A stretch of DNA of 38,125 nucleotides, from the NCBI GenBank assembly GCA_002069765.1, contig MWBZ01000031.1:1-38125 (forward strand). The letters run 5' to 3'. Below, piece after piece: positions 1 to 38,125 of the stretch; positions within the stretch are counted from its first letter, which is position 1, and the number at the start of each line of letters is the position of its first letter. Under the pieces are notes generated by a model. It was not told the DNA's origin. It saw nothing but the letters and a program-made list of their open reading frames with translations, and did no database searches. This DNA is from a bacterium ADurb.Bin243. GTDB taxonomy: Bacteria; Muiribacteriota; UBA9980. The position numbers were made by a program, and so were the translations under genes.

Positions 1-1639
1 GCTTACTTCAAAGTATAAAAACGCCTTCGATTCGCGCGATTACGACCTTTTAAATATGCTGGCGGCCACCGTTTCCATGGCTATTTACAATACCAGGCTC
101 TTCGAACGCACCCAGAAAAAGGTGGACGAACTCTCGACGCTTTGTTCAGTTTCTAAAACTATAAGCTCTTCGGTTAACCTTGAAAAAGTCCTCAATTTAA
201 TTATCAATGAAGCCGCGTCCGCTCTCAAGGCCGATATCGGCGCTATAATGCTTTTAGACGAAGCCTCATCAGAGCTGGTGCCTAAAGTTTCGTACGGCCT
301 GTCTCAAACATCGCACCATTCGCTGCGTTATAAACTTGGCGAGTCGCTCGTCGGCTGGGCCGCGCTCAAAGCCGAAGGAATTTACGTCAAAGACGTGTTG
401 GCCGATTCACGCTATAAATCAAAAGATTCGCTCAATTACCTTATTAAATCAGATATTTGCGTTCCGCTTATAGTTCAGGGCAAGGTCATAGGCGTCATAA
501 CCCTCGCGGTCGGGCATTTAAAACCGTCTTTCAACGACGAGGACCTCAAGCTGCTCACTTCGATAGCTTCTCAAGCCGCAATAGCCATATATAACACCGA
601 ACTTTACGAAAAATCGGAGCAAAAAGTCCGCGAATTAACCACTCTGTATGAGATTTCGAGGGCCATCGCTTCCACGCTCAACCTCGAAAACGTTTTAAAC
701 CTGGCGATGAAAATGATAAATCAGCTCATGAACACCAGGCGCTGCTCCATACTCATTCTCGGGCGCGACGGGAAAGAAATTAATTCCAGGGTCTCGCAGG
801 GACTTCCCGAAGAAATATTAAGACAGATAAAACTCGGCGGCGACGAATCCATATTAAACTATGTTTTACGCACCAAACAGCCGGTGCTCATCAAAAACCT
901 CGAAAACGAAAAAATATTTAAAAGCGCTCAGGGGGCGCGTTATTGCACTAAGTCGTTTATGAGCGTTCCGCTCTATATTAAAGAACAGGTTATCGGTGTT
1001 ATAAACGTCACCGACAAGATGGACTGCTCGTCTTTTACCGAAGACGATCTTAAATTGCTTATCACGCTCGCCAACCAGATAGCTTCCGACGTAGAAAACG
1101 CAAGACTATACGAAATGGCCGTTACCGACGGACTTACCGAAACGTTTAACCATAAATATTTCCAGCAGCATTTAGAAAAAGATATAGAACGCTCCAAACG
1201 CTATCGCGAAGACCTTTCCATATTGATGATAGATATCGATCACTTCAAAAAATGCAACGACACATACGGTCATCAGGAAGGCAACAAAATATTGCGCAAG
1301 GTCACTTCCATACTCAAAGGCTCGATACGCGAGGTGGACCTGCTGGCCCGCTACGGCGGCGAAGAATTCGCAATAATACTTCCCTGCACGCCGAAATCGG
1401 GCGCCTATGAAATAGCCCAGAGAATGCGCGAAATAATCGAAAAATCCGAGTTCGTACTGAGCAGCCAGCAGATCAGGATAACCGTTTCTATAGGCATATC
1501 GTCTTTTCCCGAAGACGCTTCGCTCCAGTTCGACCTCATCAGAAAGGCCGATATCGCGCTCTACCACGCTAAAAAAACCGGGCGCAACCGCGTTATATGC
1601 TTCGAACCAAATATAGCCGAAATCCACAGCACGATGTAA
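1..1639 (+). CDS. multi-GAF diguanylate cyclase (5' truncated by window edge)
   Basis: Makes the second messenger c-di-GMP from two GTP in response to ligands or redox state sensed by GAF domains. The reading frame is open from base 2 with no start codon or stop, so the N terminus lies outside the window; the first in-window ATG is at 56, but the residues before it (ending DLLNMLAAT) are the tail of a GAF domain, so it is not the true start. Then come two complete GAF domains (about 120-600 and 630-1110) joined by repeated helical linkers (VDELSTL, VRELTTL), and a GGDEF domain (about 1110-1610). The catalytic motif GGEEF lies at 1355-1369, and an inhibitory-site RxxD (REVD, 1328-1339) sits exactly five residues before it, so the enzyme should be active and product-inhibited. 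There is no membrane segment in the visible part. Confidence 0.93.
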   Translation, partial: LTSKYKNAFDSRDYDLLNMLAATVSMAIYNTRLFERTQKKVDELSTLCSVSKTISSSVNLEKVLNLIINEAASALKADIGAIMLLDEASSELVPKVSYGLSQTSHHSLRYKLGESLVGWAALKAEGIYVKDVLADSRYKSKDSLNYLIKSDICVPLIVQGKVIGVITLAVGHLKPSFNDEDLKLLTSIASQAAIAIYNTELYEKSEQKVRELTTLYEISRAIASTLNLENVLNLAMKMINQLMNTRRCSILILGRDGKEINSRVSQGLPEEILRQIKLGGDESILNYVLRTKQPVLIKNLENEKIFKSAQGARYCTKSFMSVPLYIKEQVIGVINVTDKMDCSSFTEDDLKLLITLANQIASDVENARLYEMAVTDGLTETFNHKYFQQHLEKDIERSKRYREDLSILMIDIDHFKKCNDTYGHQEGNKILRKVTSILKGSIREVDLLARYGGEEFAIILPCTPKSGAYEIAQRMREIIEKSEFVLSSQQIRITVSIGISSFPEDASLQFDLIRKADIALYHAKKTGRNRVICFEPNIAEIHSTM

Positions 1640-1696
1640 CCGTATATATTTTTAAAAAGACGGTCGCCGTAATATGAAATTTAAAACGGCGGCGGA

Positions 1697-1725
1697 TTGA
1701 ATATTAGAAAATGGCAATATACTAT
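1697..1725 (+). promoter_or_regulatory. probable sigma70-type promoter for the nif3-mutS2 operon
   Basis: TTGAAT at 1697-1702, a 17-bp spacer and TACTAT at 1720-1725. It lies 30 bp before the NIF3-family start, which has its own Shine-Dalgarno AGGGAG. Only the spacing and partial consensus support it. Confidence 0.45.
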
Positions 1726-1754
1726 ATTTTGTATCAGAGAAGGGAGTACGTTGG

Positions 1755-2714
1755 ATGAAACTACAGGAATTTTACCGCTCCGCGGTGGCGCTGGGCATAG
1801 AATACGATCCGCGCGGCCCTGCCTGGGTTAAAAAAGCGCTGCAGCGTGCAAAAGACGAATACAATCGCATGACGACCGAAGAAAAGGTATGGGCGGGCAA
1901 AGAGCATACTATAAATCCTTACGACGACACCAGGGTGCTGCACGGCGAACCGGACGTGGATATAAAAAATAAAATACTCGTCGGAATAGACATCGGCATA
2001 GGCGAGATTCTCGTAGCCGACAAGCTCAGGCAGCGCGGTAAAAAGATAGACCTGATAGTCGCGCACCATCCGGAAGGCAAGGCGTACGCCAAATACCATA
2101 CGGTGATTCAAATGCAGGCCGAAATACTCCATAAATTTGGAATTCCTATAAATATAGCCGACGGAATACTTTCGGAAAAAATGCGCGAAGTCGAAAACAG
2201 GGCGCTGTTTTCGAACATCAACCGAGACGCCGATATAGCGGCTCTTTTAGATATTTCATTTATGTGCATACATACCCCGGCCGATAACGCCGTCACGACT
2301 TTTTTACAGCGTCTCGTAGATAAGGAAAAGCCTGAAAGGCTGTCCGACATACTCGCGCTTTTAAAAACCGTGCCGGAATATAAGGAGGCCCTGAAACGCC
2401 ACTACGGGCCTAAAATCATGGTAGGAGACGCCAACTGCCGCGCCGGAAAGATATTCGTGGATATGATAGGCGGCGAAGGCACGTCGCCGAAAATTTATGA
2501 AAAGCTGGCGGCGGCCGGCATAGGAACGATTATTACGACATGCATGTCGGAAGAACATAGAAAAGAGGCGGCTGAAAACCATTTATCGGTAATAGCCGCG
2601 GGCACCATCGCTTCGGATTCGCTCGGATTGAACCTTATTTTAGATAAAATACTCGATCAGACCGAAATAGATGTCGTTGAATGCTCCGGTTTCAGAAGGT
2701 TTTCACACAAATAA
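1755..2714 (+). CDS. NIF3/DUF34-family metal-binding protein
   Basis: Member of the NIF3 (YbgI/YqfO) family, widespread soluble dinuclear-metal proteins whose reaction is unsettled; many are labelled GTP cyclohydrolase I type 2 on weak grounds. At 319 residues it is longer than YbgI (about 250) and has an N-terminal helical extension of about 65 residues. Metal-site motifs are visible: the HHP (H104, H105) after a hydrophobic strand (IDLIVA), the IHTPADN segment (H173, D177), and a C-terminal NH...SDSLG segment (H276, D288) where the usual family motif is GH-x3-E, so the last site is a variant. A strong Shine-Dalgarno (AGGGAG) precedes the ATG. The stop is one base before the preferred mutS2 start, so the two genes are co-transcribed. 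Family membership is firm; the function is not known. Confidence 0.83.
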   Translation: MKLQEFYRSAVALGIEYDPRGPAWVKKALQRAKDEYNRMTTEEKVWAGKEHTINPYDDTRVLHGEPDVDIKNKILVGIDIGIGEILVADKLRQRGKKIDLIVAHHPEGKAYAKYHTVIQMQAEILHKFGIPINIADGILSEKMREVENRALFSNINRDADIAALLDISFMCIHTPADNAVTTFLQRLVDKEKPERLSDILALLKTVPEYKEALKRHYGPKIMVGDANCRAGKIFVDMIGGEGTSPKIYEKLAAAGIGTIITTCMSEEHRKEAAENHLSVIAAGTIASDSLGLNLILDKILDQTEIDVVECSGFRRFSHK

Positions 2715-2715
2715 A

Positions 2716-5109
2716 ATGCAGGCATATAAAGTATCTCTCGAATTCGACCGCGTTCTGGAGTCGATAGCCAATTATATCAAAACGGAACCCGGCAGAAGTT
2801 TATTGCTCAATATCAGCGATTGCGCGTCTGAAGAAGAAATACAAAAACGCTTCGCGCTTATCAGCGATATCCGGTTTCTGGCGAGCTATGATTCCAGGAT
2901 TTATTTCGATAACATCGAAGACTACCGCGAAAATATTAGAAAACTCAAGATAGAAGGCTATTTCATAGAGCCCGCGCTTTTATATAAAATAGCGCAGGCG
3001 CTTTTTACCATGACCGAGATCCGCAGCCTGGTTTTCAAGCATCAGCAAAAATACAGGGTCCTGTGGGATTTTGTCAAACACGTGCCGTCGTTCAAAAGCA
3101 TTTATTCCGAAATTTTCCGCGCCATAGAGCCGGACGGCGCCGTCAAAGACGAAGCCTCGCAAAAGCTGGCCTCGATACGCCGCGAGATATCTTCGCTCAT
3201 GGGGAAAGTCCAGTCTAAACTCAAGGAGCTTATCAACAAGATAAAAGAGCGCTCGCAGATGCCTCAGGATTACGTTACCATACGCGAGGGCCGATTCGTC
3301 ATTCCGCTGCCTTCGTCGCTGCAGGACCGCGTTAAAGGCATAGTGCACGATTATTCTCAGACGCGCTCCACCGTTTTTATGGAGCCGCTTAGCATAATGG
3401 CCGAAAACAACAAGCTTCGCGAGCTTAAAGATAACGAGGCGATGGAGATAAGCCGCATAATCGCTTCGCTGAACGATCTTATCAGGCCTGAAATAAACAC
3501 TTTAATTTCATCTTTCCATACCTCTTTCATGCTCGATATGTACTGCGCCATAGCCGCTTTTGCGGCCAGCAAAAACTGCGAAAATGTTAAAGTGTCCATG
3601 GAAGGCGAACTCGAAATAATCAACGGCAGGCATCCGCTGCTTAAAGACGGCGTGGTGCCGCTCAATCTCAAACTCACACGCGATCAGCATATTTTGATTC
3701 TTTCCGGGCCTAACGCCGGAGGAAAAACCGTTTTGCTGAAGTCCATAGGCGTTTTCTGCCTTATGGTCAAGGCCGGAATTCCTGTGCCGGCGGACCCTTC
3801 CAGCGTTATTCCATATATGGATAAAATTTTCGTGGATATAGGCGATTCGCAGAGCATCGCCGCCAATCTATCTACTTTTTCGGCGCATATCAAGTTTCTT
3901 TCTTTTATGGTGGCGCAGATAAAAAATCCCGAGCGCACTCTGGTGCTGCTCGACGAGCTCGGCAGCGGCTCGGCCCCTAACTACAGCTCGTCCATAGCGT
4001 GCGCCATTATATGGCACCTTTCGCAAAAGAAGGTGCGTTCCATAATAACCACGCACTTTTCAGGCGTGGTTAATTACGCTTATTCCCTGCCGAACGCCAT
4101 AAACGGTTCGCTCGAATTCGACGTGAAAAACCTCAAGCCTACGTACCGCCTGCTGATGGGAGTGCCCGGCGCATCTTACGCCATTCATATAGCTAAAAAT
4201 TACGGGCTGCAGAATTTTATAATAAACAAGGCCAAGGAATTTCTCGATAAAAGCGAGCTGCGTTATGAGCAGCTGATATCCGAACTGATAACTTATTCCT
4301 CCGGGCTAAAGTCCGACATGAAAAAAGTCGAAGCTGAACTTAAAAATATCGACGCGGCGGAAGCGGTTCTTGCCGAAAGGGAGAAAAAATTCGACAAAAC
4401 CAGGGATGAAATCGAAGAAACGGTGCGCGAAGAATATGAAAAAAAATATAAGGAACTGCTCAAAAAAGTCAACTCTATAGGCGCAAAAGGCGCCGACGAC
4501 ATAAAAAAAGAAAGAGTTCGGCTGGCCGACGAAATTAACGCGGAAAAGAAATCGCTTTTCGCGCCGGTAGAAAAACCGCATGAAAGCCAGAAGCGCAGAG
4601 CCGCCGACGAAAAAAGCGAGCAGGACGATTCTTTAGCGGCAGGCGCAAAATTCAGGTATGACGAAGGCGACCTCGTATCGATCGAAAAGCTCAATTTGAG
4701 CGGGTATATCAAAGAAATCGATATGAGAAAGCGGCAGGCTAAAATCGAGTTTAAAAACAAGATGCAGATGTGGATAAAATTTTCCATGATATCGGGGACC
4801 GATGAAAACGTGAAGGATTTCGAAGGGCCCAGCATCATTTCATATAAGCCCGTCGAGCAGGAGATAACAATGGAGCTCGATATGCGAGGCATGAACTGCG
4901 AAGACGGCATCGCCGCGCTGGAGCGTTATTTGATTAAAGCTTCCGAAAGGCATTTCGACGAGGTAAGGGTAATCCACGGCAAGGGTACGCTTACGCTTAA
5001 ATCGGCCGTGGAAAACTATCTTCGCAAATGCGGGCTCGTCAGATCTTTCAGAGGGGGTAAGATCGGCGAAGGCGATTACGGAGTAACGCTCGTCGAGCTT
5101 AAAAAATGA
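2716..5109 (+). CDS. mutS2: MutS2 ATPase with Smr nuclease-type domain
   Basis: MutS2 lacks the mismatch-recognition domain of MutS. It is known to inhibit recombination and, in Bacillus, to split collided ribosomes. The protein (797 residues from this start) shows core helices, Walker A GPNAGGKT (331-338), Walker B LLDELG (D413, E414), a following TTHF switch, a charged coiled coil (about 510-640), a KOW-like beta segment (GDLVSIEKL...) and a C-terminal Smr domain with LDMRG (D722) and HGKGT (H754). I chose ATG 2716 because the family begins directly with a segment such as MQAYKVSLEFDRVLE; an in-frame ATG at 2671 would add 15 unrelated residues and overlap the NIF3 gene. The stop codon overlaps the next gene's ATG (ATGA), implying translational coupling. 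Confidence 0.95.
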   Translation: MQAYKVSLEFDRVLESIANYIKTEPGRSLLLNISDCASEEEIQKRFALISDIRFLASYDSRIYFDNIEDYRENIRKLKIEGYFIEPALLYKIAQALFTMTEIRSLVFKHQQKYRVLWDFVKHVPSFKSIYSEIFRAIEPDGAVKDEASQKLASIRREISSLMGKVQSKLKELINKIKERSQMPQDYVTIREGRFVIPLPSSLQDRVKGIVHDYSQTRSTVFMEPLSIMAENNKLRELKDNEAMEISRIIASLNDLIRPEINTLISSFHTSFMLDMYCAIAAFAASKNCENVKVSMEGELEIINGRHPLLKDGVVPLNLKLTRDQHILILSGPNAGGKTVLLKSIGVFCLMVKAGIPVPADPSSVIPYMDKIFVDIGDSQSIAANLSTFSAHIKFLSFMVAQIKNPERTLVLLDELGSGSAPNYSSSIACAIIWHLSQKKVRSIITTHFSGVVNYAYSLPNAINGSLEFDVKNLKPTYRLLMGVPGASYAIHIAKNYGLQNFIINKAKEFLDKSELRYEQLISELITYSSGLKSDMKKVEAELKNIDAAEAVLAEREKKFDKTRDEIEETVREEYEKKYKELLKKVNSIGAKGADDIKKERVRLADEINAEKKSLFAPVEKPHESQKRRAADEKSEQDDSLAAGAKFRYDEGDLVSIEKLNLSGYIKEIDMRKRQAKIEFKNKMQMWIKFSMISGTDENVKDFEGPSIISYKPVEQEITMELDMRGMNCEDGIAALERYLIKASERHFDEVRVIHGKGTLTLKSAVENYLRKCGLVRSFRGGKIGEGDYGVTLVELKK

Positions 5110-5843
5110 CCGATCAAACTATAAACGCCCCGCAGTACGATAACGGCCGTGACGGCTATTTTGCATGCGTGCGTAAACCGGTTTATAATTTTTTATTCGT
5201 TTTGCCGCTTTTGATCATTTATGAGGCGCTCATTATATTGTCGGCCACCCCTATCAGAAACGGCGCCGACGTTATAGTCAAGCTCTTTTTCAATATGATA
5301 GGCATAAAGACGATAATCGGCTTTACCCTTATCATTATAAGCATTTACGCCTATATCGTCTTCAACAGCCGTGAGACGAAGAATGAAACGATTTATCCCG
5401 TTTATTTCGTTTATATGTTCGCGGAGTCCTTCGTATACGCTCTCGCTCTGGGGCCGGTCGTTATAAGGCTTACTGAAAAAGTGGCGCTCGCGGCGCCGGC
5501 GCCTTACCGGCTGGGCGTCGTAGAGCGGATAATAGCTTCGATCGGCGCGGGAATTTATGAGGAATTCGTGTTCAGATACCTTTTGATTACGTTGTTTATA
5601 TTTATTTTTACGAAATACCTGAATTTAAAAACCGTGCACGCGGCCGTCTTTGCCATATTCTGGGCGGCGCTGATCTTTTCGGGGTTTCATTACGTGGGGG
5701 AGCTCGGCGATAAATTCGACGCTGTCTCTTTCATATTCCGGTTTATCGCCGGAATCATTCTTTCGATATTGTTTTTTTTGCGAGGTTACGGAATCGCGGT
5801 TTATACCCACGCGATATACGATTTAAAGGTGTTTTTTATATGA
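5106..5843 (+). CDS. CPBP-family intramembrane metalloprotease
   Basis: CPBP (CAAX protease and bacteriocin-processing, Abi) proteins are multi-pass membrane glutamyl proteases related to Rce1. All signature motifs are present: EExxxR as E152-E153-R157, FxxxH as F191-H195 and HxxxD as H235-D239. About seven hydrophobic segments span the 245 residues. The ATG overlaps the mutS2 stop by four bases, so expression depends on that operon. The substrate cannot be inferred; in other bacteria these proteins process peptides, act in bacteriocin immunity or act as membrane scaffolds. Pairing with mutS2 has no obvious functional logic, so it may be only transcriptional. Confidence 0.9.
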   Translation: MTDQTINAPQYDNGRDGYFACVRKPVYNFLFVLPLLIIYEALIILSATPIRNGADVIVKLFFNMIGIKTIIGFTLIIISIYAYIVFNSRETKNETIYPVYFVYMFAESFVYALALGPVVIRLTEKVALAAPAPYRLGVVERIIASIGAGIYEEFVFRYLLITLFIFIFTKYLNLKTVHAAVFAIFWAALIFSGFHYVGELGDKFDAVSFIFRFIAGIILSILFFLRGYGIAVYTHAIYDLKVFFI

Positions 5844-5880
5844 CGGCTTTTGCCGTTAGAAAATGCGTATGGAGTTGTTT

Positions 5881-7521
5881 ATGATAGAGAAAACCGACGT
5901 TTTATTCCTGCATGTGCCGAAATTTTCAAATTACTACAAGCCTTTCGATGAATATATGTTCATCAATTTCATTTCTATGGGGCTTTTCGCTCTGGCGGAT
6001 ATCACTCACCGCGCCGGGTATAAAACGAAAATAATCCATCTTGGAATAGAATGGATTTGCGATAATGACTTTTCGATTATAGATTACGTGGAAAAAGCCG
6101 CTCCTAAAGTTATTGCGGTGCCGATATTCTGGCATCCGCAGACTTACGACGCGATCGAAGTTATCCGCGCCGTCAAAAAAAGATTTCCAGATATTTTTGT
6201 GGTGAGCGGCGGATTTACTGCTTCTTATTTTGCGGATGAAATAATAGCCGGCATAGATGAGATAGACGCTCTGGTACGCGGCCACGGCGAGGCTTCGATA
6301 CTTCCTATCGTTAAAAACGCCGTCGAAAATTTCGGCGACCGCGATAAAGTCGATCTGGCGAAGGTTGCGAACACAACGTGGAAAAAATATTCGCCCGACG
6401 GCGCATTTTCGATCGTAAATAATGAAGAAAATTATTTCGCGTCCTGCGGCGATCTGGATAAGCTTAATTTTACGAATATAGCCCTGCTTAACAATTATGA
6501 AACTTATAAAAACAGCTTCAGGCTCAACGTGGCGTATTCCAAAACCATATCGCGCGAAGACAACCTTAAAATCACGCCTGTGCGGGCTTATCACCTGCCG
6601 CTTTTCGTCGGCCGCGGGTGTCCGACGGAATGCAAACTCTGCGCCGGCCGGCAGAAAAACCAGATCAAGATGAATTCTTCCGGCGCCGTAGTCATGCGCT
6701 CCATTGAAAAAGTTTGCGACTCCATCGAAGAAATTAAAAGCTACGGCTTCGACCAGCTTATCGTTTGCACCGATCCGTTTCCGGATAAGCCTCAATATTT
6801 TATAGACCTTTTCAGGCGCATCCGCGAGCGGGGAATCGAAATAGAAATGTTTTTCGAGTCCTGGGGGCTTCCCGCCCGCGAATTTGTCGATGAATTCGGA
6901 AAGACTTTCCATGGCAGAAATTCCGCCATAGCCATTTCCGCCGAATCGGGCTCCGAAACCGTCCGCGCCAGGATACGCGGCTATAGCTTCACTAACGCGG
7001 AGCTGTTTGAAACTCTCGACTACCTCGAAGAAAGCCGCGTCGGGTTCCTTGCGTTCTTTACTATCGGGAACCCCTTTGAAACGGAGGGCGACCTCGCCGA
7101 AACTTCCCGCCTGATTTCCGAAATTAAAGAAAAATATAATTTCGTCCGCTGGATAACCACTTATCCGGTACAGCTGGAGCCGGGTTCTGCGCTATTCGAA
7201 AACCCCGAATCTTTCGGCGCCGAAAAAATGCTTTATACCTTCATGGATTATTATAACTTTCACGGCTCGCGCGAATCGTGCCTCTACACCGATCTCGGCT
7301 ATAACATACGCGGATATTTTAAGGACCAGCCGGAACTCGCAACAAAAGATGAAAGGGTCAGATGGTTTTCTAAAAAAATAAGCGAACTCAGATGCGAGCG
7401 GTTCTGCATCCTCCATCCCGACCCGGAAACCGCACGCCATTACTGCGACAGACAGCATCAGCTTTACGTGGAGGCCGGCGGCGGCGATTATGAAAAATTC
7501 GAGAGAAAAAGTTTTGTATAA
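5881..7521 (+). CDS. radical SAM protein with N-terminal B12-binding-like domain
   Basis: Predicted cobalamin-dependent-type radical SAM enzyme (546 residues). Residues 1-170 form a Rossmann-like B12-binding domain ending in the typical VVSGGFTAS and ALVRGHGEAS segments (relatives have GGPHAS and RGEGE). The canonical DxHxxG cobalamin ligand is not seen, as in many of this class. The 4Fe-4S motif CxxxCxxC is C247, C251, C254 (RGCPTECKLC), and the later AESGSE and FFTIGNPFETEGDL segments fit the SAM barrel. The C-terminal part holds further cysteines (for example RCERFC), possibly an extra metal site. ATG 5881 is preferred over 5863 because GGAG at 5871-5874 is six bases upstream of it. Substrate unknown; a methyltransferase or ring-forming role is possible. 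Confidence 0.88.
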   Translation: MIEKTDVLFLHVPKFSNYYKPFDEYMFINFISMGLFALADITHRAGYKTKIIHLGIEWICDNDFSIIDYVEKAAPKVIAVPIFWHPQTYDAIEVIRAVKKRFPDIFVVSGGFTASYFADEIIAGIDEIDALVRGHGEASILPIVKNAVENFGDRDKVDLAKVANTTWKKYSPDGAFSIVNNEENYFASCGDLDKLNFTNIALLNNYETYKNSFRLNVAYSKTISREDNLKITPVRAYHLPLFVGRGCPTECKLCAGRQKNQIKMNSSGAVVMRSIEKVCDSIEEIKSYGFDQLIVCTDPFPDKPQYFIDLFRRIRERGIEIEMFFESWGLPAREFVDEFGKTFHGRNSAIAISAESGSETVRARIRGYSFTNAELFETLDYLEESRVGFLAFFTIGNPFETEGDLAETSRLISEIKEKYNFVRWITTYPVQLEPGSALFENPESFGAEKMLYTFMDYYNFHGSRESCLYTDLGYNIRGYFKDQPELATKDERVRWFSKKISELRCERFCILHPDPETARHYCDRQHQLYVEAGGGDYEKFERKSFV

Positions 7522-7540
7522 AAATAAATTGTGCTACAAT
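7512..7540 (+). promoter_or_regulatory. possible extended -10 promoter
   Basis: TGCTACAAT at 7532-7540 is an extended -10 element. The -35 position (TTTTGT, 7512-7517) is weak. It lies just after the previous stop codon and about 80 bp before the second radical SAM gene. Confidence 0.35.
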
Positions 7541-7587
7541 TATTAGTGGCGAATCTTTTGATTTTTGCCCGTCCGTTTAAAAATAAG

Positions 7588-7605
7588 TGCCGGCTTACGC
7601 CGGCA
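7588..7605 (+). promoter_or_regulatory. perfect hairpin abutting the ribosome binding site
   Basis: TGCCGGC, loop TTAC, GCCGGCA form a perfect 7-bp GC-rich stem. Its last base is the first base of the Shine-Dalgarno AGGAGA (7605-7610) of the gene starting at 7620. It could modulate translation or 5'-end stability, or be a dispersed short palindrome. It lacks a T tail, so it is not a terminator. Confidence 0.5.
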
Positions 7606-7619
7606 GGAGAAACGTCAAA

Positions 7620-9128
7620 ATGAAGATTTTACTTGTGCGCACTTCCTACAGGCTGCACGAAAATTATGTTTATAACAGGGTTTCGCCTCCGATGGGCGTC
7701 ATGTATCTGGCGTCGCATATCCGTTCGAAGTTTTCCGGCGCCGAAGTTAAAATCGTAGATCTGCTTATCAGGGATAATTTCGAGCGCATGCTCGCCGAGT
7801 TCAAACCCGACGTGGTGGGGTTTTCCACCCTTACCTGCGAAGCGTTCCTGCTGCCGGAGCTTATAAAGCGCGCTAAAGCCTCTTCGGCGAAGCCGCTCGT
7901 CATAGTCGGCGGGCCTCACGCCACGTCCAGCCCGCTTTCGATTTTCGCGCAGACGCTCGCCGATGCTGCAGTTCTGGGCGAAGGCGAAATCACTTTTGCG
8001 GAAATTATCGAAAAATATATTAAAAACGAGCCGCTGGAAGGAATAAAAGGCGCCATAATAAAATCCGTCGATAAAAACGGAAATTTCAAAATAGTCCGCG
8101 GAGGCGCGAGGCCGTCTATCGAAAGGCTTGACGATCTCGCATTTCCGGCGTGGGACCTTATCGAAATAGACGAATACCAGAAATATTTCGATATGAATAT
8201 CTGGCACAGCGAAGACCGCTACATGACGATCTTCACGAGCCGCGGCTGCCCTTACCAGTGCATATACTGCCACCGGATATTCGGAAAACGGCCCCGTTTC
8301 CGTTCCGCCGAGAACGTGGTCGAAGAAATCGAACTTGTGCATAAAAAATATAAAATAAAGGAATTTCAGGTCATAGACGACATTTATAACCTCTATCCGG
8401 CGCGCGTCATTAAAATAGCCCAACTGCTGAAAGAAAAAAATATAAAAGTGCTTTTTTCTTTCCCCAACGGCCTGCGGGCCGATATCCTCAACGAAGAAAC
8501 GCTCAGGGCCATGAAAGAAGCCGGAGCTTATAATCTCACCTTCGCTATCGAAAGCGCGAGCCCCCGCCTGCAAAAACTTATGCGCAAGGGCGTAGACCTT
8601 GAAAAGGCCGAAAAAGTTATCGAAATGGCCGAAAAGATGGGTTTTATCGTCAACGGTTTTTTCATGCTCGGGTTTCCCGGCGAAACTTATTTTGAAATGA
8701 TGGGCACCGTCGATTTCGCCGTGCATTCAAAGCTTCACCACGCGCTGTTTTTTTCGGTCAATCCTCACGGTTTTACCGAATTAAGCGAAACTTTTTATAA
8801 ATCTAAAGCGGATGACGCATGCGAAGGCACCCAGAAATATCACTATTTTAACCGTTACTTCAACCTGGCGAATGTTTCGCCGATTATGTTCGCATATATT
8901 ATGCTCTACGCGAATATCAGATTTTACGTATCCTTGCCCCGCGTTTATTCGCTTTTAAAGATAACGCCAAATTACATGAAATTTTTCAAGCAGGGCATTT
9001 TCTTCTTTTTTTCGATAGCTTATCACAATCTGGTCAGCCTCGTAAAAGAAGTGTACAATTCCGTCCGGCCGAAAAAAAGCCCCGAACGAATCGGCGGCGC
9101 CAAAAGCTCGAACCGGCCGGCCGGCTAA
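7620..9128 (+). CDS. B12-binding-domain radical SAM protein
   Basis: Second cobalamin-type radical SAM protein (502 residues), with the same architecture as the one upstream but clearly divergent. An N-terminal B12-binding domain (1-150) begins MKILLVRTSYR and carries VVGFSTLTCE, VIVGGPHATS and VLGEGE. The radical SAM domain has CxxxCxxC at C210, C214, C217 (RGCPYQCIYC), then a helical C terminus with a hydrophobic patch (FFKQGIFFFFS) that may associate with the membrane. The closest general class is the BchE/HpnP-like methyltransferase/cyclase group, without a specific assignment. ATG 7620 is chosen over GTG 7587 because AGGAGA precedes it and the added residues would be the translated hairpin. 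Nearby genes (ACP-like protein, AMP ligase) raise the possibility of a lipid or polyketide-type substrate; this is inference. Confidence 0.88.
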   Translation: MKILLVRTSYRLHENYVYNRVSPPMGVMYLASHIRSKFSGAEVKIVDLLIRDNFERMLAEFKPDVVGFSTLTCEAFLLPELIKRAKASSAKPLVIVGGPHATSSPLSIFAQTLADAAVLGEGEITFAEIIEKYIKNEPLEGIKGAIIKSVDKNGNFKIVRGGARPSIERLDDLAFPAWDLIEIDEYQKYFDMNIWHSEDRYMTIFTSRGCPYQCIYCHRIFGKRPRFRSAENVVEEIELVHKKYKIKEFQVIDDIYNLYPARVIKIAQLLKEKNIKVLFSFPNGLRADILNEETLRAMKEAGAYNLTFAIESASPRLQKLMRKGVDLEKAEKVIEMAEKMGFIVNGFFMLGFPGETYFEMMGTVDFAVHSKLHHALFFSVNPHGFTELSETFYKSKADDACEGTQKYHYFNRYFNLANVSPIMFAYIMLYANIRFYVSLPRVYSLLKITPNYMKFFKQGIFFFFSIAYHNLVSLVKEVYNSVRPKKSPERIGGAKSSNRPAG

Positions 9129-9198
9129 AAAATTATAACTTCATATTAAAATCTCAAATCAATTGACCGGTTATCGCTAAATAAAATGTTAAATAAAA

Positions 9199-9227
9199 TT
9201 GACAGGGCATGCTTATTATGCTATAAT
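9199..9227 (+). promoter_or_regulatory. perfect-consensus sigma70 promoter with extended -10
   Basis: TTGACA (9199-9204), exactly 17 bp, TATAAT (9222-9227), with TG at 9219-9220 forming an extended -10. It is followed after about 30 bp by AAGGGGG (9257-9263) and ATG 9270. This predicts strong, largely constitutive transcription of the tandem-ACP/ligase pair. Confidence 0.9.
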
Positions 9228-9269
9228 CTAAAATAATGATGACAGCATAATTTTATAAGGGGGCTTTTT

Positions 9270-10727
9270 ATGGATATAAAAGCTGAAGTGACCAAGATCG
9301 TTAATAAAGTAATAGGCAAATCTTCGTTTTTAGACATTTGCTTTTTTGACGCGCTTGTTCTTAGCGCCTTAAAGCAAATCGATTATATCCAGAAAACTTA
9401 CGAATTCAAAAGCTCCCCGCTTGAATTTTTAGAAATTAAATCCGTAAAGCAGCTATACGAAACCGTAAAAAAATATTCTCCAGGTTTTAATACCGATTTT
9501 AAGTCGTTCTGCGATGCGCTTTACGCCGGTTTCTGCCCCGATATCCTTAAAAACAATACGTTCACAAAAGACGAAGCGTCTAACGCCGTTTTGAAAACAA
9601 AAGAAATTTCAGGGCTCGATTTCATCGTGCCGCAGGGGTTTGAAAATAATAAAATAACCTACAGCAGAATATTTTCAGAAATTATTAAGAGCGTAAAAAC
9701 GGCGCCCCAGAAGCTTAAATACAGCGAGTCGGAACTGATGGCCAATTTAAACGGCGCCATATATTCCCTTTACGGCGAAGCAGTTTTAAACCGCGGGCTT
9801 TCGCTTGTAAACGTTTCCCGTCGCTGCAAAGACGTTATCAGCTTTTTAACCACGCTCGAAAGAGTTTTTAAAATAAAGGTCAATTATGCCGAGGTTTCCA
9901 CCGGCGATATTTTTACTAACGTTTATAAACTGCTTCGCGAACAGAGGCCCGATTTTAATTTCAACAAGGCCGTCGTCGAACAGGAAATAATGGCTATAGC
10001 CGCCAAAATATTCAACGATTCCAATATATTGCTTAATCTGATCAACGCCATAGAGGCTAAATATAAAATCAGCCTTTCAAAAGACGATTCCATATTCGCG
10101 GGCAGTTTCGAGGCTTTTATAAACGTGGTCAGCCGCGCCGTCAAAGAGCAGCAGCCTTCGGTGGCCGCCGCCGACGTTTCGCTCGACGTCATGACTTTCG
10201 CTTCAGATTTCATGTCGCGCCAGAACATTAAAGTGGCTAATCCAAAATTAACCAACGCGATAGAAAATAAATTCATATCCGATATAGAAAAAAAATTCCG
10301 CGTCACCTTTTCGGTTTTCGATCTTCTTGAAATAACCGGCCTGGAATCCACCATTAAGATAGTTGAAAGGCTCGTTAAAAAACAAAAAATAAATGAAAAA
10401 TACCCGGGCCTTCTTCCAGAGGCCGCTTCCGAGCTCAATCTTTTCGTAAGGCGTGAAATCATACGCACCTCGCGAGACAACATGATCATAGGCAGCGAAA
10501 TGATGAATACTTCCATGGAAGGCCTCGACTTTCCACGCAAGCTTGATTCCATGCTCTCTATAGAGGTAGTCGTCCAGCTCGAAAAAAATTTCAAAATTAA
10601 AATACCCGAAGAAAAACTTCACGCCATAAAAACCATAGACGATATGGCGTCACTCGTCGAAAAGCTCCTCGAAGACAAAAGCAGGCAGGCGCAGCTGCCT
10701 TCTATCGAAACTAAAGACAGGCTTTAG
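9270..10727 (+). CDS. tandem acyl-carrier-protein-like protein, most domains degenerate
   Basis: Cytoplasmic protein of 485 residues made of five clear and one weak ACP-like four-helix units. Each shows the ACP helix-2/loop pattern (hydrophobic-E-x-x-F/Y-x-I-x-I ... hydrophobic-T-hydrophobic-D-hydrophobic). Aligning each to the E. coli AcpP segment DSLDTVELVMALE puts these residues at the phosphopantetheine serine position: V30, K100 (weak unit), C186, S251, N329 and S427. The last unit (about 400-470) is canonical, with DSM then IEVVVQLEKNFKIKIPEE; the S251 unit also keeps Asp-Ser. So probably two modifiable carriers sit among scaffold-like units. It starts with a strong Shine-Dalgarno, lies behind a perfect promoter and is 12 bp before an AMP-forming ligase, its likely loading enzyme. 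No signal peptide or membrane segment. I know no named family with this layout. Confidence 0.72.
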   Translation: MDIKAEVTKIVNKVIGKSSFLDICFFDALVLSALKQIDYIQKTYEFKSSPLEFLEIKSVKQLYETVKKYSPGFNTDFKSFCDALYAGFCPDILKNNTFTKDEASNAVLKTKEISGLDFIVPQGFENNKITYSRIFSEIIKSVKTAPQKLKYSESELMANLNGAIYSLYGEAVLNRGLSLVNVSRRCKDVISFLTTLERVFKIKVNYAEVSTGDIFTNVYKLLREQRPDFNFNKAVVEQEIMAIAAKIFNDSNILLNLINAIEAKYKISLSKDDSIFAGSFEAFINVVSRAVKEQQPSVAAADVSLDVMTFASDFMSRQNIKVANPKLTNAIENKFISDIEKKFRVTFSVFDLLEITGLESTIKIVERLVKKQKINEKYPGLLPEAASELNLFVRREIIRTSRDNMIIGSEMMNTSMEGLDFPRKLDSMLSIEVVVQLEKNFKIKIPEEKLHAIKTIDDMASLVEKLLEDKSRQAQLPSIETKDRL

Positions 10728-10739
10728 TATTGATCTGAA

Positions 10740-12326
10740 ATGGATATTTGCGGCTTATTAGAAAAATACGGCTCTCAGAAAGGCCCCGCCGTATTCATCG
10801 ATTATAACGGCTTAAAGATTACTTACACCGATATAATATCGCGCTCCTATCGCGTGAGCCGCGAACTTGAACATGCCGGCCTTAAAAGAGGAGCGGTGTG
10901 CGCGCTCGTATGTTATAACAATATTAATTTTATCTTATATTTTGCCGCATGCCTTAAAGCCGGCATCATTCCTATTATTATCAATCCTAAATACGGTAAC
11001 GACGAACTCCAGTCCTTAATCGACATTTCCGAAGTCAAAACCATAATTACCGACAACGCTTTTGCTTTTTCCGAATCGTCTCCCATGGCTGACGGACGCA
11101 AAATAAATATTATTACTCCAGGCCTGGAAACGATTTTAACACAAAATGGCGGATGCCTTTATTCGGATTCCCTAAACGACGGAACGCTTTTTATGCTGGT
11201 TACATCGGCTTCCGGGGGCCGCCCGAAAATAGTCAAAAAAAATGCGGCCGCCCTGTCTTATCAGGCCGAAAAATTATATCCCCGCATAATGAGCGTTAAC
11301 GATACCAGATATATGGCGAACGTTCCCGCGTCGCACTCTTACGGCCTCGAATTCGCCCTGTTCGGCTCGATTTATAACGGCGCGCCTCTTTATCTGCGCG
11401 ATTTCGGCTTTTCTTCGGACGTTATGGACGAAATAGCTTTTAACGAAATTACACATATCTTCACTATTCCGCCTTTTATTTTAAATCTCGTTAATTATAA
11501 ATTATCTTCAGGAATCGGCTTCGACAGGCTCGAAATGGTCGTGTCCGCCGGAATGCCCCTTATGAGCGGCCTTTCTGAAAAATTTTTCGGAGCTTTTAAT
11601 TTTAATATAGCCTCGGTTTACGGCATCACCGAAGTCGGCTGCGTCAGCTTTAACCTCGGCCGCAGAAGTTCGGCCGAAAACCGCGCCACAATAAACAACG
11701 ACGTGGGCTTTGCGCTCGAAGGTAACGCTATAACGGTTATCGATGACGCCGGCGCGGCGGTCAGGGCCGTAACGCGCGATGTTCACGGCCGCCTTAAAGA
11801 AGGCGATAGCGACTCGATCAGAGAAAATATAGGCCGCGTTATAATAAGAAAAAAAATCCCCGACGGCGGTTATTATAAATTTAATTGCCCCGAAGGCGAA
11901 GCAAAATGGCGCCTCGGCGGCACGGAGCTCGAAACCGACGACAGCGGCTATATAGACCCGTCCGGCGCGCTTCACCTTCTTGCGCGCAGCAGCGCCTTTG
12001 TGAATATCGGCGGCGTCAAGGTCAATTCTTCTGACGTGGAGGCGTTTTTACGCTCTACAGGTCTTTTTAAAGACGTGCTCGTCTTCGGCCGCAAAGACGC
12101 TTTGCTTGGCGAAAAACTCGCGGCCGCAATGGTCGTCGATGAAGGCTCGAATGCGAACGAAGACGAAATACGCGGCCTGTGCGCGAAAAAACTTCCGCCG
12201 GTAAAGGTGCCCCGCGATATTTATATTCTGAAAAGCCCTTTTCCGAGAACGTCCACAGGCAAAATACGCTTCGATAAAGTCCTGAAAATGGTCGAAGAGA
12301 CTAAAGATTCTCAGGCGGCTGAGTAG
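10740..12326 (+). CDS. AMP-forming acyl/aryl ligase (ANL superfamily)
   Basis: Activates a carboxylic acid with ATP to an acyl-adenylate and transfers it to a thiol of CoA or a carrier protein. ANL motifs in the 528 residues: P-loop-like VTSASGGRPKIVKK (degenerate from TSGTTGxPK), VYGITEVG (YGxTE), a DDSGYID segment in place of TGD, the hinge (LLARSSAFVNIGG, with the usual GR changed to AR) and the C-terminal PRTSTGKIRF containing the catalytic lysine. Several motif changes suggest a divergent clade but not loss of function. The gene is 12 bp after the tandem-ACP gene, with no strong Shine-Dalgarno, so translation may be coupled. The likely role is loading the neighbouring carrier (inference). 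Its 3' end overlaps the convergent ribU-like gene by 26 bp. Confidence 0.87.
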   Translation: MDICGLLEKYGSQKGPAVFIDYNGLKITYTDIISRSYRVSRELEHAGLKRGAVCALVCYNNINFILYFAACLKAGIIPIIINPKYGNDELQSLIDISEVKTIITDNAFAFSESSPMADGRKINIITPGLETILTQNGGCLYSDSLNDGTLFMLVTSASGGRPKIVKKNAAALSYQAEKLYPRIMSVNDTRYMANVPASHSYGLEFALFGSIYNGAPLYLRDFGFSSDVMDEIAFNEITHIFTIPPFILNLVNYKLSSGIGFDRLEMVVSAGMPLMSGLSEKFFGAFNFNIASVYGITEVGCVSFNLGRRSSAENRATINNDVGFALEGNAITVIDDAGAAVRAVTRDVHGRLKEGDSDSIRENIGRVIIRKKIPDGGYYKFNCPEGEAKWRLGGTELETDDSGYIDPSGALHLLARSSAFVNIGGVKVNSSDVEAFLRSTGLFKDVLVFGRKDALLGEKLAAAMVVDEGSNANEDEIRGLCAKKLPPVKVPRDIYILKSPFPRTSTGKIRFDKVLKMVEETKDSQAAE

Positions 12327-12867
12327 GGCCTGAACCCTGCTTTAAAAACGCTTTCGATACTCTTTTATATAAAATACATGTTATGATGGCGTTCAACGCG
12401 CCTTTGAACAGATTGAACGTCGGTATCGAATAAAAAACCAGACGCTCCATGTTCGGCATCTGACCGCCGGTGAAGAGCCGGACCAGAAAAAAATTAACCG
12501 GCATCATTACAAGCGCCATTACGACCGTCGCGAAAAGCATACCGCTTACCGCCGTTTTAAGCTTTTTATCGCGCGCGTACAGCGAGGCGCTTATTCCGAC
12601 AAAGATCACTCCTACGAGCGTGTTGGCGATAATCCCTATCAGATTGAAACTGGTTATAAGATGGAGCGCGTTTTTGATTAAAATAACGCTGACGCCCGCC
12701 GCTGGAGATATTGAAAACCCTATTATCGCCGCCGGAACTTCGGACATGTCATATTTGAGCTCGGGCCACAAAAAAGGGATCGGAATTTCAAAAAATCTCA
12801 TTAGAACGAATGAAATTGCGGAAAAGATACTTATTTTAACGAGAACGTCTATTTTTATGGGTTTCAT
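12301..12867 (-). CDS. ribU: ECF transporter S component, riboflavin (RibU) type
   Basis: Integral membrane substrate-binding subunit of an energy-coupling-factor vitamin importer; it needs a shared EcfA/A'/T module, which is not in this window. The 188 residues contain about six hydrophobic helices. The N-terminal half resembles RibU: FFEIPIPFLWPELKYDMSEVPA followed by the SPAAGVSVILIKN segment, where RibU proteins have a PIPF...LK.D.SDVPALIGGF pattern. Riboflavin is therefore the likely substrate, but other flavins or vitamins cannot be excluded. A Shine-Dalgarno AAGAGG precedes the start by five bases. No FMN riboswitch is seen in the 114-bp divergent region. The tail overlaps the end of the ligase gene (convergent). 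Confidence 0.82.
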   Translation of the reverse strand: MKPIKIDVLVKISIFSAISFVLMRFFEIPIPFLWPELKYDMSEVPAAIIGFSISPAAGVSVILIKNALHLITSFNLIGIIANTLVGVIFVGISASLYARDKKLKTAVSGMLFATVVMALVMMPVNFFLVRLFTGGQMPNMERLVFYSIPTFNLFKGALNAIITCILYKRVSKAFLKQGSGPTQPPENL

Positions 12868-12981
12868 GTAAGCCTCTTATCAATAATTATAAATTCTTAC
12901 TTTGATTATTTTATATTGATTTATATCGGAATTTATGATAACTTACATTATACTAAAAATCATTGCAAAGGGTGATATAAA

Positions 12982-13398
12982 TTGCCGGATAAAATGCCGA
13001 TCACTGTTACTGCGGCCGTTATCATTGACGAAAATAAACGCCTGTTTCTCGCGAAAAGAAAAAAAAACGATACGCTCGGAGGGTTCTGGGAATTTCCCGG
13101 CGGAAAGCTCGAGCCGGGCGAAAAACCCGATAAATGCCTCGAACGCGAAATAAAAGAAGAGCTGGATTTTGAAATCAGGGCAAAGGCGCCTTTTAATTTC
13201 AGCTACTTCGAATACGGAAATAAAAAAATACTTCTGCTGGCATACCTGTGCGAATATATTTCAGGCGAGGCGCGCGCTCTCGAATGCGACGACTTCGGCT
13301 TTTTCGAAAAAAACGATATAGCGTCTTCGAAAATGCCTATAGCTCCCGCTGATGTCGCTTTATTAAACGAAATTATAGAAAGAGGTCTTATTAAATGA
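12982..13398 (+). CDS. Nudix hydrolase, MutT-like
   Basis: Small (138-residue) pyrophosphohydrolase resembling MutT/8-oxo-dGTP diphosphatases. The Nudix box is complete: G-x5-E (GKLEPGE), seven residues, then REIKEELDF, with the usual glycine of the EExGU end replaced by Asp. An N-terminal strand ITVTAAVIIDENKR and the LAKRKKNDTLGGFWEFPGG lead-in are typical. The start is a TTG, chosen because a near-perfect Shine-Dalgarno AAGGGTGAT (12968-12976) is five bases upstream; the alternative ATG 12994 is too far from it. The stop overlaps the next gene's ATG (ATGA). The natural substrate cannot be fixed from sequence. Confidence 0.9.
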   Translation: MPDKMPITVTAAVIIDENKRLFLAKRKKNDTLGGFWEFPGGKLEPGEKPDKCLEREIKEELDFEIRAKAPFNFSYFEYGNKKILLLAYLCEYISGEARALECDDFGFFEKNDIASSKMPIAPADVALLNEIIERGLIK

Positions 13399-14216
13399 TG
13401 ATGGAGTTCAACCGCCAGATAATTTTTTTTATCGCATATTTGATTTTGCTGCTTGCCGCTATAGATTACAGAAATTTCGGTTTCAGATCGCCGTTTTTAT
13501 TTAACTTTACCCTCAATTTGACCGTAGGAGTCACAAACCTTCTTTCCATTTTCGCTTTTGCGATCCATCATAATACCGATAAGGGCCTGCCGCCAATAAT
13601 TTTGCCGCTCGGATTGAGCGCGGTAATTTTCATTCTCATGTTTTTTAACAGGCATAAATACGGCTACGTTTTTGTGCTCGCCGCTTTCGCAGTCGGAATA
13701 TACGGCGTAGAAAGCATTTACGATGTCGTCGATAATAAAAACTATTCGTTCCAGAACGATTTCGATAAATTTTATAAGCCCGTCTGCGGAGAATATCTTT
13801 CCAAGCTGACCGCCACGCTCGAACGCGCCAAGCAGGAAATGCCGCCCGATGATCCGATGGCTAAAAAGAAATTCGATTATATGATTTTCGATGAAAGCTC
13901 GGAAATTTATTTATATCTGAAAAATAAATATAACTATGAATACCGTTATAAATTCGACCGGAAACTTGCGATGAAATTGCCGCTCAGCAAATATATCGGC
14001 GTTTATAAAATAAAAAACGAAAAACATAATTTTTATACGACTGCGGGGATGTTTAAAGACATCGTAATCTACTGCGACGACGTTTCCGAGGCGGAAGTCA
14101 AAACCGCCCTGGATAAAGCTAAAGCGGATTACAATAAACTTCACGGATCCGAATGTAAAATCGATAATGCAGTTCAACCTGAAAATGCCGCTACCGCTGA
14201 AACCGGCTTAAAATGA
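13395..14216 (+). CDS. membrane protein of unknown function
   Basis: I do not recognise this family. The 273-residue product has four hydrophobic segments in the first 110 residues (about 8-25, 36-57, 66-84, 88-106), followed by a hydrophilic domain of about 160 residues rich in Lys, Tyr and Asp, with several Tyr-rich strands (IYLYLKNKYNYEYRYKF). There is no signal peptide beyond the first helix and no recognisable catalytic motif. The ATG overlaps the Nudix stop (ATGA) and AGAGG lies nine bases upstream, so it is translated with the Nudix gene. It is probably anchored in the inner membrane with a C-terminal soluble domain. Confidence 0.75.
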   Translation: MMMEFNRQIIFFIAYLILLLAAIDYRNFGFRSPFLFNFTLNLTVGVTNLLSIFAFAIHHNTDKGLPPIILPLGLSAVIFILMFFNRHKYGYVFVLAAFAVGIYGVESIYDVVDNKNYSFQNDFDKFYKPVCGEYLSKLTATLERAKQEMPPDDPMAKKKFDYMIFDESSEIYLYLKNKYNYEYRYKFDRKLAMKLPLSKYIGVYKIKNEKHNFYTTAGMFKDIVIYCDDVSEAEVKTALDKAKADYNKLHGSECKIDNAVQPENAATAETGLK

Positions 14217-14269
14217 TAAAAAAGACGCGTCGGTTAATTTTTTAAAAATTTAAAAACGGCGGTTCGTTT

Positions 14270-15019
14270 ATGCAAAAACTTCTTCTGATAGAAGATGACG
14301 ATAAAATATCAGATTTTATTATTAAATATGCGCTCAGTGAAAATTACGAAATTTTAAGGGAATCCGACGGACGCTCTGGCCTTGAAACGGTGCTTGGCGG
14401 CGGTTTCGATCTGATAATACTCGATATCGGCCTTCCGGGGCTTAGCGGCCTTCAGCTGTGCCGCGAATTGAGAAAAACCAGCGGCGTCCCGGTAATTTTT
14501 TTGACCGCTAAAGACGAAGAAATCGATAAAGTCCTCGCGCTTGAAATAGGCGCTGACGATTATATAACCAAGCCTTTTTCGCCGCGCGAACTTTTCGCGC
14601 GAATTAAAGCCATTTTAAGAAGAACCTCGCCTGTCGCTAATTCTATTTCTAAACCGGCATCTAACGCCGCCGAAGCCTGCATTAAAAGCCCTGCGCGGGA
14701 TGAATTTGCCGGCTTGATCGAGGCCGGGCCCCTTAAAATAGATATAAAAAGGCGCGAAGCGCGGCTGGGCGGAACCGTGGTTTCGCTTACCTATACGCAG
14801 TTCGAAATATTAAAAAAGCTCGCGTCCAACCCCGGCATAGTATATTCAAGAGAAGAAATATACATTGCCGTATGGGGCGAAGACGGAGAAGGAATGTCGC
14901 GCACCGTCGACGTTCATATAAAACATCTCAGGCAGGCTCTGGCGGAAGCGCGCGAAGGTTTTACGCCCATCGTTTCGGTGCGGGGCGCCGGTTATAAATT
15001 CGAGGAAAATAGTGTTTAA
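14270..15019 (+). CDS. OmpR/PhoB-family response regulator
   Basis: Two-component transcription regulator of 249 residues. The receiver domain (1-120) has the acidic pocket (IEDDD, D9-D11), phospho-acceptor D52 (LDIGLPG), T79 (FLTAKD) and K101 (TKPFSP). A Ser/Ala-rich linker of about 30 residues (near 122-152) is longer than usual. The winged-helix DNA-binding domain (about 150-245) contains the LTYTQFEIL and VDVHIKHLRQAL recognition region and ends VRGAGYKF. OmpR/PhoB regulators bind tandem direct repeats about 11 bp apart, and such an array (TTTTAAC x3) lies after the kinase gene at 16475-16503. It is translationally coupled to the kinase (8-bp overlap). Confidence 0.95.
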   Translation: MQKLLLIEDDDKISDFIIKYALSENYEILRESDGRSGLETVLGGGFDLIILDIGLPGLSGLQLCRELRKTSGVPVIFLTAKDEEIDKVLALEIGADDYITKPFSPRELFARIKAILRRTSPVANSISKPASNAAEACIKSPARDEFAGLIEAGPLKIDIKRREARLGGTVVSLTYTQFEILKKLASNPGIVYSREEIYIAVWGEDGEGMSRTVDVHIKHLRQALAEAREGFTPIVSVRGAGYKFEENSV

Positions 15020-16472
15020 ATATAAAGTCGCGCTTATAACTCTCGCCACTTCGCTTTTTTGCGTTATTCTATCCGGCGGAATAATGGCCGTATCGGTTGC
15101 GTCTTTTTTTTTAGAATTGCTCAGGGAAGATATCGTTTATCAAACTTCAAAAATCGCATCCGTCTTCAATGAAACCGGAATTCCCGAAGGCGCGGCGGCC
15201 GACGAATTTCTCAAGAAAACGCCGGTTTTTATAAACGCAAGCGCCGGGATTTACGGAAGCGATTTTAATTTTATTTCCGATTCTGCCCTGACGCCCGACG
15301 CTAAATATATGCCGCGCCTTTCCGAATACGACAGAAAGTCGCTTATGGAAGGTAAAACCATAACCGGAGTATTTGCCGGCCAGACGCCCGCCGATCGCCG
15401 CTTTTTTTGCTCGGCGCCGATATTTTCCGGCGGGGTTTTTAAAGGCGGCGTCATAAGCTTCGTTAATTTTCATACGAGCGAACAGCGTCGCAAAAAACTG
15501 CAGAAAAAAATTTTCGTTTCGCTCGTCATATCGCTATTCGCATCCGCTTTCATCGGCCTGTTCCTCGCTAAATGGCTTCTCAAGCCCCTGGGACGAATAT
15601 ATAACGCCGCGGCGAGCTATTCGGCCGGCGATTTTTCGCCCAGGATCGGCATAAAATCCTCAGACGACATTGGCCGCATAGCGGCCACGCTCAACGAAAT
15701 GGCCGGAAAAATAGAAGGCCTGCTTAAAAGCCAGCGCGACTTTCTGGCCGACGCCTCGCATGAATTCAAAACCCCCCTTACTTCCATCAGAGGGGCTGGC
15801 GAAGCTATCGCCGACGGCGTCGTCAGCGGCGAAGAAGAAATAAAGCGTTACGCCGCGAGGATCGTAGAAGAAACTAATTATCTCTCGGAATTGGTTTCGG
15901 ATATTCTCGAACTTTCAAAACTCGAGTCAGGAGCCGCCGTGATCGAAACTTATCCGGTCGATATGGCCGCCGTATTTTACAAAACCTTCGCCCGTTATGA
16001 TGAACAGATAAAGAAAAAAAATATTAAAATCGAAACCAATTTCGCCGCTGCAGAAAGTATCGAAGTCATGGCGGAAGATAAACGCATAACGAAAGCCGTT
16101 AAAAACTTGTTCGAAAACGCCGTGCTTCATTCGCCCGAAAACGCCGTTATATCGGTGAAAGTTATGGAAACGCCCTTGGAAAATACGGCTCCGCCTTCGG
16201 AAAAAGCGCCGCCGGGCAAAGAATTATACCTGTTTGAAATAAGCAATATGGGCGAAGGGATACCCGAAGACGAGCGGGAGAAGGTTTTTCGTAGATTTTA
16301 CCGCCTCGACCGCCATATGTCCAGAACCGCAGGCGGCAGCGGTCTGGGACTGGCCATTTGCAGGCAGACCGTTCAGGCTTTCGGCGGCGTCGTCGAGTTT
16401 TGCGATCCCGAGCCCGGATTCGGCGTCCGCGTGTGCTTTACTCTTAAAAAGGCCCGTTCGCCGCAGCAGTGA
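15012..16472 (+). CDS. membrane sensor histidine kinase
   Basis: Partner of the preceding regulator, 486 residues. Transmembrane helix 1 is at about 8-32. A periplasmic domain of about 130 residues lies between it and helix 2 (about 170-190), followed by HAMP, the HisKA domain with H250 in DASHEFKTPL, and the ATPase domain with N box (NLFENAVLHS), G1 (MGEGIPEDE), F box (FRRFYRLD) and G2 (GGSGLGLAI). The layout resembles PhoR/ResE-type kinases. The start is GTG, eight bases inside the regulator gene, with GAGGA (15002-15006) as Shine-Dalgarno. The ligand is unknown; the extracytoplasmic domain suggests an envelope or external signal. The gene ends shortly before the putative operator of the secreted repeat protein. 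Confidence 0.95.
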   Translation: MFKYKVALITLATSLFCVILSGGIMAVSVASFFLELLREDIVYQTSKIASVFNETGIPEGAAADEFLKKTPVFINASAGIYGSDFNFISDSALTPDAKYMPRLSEYDRKSLMEGKTITGVFAGQTPADRRFFCSAPIFSGGVFKGGVISFVNFHTSEQRRKKLQKKIFVSLVISLFASAFIGLFLAKWLLKPLGRIYNAAASYSAGDFSPRIGIKSSDDIGRIAATLNEMAGKIEGLLKSQRDFLADASHEFKTPLTSIRGAGEAIADGVVSGEEEIKRYAARIVEETNYLSELVSDILELSKLESGAAVIETYPVDMAAVFYKTFARYDEQIKKKNIKIETNFAAAESIEVMAEDKRITKAVKNLFENAVLHSPENAVISVKVMETPLENTAPPSEKAPPGKELYLFEISNMGEGIPEDEREKVFRRFYRLDRHMSRTAGGSGLGLAICRQTVQAFGGVVEFCDPEPGFGVRVCFTLKKARSPQQ

Positions 16473-16474
16473 TA

Positions 16475-16552
16475 TTTTAACGAATTTTTAACGGTATTTT
16501 AACCATTTCTTATACGCAACGTAATAACGGCTTAACAATGCTTTGATATAAT
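16475..16552 (+). promoter_or_regulatory. phased TTTTAAC repeats and -10 box upstream of the secreted repeat protein
   Basis: TTTTAAC occurs at 16475-16481, 16486-16492 and 16497-16503, exactly 11 bp apart. A fourth TTAAC at 16532-16536 is 33 bp (three helical turns) beyond the third. A TATAAT at 16547-16552 has no -35 match (ATAACG at 16524-16529). Phased heptamers plus a missing -35 are typical of promoters activated by OmpR/PhoB regulators; the Bacillus PhoP box is also TTAACA-like. Assignment to the adjacent regulator is inference. Confidence 0.6.
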
Positions 16553-16585
16553 ATGCTTAGAAAGAAAAATCAAGGAGGCGCCGTT

Positions 16586-17764
16586 ATGAGTAAAAAATTT
16601 TTTTTCAAACTTAATTTTTTTGCGTTAATCTTTGCAGTGGCCGTTTTAACTTTTTCAGCGAGTGCGCTCGCTTCACAGTTCGAATATGAATACCTGGTTA
16701 AAATTTTCGGCAAATCTTTTTCGGAAAAGCGTTTGATCGCTGAAATGATAAACGCCAGATATCCCGGATTGCCCGAAGATATTTTAAATATAATCGAGTC
16801 GAAATATTCCGCTTTGCCGCTTCGTATTCCGTCTATTGCGAATTCATGCTTCAAAGACGGCGCGAAGGGAAAATTAAAACTTATCAGATCGGCGTTCGCT
16901 TCGCTTAAAACCGATTACGACGGTGCGCTGCAAGCGTTCATTAAAGATTTTGCAGAAAATATACTAAAACCCAATCCGGCATTGATCGACGATCTTATCG
17001 CTAAAAAAGGCGAAATGAAATCACTTGCGTCAAAACATGAAACTTTAGCTAAAACCCTCCTCGAGTCGAAAGATGAAATTAAAGCGCTTGTCGAAGCCCG
17101 CCACGCCTCGGTAAAAGATGAAATTAAAAACGCCGCGGTCACTAATTTTAAAAAGATAAATCCTGAAATATTAAAAAAAGCGGCCGGCGATTTTAAAAAT
17201 TTCAGAGATAATAACCCGCAGCTTATAGAATGCGCCGGCAAACTTAAAAATAAATTTCCGGATATGAAAAAACCGGGCATTATTGTGATTTCGCTCCTGA
17301 AAAATCCGGAAACGCTCGTCAAACTGACCGAAATAATCGGCTCAGGGTATAAAAACGAAATATGCTCGTTTATCGAAGGGTTCTTAGATACCCTGATCGA
17401 GAACGGCGGCGGAGACTTTTTTTCTTTGCGGGCCGATATCGCCGATCTGCTCAATAAAAAAAATCCGGGAGTTCTGTTTAAGGCGGCTAAATTCAAACTC
17501 GAAGCGAAAAGAAATATGGCGGCATTTATAAAAGAAAAATATCCGCAATTGCCGGAAAAAATTTCCGGGCTTCTCGATAAACATTTCGGGGCGTTTTTTC
17601 AAAAAATCACACAAATCATAAATAAAGAGCAGCCTGAGCTCATAAAAAGCGTTTTAACTAAAGTTAGAAGCGAATTCGGAGGACTTGAAAAAGATATCGA
17701 TTTGCTGCTTAAAGAAAAATACCCGTCGCTTTTAAGCGATATCGAAAGCGGAACGGCTAAATAA
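16586..17764 (+). CDS. secreted alpha-helical repeat protein, function unknown
   Basis: I do not recognise a family. The 392-residue product begins with a clear Sec signal peptide (Lys-rich start, hydrophobic core, likely cleavage after SALA, about residue 29). The mature part is Lys/Glu/Leu-rich and predicted almost wholly helical. A motif of a Pro following Asn, Tyr or Gln, then x-Leu/Ile, recurs (prolines at about 60, 131, 193, 211, 241, 294, 320, 350, 380), with several spacings of exactly 30 residues (211-241, 320-350-380), suggesting about 30-residue helical hairpins. ATG 16586 is chosen because AAGGAGG lies 14 bases upstream and gives a proper signal peptide; an upstream ATG at 16553 adds 11 unrelated residues. 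It may bind other envelope components or be the output of the adjacent two-component system. Confidence 0.8.
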   Translation: MSKKFFFKLNFFALIFAVAVLTFSASALASQFEYEYLVKIFGKSFSEKRLIAEMINARYPGLPEDILNIIESKYSALPLRIPSIANSCFKDGAKGKLKLIRSAFASLKTDYDGALQAFIKDFAENILKPNPALIDDLIAKKGEMKSLASKHETLAKTLLESKDEIKALVEARHASVKDEIKNAAVTNFKKINPEILKKAAGDFKNFRDNNPQLIECAGKLKNKFPDMKKPGIIVISLLKNPETLVKLTEIIGSGYKNEICSFIEGFLDTLIENGGGDFFSLRADIADLLNKKNPGVLFKAAKFKLEAKRNMAAFIKEKYPQLPEKISGLLDKHFGAFFQKITQIINKEQPELIKSVLTKVRSEFGGLEKDIDLLLKEKYPSLLSDIESGTAK

Positions 17765-17817
17765 TTTATGACAGCTTAACGCCGGTAGCGTAAACTCTTT
17801 TTTGTAAATCTTTTTTG

Positions 17818-17858
17818 ATAAGGGAAGGCGAGGTGCCACGGCCCCTCCCTTCCCTTAT
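17818..17858. repeat. long inverted repeat (hairpin)
   Basis: An 11-bp perfect stem (ATAAGGGAAGG with CCTTCCCTTAT), a one-base bulge and four more pairs (GAGG with CCTC) close a 10-base loop. It lies 54 bp after the repeat-protein stop. No T tract follows on either strand, so it may stabilise mRNA 3' ends or be a dispersed palindrome rather than an intrinsic terminator. Confidence 0.7.
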
Positions 17859-18000
17859 AATCCCTTCCAACCCCGGATTTGCCTGACGCTTTATTTTTGT
17901 GGATTGCCGGCTTTTCTTCCGGCGCTTTAATTCAATTCATTTATGCTCTTTTCAGGAACTGCCTCAAATTTCTCTTCTGCTTTTTCTATTTCTGTTTTTT

Positions 18001-18027
18001 GCAGACGCGCGCTACGCTCGCGTCTGC
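18001..18027. repeat. GC-rich palindrome
   Basis: A 9-bp perfect stem, GCAGACGCG with CGCGTCTGC, with inner pairs closing around TAC. T6 lies immediately 5' on the plus strand, not 3', so it is not a terminator. Confidence 0.65.
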
Positions 18028-18142
18028 GCAGCAATAATGGCTTGTTGGTTAGTTAACTTAAGGGTTTTATAACAGGCTTTTGTGTTAACCAGCCTATAAA
18101 AAGAACTTTCAGGTTGTAATCCATTGTTTAAATTGTTTTTAA

Positions 18143-18351
18143 GCATGTAGCAGGGGCCAGACAAAATTTTTGAGGGGTGTAGCGGAGGCCCTGGAGCCCA
18201 GGGATGGGCGAGATCGGGGCACGGAGGCCCTAATGCAGCACGCGCCATGGACGGCAACGGCGTGCTGCGGGGCCGAGCTCAAGCGGCAAAAATCCCGGAG
18301 GGATTTTAGAACGCGTCCCCGAAAAAAATTATCTGCCCCTGCCTGCACTGC
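18143..18351. mobile_element. MITE-like structured GC-rich element
   Basis: About 209 bp, far richer in GC than its surroundings, bounded by imperfect terminal inverted repeats. The left end has CAGGGGCCAGA then A/T-rich then GAGGGG; the right end, reverse-complemented, has CAGGGGCAGATAA, T-rich, then CGGGG. The similarity extends outward by about eight bases. Inside are a 9-bp hairpin (GCAGCACGC/GCGTGCTGC, about 18235-18268), an 8-bp hairpin (AAAATCCC/GGGATTTT, about 18289-18306), CCCTGG/CCAGGG, and a direct repeat GGAGGCCCT (18184-18192, 18223-18231). It encodes no transposase. The CAGGGGcCAGAC-type ends recall non-autonomous elements moved by IS200/RAYT-type enzymes, but that is memory-based. 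No clear target duplication is seen. A structured RNA is the alternative. Confidence 0.55.
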
Positions 18352-18389
18352 CCGCTCAAAATGAAAAGTAAAAATTATTGACGATATTT

Positions 18390-18418
18390 TTGACAGGAGC
18401 GTTTTTTTTTGGTATAAT
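18390..18418 (+). promoter_or_regulatory. perfect-consensus sigma70 promoter
   Basis: TTGACA (18390-18395), 17 bp, TATAAT (18413-18418). The expected 5' untranslated region is about 105 bases before ATG 18531, long for this window and AT-rich, without an obvious riboswitch fold. Confidence 0.88.
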
Positions 18419-18530
18419 TATTCTATCAGTTTTTTATAAATCATAAATATATAGTATCAAGCGCGCTAAAAAGCGTGTTTTATTTTTATTTAGTTAAGCA
18501 AAAAAATAATAAAAGAAACGAGGAATGAGT

Positions 18531-20120
18531 ATGAAGAAAAAAAGAGTATCCGCCGTTTTATTTAAAAAGTCAATTCTTACAGCATTATTGGTGGTTGCGG
18601 CTATAGCGCTGGTCGCCGGCGCGGCTTTCGCTAAAAAACCCACTACTTATCTCGCGCCGCAATATCAGGTGCCACTCAGCCCGGAAAACGCTTTTATATC
18701 GGTCGCCCCGGCGGCTAACGCCCAGGGCCAGCCCGAATCGGTTTCCATAACCAACGAATTTGAAAAACTCGAAGTGGCCCGCCCGTCAGGCTTTAAAGTG
18801 GTTCCTTTTGAAGGCGCCGGCGAATACGCTAAAGAAGCCATCCCTTATCTTTTGAAATCCGAAGAAATGCTCGATTCCGCAAAGTTACGCGTGATCGCCC
18901 GCATGATAAAATACGACCTGATTAAAAAATCAGGCAACGAAAAATACGCCGAATTTTACAAGCAATATGTAAATTCGCCGATCGCATGTTTCGTTGGCCT
19001 GAGCCTCGGCACCGGCCCGGCCTGCGGCCAGATACCGGCTTACCTGCCGTTAAAAGACGGAAAGAACTTTTTCTTCAGCACTCTTACCATCATCGAAGAT
19101 ATACCTAAATTATTCCTCGTAACCGACGCCATCAAAAACGATACCTTCGATCTCGTAGTGGCTCACGAAAACGCTCACGGCATTATGTTCGACATGTACG
19201 GCTCGCAGATGGGCGTAGTCGAAAAGAAAAGCAATATGGGCCACGACGGCCCCGTTATATCAGACCGCGGCCTGGCTTATATAGAAGGATGGGCGGAAGC
19301 TTTCGAAGCGCTTTACGGCCCTACGAACCCGCTTTTGAAACTTAAAGAAGAAGAACGCGAAAAATACAGAATTTCAGAATTTTTATTCACCAGACAGGAC
19401 CCCGTCCGCCGCGACCGCTATATCTGGCAGACCACTAAAAAGAAAACCGGCATTTTAAAGAACGGCCTTCAAATCGTTTCAACAGAAGGCGCAGTCGCCG
19501 GAGTATTTTACGATATACTCACTTCGCGCGCCATCAAAGATCCTTTCATTAAATCTATTTCTGTAATGTATTCTCACAGGCCGAAAGATTTTATAGGATT
19601 TTTAAAAGGCTGGGTAAAAGATTTTCCCGAAGATAAAAGAGTTTTATACCGCATTTTCCTCGAAGGCACCAACTACGCTACAGTTTCAAATAAAGCGCGC
19701 GGCCTCTATCACGACTACTATCAGGCCAAACTGAAATACGTTCAGAAAAAAATGGACCAGAAAGAGTTTTATCCCATCAAAGAAAAATGGACGTCGTATA
19801 AAGAAGAACTTTTCAATACCGTTATGCAGCAGGATAATATAGACGCTAATATCGGCCCGGATTTATGGATGAAAGTCGGAGTGATCCCCGGCGCGCCCGA
19901 TCATAAAGATCTTAACGTCAACCTTTCTACCGTAACTCCCGGATTGCTCGCAAACCTCCAGCTGAACGGCCTTACCGATGAAGACGTAATAAAAATGATC
20001 CAGGCGCGTGAAGCCATGGGCGTGCTTCCTTTCAAAACGGCTTCAGAGGCGCTTAAAAATTTCCTCGGCGAACAGAAAGCTAATCAAGTAATAAGCGAAA
20101 ATAAAATAACCGATTTTTAA
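18531..20120 (+). CDS. secreted HExxH metallopeptidase with C-terminal ComEA-like HhH domain
   Basis: Exported protein of 529 residues. The signal peptide has a KKKR start, a hydrophobic core and likely cleavage after GAAFA (about residue 33). The catalytic zinc motif is H212-E213-N214-A215-H216 (AHENAH), and a probable third ligand is E252 in YIEGWAEAF, the gluzincin arrangement HExxH...E. I cannot place it in a named MEROPS family. Residues about 462-525 (VNLSTVTPGLLANL ... IQAREAMG ... PFKTASEAL) match the helix-hairpin-helix of ComEA/GspK-type proteins, normally a DNA-binding or secretion-associated fold. ATG 18531 is preferred over 18525 because GAGGA (18520-18524) touches the latter but is six bases from the former. 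A single-gene unit with its own promoter and terminator. Confidence 0.78.
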   Translation: MKKKRVSAVLFKKSILTALLVVAAIALVAGAAFAKKPTTYLAPQYQVPLSPENAFISVAPAANAQGQPESVSITNEFEKLEVARPSGFKVVPFEGAGEYAKEAIPYLLKSEEMLDSAKLRVIARMIKYDLIKKSGNEKYAEFYKQYVNSPIACFVGLSLGTGPACGQIPAYLPLKDGKNFFFSTLTIIEDIPKLFLVTDAIKNDTFDLVVAHENAHGIMFDMYGSQMGVVEKKSNMGHDGPVISDRGLAYIEGWAEAFEALYGPTNPLLKLKEEEREKYRISEFLFTRQDPVRRDRYIWQTTKKKTGILKNGLQIVSTEGAVAGVFYDILTSRAIKDPFIKSISVMYSHRPKDFIGFLKGWVKDFPEDKRVLYRIFLEGTNYATVSNKARGLYHDYYQAKLKYVQKKMDQKEFYPIKEKWTSYKEELFNTVMQQDNIDANIGPDLWMKVGVIPGAPDHKDLNVNLSTVTPGLLANLQLNGLTDEDVIKMIQAREAMGVLPFKTASEALKNFLGEQKANQVISENKITDF

Positions 20121-20167
20121 TATTCAGGCGATAAAAAAACAACCAAATAAATAAGACAATAAAATAA

Positions 20168-20209
20168 AAACCAGGGCGTCCGCTTTTACGTGAGCCCTGG
20201 TTTGTTTTT
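20168..20209. terminator. bidirectional intrinsic terminator
   Basis: A 10-bp stem (AAACCAGGGC with GCCCTGGTTT) is followed by TTTTT on the plus strand and by a T-rich run (TTTTATTTTATT) on the minus strand. It separates the convergent peptidase and ankyrin genes. Confidence 0.88.
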
Positions 20210-20237
20210 ATGGCGCGAGGCGGCCCGGCTATAAATT

Positions 20238-21122
20238 TTATTCGATGCCGGCCGCTTTGAGCATATTTATTATATCGTCGTTTTTGCGGCGCGTTTGCGC
20301 GTACTGTTTTACCGTCTGGCCGTTATTGTCGCTCGCTTTTAGGTCCGCTTTTCCGGCTATTAAAAGTTTCACCGCCCCGGTAAGGTTATTCTCTATAGCA
20401 TACATGACGGCCGTTTTGCCATTGTTGTCGGCTGCGTTTATGGCGTTCGGCGAGGCTTTTTCAAGCAGCAGCAGAACCGTTTCCTGCTTTTCGTTTTCGG
20501 CGGCAAGCATAAGGGGAGTTTTACCTTTATTGTCGCGGCTGTTTATATCGGCGCCCTTTTCGATCAGCAGCTTTACGATTCCGTTAACGCCCTCAGCGGC
20601 CGCTATAGCGAGCGCCGTTCTGCCGAAATTGTCCCGGGCGTCGATATCGGCCCCTTTTTCAAGCAGGTATTCGATTACATGGATATTTTCGCGGTAATTA
20701 ATCGAGTTTATAAGCGCCGTTTCATTGTCGTTGTCTTTAGCGTTGATATCGGCCCCTTTTTCGACGAGCATTTTAATTATATCCATATTTCCCTTGAAAA
20801 CAGAAAGCATTAAAACGGTTTCGCCCGCCGCCGTTTTTATTTTAACGTCAGCGCCTTTTGAAAGCAGCAGAGCTACCGATTCGCTGTCTTCCTTAACGGC
20901 GGCTTCCATAAGCGCCGTGCGGCCGTTCTGGGAGCGCTCGTTGATGTTCGCGCCCGCGGAAATGCAGTTTTGAATTTCCTGCGCGCCTTTATACTTAGCG
21001 GCGTAAATTATCGAAGTTTCCGGCTTATTATTTTCGGTTTCTGCGGCCGGCAGCGTGGCAGGAGTTAAAATCGAAAACGCCAGAGCGGCGGTTAAGTAGT
21101 ATTTGCGATATTTACTGATCAT
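20238..21122 (-). CDS. exported ankyrin-repeat protein
   Basis: A 294-residue protein with a signal peptide (hydrophobic core AALAFSILT, likely cleavage after LPAAE-type Ala residues near 27) and about seven ankyrin repeats of 33 residues covering 38-290. The repeats follow the consensus G-x-TALM-A ... V-x-LLL-x-GADIN (for example KGADINAKDNDNETAL, KGADIDARDNFGRTAL), one being slightly irregular (SINYRENIHVIEYLL). Ankyrin repeats mediate protein-protein binding; periplasmic examples include regulators of catalase and secretion partners. AAGGAG precedes the start by about six bases, behind a good divergent promoter. It shares its terminator with the convergent metallopeptidase gene; a functional pairing is only a possibility. 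Confidence 0.92.
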   Translation of the reverse strand: MISKYRKYYLTAALAFSILTPATLPAAETENNKPETSIIYAAKYKGAQEIQNCISAGANINERSQNGRTALMEAAVKEDSESVALLLSKGADVKIKTAAGETVLMLSVFKGNMDIIKMLVEKGADINAKDNDNETALINSINYRENIHVIEYLLEKGADIDARDNFGRTALAIAAAEGVNGIVKLLIEKGADINSRDNKGKTPLMLAAENEKQETVLLLLEKASPNAINAADNNGKTAVMYAIENNLTGAVKLLIAGKADLKASDNNGQTVKQYAQTRRKNDDIINMLKAAGIE

Positions 21123-21162
21123 GTTTTCTCCTTATAGCGGATATTGACTGTTGCGTTAAGTT

Positions 21163-21191
21163 ATGCTATCATTTTTATCCCGTCTTGTCAA
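21163..21191 (-). promoter_or_regulatory. promoter of the ankyrin gene
   Basis: Read on the minus strand: TTGACA (21191-21186), 17 bp, TAGCAT (21168-21163), with TGA just before the -10 giving an extended -10. The start codon is 41 bp downstream. Confidence 0.7.
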
Positions 21192-21236
21192 TCTTGAAAT
21201 TACAGATCGAATTTACAAATCTTAATAATCTAATAA

Positions 21237-21265
21237 TTGACAAATTACGCATAATTTGATAAAAT
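21237..21265 (+). promoter_or_regulatory. promoter of alaS
   Basis: TTGACA (21237-21242), 17 bp, TAAAAT (21260-21265). The alaS ATG with AAGGAG (21306-21311) follows after about 55 bp. Confidence 0.8.
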
Positions 21266-21319
21266 ATCACAAATTATTCAGCTCCATACTATATTTTTTT
21301 TATTTAAGGAGATACTCAA

Positions 21320-23986
21320 ATGACCGGCGATTCAATTAGAAGAGAATTTTTAAATTTTTTCAAGAAGAAAAACCATCAGATAAAACCTTCGGCTTCGCTG
21401 ATACCTCACGGCGATTCCACGCTGCTGTTCACTTCGGCCGGCATGGTGCCTTTCAAGGACCAGTTTTTCGGCAAGGGACTTACGGATGAAAACCGCCGCG
21501 CCGCTTCATGCCAGAAATGCCTGCGCGAAACCGATCTTGAAAATGTCGGCCGCACAGCCCGCCATCAAACTTTTTTTGAAATGCTTGGTAATTTTTCCTT
21601 CGGCGATTATTTCAAACGCGAAGCTATCAGCTGGTCATGGGAATTCGTTACCGAAGTCCTCAAATTCGATAAAAACAGGCTTTATGTCTCTATATTCGAA
21701 AACGATGAAGAAGCCTTTGAAATATGGACCAAAGAAGTCGGCCTCGATCCCAAAAGAATAGTGCGGCTCGGCGAAAAAGACAATTTCTGGAAAATGGGCG
21801 ATACCGGCCCCTGCGGCCCCTGCTCAGAAATCTATATAGACATGGGCGAAGCGCGCGGATGCAAAAAACCCGGCTGTTTCGTCGGCTGCGATTGCGACCG
21901 CTATACCGAGTTCTGGAACCTCGTATTCACCCAGTACGATAGAAAAGCCGACGGCACGCTCGAACCGCTGCCCCGTAAAAATATAGACACCGGTATGGGC
22001 CTCGAACGCGTCGCTTCGATAGCGCAGGGCGTCACCAGCAATTTCGACACCGACCTTATCAGGCCGCTGATAACCTTCATAGAAGACCTCGCCAATGTCG
22101 ATTACGGCTACTACGGCGATAAAGACGTTTCTTTCCGCATAATCGCCGATCACGCGAGAGCGGTCACTATAGCCATGTCCGACGGCATATTCCCGTCCAA
22201 CGAAGGAAGAGGCTACGTCATCAGGCGCCTTATGAGGCGCGCTATACGCCACGGCAAGCTCCTCGGCATCGATTCGTCCTTCATGCATAAGCTGGTGGCG
22301 GTCGTTATTTCAATACTGAAGAACGGTTATCCTGAAATCACGCGCCAGCGAGAATCGCTTACAAAAATGGTACGCGCGGAAGAAGAAAAATTCCAGCAAA
22401 CCCTCGACCACGGCTGCCGCCTGCTCGACGAAATGATCGCGAAGAAAATAGAGGCGAAGCAGGAAATATCCGGCGCGGAGGCTTTCATGCTGTTCGACAC
22501 CTACGGCTTTCCGCTGGAGCTTACCCTCGAAATCGCAAAAGAAAAAAATATATCCGTAAACGTAGAAGAATTCAAGGCCGCCATGGAAAACCAGCGCGAA
22601 CGCGCCAGGGCTAAATCGTCGCACATCAGCGCGGCTAAAGACGCTTCGGGCGCCACTTTATACGACGACCTCCTGTCGCGCGGCGTAAAAACTAATTTTA
22701 CCGGTTATGATTGCGATCAGTCTGAAGCGCAAGTCGTTTTCATGTCCAGAGACGGCGTTAAGGTAGATTCGGCCGAAACCGGCGACGAGATAGAGATAAT
22801 TTTAGACAAAACGCCTTTTTACGCTGAATCGGGCGGCCAGATCGGCGACAGCGGCGCGCTTCTTAACGACGCCGTTACCATAGACGTTAAATCTACATAT
22901 AAGCCGGCCGCAAGCCTTTTCGCTCATACATGCAGGGTAGTGTCGGGCGTTATCAAAACCGGCGATAAATTAACCGCCAAGGTCAACGACGCAATGCGCC
23001 TTAAAATACGCGCCGCGCACACCGCCACGCATATCCTTCACGCATCTTTAAGAAGCGCCCTGGGCGAGCACGTCAAGCAGGCAGGCTCAAAGGTTGAGCC
23101 CGGCAGGCTTCGTTTCGACTTCACGCATTTCGAAGCCGTCGATCCCGAAGTTCTCGAAGCCGTCGAAGCTAGGGTAAACGAAGCCGTGCGCGGCTGTATG
23201 CCGGTTTCTACAAAGCTTTCCACGCTGGAAGAAGCTCAAAAAGAAGGCGCCATGGCTTTATTCGATGAAAAATACGGCGACAGCGTGCGCGTGGTTTCCG
23301 TGGGCGATTTTTCCAAAGAGCTCTGCGGCGGAACGCACGTTTCAAATTCGGGCCAGATAGGCCTCGTTAAAATATTGTCGGAAACGGCCCTGGCGGCTGG
23401 AGTTCGCCGCGTCGAAGCCCTCGTGGCCGATGAGGCGGTTAATTATCTCAAGCAGGTAGAAGATAAAGTTAAAAATATATCCTCGGCCCTTAAATGCCCC
23501 GCGGCAGAGGTTGAAGACGCAGTGAACAAAATGCAGGCCGCCTTCAAAGGCGCCGAAAAAGAGAACGCGGCCCTCAAACGCCAGCTGGCGACTATAAAAG
23601 CCAAAACGCTGGCCGACAACGCGCACGCCATAGGCGGCTTCAAAGTGATCGTTTCCACGCTGGACGGTCTTTCCGACGAAGACCTTCGCGGCGTTTGCGA
23701 CATATTGCTCGAGCGCGTCAAAAGCGGCGTGGTAATACTTTCTTCCAAGGTGGAGCCGAAGGTGATATTTGCGGGCAAGGCGTCAGACGATGCCGTAAAA
23801 GCCGGAATACACGTCGGTAAGCTTATAGGCGACGTGGCCAAGATATGCGGCGGCGGCGGCGGCGGAAAGCCCAATATGGCTATGGCCGGCGGAAAAAACC
23901 CCGAAATGGTCCCTGAAGCGCTGAAAAGCGCCGCTAAAACTATAACGGCGGCCCTGATGCCGAAGCAGAACCCGGCGGTCGATTAG
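21320..23986 (+). CDS. alaS: alanyl-tRNA synthetase
   Basis: Charges tRNA-Ala and hydrolyses mischarged Ser/Gly-tRNA-Ala. The full-length class II enzyme has 888 residues, close to E. coli (876). The catalytic domain starts with the class signature (FFKKKNHQIKPSASLIP, LLFTSAGMVPFKDQFFG, QKCLRETDLENVGRTARHQTF). The editing domain has zinc ligands H567, H571 (HTATH) and C669, H673 (CGGTH). A coiled-coil linker and the C-Ala domain end with the Gly-rich stretch CGGGGGGKPNMAMAGG. All key residues are present. It is a single gene between its own promoter and an intrinsic terminator. Confidence 0.98.
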   Translation: MTGDSIRREFLNFFKKKNHQIKPSASLIPHGDSTLLFTSAGMVPFKDQFFGKGLTDENRRAASCQKCLRETDLENVGRTARHQTFFEMLGNFSFGDYFKREAISWSWEFVTEVLKFDKNRLYVSIFENDEEAFEIWTKEVGLDPKRIVRLGEKDNFWKMGDTGPCGPCSEIYIDMGEARGCKKPGCFVGCDCDRYTEFWNLVFTQYDRKADGTLEPLPRKNIDTGMGLERVASIAQGVTSNFDTDLIRPLITFIEDLANVDYGYYGDKDVSFRIIADHARAVTIAMSDGIFPSNEGRGYVIRRLMRRAIRHGKLLGIDSSFMHKLVAVVISILKNGYPEITRQRESLTKMVRAEEEKFQQTLDHGCRLLDEMIAKKIEAKQEISGAEAFMLFDTYGFPLELTLEIAKEKNISVNVEEFKAAMENQRERARAKSSHISAAKDASGATLYDDLLSRGVKTNFTGYDCDQSEAQVVFMSRDGVKVDSAETGDEIEIILDKTPFYAESGGQIGDSGALLNDAVTIDVKSTYKPAASLFAHTCRVVSGVIKTGDKLTAKVNDAMRLKIRAAHTATHILHASLRSALGEHVKQAGSKVEPGRLRFDFTHFEAVDPEVLEAVEARVNEAVRGCMPVSTKLSTLEEAQKEGAMALFDEKYGDSVRVVSVGDFSKELCGGTHVSNSGQIGLVKILSETALAAGVRRVEALVADEAVNYLKQVEDKVKNISSALKCPAAEVEDAVNKMQAAFKGAEKENAALKRQLATIKAKTLADNAHAIGGFKVIVSTLDGLSDEDLRGVCDILLERVKSGVVILSSKVEPKVIFAGKASDDAVKAGIHVGKLIGDVAKICGGGGGGKPNMAMAGGKNPEMVPEALKSAAKTITAALMPKQNPAVD

Positions 23987-24002
23987 GTTAATACGCAATT
24001 AT

Positions 24003-24038
24003 AAAAAAAGAGGCGGCAATGGCCGGCCTCTTTTTTTT
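24003..24038 (+). terminator. intrinsic terminator of alaS
   Basis: A-rich 5' arm, GAGGC/GCCTC stem with inner GGC/GCC pairs, then eight T residues (24031-24038). It starts 17 bp after the alaS stop. Confidence 0.92.
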
Positions 24039-24075
24039 GCGTTTTATTAATAATTAAAAAATATTTAAAAAAAGC

Positions 24076-24104
24076 TTGACTCTAATTCAATGTTTATGTA
24101 TTAT
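24076..24104 (+). promoter_or_regulatory. promoter of the beta-prime-like gene
   Basis: TTGACT (24076-24081), 17 bp, TATTAT (24099-24104). GGGAGG at 24121-24126 and ATG 24133 follow, leaving a leader of about 20 bases. Confidence 0.75.
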
Positions 24105-24132
24105 AGGCAAAAAAAAGTCAGGGAGGGATAAA

Positions 24133-24954
24133 ATGAAAGACCTGATTTCTATTCGTTCTGAAGTGAGCGGCATCGTTGAATATTTTCAGATTAAAACGAA
24201 TAAATTAAAAAGGGTTTTATTACCGGGCGGCATGATTTTCGTAACAAACCGCCAGAAAAAAGAAAGCGCCTTCAAGTTCGGTTTTCCCGAACCGGTCAAG
24301 TACGCTTTAAAATCTCGGCTCGCTTTAGTTTTTCACTGCCAGCACGGCGAAGAAATAGAAGAGGGCGGCGACGTGGCGACCATTTATTCAGAAATTGACG
24401 GCGTTGCCAGCGTAAAGAAAAATAAGATAATCGTCACTAAAAAAAGTATCGTCAAAGAATATACCATAGACAAGAACTTCATAATTCTCGTCGCCGACGA
24501 CGATAAAATAAAAATAGGCCAGCCCCTGGCTAAGATCGTATCGCCTTTTTACGGTATCGTAAAGTACACTTTCGCCCCGCAGGAAAGCGAAAAAGACCGC
24601 ATAAAAAAAGTCGAGTTCGTCGAAGTGCTTCAAAACGCCGTAGCTTATGAAATTCCCGATGAATTCCAGATCAAAGTGGCCAACGGCGCTGAAATTCAGT
24701 CCGGAAGCATAATAGCCGAAGGTGTTATACGCGAAGAAGGCTACGAAGACCTTTCAATAGAAAAGGAAAGCTTCGAAGAGGAAAAAGAAGAAGAAGAAAA
24801 TCCGGCCGAAGAAGAAATCGACGAAGCCGAAGACGATTCGCGCGGCGACTTCAGTTACGAAGAAGAGCCTATCGAGAGCGAATTCGAAGAAGAAGAAGAA
24901 CAGGGCTCGGGCGACGACGACGACTTCCCGCCGTTCAAGAAAAAGAAAAAATAA
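24133..24954 (+). CDS. RNA polymerase beta-prime hybrid-motif-like protein with acidic tail
   Basis: A 273-residue cytoplasmic protein of unnamed family. Residues 1-200 are beta-rich with three similar units: SEVSGIVEY (10-18), SEIDGVASV (86-94) and SPFYGIVKY (137-145), alternating with lipoyl-like turns GEEIEEGGDVA, DDDKIKIGQPLA and NGAEIQSGSIIA. The centre (84-135) aligns with the RpoC sandwich-barrel hybrid motif, where beta-prime has AEIDGVV, ...KEYxLP..., LLVxDGDxVxxGQPL: here SEIDGVA, VKEYTID, ILVADDDKIKIGQPL. Residues 207-266 are strikingly Glu/Asp-rich, ending in FPPFKKKKKK-like basic residues. None of the RpoC catalytic parts (NADFDGD) is present. Start chosen by GGGAGG. It could bind RNA polymerase or act as a biotinyl/lipoyl-like scaffold (no modifiable MKM or DK lysine context seen). 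Single gene with its own promoter and terminator. Confidence 0.68.
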   Translation: MKDLISIRSEVSGIVEYFQIKTNKLKRVLLPGGMIFVTNRQKKESAFKFGFPEPVKYALKSRLALVFHCQHGEEIEEGGDVATIYSEIDGVASVKKNKIIVTKKSIVKEYTIDKNFIILVADDDKIKIGQPLAKIVSPFYGIVKYTFAPQESEKDRIKKVEFVEVLQNAVAYEIPDEFQIKVANGAEIQSGSIIAEGVIREEGYEDLSIEKESFEEEKEEEENPAEEEIDEAEDDSRGDFSYEEEPIESEFEEEEEQGSGDDDDFPPFKKKKK

Positions 24955-24978
24955 ATAATATTCAATAAAATGAATATA

Positions 24979-25031
24979 TAAAAAACCGCCCGGATAGGTG
25001 GAGTTAAATCTTCCTTCGGGCGTTTTTTTTT
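24979..25031. terminator. bidirectional intrinsic terminator
   Basis: CGCCCG (24987-24992) pairs with CGGGCG (25017-25022). It is followed by nine T on the plus strand and preceded by A6, giving T6 on the minus strand. It ends both the beta-prime-like gene and the convergent envelope cluster. Confidence 0.88.
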
Positions 25032-25056
25032 GCGCATGTTTTAGCGAAAACGCGTT

Positions 25057-26334
25057 TTATGTTTTAAGCTTTTTCTTTTTGACGGCCGGGAATAGAATGT
25101 TGTTAAGTATCAGGCGGTAGCCGGCGGAGTTTTTGTGCAGCGAAACGTTGGTGGCGGGCGAGCCGACTTCGTGCGCGAAATCTTCCGGATCGTGGCCGCC
25201 GTAAAACGTAAAGCTCCCTTCTTTGAGCGTGGAATAAAGATATTTCACTTCTTCATCGCTTATCTGGCCCAGTATTATCACGCTGTCTTTTATGCATTTG
25301 CGCTTGAAGGCGGTGGATTGGCCGAGAAAGGCTTTCACCGAGGCTTCGTGAGACTGGGTAAGTATCGTGGGCGCCCGGTCGAGTTTCGCCGAGAACTCGA
25401 ACAATGTGAAATCGCCTTTATCTAAAGGGTTCCTGAAATATTTATTGGCGTCGATATCTATGTCGGAGAATTCGTAAACGTACGGGTCCATTTCGAGAGT
25501 AAAATCCTTGAATGCGAAAGTTTTAGAAAAATCCAGCTTCTGCTGGCAATTGGGGTCCGCAGGAGTGCCGTCTATTTCTGAAGGGATTATATCCACGCCG
25601 TCGGCGGCAAGGGCTATATCTATTGAATCGCAGGCGCAGCACATCATAAATAAAAATCCGCCTTCTTCGACGTATTTTTTGATAGTTTTAGCCACCGCGC
25701 ATTTATGAGCCTGGACGCTTTTAAAACCGGCGTCGCGGGCGTTCTGCTCGTACAGCCGGACCTGTTTTTGATACCAGACCGCGTTTTTATACGCGCCGTA
25801 AAATTTTCCGTACTGGCCGGTGAAATCTTCGTGGTGAAGATGCAGCCAGTCGTATTTTTTCAGATCGCCTTTAAGCACTTCGGAGTCCCATAGAGTGTCG
25901 TACGGTATTTCGGCGTAGGTGAGCGCGAGGGTTACCGCGTCGTCCCAGGGCCTTTTATCGGGAGGCGAGTAAACCGCTATTTTAGGCGATTTTTCGATTT
26001 TAACGGCGTCCATGTTGTTGTCTTTGATTATGGAATATATCGAAGCCGCCGCGTCGTCGCCGATGGTTTCAAACGAAACGCCCATGTAGTTGGCCGTTTC
26101 TCTGACAAAATCGGCGTTATCCATTAAAAAGGAACCGTTTCTGTAGTTGAGCAGCCATTCTGCGCCGATGCCTTTGGCGACGGCCTTGTAAACCACTCCG
26201 TAAGCTTTAAGATGGTCGTTCTGGGCGCGGTCCATGTAAATTAATATCTTTTCCGCGCGCGCGTCGCCTGCGAGCGTTAAAACAGCCGCTATGTTAATTA
26301 TAGCCAAAAAAAGAATCGCGTATCTTTTTTTCAA
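25057..26334 (-). CDS. exported protein of the family mislabelled asparagine synthetase B
   Basis: 425-residue exported protein: signal peptide with cleavage after GDARA (about residue 28), then a soluble domain opening KILIYMDRAQNDHLKAYGVVY and ending GGHDPEDFAHEVGSPATN, LHKNSAGYRLILNNILFPAVKKKK. From memory, proteins with these start and end motifs occur in Bacteroidetes and candidate phyla under the automatic name asparagine synthetase B. True AsnB features (Cys2 amidotransferase, SGGxDS ATP loop) are absent, so that name is not supported. A CC-A-C cluster (MMCCACDSID) may bind metal. The start is TTG, supported by AAAGGGGGA eight bases upstream and by the complete signal peptide; it overlaps the TPR gene by 41 bp. 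Last gene of the envelope cluster. The glutamine-amidotransferase-like fold of DUF4159 neighbours may be shared (inference). Confidence 0.72.
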   Translation of the reverse strand: MKKRYAILFLAIINIAAVLTLAGDARAEKILIYMDRAQNDHLKAYGVVYKAVAKGIGAEWLLNYRNGSFLMDNADFVRETANYMGVSFETIGDDAAASIYSIIKDNNMDAVKIEKSPKIAVYSPPDKRPWDDAVTLALTYAEIPYDTLWDSEVLKGDLKKYDWLHLHHEDFTGQYGKFYGAYKNAVWYQKQVRLYEQNARDAGFKSVQAHKCAVAKTIKKYVEEGGFLFMMCCACDSIDIALAADGVDIIPSEIDGTPADPNCQQKLDFSKTFAFKDFTLEMDPYVYEFSDIDIDANKYFRNPLDKGDFTLFEFSAKLDRAPTILTQSHEASVKAFLGQSTAFKRKCIKDSVIILGQISDEEVKYLYSTLKEGSFTFYGGHDPEDFAHEVGSPATNVSLHKNSAGYRLILNNILFPAVKKKKLKT

Positions 26335-28522
26335 TTTTATTTTCCCCCTTTATCTTAGCTAAAATTACCCTGGATTTGTTGCTTAAAAGCGCCGACGGGT
26401 AATTTTTAAGAATCGTTTCCAGACGTGCCGAGGCTTCGGCCGCGCCGTCGTTTCCTTTTTCCAGGTAAAACAACGCGAGTTCGAATATCGCTTCGGCGCG
26501 TTTTTGATCGTCCGGCGCGTTTTTTATATATTCTTCGATGGATTTTTTAAACGCGGCGGGCTTTTTTTGCTTGAGCTGAGTTTTATAGAGCATTTTGAGC
26601 GCGTCATATTTCAGCGGGCTTTCTTTTCCGGCGAGGCTTTCGAAGAGTATTTCGGCGGTAGAGTAATTTGCGGCGCGGTATTCACGCTCGGCGCTGAAAT
26701 ATTTATACAGATCTTCCTTGTTATCGTTTTGAGCCGTTCTGATGATTTTAATCGCGCCGAAAATATCGGCCGCGTCTTCATAAGAGGGATATTGGGCTAT
26801 GAGGTCGTTGAATTTTTCTATCGCGGCTTCGCACGACTCCCGGTAAAGCTGCGAATACCCGATCAGGGCGAGAGCGGAAGCCGAACGGGGATGGGTGCCG
26901 AGCGCGTAAATTTTATTCAGCATGGTTTCGGCCGTCTGATAATTGCCGCGGAAGAGCTCCTGAGAGCCTTTAAAGTAAACGCTTTCAAAATGAAAGTTCG
27001 ATGAGCGCGTTTCGAGAGCGTCGAAAATTTCTAGCGCCCTGTCGCGCATGTCCAGCCCTTCGAAATAAATAAGCGCGGATTGATAGAGGCTGTCATGGTA
27101 AAGTTCGCTGAAGCTTTTGGCGTTTTTGACTTCCTCGAATAATTTAAGCGCTTCGTCGTAGCGTTTCCGTGCTTTTAAAAATCCGGCTTTAATGAATCTG
27201 GCGTTGTATTCGTGTGCCGTCGCAGGGTAAGAGCGCGCAATTACGTCCAGAGCCTGCAGTGAAAGATCGTATAATCCGAGGGCGTCGAGCGTGCGGGCGT
27301 AATCTTCGAGTATTACGGGGTTGGCCGAGGCCTTTGAAAGCAAAAGGTTTATTTCGAGCGCATTTTCATATTTTTTAGACATCAAAAAAATCAGCGAAGC
27401 CAGCCTTAACTTTTGCGCATCCTGCGATACGATTTTTTTCAGCGGCCCGGATATCAGCGAACACAGAGGTTCGCGCGCGTCGATATTTCTTTTTAGCGTT
27501 TCGGCGAGCCTCTGTTCTACCGCGCTGAAAAGCGGCGGCATGGTTTCTATCACGCTGAAATAATATTCTATAAGGCTTTTGTAATCGTCTTTTACTTCGT
27601 AAAGCTCGGCCAGCTCGGCGAAGAACACGGTCTGGTTTCCGGCGGCTTTCTGGCAGAGCCGGTAAACTGATATCGCGTCGTCTATCATGTTATGGGCCTG
27701 TAAAATTCCGGCCAGAAAGTTATAACGGTTAATATCGGCGGATGAAGCGATGATCCTGAACCAGTATTGCCGGGCTTTTTCGACGTCGTTGAGCTGGTAG
27801 TATGCGTTTCCGGCCGCCTCTAAAAATAAATCGTTATCCGGCTGCATTTTGAGGAGCTTTTCGTAATAATAAAGCGCTTCTTTATACCGCTTGAACCTTA
27901 CCAGCAGGTCGCCCGCGTTTTTATAAAGATAGAATTCCGAGGGCTTAACCGAAATAATATAGTTATACTGCGCCAGAGCTTCGTCCACGCGGTTCAAAAA
28001 AATCAGGAACTCTATATAATCGTGCCGGCATATCATGTCGCCGGGCGACTTTTTTATTTTAGCTTCGAACTCGGCCAGCTTTCGGTCTATAAGGCCCTGC
28101 TGCTCGTAAAGCTTGAAAAGCTCCGCCCGGTTTCCGATGAACATGTTTTTATCATAGAAGGACTGCCATATTTCAAGAGCCTCTTTCTGGCGGTCGAGCT
28201 TTATGAGCGCGCGGCCCAGATAAAACGCCGACTGCGTGCCGTAGGTGGAATCGGGCGAAAGCTTTATAACCTTTGAAAAATAAGCTTCGGCGTTCTGATA
28301 GTCGCCCTTTTCATAAGCGCGCATGGCGCGGTCGTACAGGGCGAAAAGCTCGTCCGTCTGCGCAGCCGATTGGCCGGCTGAAAATGCGATAAAAAAAAGG
28401 CAGATCAGGCAGGCGAAAAGAGGGCGGATGCGATTTGCGAAAGCCCCAGCAGAAGATTTTTTTGACGAATATTGCGGTTTCGTAATATATTTTCCGGCGT
28501 TATTAAGGTTCATATAAAGCAT
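26294..28522 (-). CDS. exported TPR-repeat protein
   Basis: A 742-residue protein with an N-terminal signal anchor or late signal peptide (hydrophobic core PLFACLICLFFIAF around 33-47, then AAQ) and TPR or TPR-like helical pairs over most of its length. Clear repeats are AYEKGDYQNAEAYFSKVIKLSPDS, RFKRYKEALYYYEKLLKMQPDN and a C-terminal AIFELALFYLEKGNDGAAEAS. Such proteins act as periplasmic scaffolds. ATG 28522 is preferred over the adjacent GTG 28525 because AGGA is six bases before it. It lies 11 bp after the DUF4175 stop and overlaps the following gene by 41 bp, so it is in the same operon. In Bat-type clusters a TPR protein (BatB/BatC/BatE-like) commonly partners the vWA proteins. Confidence 0.88.
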   Translation of the reverse strand: MLYMNLNNAGKYITKPQYSSKKSSAGAFANRIRPLFACLICLFFIAFSAGQSAAQTDELFALYDRAMRAYEKGDYQNAEAYFSKVIKLSPDSTYGTQSAFYLGRALIKLDRQKEALEIWQSFYDKNMFIGNRAELFKLYEQQGLIDRKLAEFEAKIKKSPGDMICRHDYIEFLIFLNRVDEALAQYNYIISVKPSEFYLYKNAGDLLVRFKRYKEALYYYEKLLKMQPDNDLFLEAAGNAYYQLNDVEKARQYWFRIIASSADINRYNFLAGILQAHNMIDDAISVYRLCQKAAGNQTVFFAELAELYEVKDDYKSLIEYYFSVIETMPPLFSAVEQRLAETLKRNIDAREPLCSLISGPLKKIVSQDAQKLRLASLIFLMSKKYENALEINLLLSKASANPVILEDYARTLDALGLYDLSLQALDVIARSYPATAHEYNARFIKAGFLKARKRYDEALKLFEEVKNAKSFSELYHDSLYQSALIYFEGLDMRDRALEIFDALETRSSNFHFESVYFKGSQELFRGNYQTAETMLNKIYALGTHPRSASALALIGYSQLYRESCEAAIEKFNDLIAQYPSYEDAADIFGAIKIIRTAQNDNKEDLYKYFSAEREYRAANYSTAEILFESLAGKESPLKYDALKMLYKTQLKQKKPAAFKKSIEEYIKNAPDDQKRAEAIFELALFYLEKGNDGAAEASARLETILKNYPSALLSNKSRVILAKIKGENKIEKKIRDSFFGYN

Positions 28523-28533
28523 CACTGGTCCTG

Positions 28534-31500
28534 TTATAGTTTTTTTATGGCTTCGAAGTACAGCTCTATGATTTTTTCGTATGAACGGGGATATTTTTCG
28601 TTTTTAATCGCGTCGTCGAGCTTGAGCTCGCGTTTTTCCACTTTCTGCGCTTCGAGAGGTGCGGCCGCAGGAGCGGGCGCATATTTTTTGACCCTTTCGG
28701 CCTTGCGTTCAGTCGTCTGCTTTTCTTTGAAAAGAGCCTGCTGCATGTCCAGAAGCCTTTCGTGAAGTATTTTCTGGCGCGACTGGACTTTCGAATCGAC
28801 TTTCTTTTTTAAATATTCGGCTTCGAGGTTCTGCATTTCCGAACGCAATTCGCGCAGCCGGCGGGCCGGTTCGCTGTCGGGGTCCATGGCGTCGATCATG
28901 CGTTCGAGCGAGCGGCGTATCATTTGCTGTTCAAAAGCCAGCGATTTTAGCGCGTCGTCGGAGAGCTGCGGCATCCCGTTTTCCCCGGCTTTTTTCATCA
29001 TTTCTTTTGTTTTTGCGTTCAACCTGGCCTGCGCTTCGGCCTGTTTTTTTATCATGGACATCAGCTGGTCCATATTGGAACCGGATTTTGAACTATTTAT
29101 TATATCGAAAATATCAAGAAGCATCATATTGAGTATGCTGATATCGTGATACAGCTGGCCTGAAGCGTTTATGACGCCGGTAAAGTCGCGTTCGGCAAGC
29201 ATGGGCTTGATCCTGGCGAAATGCCTTATTATGGAGCCCGCTACGGCTATGTGAGCGGAATCGATAAGGATGGTCTTTTTAGAAAGGCGTGTGAGTTCTA
29301 CGGCCATATCGCGCGAAGCGTTAGACATTTCAAGGCATTTTTCGGACACCCCGTCGAGCGCGTCGACGAACTTATCGTTGGTGGCCGGTCTCATAAGGCC
29401 GTGCAGCGCGGAAAAATCCCTTATGATCTCCATTTCAAAACGCGACATGGCGTTGGCGACGCTTATAAGTTTTGAAAGAGCCTCCAGAAGCTCTTTTTTA
29501 TTTTTGTCCTTGAAGTCGTCGAAAGCTTTTTTTAGATTTTCCAGGTTGCGTTTCATCGACTCGGCGGCTTTTTTCTGATCGCCAAAAGCTTCGCCGGGAG
29601 AGTTTTTTGAAAGATCGTCCGCCGCTTTTTTCATGGCCGCGGATACTTCGTCTTTTTTGAGGCTGTTTAGCGCGTCATCCGCGGCTTTTTTTATGCCCTC
29701 GGATATCTGCCCGATGTCGTTTATATTTTTTTCGAAATTAGCGAAGGCTTTGTCGAAATTTTCGCCGGCCTGACGCTGTTCCGCGGCGAGCACCGAGTTC
29801 AGCTCCGCGTTTTCCGGAGCGGCCTTTTCGGTGTTTTCGGCCACCATTTCCTGTTTGGACAGCACGAATTCGAGCTCTTTCATGAACGTGGATAATTTCT
29901 GCTCTTTTTCCGCTTTTGAAAAAAGCTCTTTCAGCCGCTCGAATTTTTCGACGAGCTTTTTTTCGTCGAAGTTCTGCGAAAGCTTTTTGATGTCTTCCCC
30001 GCTGAGCTTTGTGCGTTCGACATTTTTATTGATATCGCCCATAAGCCTTTTCATGTCGTCGGATACCATCTGCTCGATCTTTTGCTGTATTTCACTTATT
30101 TTAGCGAGCGTTTCCGGTTTTATATAAACGTTGTTTTCCATTTTTTTAAGAGTTTCCTTGAGATCGGCGGAGAGCTCCCTGGCCTCGTTCATAAGGTTCT
30201 GCTGGTTGCGCGCTATATTTTCGTAATTTTTCTTGAGTTCGTAATCGTTCATCGCCCCCTGCTTTTGAAGCGCGTCTATTTTTTCTATTTTTTCCGCGAT
30301 GGCTTTCTGATCGGCGGAGATTTTGTTGAGGCGGGTTTCGATGGAGCCGTAAAGCGCTTCCAGTTCGACCGCTTCGTCGAATTGCGTGGGGAAGACGATT
30401 TTATTTACCGCGCTGCGGGTTGATTTCGGGCCTGAAACGTCGTCGTTGTCGTATGCTTCCGCGAAATAAAAAAGCGCCTCGCCGGGTTTGAAATTCATAA
30501 AGCTGAAATCGAGGACGGTTTTTTCGAAAATTTCCGACGCGCCGCTTTCGTGAAGGGTTATTTCACGGCTTTCGGCGTCGCCTTCGTTTTTATAGTATGT
30601 GAGAACGAGCCGTGAAACCGCGAAATCGTCCCTGGCTTTGACGGCTACGTCGATCTTTCGGTCGTACGGCGCGTTTATTACGCCGGCCGGTTCTATTATC
30701 TCGCACGACGGATACCTGTCCTCGTAAACGTTTATATCGTAAAACTTTCCGTCGCGGCTCTTCGTGCCGTCTTTATCCGTCAGTTCGATTTTATACGCGT
30801 CTTTTTTGTCGAGCTTGAATTTTGCCGAAGCCGCTTTACCTTCGGGCGATATCGCCATAACGAGAGACCTGTTGCCGGCGAATACGATCTTCGCGGAGGA
30901 AAGCGGCGCGCTGGAATGGGCGGTCAGCGTAATTTCGCTCATGAACAGCCCGCTTATCGAAGTGACGTTTTCTTCTACCATTGAAGCTATGCGGGTATAT
31001 TCCGGAAACCTGTAAGACGCGTTTATCCTGGTCACTTCCGGCCGCCTCCTGCAGGAGACGAAATAGGAGGGGCTGAACGAGTCGGAAGCGAGAGACCTTG
31101 CGCGGTAATAAAAATTATACGAAGGCGCGGGCAATTTCAGCGAATATTTATAAGCGCCGTTCTGCGCCGGGGATTGGGTCAGCCTGTAAACGCGCGTGTC
31201 GTTATTATTTTCCGGCGCATCGAAGACTATCTGGCGGTAAGGGTCTTTACGCTCGTCCGCCGTGTACTGGATGTGAATTTCTACAGGTTCGTTCCGGCTG
31301 AAGCCGAACTCGAAATCGATTTCTTCGTCTACGTAGGAAGTGAAATCCCGGTTGGCGGAGATTATCTCGAGCGGCCGCGGCATGAAAAGACCCGCTATTT
31401 CGGGCCAGAGCTTATTGAGCCGCTTTAGCCCGTCCGGCTGCGAAAAAATAATAGCGCTGGTAACCGCCAGTATGCCAAGGACGTAAAACAGCTTTTTCAA

Positions 31501-31947
31501 CGGAGAATAATCTATATATATTGAAACGTCCTTTTGCAGATAATGCTCCGCTGCCGCCTGCTGAGTATGCTCGTAAAGCGGCGCCGAAAAACCGTATTTT
31601 TCGATTTCGGTTTCGCCTATTTCAATTGAAGTGGAAAGGTAGTTGTGGCAGGGGTCTATTTTTTCTATATGCCGGGCGGCCTCGGATGCCGAGGGCTTTT
31701 TGAATACGGCGAAGTAATAATAAAAAACGCCGAACAAAGCGAGCGCCGCCGCGGTAGCGAACCTGTAATACGACACGTAAGCCGGCCCCACTTTGAAAGC
31801 CGCGTCTATGAAAATAAAGCTGATCGTGGCCGTCCAGGCGATAACCGCCAGCATAAGGCTAAGTTTAAGCCTGTTGAGGTTTACCGCCTTAACGGTGAAA
31901 CTGTTTATGAAGTTAAATAGAAGTTTTTTGCGTTCTTCATTTAGCAT
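28534..31947 (-). CDS. DUF4175-family large membrane protein
   Basis: 1137 residues, the characteristic length and layout of DUF4175: an N-terminal cytoplasmic/membrane part with three hydrophobic segments (about 28-48, 60-82, 152-170), a region of beta-sandwich (Ig-like) extracytoplasmic segments (170-520), and a very long charged coiled-coil region (530-1090) rich in Lys, Glu, Ala and Met, ending in a Pro/Ala linker. No catalytic motif is visible. The family has no settled biochemical function; its steady linkage to vWA, DUF58 and DUF4159 genes points to a shared envelope complex. ATG overlaps the DUF4159 stop by 11 bp; GGGTGA serves as Shine-Dalgarno. Confidence 0.88.
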   Translation of the reverse strand: MLNEERKKLLFNFINSFTVKAVNLNRLKLSLMLAVIAWTATISFIFIDAAFKVGPAYVSYYRFATAAALALFGVFYYYFAVFKKPSASEAARHIEKIDPCHNYLSTSIEIGETEIEKYGFSAPLYEHTQQAAAEHYLQKDVSIYIDYSPLKKLFYVLGILAVTSAIIFSQPDGLKRLNKLWPEIAGLFMPRPLEIISANRDFTSYVDEEIDFEFGFSRNEPVEIHIQYTADERKDPYRQIVFDAPENNNDTRVYRLTQSPAQNGAYKYSLKLPAPSYNFYYRARSLASDSFSPSYFVSCRRRPEVTRINASYRFPEYTRIASMVEENVTSISGLFMSEITLTAHSSAPLSSAKIVFAGNRSLVMAISPEGKAASAKFKLDKKDAYKIELTDKDGTKSRDGKFYDINVYEDRYPSCEIIEPAGVINAPYDRKIDVAVKARDDFAVSRLVLTYYKNEGDAESREITLHESGASEIFEKTVLDFSFMNFKPGEALFYFAEAYDNDDVSGPKSTRSAVNKIVFPTQFDEAVELEALYGSIETRLNKISADQKAIAEKIEKIDALQKQGAMNDYELKKNYENIARNQQNLMNEARELSADLKETLKKMENNVYIKPETLAKISEIQQKIEQMVSDDMKRLMGDINKNVERTKLSGEDIKKLSQNFDEKKLVEKFERLKELFSKAEKEQKLSTFMKELEFVLSKQEMVAENTEKAAPENAELNSVLAAEQRQAGENFDKAFANFEKNINDIGQISEGIKKAADDALNSLKKDEVSAAMKKAADDLSKNSPGEAFGDQKKAAESMKRNLENLKKAFDDFKDKNKKELLEALSKLISVANAMSRFEMEIIRDFSALHGLMRPATNDKFVDALDGVSEKCLEMSNASRDMAVELTRLSKKTILIDSAHIAVAGSIIRHFARIKPMLAERDFTGVINASGQLYHDISILNMMLLDIFDIINSSKSGSNMDQLMSMIKKQAEAQARLNAKTKEMMKKAGENGMPQLSDDALKSLAFEQQMIRRSLERMIDAMDPDSEPARRLRELRSEMQNLEAEYLKKKVDSKVQSRQKILHERLLDMQQALFKEKQTTERKAERVKKYAPAPAAAPLEAQKVEKRELKLDDAIKNEKYPRSYEKIIELYFEAIKKL

Positions 31948-32719
31948 TTACTTCACCCGTCGTCCGCTCGCCGTCCGGCGCCGAATTGCCGCCGGCGAGT
32001 TCGGCCTGATTGCTTATCAGCGAATAGTACAGAATATTTACGCCCATTTTAAAGGCGGTTTCCCTGACTTCCGGCGGGTCGTTGTGCGTTTTGGGGTCGG
32101 CCCAGCCGTCTGAAATATTGGATTCGTATGTGTATAAAAGCACTATGCGGTTTTCGTGGAAAATGGCGAAAGCTTCAGGCGCTTTGGCATCGTGTTCGTG
32201 AATTTTAGGAAGGCCTTCGGCGAATTTATAGAAACAGTCGAAAATCGGATGGCCGTCAGGAACTTTTTTTAATTCGTATTCGGGAAAAAGTTTTTTGACT
32301 TCCCGGCGGAAACTTTCGTCGAGCCCGTAGTCGTCATCTACGTATAAAAACCCGCCGTTTAAAAGATATTTTCTCAGATTTTCGATATCGGCGGTTTCCA
32401 GCTTGAGATTTCCGTGCCCGGTGAGGTATAAGAACGGCAGCTCGAAAATTTTAGGCTGGTCGGGCGTGACTACGACTTCTTTGACGTAGCACTTAACTCC
32501 AGCGCGTTTTTCGAATTCGCCAAGCATATTCGGCAGCACTTCGGGATCGTTGTACCAGTCGCCGCCGCCTTTATATTTGACGCGCCCGGCGGAAAAAAAA
32601 GGCTGGCTTACCGCGCCGGCTTCGTACGGCGATAACGATATCAGCGCCGCTGAAAAGATAAAGAAAAAAGCCAGCGGCGGCATTATAATTTTTTTAATTT
32701 TAATCATAAAAATTTTCAT
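31937..32719 (-). CDS. DUF4159 exported protein
   Basis: A 260-residue exported protein: signal peptide (hydrophobic core LAFFFIFSAALISL, cleavage near EAGA) followed by the diagnostic RVKYKGGGDWYNDPEVLPNML, LTGHGNLKL, GGFLYVDDDYGLDESFRREV and a C-terminal TAFKMGVNILYYSL. The fold is class-I glutamine-amidotransferase-like but without a Cys nucleophile, so it is thought to bind rather than cleave. It lies between the second vWA gene (49-bp gap) and DUF4175 (11-bp overlap). ATG 32719 has GAGG seven bases upstream. It probably acts at the periplasmic face of the vWA/DUF4175 machine. Confidence 0.9.
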   Translation of the reverse strand: MKIFMIKIKKIIMPPLAFFFIFSAALISLSPYEAGAVSQPFFSAGRVKYKGGGDWYNDPEVLPNMLGEFEKRAGVKCYVKEVVVTPDQPKIFELPFLYLTGHGNLKLETADIENLRKYLLNGGFLYVDDDYGLDESFRREVKKLFPEYELKKVPDGHPIFDCFYKFAEGLPKIHEHDAKAPEAFAIFHENRIVLLYTYESNISDGWADPKTHNDPPEVRETAFKMGVNILYYSLISNQAELAGGNSAPDGERTTGEVNAK

Positions 32720-32768
32720 ATATTTATACCTCTATTACGACTATTTTAGAAGGCTTAATGCGGCAGCC

Positions 32769-34970
32769 TTATTCCAGCCCGCTATAGCGCCTGACGGCCC
32801 ATTCTATGCATAAAAGCGACAGTATCAGCGCGAGAACGGATTTGTTTTCGAACGGTTTCCAAGTTATGTTCACCGTTTTTTCGCCGCCTTTTTTCGGGAT
32901 GTCGGCAAAAAGCGACGCTATGGAGTCTTTTTCATAAAATCTTCCGCCGGTTTTTTCGGATATTTTTTTTAGGCAGTCGTAGTCAGCGGAGTTATCTAGC
33001 ATTTCGCGCGACGAATTCAAAATCATGAAACGCGCGGCGGCGGAGTCTTTTTTTCCTCCGGCGTCCGCGGCTTCCACTGATATTTCGTTTTCGCCCGGCG
33101 TTTTCGATCTGAAGGAAAATTCGTAGTAGCCTTCGTCGGCCATCGTGATTTGAGGCTTTATGGATTCCTGGCCGCCGGCGTTCTTTAAAGCTATTTTAAA
33201 AGAAGGGCTTATCATGGGTGAAAAGTCCCTGTTGCGGGCGCTTATCGAAACAAAAACCCGGTCTTCGCCGTAATAATTGGCGCGGTCGGTTTCCACTTTG
33301 AACGCGACGTAATCTTCTTTTGAATATAGCCACAGTATGAGGTTTCCCATAAACTTATCGTAAAAGCTGGAGTTTTTTGAAAAAAGCTGCCCGCTCTTTA
33401 AAAACCAGAAGGAGCCGCCAAGTATCGCCGCGCTCTTGCGCCCGGGAGAGCTTGCGGTAATCAGGACAGGCGCTTCGGCCATTTGAGAAACCGTTTGAGA
33501 TAAAAACCTGGCCGATAAAACCGTTGAAGGCGCAGGGGCGTAAGGTTTGCCGCCGGCTTTTTCGTTTTTCATATAATTTATGCCGCATAATTCGGGAATA
33601 TCGTTCCACATGTAATTATTTATCCTTGCTATCGGCGAAAGCCTGGTTATCTGGGCCGCGGCCGGTCCGGAATTGAGGACCAGCTTATACTTTACCGGTT
33701 CGTAAACGAAAGCGCCGTCGAGCTTGACAGGAAAGCGGCCCGCGCACGGGCTGGAAGCGCTTATGGCGAAATTCGGCCCGCCCGTGAAAAGCGCCGAAGG
33801 GCCGCTCGATGAAAGCGCGCTTTCGAGTTTTTGGGCTACGGCGCCTTCCAGCGAGCCGAAATCGATATCGCCCAGAATGATTATATCGAAACCGCTTTCG
33901 ATGTCCGACGGCTTAAGCAGCAGTTTTTCGTTCGGGGTTTTCAGAAATTTATATTTGAATTCGATATCTTTTGCGGCCGCAAAAAACCTAAGCATATATG
34001 CAAAGTCGGCGTCGGGAGCATTCTGGATGCAAAAAATCCTTATCTTGTGCTCCGTGACGTTTACGTAGAAAGCGAAAGAGTTATTAAGCGGGGTTATTTC
34101 ATCGGCGAACGGGGCTAAAGAAAGTTCGTATTTTATTAATCCGGCTTTAGAAGGCTTTAAAGGTATTTTGATCCGCTCTTCGGCACGCCCGGCGGTAAAT
34201 GAAACAGGCGTCTGATGGCGGACTTCGCCTTCTTCTTTGAGCGTAAGGGCGGCGCGGGAGCCGCCGTAACCGCTCTGCCTTAAATTGACGGTTATTTCGC
34301 AGGCTTCGTCGAGGTAAGAATTTTTTGGGTAATCGGCGCCCGTTATCGCGGCGTCTTTTATATTTGACGCCGCGCCCACGCCCAGGGTGAATACGGGATA
34401 TTTTACGTAGCGGGCTATTGAATCGGGATCTATATCTGAAGTGCTGCGCCCGTCTGATATTATAATGGCAGCGCTCAAATCGCCGCGTTGCATCATTAAG
34501 CCGAGAGCGCCGGAAATATCGGTGGAACCGGACGGAGGCGCGGCTGCGGCCGACGGGAAGTCTTTGAGCGGCAAAAGCTCGTCCGAGAGTGAAGCGAATT
34601 CTACCGAGTTGGCTTCCGCTATTTTATCGGCCGCCCTGGCGGATTTCAGAGCGTTTATAGAGCTTTGAAGACGTGAAACGCCCGTGGTTCCGTCGAAAAA
34701 GCCCATGGACGAGCTTGTGTCGAAAACGAACAGGAATTTTCCTTTTTCGTTTTCCGTCCTCTGGTAAGAAAACGACGGATTGAAACTTAAAAGCGCCAGC
34801 GCCACGAAGGCGCAAATTCTGACCGCCTTTAAAAAAAATATAAGATAGCGGCTGTGGGCGGCCTTTTTGAAAGCGCCGTTCACCAGGTAGATCAGCGCGG
34901 CGAGAAGAAATATCGCCGCCGCGGTAAATATATATGTTTCGTAAGCGCCAGTCAATATTTTAAGATTCAA
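32769..34970 (-). CDS. membrane vWA-domain protein (Bat-like)
   Basis: About 733 residues: two N-terminal transmembrane helices (near 15-33 and 45-66), a von Willebrand A domain with intact MIDAS (DTSSSMG, D84, S86, S88; GSTDISGAL; IISDGRS), a Gln-amidotransferase-like region, an Ig-like segment (VSARNRDFSPMISPSFKI), and a C-terminal transmembrane helix (SVLALILSLLCIEWAV). This is the layout of membrane-bound Bat-type proteins that bind partners through a metal site. Start: the frame opens at GTG 34979, but AAAGGTGAT overlaps that codon; TTG 34970 is eight bases from AGG and is preferred, with low certainty. It follows the BatA-like gene after 55-64 bp. Confidence 0.85.
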   Translation of the reverse strand: MNLKILTGAYETYIFTAAAIFLLAALIYLVNGAFKKAAHSRYLIFFLKAVRICAFVALALLSFNPSFSYQRTENEKGKFLFVFDTSSSMGFFDGTTGVSRLQSSINALKSARAADKIAEANSVEFASLSDELLPLKDFPSAAAAPPSGSTDISGALGLMMQRGDLSAAIIISDGRSTSDIDPDSIARYVKYPVFTLGVGAASNIKDAAITGADYPKNSYLDEACEITVNLRQSGYGGSRAALTLKEEGEVRHQTPVSFTAGRAEERIKIPLKPSKAGLIKYELSLAPFADEITPLNNSFAFYVNVTEHKIRIFCIQNAPDADFAYMLRFFAAAKDIEFKYKFLKTPNEKLLLKPSDIESGFDIIILGDIDFGSLEGAVAQKLESALSSSGPSALFTGGPNFAISASSPCAGRFPVKLDGAFVYEPVKYKLVLNSGPAAAQITRLSPIARINNYMWNDIPELCGINYMKNEKAGGKPYAPAPSTVLSARFLSQTVSQMAEAPVLITASSPGRKSAAILGGSFWFLKSGQLFSKNSSFYDKFMGNLILWLYSKEDYVAFKVETDRANYYGEDRVFVSISARNRDFSPMISPSFKIALKNAGGQESIKPQITMADEGYYEFSFRSKTPGENEISVEAADAGGKKDSAAARFMILNSSREMLDNSADYDCLKKISEKTGGRFYEKDSIASLFADIPKKGGEKTVNITWKPFENKSVLALILSLLCIEWAVRRYSGLE

Positions 34971-35034
34971 TTCAATCACCTTTATAATTTTAACGCAAGC
35001 GTTATGGGTTGTTTTAAATGTATTGTTTAATTTA

Positions 35035-37185
35035 TCACAGTTTCATAAAATATGTCACGAGGCTTTCCAGAGACATTAATATGAGTATCGCCATAAATAA
35101 ATACGGCGTGACTTCCGTTTTCTTTTCGGAATTAACGCTGTTTTGGCCCTGGGCCGTTTTTAAAAGCGAATGCCTGTTCAAAACGGAACTTATAGCTTCG
35201 TAATCTCTTGATTCAAGCTCGGATTCGCGGGCGTCGAAATTTACCGCGTATTTTTTTTGAGTTATTTTATCGTCGCTTTTTTTAAATAAAGTATAAAAGC
35301 CGGGAGAGAAAGTGTCGCTGATTTCGCTATAGAGGCCTTCGGGGCCGGTTTTAATATCGAGCCTGCGTTCTACGGACGAATCGGGGAGCATACACGAAAT
35401 ACCGCTTATTCTGTCGTTGACGTTATACGTTTCGCGGATCGTCTCGCCTATGGTATGCGCCCTGGAACCGCCGCCGCGGTTTTTATCTATATGATAGACG
35501 ATCTGGTGCATGAACGGAACGAACAGGGGCGAATCGGAAATGTTGGACGAAGTCCTGTCGAGATAACCTGAAAAAATAACGGCCGTTCCGCGTCCGGTCT
35601 TTTTTTCGGCCAGCGCAGGAATGGAGCGTTCGAAACCGGCTATCACGCTGACTCCCGAATCGGGTTTGCCTTTGGATTCACAGGCGATTATTTTATAAAA
35701 TTTAGGCCGCTCGATATCGCCTGAATTTTTATTTTTAAAAATCGCAAATATAGGATGGTCGTAATTTATCGAAGCGAGGTTGAACGCGCTTTTTTCGTCG
35801 GGCGATGAAACGGGCGAAGAAAGGCTTAAATCAAGAGGCAGTAAGCGCGAGAACGCGGCGGAGAAATTTTTTATATAAGCCGCTTCGGGCGGAAGAAACA
35901 GGACGCCGCCTCCGTCGTTTAGATATTTTTCGAGTTTTTGCGCGAGCGCGGCCGGAGGGTTTTTGACGCCGGAAATTATTACCGCGTCGAAGTTTTTGAA
36001 ATCCAGCGGAGGGTCGTTATTGAGGTTGACCACCATGGGCTGGATTATAAGGCCGTCTTTAAGCGAAATGGAGCTGAGCGGGTTGAGCGCGGATGAAACG
36101 TATTTATAAATGTAGTCTTCGCGCAGCGACTGTTCGTGGTCGCATATTATGAGGACGTAAAGCGACGAAAGCGGCGCCAATACCAGATTATAAACGTTGT
36201 CGAACGCGACGGCGTCTTCAGCGAGCGAAAGTTTCAGCGAATAATTTCCGGAATTCATAAAGGTGTGTGCTATATTGACGTCGCAAATTTCGCCCGCCGC
36301 TGCGCCGAATTCGGCCGAGGCCAGCTTTACGCCGTCGCAGATGAGCGACACTTCGGAGCTGGTTTGTAAAATGGAATGGTTTTTGATTTTACAGGAAACC
36401 TGAAAAGGCTTTCCGGCTATGATGCGATCTTCGGAGGCGCGCGCCTGTACGATGGAGAGGTTTTTGTTATTTCTGGTTTCCATAAGATTTTTAGGGCCGC
36501 AGTCGACGAGCTCGAAGCGCGGGCCCTGTTTGAGAAGAGCGTCGGTCTCGATATGCGCGGCGAGCTTCGCGTCTTCTCCCCTGTCGGATGAGATGAAATC
36601 GGAAAATATATAAACTCCCGTCATATCCCTGTAAGCTTCGTTTTTTTCCGCGGAAGAAATCATATCGGTAATCGAGAATATTCGATAAGTATAATTTATT
36701 TTTTTTATATATTCGGCGGCTTCGGCCGCGCCCAGTAAGCCGGAGTCTTTAAGCGGCGAAGCCGGAGTGTAAATTATGAACTTTGGATCGTTTTTAACGG
36801 CCGAAACGGTTTCGAGGGCCTTTGATTTTATTATATCGAGATATTTATCGGGCTGCGTTCCCGGCGCGGGATAAGCCGTCGAATAAGAATTGTCTATAAT
36901 TAAAACGTATTTTCCGCCGGCCGGCGCCGCGTCGGGGGTAAACATCAAAAGCCGCGCGAAGGCGAATATTATAAAAGCGACTATCAGCGTTCTTATTATA
37001 AGAAGAAGAATTTCGTTTATGCGCATGCGCCTTGATTTTTTCATGTAAGCCGCGCGTATGAACTTGAGGCTCGGGTAGTCTATTATTTTTCGCTTTTTCT
37101 GCGATATGAGGTGAATTATGACCGGAAGAAGTACGAGCGGCATCAAGAGTAAATATGAAGTGTTTATGAAAGAAAAAGACGGCAT
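35035..37185 (-). CDS. BatA-like protein with double N-terminal transmembrane domain and vWA domain
   Basis: 716 residues. The N-terminal double-transmembrane module (F-N-x-S-YLLLMPLVLLPVIIHLI, then RKIIDYPSLKFI and a second helix near 57-80) is the BatA/CbiQ-like family signature. The vWA domain retains D-x-S-x-S as D98, S100, S102 (DNSYST) but other MIDAS positions are divergent. A central region with strands such as LYVLIICDHEQ and DAVIISGVKNP resembles the amidotransferase-like fold. The C-terminal transmembrane helix (YLFMAILILMSLESLV) anchors the tail. Two bases separate it from the DUF58 gene. It probably couples a MoxR-type ATPase (outside the window) and DUF58 to the other envelope proteins. 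Confidence 0.88.
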   Translation of the reverse strand: MPSFSFINTSYLLLMPLVLLPVIIHLISQKKRKIIDYPSLKFIRAAYMKKSRRMRINEILLLIIRTLIVAFIIFAFARLLMFTPDAAPAGGKYVLIIDNSYSTAYPAPGTQPDKYLDIIKSKALETVSAVKNDPKFIIYTPASPLKDSGLLGAAEAAEYIKKINYTYRIFSITDMISSAEKNEAYRDMTGVYIFSDFISSDRGEDAKLAAHIETDALLKQGPRFELVDCGPKNLMETRNNKNLSIVQARASEDRIIAGKPFQVSCKIKNHSILQTSSEVSLICDGVKLASAEFGAAAGEICDVNIAHTFMNSGNYSLKLSLAEDAVAFDNVYNLVLAPLSSLYVLIICDHEQSLREDYIYKYVSSALNPLSSISLKDGLIIQPMVVNLNNDPPLDFKNFDAVIISGVKNPPAALAQKLEKYLNDGGGVLFLPPEAAYIKNFSAAFSRLLPLDLSLSSPVSSPDEKSAFNLASINYDHPIFAIFKNKNSGDIERPKFYKIIACESKGKPDSGVSVIAGFERSIPALAEKKTGRGTAVIFSGYLDRTSSNISDSPLFVPFMHQIVYHIDKNRGGGSRAHTIGETIRETYNVNDRISGISCMLPDSSVERRLDIKTGPEGLYSEISDTFSPGFYTLFKKSDDKITQKKYAVNFDARESELESRDYEAISSVLNRHSLLKTAQGQNSVNSEKKTEVTPYLFMAILILMSLESLVTYFMKL

Positions 37186-37187
37186 AA

Positions 37188-38105
37188 TCAGCTTCTCGCC
37201 CTCTTGACCAGATAATGGTTGAGCGCCCGGTCGATAGGCGTGCTGGTCGAAATTAAATTATAATCTATGTAAGAACGCAGGCAGTTTGCTTTGAAATCTG
37301 CTATGAATTTATTGAAACCGGCCATGTAGTCTTCCCGGAGCGATTCAGCGTTCGTGATTATGCTCGACGAATTTTCGAGGTCTATGAATTGCGTCTCGCC
37401 GGAAACCGGAAGGTTGAGCTCGAAATCCGACAGCAGATGAAAAACCGCCACTTCGTGGTGCTTATGCCTGAAATGTTTCAGGCTTTTTAATATTTCATTC
37501 TCGTCGTCGTAAAGGTCGGAAATTACGATTATAAGCCCCCGGCGCTTTATGCGGGAGGCGACTTCGTTAAAACTTTCGCTGAGCGCCGTTTTTTTATTTA
37601 ATTTAGCCCGCTCCAGCTCTTCTAAAAGCACTTTGAAGTGGCTGGCGCTCGAAGACGCGGGAACGTGGTTTAGTATCCGGTCGCTGAAAGTTATAAGCCC
37701 GACAGAATCCTGTTGCTTTAAGATTATATACGCAAGGGCTATTACAAGATAACACGCGTAGTCGAACTTTGAATAATCCGCGCGGCCGTGGGCCCCCGCA
37801 CCGGGCTTGAACATCATTGAAGAGGAGCAGTCGAGAAGGATATGCGCCTTTAAATTGGTGTCTTCTTCGAACTCTTTGACGTAGTATTTATCCGTTTTCG
37901 CGAATATTTTCCAGTCGATATTTTTGATTTCGTCGCCCGGCATATACTGGCGGTGCTGTGAAAATTCGACGTTAAATCCCCGGAAATGCGACTTATGCAG
38001 CCCGGCGAGAAAGCCGTCCACAATGTGGCCGGCGGCCAGCTTGAGATTTTGAAGGCCGGCCAGCAGGGCCGGATCGAAATATTTATAACTGGTGTTATCA
38101 GACAT
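37188..38105 (-). CDS. DUF58 protein (vWA-like, MoxR partner)
   Basis: Cytoplasmic, 305 residues. The DUF58 signature is complete: GFNVEFSQHRQYMPGDEIKNIDWK, YYVKEFEEDTN and the vWA-like ILLDCSSSMMF (D-x-S-x-S), with a later VISDLYD. In many bacteria DUF58 proteins are the adaptor of MoxR AAA+ ATPases. First in-window gene of the seven-gene cluster; the moxR gene and promoter would lie beyond 38125. AAAAGG lies about 10 bases upstream of ATG 38105. DUF58 and the BatA-like gene are two bases apart. Confidence 0.95.
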   Translation of the reverse strand: MSDNTSYKYFDPALLAGLQNLKLAAGHIVDGFLAGLHKSHFRGFNVEFSQHRQYMPGDEIKNIDWKIFAKTDKYYVKEFEEDTNLKAHILLDCSSSMMFKPGAGAHGRADYSKFDYACYLVIALAYIILKQQDSVGLITFSDRILNHVPASSSASHFKVLLEELERAKLNKKTALSESFNEVASRIKRRGLIIVISDLYDDENEILKSLKHFRHKHHEVAVFHLLSDFELNLPVSGETQFIDLENSSSIITNAESLREDYMAGFNKFIADFKANCLRSYIDYNLISTSTPIDRALNHYLVKRARS

Positions 38106-38125
38106 TTTTATTTAACCTTTTAAAT

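Follow-up and report, generated by a model that had tools for sequence, protein, structure and literature searches.

The window, that is, the whole stretch of 38,125 nucleotides analysed here, holds two genes for B12-binding radical SAM proteins followed, on the same strand, by a consensus promoter, an open reading frame and a gene for an AMP-forming acyl ligase (Table 1). The open reading frame starts and stops exactly where the preliminary description had placed it and, as judged from comparisons of its sequence, the 485-residue product, hereafter the array, is built of five tandem units resembling acyl carrier proteins (ACPs), with a further helical stretch between the first two of them.

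Table 1. Features of the array locus (nucleotide positions are those of the window)
Feature	Residues	Position	Strand	Remarks
B12-binding radical SAM protein, possible partner		5863..7521	+	PF02310, PF04055; CPTECKLC; also upstream in L026
B12-binding radical SAM protein, possible partner		7587..9128	+	PF02310, PF04055; CPYQCIYC; also upstream in L026
Sigma-70 type promoter, TTGACA-17-TATAAT		9199..9227	+	12/12 consensus, TG before -10; 42 bases before array ATG
Array open reading frame	485 aa	9270-10727	+	ATG at 9270; stop codon ends at 10727
Unit u1, degenerate ACP-like	1-73	9270..9488	+	Val30 at carrier position; matrix rank 4/440
Stretch u2, helical, ACP origin not established	74-149	9489..9716	+	K100 is the candidate position
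Unit u3, degenerate ACP-like	150-228	9717..9953	+	Cys186 at carrier position; matrix rank 5/440
Unit u4, degenerate ACP-like, without loop I	229-300	9954..10169	+	Asp250-Ser251-Asn252; matrix rank 2/440
Unit u5, degenerate ACP-like	301-380	10170..10409	+	Asn329 at carrier position; matrix rank 3/440
Unit u6, canonical carrier	381-473	10410..10688	+	Asp426-Ser427-Met428; PF00550 42.4 bits; matrix rank 1/440
Ser427 codon, predicted phosphopantetheine attachment site	427	10548..10550	+	Coordinates from residue number; in register with carrier Ser
AMP-forming acyl ligase		10740..12326	+	PF00501 136.5 bits (cut-off 29.9); PF13193 42.1 (24.5)

Complete relatives of the array are present in two other genomes, namely, L026 (JAKPTH010000539.1, 96% identity) and L027 (DIVV01000061.1, from an assembly labeled UBP16 UBA6123, 84%), so that the open reading frame is intact in three genomes; L026 and the genome denoted G001 are probably one and the same. 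The distribution beyond this is narrow. Another genome of the same genus (G002, 76% complete) has no array, viral contigs contain no homologue, and the 39 genomes of the phylum yielded none beyond the genus, the other 11 matches falling at residues 369-479, on u6 and its edge. A profile of residues 1-381 run against 381 genomes likewise found none beyond the genus, except for one match at E 0.043 that is read as chance, and a contig search, which finds close relatives only, returned two, one of them probably G001.

Pfam recognizes a single carrier domain in the array above the cut-off of 20.8 bits, with the best stretch at residues 425-462 of u6 and, matches below cut-off aside, the protein hits only carrier families in Pfam and NCBIfam. 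Neither collection detects domains of the KS or AT type in it, and thus it is not embedded in a PUFA synthase or PKS. Scanned singly, u1 to u5 give nothing in Pfam at E 10 or less and, in NCBIfam, a weak match to the AsbD carrier for u4 (E 0.083) and one to valS for u3 (E 0.12). Because Pfam sees only u6, a more sensitive test of the ACP assignment was needed. We therefore aligned 36 ACPs, 30 from related genomes (L049-L078) and six ACP-type carriers encoded in the genome to which the window belongs, and turned 46 alignment columns, beginning with the carrier serine, into an ungapped matrix that was scanned over 440 positions of the array. That genome has 18 places with a PF00550 match, of which 16 were taken as carriers (by eye, 6 ACP-type and 10 PCP-type); left out were the domain in u6 and one match of 34 residues within the window, read as chance. 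The PF00550 match at 32468-32569 of the window scores 23.4 bits, lies on the strand opposite a long open reading frame and is read as chance; contigs C7, C8 and C19 of the same genome (G000) have large open frames, of 5194, 2737 and 2725 aa, each of which contains several carrier domains and probably encodes an NRPS/PKS protein.

Apart from K100, the residues that the preliminary description had put at the carrier position are exactly the five best of the 440, in the order S427, S251, N329, V30 and C186. Among the 8040 positions of 17 other proteins of the window, scores at least as high as those of 427, 251, 329, 30 and 186 occur 0, 0, 3, 5 and 7 times, respectively, and in a larger control of 47 open reading frames, taken from three fetched loci and from the window (window frames starting between 9200 and 10800 excluded), 0, 0, 6, 12 and 14 times in 20586. 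When residues 1-385 were shuffled, none of 300 shuffles had four positions above the weakest degenerate score, and 92 had at least one. The units also resemble one another: of 77815 internal pairs, all ten among the five are in the top 1.9%, and the best of the ten, u4-u5, is in the top 0.005%. The proposed sixth unit, with K100 in u2, fared differently. K100 ranks 47 and 46 of 440 in two scans with the ACP matrix, which rejects it as a carrier position, and u2 matches neither of the whole-unit profiles (A5 and A4) nor, by hhalign, the ACPs. A matrix of the 10 PCP-type carriers puts K100 sixth of 440, yet with it 251 drops to ninth place and 186 to eleventh, and for this reason u2 is kept as a candidate only. 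Thus, of the five or six units initially proposed, five are borne out by the matrix, the four degenerate ones among them also, when pooled, by the PDB profile search described below, and the K100 unit is not established.

The profile denoted A5 was made from u1, u3, u4 and u5 of the window and of L027, with the canonical u6 left out. Compared with all PDB sequences, it gave 20 listed matches up to E 10, and the seven best are all ACPs, led by 3gzl (E 2.1e-5) and 2fq0 (5.4e-5), the other five lying at 0.0035 to 0.042. This is the strongest single result for the ACP origin of the degenerate units, and profile similarity of this kind indicates that, taken together, u1, u3, u4 and u5 belong to the ACP superfamily by descent. 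Across 381 genomes, 22 have an A5 match at E 0.01, and more than one match is seen only in the two array-holding genomes, with four each; among the ten best A5 loci fetched from outside the genus, inspection by eye recognized eight ACPs, including a near-identical pair, and two proteins of other kinds.

Single units give a more graded picture. With hhalign, single-sequence segments score 48.0 (u6), 21.0 (u4), 18.1 (u3), 15.0 (u1, in an alignment of 68 columns), 14.1 (u5) and 9.9 (u2) against the alignment of 36 ACPs; 190 control segments were cut from 14 other proteins of the window, and of these, nine score 14 or more, seven 15 or more and none as much as 18, so that u4 and u3 exceed all controls, and u1 and u5 lie within the control tail. 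Submitted as one sequence against the same profile, the whole array returns only u6 and u4. Against six ACPs, the hhalign probabilities are 1% for u1, 22% for u3, 37% for u4, 1% for u5 and 95% for u6; in the six-ACP test with three homologues, the alignments again place 30, 186, 251, 329 and 427 at the carrier position, and the observed scores of u1 to u6 are reached by 17, 219, 0, 0, 19 and 0 of 300 shuffles.

It could be argued from the position of u1 and u5 within the control tail, and from the absence of Pfam matches for single segments, that the first 380 residues form no more than a generic helical protein, its likeness to ACPs stemming from helix pattern and composition. The structure models, which have no strong match of any kind, seem to point the same way. 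AlphaFold, run on three sequences, gave a mean pLDDT of 57 for the full length, with only 22-48 for the true carrier u6, and 70.7 for residues 1-228 (also three sequences); the other four models had 48.0 or less. With the full-length model, Foldseek returned 106 matches up to E 10, none at 0.001 and no ACP among the best 50; with the 1-228 model it returned 37, none at 0.001 and none a free-standing ACP, although chains of yeast fatty acid synthase appeared at E 5 to 10. VIA-align 2 aligned 283 chains, of which 14 had Z 2 or more and none Z 5, with no ACP among the 13 listed. However, because AlphaFold failed on u6, the positive control, we read these fold searches as uninformative. Within the models, u1 is predicted to form helices at 3-14, 20-24, 28-44, 50-55 and 59-69 (full-length model, pLDDT 57), repeated in the 1-228 model, which we take to be the layout expected of an ACP from the helix positions of AcpP. 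Given the register, its controls and a profile of the degenerate units that returns ACPs first in the PDB, a generic helical origin seems very improbable.

The preliminary description assigned the carrier serine to two units, S251 and S427. The second is canonical: u6 combines the PF00550 domain with a serine followed by Met428, and in the 46 carriers compared, the serine is followed by Leu in 41, Ile in four and Met in one. Asp426-Ser427 is identical in all three homologues, with Met next. At the register positions of u1, u3 and u5, the attachment serine is missing, its place being taken by Val30 and Asn329 in all three homologues and by Cys186 in two, with Ala in L027. The status of S251 is doubtful. 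It holds the carrier register only under an ungapped reading; in the whole-unit alignments (A4 and A5), N249-N252 close helix I, and u4 has a gap at loop I and at the carrier position, so that u4 does not have a serine placed after loop I and followed by Leu, Ile or Met, as a carrier should. An array with two carriers, in which S251 and S427 both receive phosphopantetheine and the remaining units are spacers, would nonetheless fit the retention of Asp250-Ser251 in all three homologues, the second place of S251 in the ungapped matrix and the position of u4 among the best conserved units. Against it stands, besides the gap, Asn252 directly after S251, a place occupied by Leu, Ile or Met in 46 of the 46 carriers compared, and we consider a two-carrier array quite unlikely. 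S251 is accordingly rejected as a firm carrier; since its unit is without loop I and Asn follows the serine, one working carrier, S427, is probably to be expected rather than two.

That three units lack the serine, and a fourth its context, would also be the mark of a formerly multi-ACP protein in decay, of which only the last unit still matters. Selection largely refutes this. Compared with L027, dN/dS is 0.076 for u1, 0.091 for u2, 0.091 for u3, 0.028 for u4, 0.022 for u5 and 0.056 for u6 with its tail, rough values, with synonymous sites near saturation and the u6 figure including a loose C-terminal tail; u2, for which the value against L026 is 0.119, is the fastest evolving of the six, with 68% identity to L027 compared to 84% overall. 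In cores of 43 residues, the identities to L027 are 35 (u1), 36 (u3), 41 (u4), 42 (u5) and 37 (u6), the dN/dS of the u6 core being not computable against L027 because of saturated synonymous sites, and 76 of the 80 residues of u5 are as in L027. Thus, every unit is under purifying selection, and u4 and u5 are at least as conserved as the carrier u6. Together with the open reading frame intact in three genomes, this makes decay scarcely credible, and we reject it. The core of the initial proposal, a free-standing series of tandem ACP-derived units, mostly devoid of the serine, next to a single AMP ligase, is supported, and the purifying selection implies that the blank units are used.

The units retain the hydrophobic pattern of helices II and IV, and ACP bundles sequester acyl chains, so that the helical cores of the blank units might take up such chains noncovalently and serve the product on u6 as a reservoir or sleeve. 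Loop I, however, is missing or shortened in u4 and u5, according to a low-confidence model and the whole-unit alignments, which should narrow the pocket, and we regard this possibility as distinctly improbable. The blank units do not preserve the acidic character that helix II has in ordinary ACPs: counted over 19 residues, Lys plus Arg to Asp plus Glu is 2:2 in u1, 5:2 in u3, 2:2 in u4 and 4:3 in u5, compared to 2:3 in u6. Docking by the usual ACP face is therefore disfavored.

The promoter hexamers and the 17-base spacer recur in L026 and L027, 42 and 40 bases before the ATG, respectively, and the ligase starts 12 bases after the stop codon of the array here and 7 bases after it in L027, where the open reading frame behind the array is similar, as judged by eye. 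In G001, the contig with the array ends about 215 bases past it, and a truncated copy of the ligase gene terminates another contig. Array and ligase thus make up a unit of two genes that has a conserved promoter to itself. The pair is found in one genus only, and the ligase is as confined as the array, with 2 of 142 genomes matching at E 1e-30. It contains the stretches VTSASGGRPK, YGITE and TSTGK; among the 25 of 97 NCBIfam matches listed, it passes no cut-off, and solved chains that match it at E 1e-20 or less number only two, both oxalate-CoA ligases. The host genome encodes two phosphopantetheinyl transferases (PF01648, open frames of 133 and 243 aa), and no gene for a KS, condensation or thioesterase protein was noticed by eye among the listed open reading frames of the window. 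The window contains a second 12/12 sigma-70 consensus promoter, at 18390-18418, upstream of a 531-aa open reading frame that begins at 18525; its product matches nothing in Pfam at E 0.01.

The preliminary description also suggested that the degenerate units may dock the upstream radical SAM enzymes. This was not supported: a consensus promoter belonging to the array separates it from those genes, so that the link is one of adjacency only. Around the relatives of the second radical SAM protein in three genomes (L008-L010, with 1500-base flanks), no array was seen by eye among open reading frames of at least 120 aa. A paralogue of the first (5863..7521) lies beside LuxE-type and LuxC-type genes in the same genome, at L090:4669-10144 (contig C112 of G000; families tested), and L093 of G001 has the same radical SAM/LuxE/LuxC order by eye. 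The L090 locus might represent a Lux-like acyl pathway with a B12 radical SAM enzyme and, through these LuxE and LuxC neighbors, the radical SAM family could be linked, loosely, to acyl activation.

Among known systems, tandem ACPs are understood as a means to increase the number of loaded carriers. The natural ACPs of PUFA synthase subunit A (PfaA) are active, closely alike and located inside a megasynthase, whereas the units described here are diverged, mostly without the serine, and free-standing. Pairs of the DltA/DltC type consist of an AMP-forming ligase encoded beside its own carrier, a single domain of about 80 aa; the ligase adjoins the carrier here as well, but the carrier belongs to a protein of 485 aa with four blank units. 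With the type II ACPs (PF00550, TIGR00517), u6 shares the carrier domain and the Asp-Ser motif, and u1, u3, u4 and u5 share the pattern from helix II to helix IV; unlike in those proteins, the units are fused in tandem, and the serine is absent or doubtful outside u6. Like the array, PfaA has several ACP units in a row, described as beads on a string (PMC5067506). An engineered PUFA synthase array of five ACPs, one of them inactivated, yields about 250% of the output of a four-ACP array and about 30% of that of five active ACPs, and replacing the inactive ACP with an unrelated sequence lowers output to about 3% (PMC5067506). The experiment is a precedent for a serine-less ACP that still adds to the output of a tandem array, with the drop to about 30% counting the other way (PMC5067506). 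The iterative PKS RerA is similar in having two adjacent ACPs and differs in that these lie inside a PKS with KS, AT, KR and DH domains; the inactive ACPs mentioned for it appear to be engineered (PMC11563203). In the literature, searched mostly outside subscription journals, no natural free-standing scaffold array of blank ACPs was found, which is weak evidence of novelty. The array can be viewed as a new variant of the tandem-ACP theme.

The explanation that we favor, to which we give slightly less than an even chance of being right, is that of a ligase-carrier pair, with S427 loaded by the ligase and the blank units serving as a docking or spacer arm. Under this scenario, the AMP ligase would activate a carboxylic acid and load the C-terminal carrier with it, the acid being joined to a phosphopantetheine arm that a cellular phosphopantetheinyl transferase had attached to Ser427. 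The four degenerate ACP-derived units, and perhaps u2, would carry no cargo; having kept the ACP pattern from helix II to helix IV, they could form beads on a string that hold the ligase near the sole loaded carrier and, possibly, bring in later enzymes, such as the neighboring B12 radical SAM proteins. A bolder version, which we entertain tentatively and consider rather unlikely, is that of a natural pseudo-carrier array selected without cargo, a dedicated docking strip on which the ligase and later enzymes would gather about one loaded carrier. If this holds, ACP units can be retained for structure or docking alone, with selection preserving four units that lack a proper carrier serine, and two of these no less strictly than the carrier; such docking would be instructive for designing scaffolds in carrier-based biosynthesis.

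Several other features of the window deserve mention. At 12301-12326, the 3' ends of the ligase gene and of a convergent gene for an ECF transporter S component overlap. The region 16553-17764 is an open reading frame of 403 aa, the Pfam matches of which are weak and all below cut-off. Between 18012 and 18364, short, overlapping open reading frames rich in Ala, Pro and Arg are found on both strands and look, by eye, unlike the neighboring genes.

What the first reader, a model, noticed from the sequence alone, without database searches (positions are those of the whole stretch)
24133..24954. Stand-alone RNA polymerase beta-prime hybrid-motif-like protein with a 60-residue acidic tail
Residues 84-135 follow the RpoC segment AEIDGVV...KEY...LLVxDGDxVxxGQPL almost step by step, and two more copies of the S-xxx-G-hydrophobic-V unit flank it. 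Outside RpoC this module is rarely free-standing. The Glu/Asp-rich tail then the Lys run resembles delta-like RNAP-associated or nucleic-acid-mimic proteins. It has its own promoter and terminator, so it is an independent gene and not a broken rpoC.
Basis: partly seen in the sequence, partly recalled or inferred. Interest (0 to 1): 0.72.

Follow-up and report, generated by a model that had tools for sequence, protein, structure and literature searches.

The report
Free-standing copy of RNA-polymerase insertion domain
A group of uncultured bacteria (Candidatus Wallbacteria) with an outsized insertion in their RNA polymerase also keeps a separate, well-conserved gene that is a detached copy of part of that insertion; it may be a previously undescribed polymerase helper, although binding to polymerase has not been shown.

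Summary
Window 24133-24954 encodes a 273-aa protein: three tandem sandwich-barrel hybrid motifs (SBHMs) and a Glu/Asp-rich tail ending in lysines. It has its own conserved promoter and a terminator, and is under strong purifying selection (dN/dS 0.03-0.08).

The whole folded part (residues 9-197) aligns collinearly with one stretch, positions about 180-365, of SI3, the insertion inside the RpoC trigger loop, in 22 of 22 RpoCs of the phylum (profile-profile E 4e-18). The stand-alone copies form one clade apart from all RpoC copies: an old paralogue, not a broken rpoC. It occurs in all four genomes of its genus (one as a fragment at a contig end) and in one genome of another family. An intact rpoC sits elsewhere in this genome.

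Context: SI3 in this phylum is 665-1043 aa, against 630-645 aa in cyanobacteria. GreA/GreB and DksA are missing from nearly all 40 genomes.

Best reading: a trans-acting RNA-polymerase accessory protein derived from SI3. The origin is well supported; polymerase binding is inferred. Resemblance to the delta subunit is compositional only. Structure prediction failed.

The parts
24076..24104 (+). sigma-70-type promoter TTGACT-17-TATTAT
   Evidence: conserved as an island in G000, G002 and G003 and present in G001 contig C721
24121..24127 (+). Shine-Dalgarno-like GGGAGGG
   Evidence: read directly; conserved
24133..24954 (+). coding sequence, 273 aa, stand-alone SI3-like SBHM protein
   Evidence: dN/dS 0.03-0.08
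24157..24381 (+). SBHM unit 1 (residues 9-83), counterpart of SI3 about 180-260 (motif GxVEFFxIKxKNxxVxxxxGMIF)
   Evidence: unit boundaries are by eye
24382..24537 (+).
   Evidence: boundaries by eye
24538..24732 (+). SBHM unit 3 (residues 136-200), counterpart of SI3 about 310-365
   Evidence: boundaries by eye
24748..24924 (+). acidic tail (residues 206-264; 33 Asp/Glu of 59)
   Evidence: kept in all four genomes of the genus; absent in the G006 homologue
24937..24951 (+). C-terminal Lys run (KKKKK)
24980..25030 (+). intrinsic terminator of the gene
   Evidence: z -2.8; a similar hairpin follows the gene in G001 (by eye)
24003..24037 (+). intrinsic terminator of upstream alaS, which separates the two transcription units
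   Evidence: z -3.9

Best explanation
The gene is an ancient, detached paralogue of a three-SBHM stretch (SI3 positions about 180-365) of the trigger-loop insertion of the RNA-polymerase beta-prime subunit. SHOWN: homology and collinearity with SI3, one clade for the stand-alone family, independent expression signals, purifying selection, and an intact rpoC elsewhere. INFERRED: the protein works in trans on RNA polymerase. It probably docks on the polymerase face that SI3 itself covers (rim helices, beta lobe and protrusion, sigma) or against SI3 by SBHM-SBHM contact. There it would adjust open-complex stability or pausing, with the acidic tail in this genus acting as a nucleic-acid mimic at a basic surface. 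In a lineage without Gre and DksA such a factor could supply regulation that other bacteria get from secondary-channel proteins.
For: A profile of the stand-alone proteins hits SI3 about 180-365 collinearly in 22 of 22 RpoCs; hhalign probability 99, E 4.2e-18 over 173 columns. The stand-alone clade has 100/99 support, and AU tests reject grouping each with its own genome's RpoC (p 0.0004 and 0.003). dN/dS 0.03-0.08 in body and tail. Conserved promoter. Same place after alaS in sister genomes. Intact 2339-aa RpoC in the same genome. Gre and DksA nearly absent from the phylum. In cyanobacteria, large SI3 contacts the rim helices, beta lobe and sigma (PMC10120043) and is proposed to block Gre/DksA binding (PMC10802570).
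Against: No direct evidence of polymerase binding. No gene linkage to rpo genes in either family. The family is patchy (5 of 40 phylum genomes), so it is not needed by the giant SI3 as such. The acidic tail is not universal. Structure prediction failed (mean pLDDT 30-32), so the fold rests on sequence. Stand-alone branches are long, so the time of duplication is unsure.
Confidence: 0.55

Rival explanations
1. SI3-derived but moved to another process: a general barrel-sandwich adaptor or scaffold with an acidic tail that no longer touches RNA polymerase.
For: Barrel-sandwich domains are widely reused; weak below-cut-off hits to Biotin_lipoyl; only 22-28% identity to RpoC SI3; no rpo neighbours (alaS in one family, rdgB/rph in the other).
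Against: All specific similarity is to RpoC SI3, in register over three motifs; lipoyl and biotinyl hits are below cut-off.
Confidence: 0.22
2. An assembly or storage chaperone for the oversized beta-prime subunit: it pairs with SI3 motifs during folding and uses the acidic tail to keep basic surfaces covered until assembly.
For: SI3 is 1009 aa here; SBHMs pack against one another in the cyanobacterial SI3 (PMC10802570); acidic tail with Lys run.
Against: Not found in genomes of the phylum with equally large SI3 (G004, G008, G010); the G006 homologue lacks the tail.
Confidence: 0.15
3. A phage-derived or mobile anti-polymerase factor resident in the genome.
For: Patchy distribution; many phage proteins target RNA polymerase (general knowledge).
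Against: No relative in viral contigs, phage or plasmid records or PHROGs; same locus after alaS in the genus; nearest relative is host RpoC.
Confidence: 0.03
4. A decaying fragment of a duplicated rpoC.
For: Clear rpoC ancestry.
Against: dN/dS 0.03-0.08 over both parts, conserved promoter, ribosome-binding site and terminator, two families.
Confidence: 0.01

Closest known systems
SI3 (sequence insertion 3) of the RpoC trigger loop, cyanobacterial type (630-645 aa, 8-9 SBHMs)
   Same: SBHM repeats; collinear homology of the stand-alone protein with SI3 about 180-365 of its own phylum
   Different: SI3 is an insertion within beta-prime; this is a separate polypeptide with its own promoter and, in this genus, an acidic tail
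E. coli SI3 (188 aa, 2 SBHMs)
   Same: Same fold class; E. coli SI3 and other two-motif SI3s match the N-terminal part of the phylum's SI3
   Different: The stand-alone protein corresponds to the part of SI3 after that region, which small SI3s lack
Alternate beta-prime-like proteins of Beggiatoaceae (PMC4679880)
   Same: A second, non-catalytic RpoC-derived gene proposed as a regulator
   Different: Those keep most RpoC interaction domains; this is only an SI3 piece, from another phylum
RNA-polymerase delta subunit of Firmicutes
   Same: Acidic, probably disordered tail with a Lys stretch; possible nucleic-acid mimicry (general knowledge)
   Different: No delta domain hit; Lys run after, not before, the acidic part; the tail is missing in the G006 homologue
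Biotinyl/lipoyl carrier domains
   Same: Barrel-sandwich fold class; weak below-cut-off Pfam hits
   Different: No Lys attachment motif (AMKM type) seen; far stronger match to RpoC SI3

Membership tests
RpoC SI3 / SBHM homologue | Statistically sound homology over the whole domain to SI3 | tested here: met
   hhalign E 4.2e-18; 22 of 22 RpoCs at SI3 about 180-365
RpoC SI3 / SBHM homologue | SBHM three-dimensional fold | tested here: inconclusive
   AlphaFold2 with three rows gave pLDDT 30-32; fold inferred from sequence only
RpoC SI3 (as a part of beta-prime) | Inserted in the trigger loop of RpoC | tested here: not met
   Free-standing 273-aa gene; it is a paralogue, not an SI3 itself
RNA-polymerase accessory subunit | Binds RNA polymerase | not testable with these tools
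   Needs a binding experiment
RNA-polymerase delta subunit (RpoE) | N-terminal delta/HARE-HTH domain | tested here: not met
   No Pfam or NCBIfam delta hit
RNA-polymerase delta subunit (RpoE) | Long acidic C-terminal tail | tested here: met
   33 Asp/Glu of 59 residues; absent in G006
Biotinyl/lipoyl carrier | Family profile match above cut-off | tested here: not met
   PF00364 15.8 bits against a cut-off of 22.1
Biotinyl/lipoyl carrier | Lys attachment motif in the hairpin | tested here: not met
   No AMKM/DKA-type motif in the translation (by eye)
Gre/DksA secondary-channel factors | Gre coiled-coil N-terminal domain (PF03449) or DksA zinc finger (PF01258) | tested here: not met
   The protein hits neither; these families are themselves nearly absent from the phylum
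Broken rpoC | Relaxed selection, and loss or damage of the parent gene | tested here: not met
   dN/dS 0.03-0.08; intact RpoC of 2339 aa

The most novel reading that the evidence does not exclude
A trigger-loop insertion that gave rise to a separate regulatory subunit: in a phylum with very large SI3 and without Gre and DksA, a detached SI3 piece acts in trans on RNA polymerase and takes over part of the secondary-channel or sigma-contact regulation.
Probability: 0.2. Interest if true: 0.8.

Novelty: new variant of a known kind. Interest (0 to 1): 0.55.

Why it matters
SBHMs are known to me mainly as parts of polymerase subunits. A conserved free-standing SI3 paralogue would show that a lineage-specific insertion can become an independent factor. 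It also points to a second phylum, besides cyanobacteria, where very large SI3 goes with loss of Gre and DksA, which makes the proposal that SI3 displaces those factors testable by comparison.

Tried and rejected
Mapping onto the cyanobacterial SI3 subdomains (tail, fin, body, head) by PDB profile search: repeats align out of register, so no assignment is claimed. Phage or plasmid origin: nothing found. Decayed rpoC: rejected by dN/dS. Recent copying from the same genome's SI3: rejected by AU tests. Absence in G001: an assembly gap, since the tail end of the gene lies at a contig end.

Full report
WHAT IS THERE. Window 24133-24954 (+) encodes 273 aa. Residues 9-200 hold three SBHM-like units, residues 206-264 are acidic (33 Asp/Glu of 59), and the protein ends in KKKKK. 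A sigma-70-type promoter lies at 24076-24104. Promoter and ribosome-binding site are conserved in three genomes of the genus while the sequence further upstream is not. The alaS terminator upstream and the gene's own terminator both fold better than shuffles. The mechanical TTG start at 24076 lies on the -35 box and is not the likely start.

THE ORGANISM. The window lies in a 5.0-Mb, 317-contig assembly (96% complete). Relatives that carry the gene are named Candidatus Wallbacteria bacterium GWC2_49_35 and bacterium UBP16_UBA6123.

RELATION TO RPOC. The best PDB relatives are Thermus beta-prime chains (E 2.2e-6). In its own genome the protein matches RpoC (E 1e-9). That RpoC is intact, 2339 aa. 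Between GEPGTQLTMRTFHIGG and DIIQGLPRV, in the trigger loop, it has a 1009-aa insertion, i.e. SI3. A profile of the four stand-alone proteins hits SI3 about 180-365 in 22 of 22 RpoCs examined, in one collinear piece. Profile-profile comparison gives probability 99 and E 4.2e-18 over 173 columns. A second, partial match lies further down SI3, as expected of repeats.

ORIGIN AND SELECTION. Besides the genus, one genome of another family (G006) has a 202-aa homologue, 32% identical, without the acidic tail and between other genes (rdgB-like and rph-like names are from reading the sequences). In a tree with RpoC segments the stand-alone proteins form one clade (100/99). AU tests reject grouping each with its own genome's RpoC (p 0.0004, 0.003). 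Branches are long, so the date of the duplication is open. dN/dS is 0.03-0.08 for body and tail alike. In the fourth genome of the genus, G001, the gene is cut by contig ends but its tail end is present. Tally: 5 of 40 genomes of the phylum (plus the G001 fragment). No relative was found in phages, plasmids, viral contigs or PHROGs.

CONTEXT OF THE PHYLUM. SI3 measures 965-1043 aa in families f1, f2, f4 and f6 and 665-684 aa in f3, f5, f7 and f8. Cyanobacterial SI3, 630-645 aa, has been called the largest known (PMC10120043, PMC10802570), although PMC10120043 adds that plastid SI3 of higher plants is about 160 residues larger. In 45 of 56 genomes from outside the phylum an SI3-profile match was found; nearly all lie in open frames of 1100-1600 aa. 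GreA/GreB profiles find nothing in 40 of 40 genomes (N-terminal domain) and one partial hit in 40 (C-terminal domain); the DksA zinc finger is found in 2 of 40. Cyanobacteria likewise lack Gre/DksA, and SI3 is proposed to block their site (PMC10802570; PMC7026648).

MECHANISM. Shown: ancestry, independence, selection. Inferred: action in trans on RNA polymerase. In cyanobacteria SI3 contacts rim helices, beta lobe and sigma, and its head stabilises the initiation complex (PMC10120043). A detached piece could dock at one of these surfaces or on SI3 itself. The acidic tail could act as a nucleic-acid mimic, but it is a feature of this genus only, so it cannot be the core of the function. Structure prediction failed for want of admissible alignment rows, and the piece could not be assigned to a cyanobacterial subdomain.

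VERDICT. Observation confirmed; interpretation partly supported and sharpened. Not a delta subunit, not a lipoyl carrier, not a broken rpoC: a stand-alone SI3 paralogue, new as far as the library searched shows. That library holds open-licence papers only.

Noticed in passing
L004:7322-10348 (RpoC of the window's genome) and SI3 of 20 other RpoCs: SI3 of 665-1043 aa throughout the phylum, above the 630-645 aa of cyanobacteria that two papers call the largest known.
   Followed up: yes
40 genomes of the phylum: GreA/GreB and DksA domains are nearly absent, as in cyanobacteria.
   Followed up: partly
L004:7322-10348, SI3 about 400-620: SI3 contains copies of the module LxGxxxxxDVxxPxTGEVIxxAGxxIxxxLAxxI that normally lies just before the trigger loop, so the insertion seems to have grown by copying neighbouring beta-prime modules.
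   Followed up: partly
SI3 profile A3 against PDB 2xha/2xhc: The SI3 profile matches NusG chains 2xha/2xhc (E 1e-6 and 3e-7; Thermotoga, from memory), perhaps the same kind of motif in another transcription factor.
   Followed up: no
window 25057-26334 (-): 425-aa predicted exported protein without a Pfam match, conserved downstream of the gene in sister genomes.
   Followed up: no
window 26294-38105 (-): Run of genes with DUF58, BatA and DUF4159 domains plus TPR-like and coiled-coil proteins, a Bat-like cluster.
   Followed up: no
window 20238-21122 (-): Ankyrin-repeat protein with an apparent signal sequence next to alaS.
   Followed up: no
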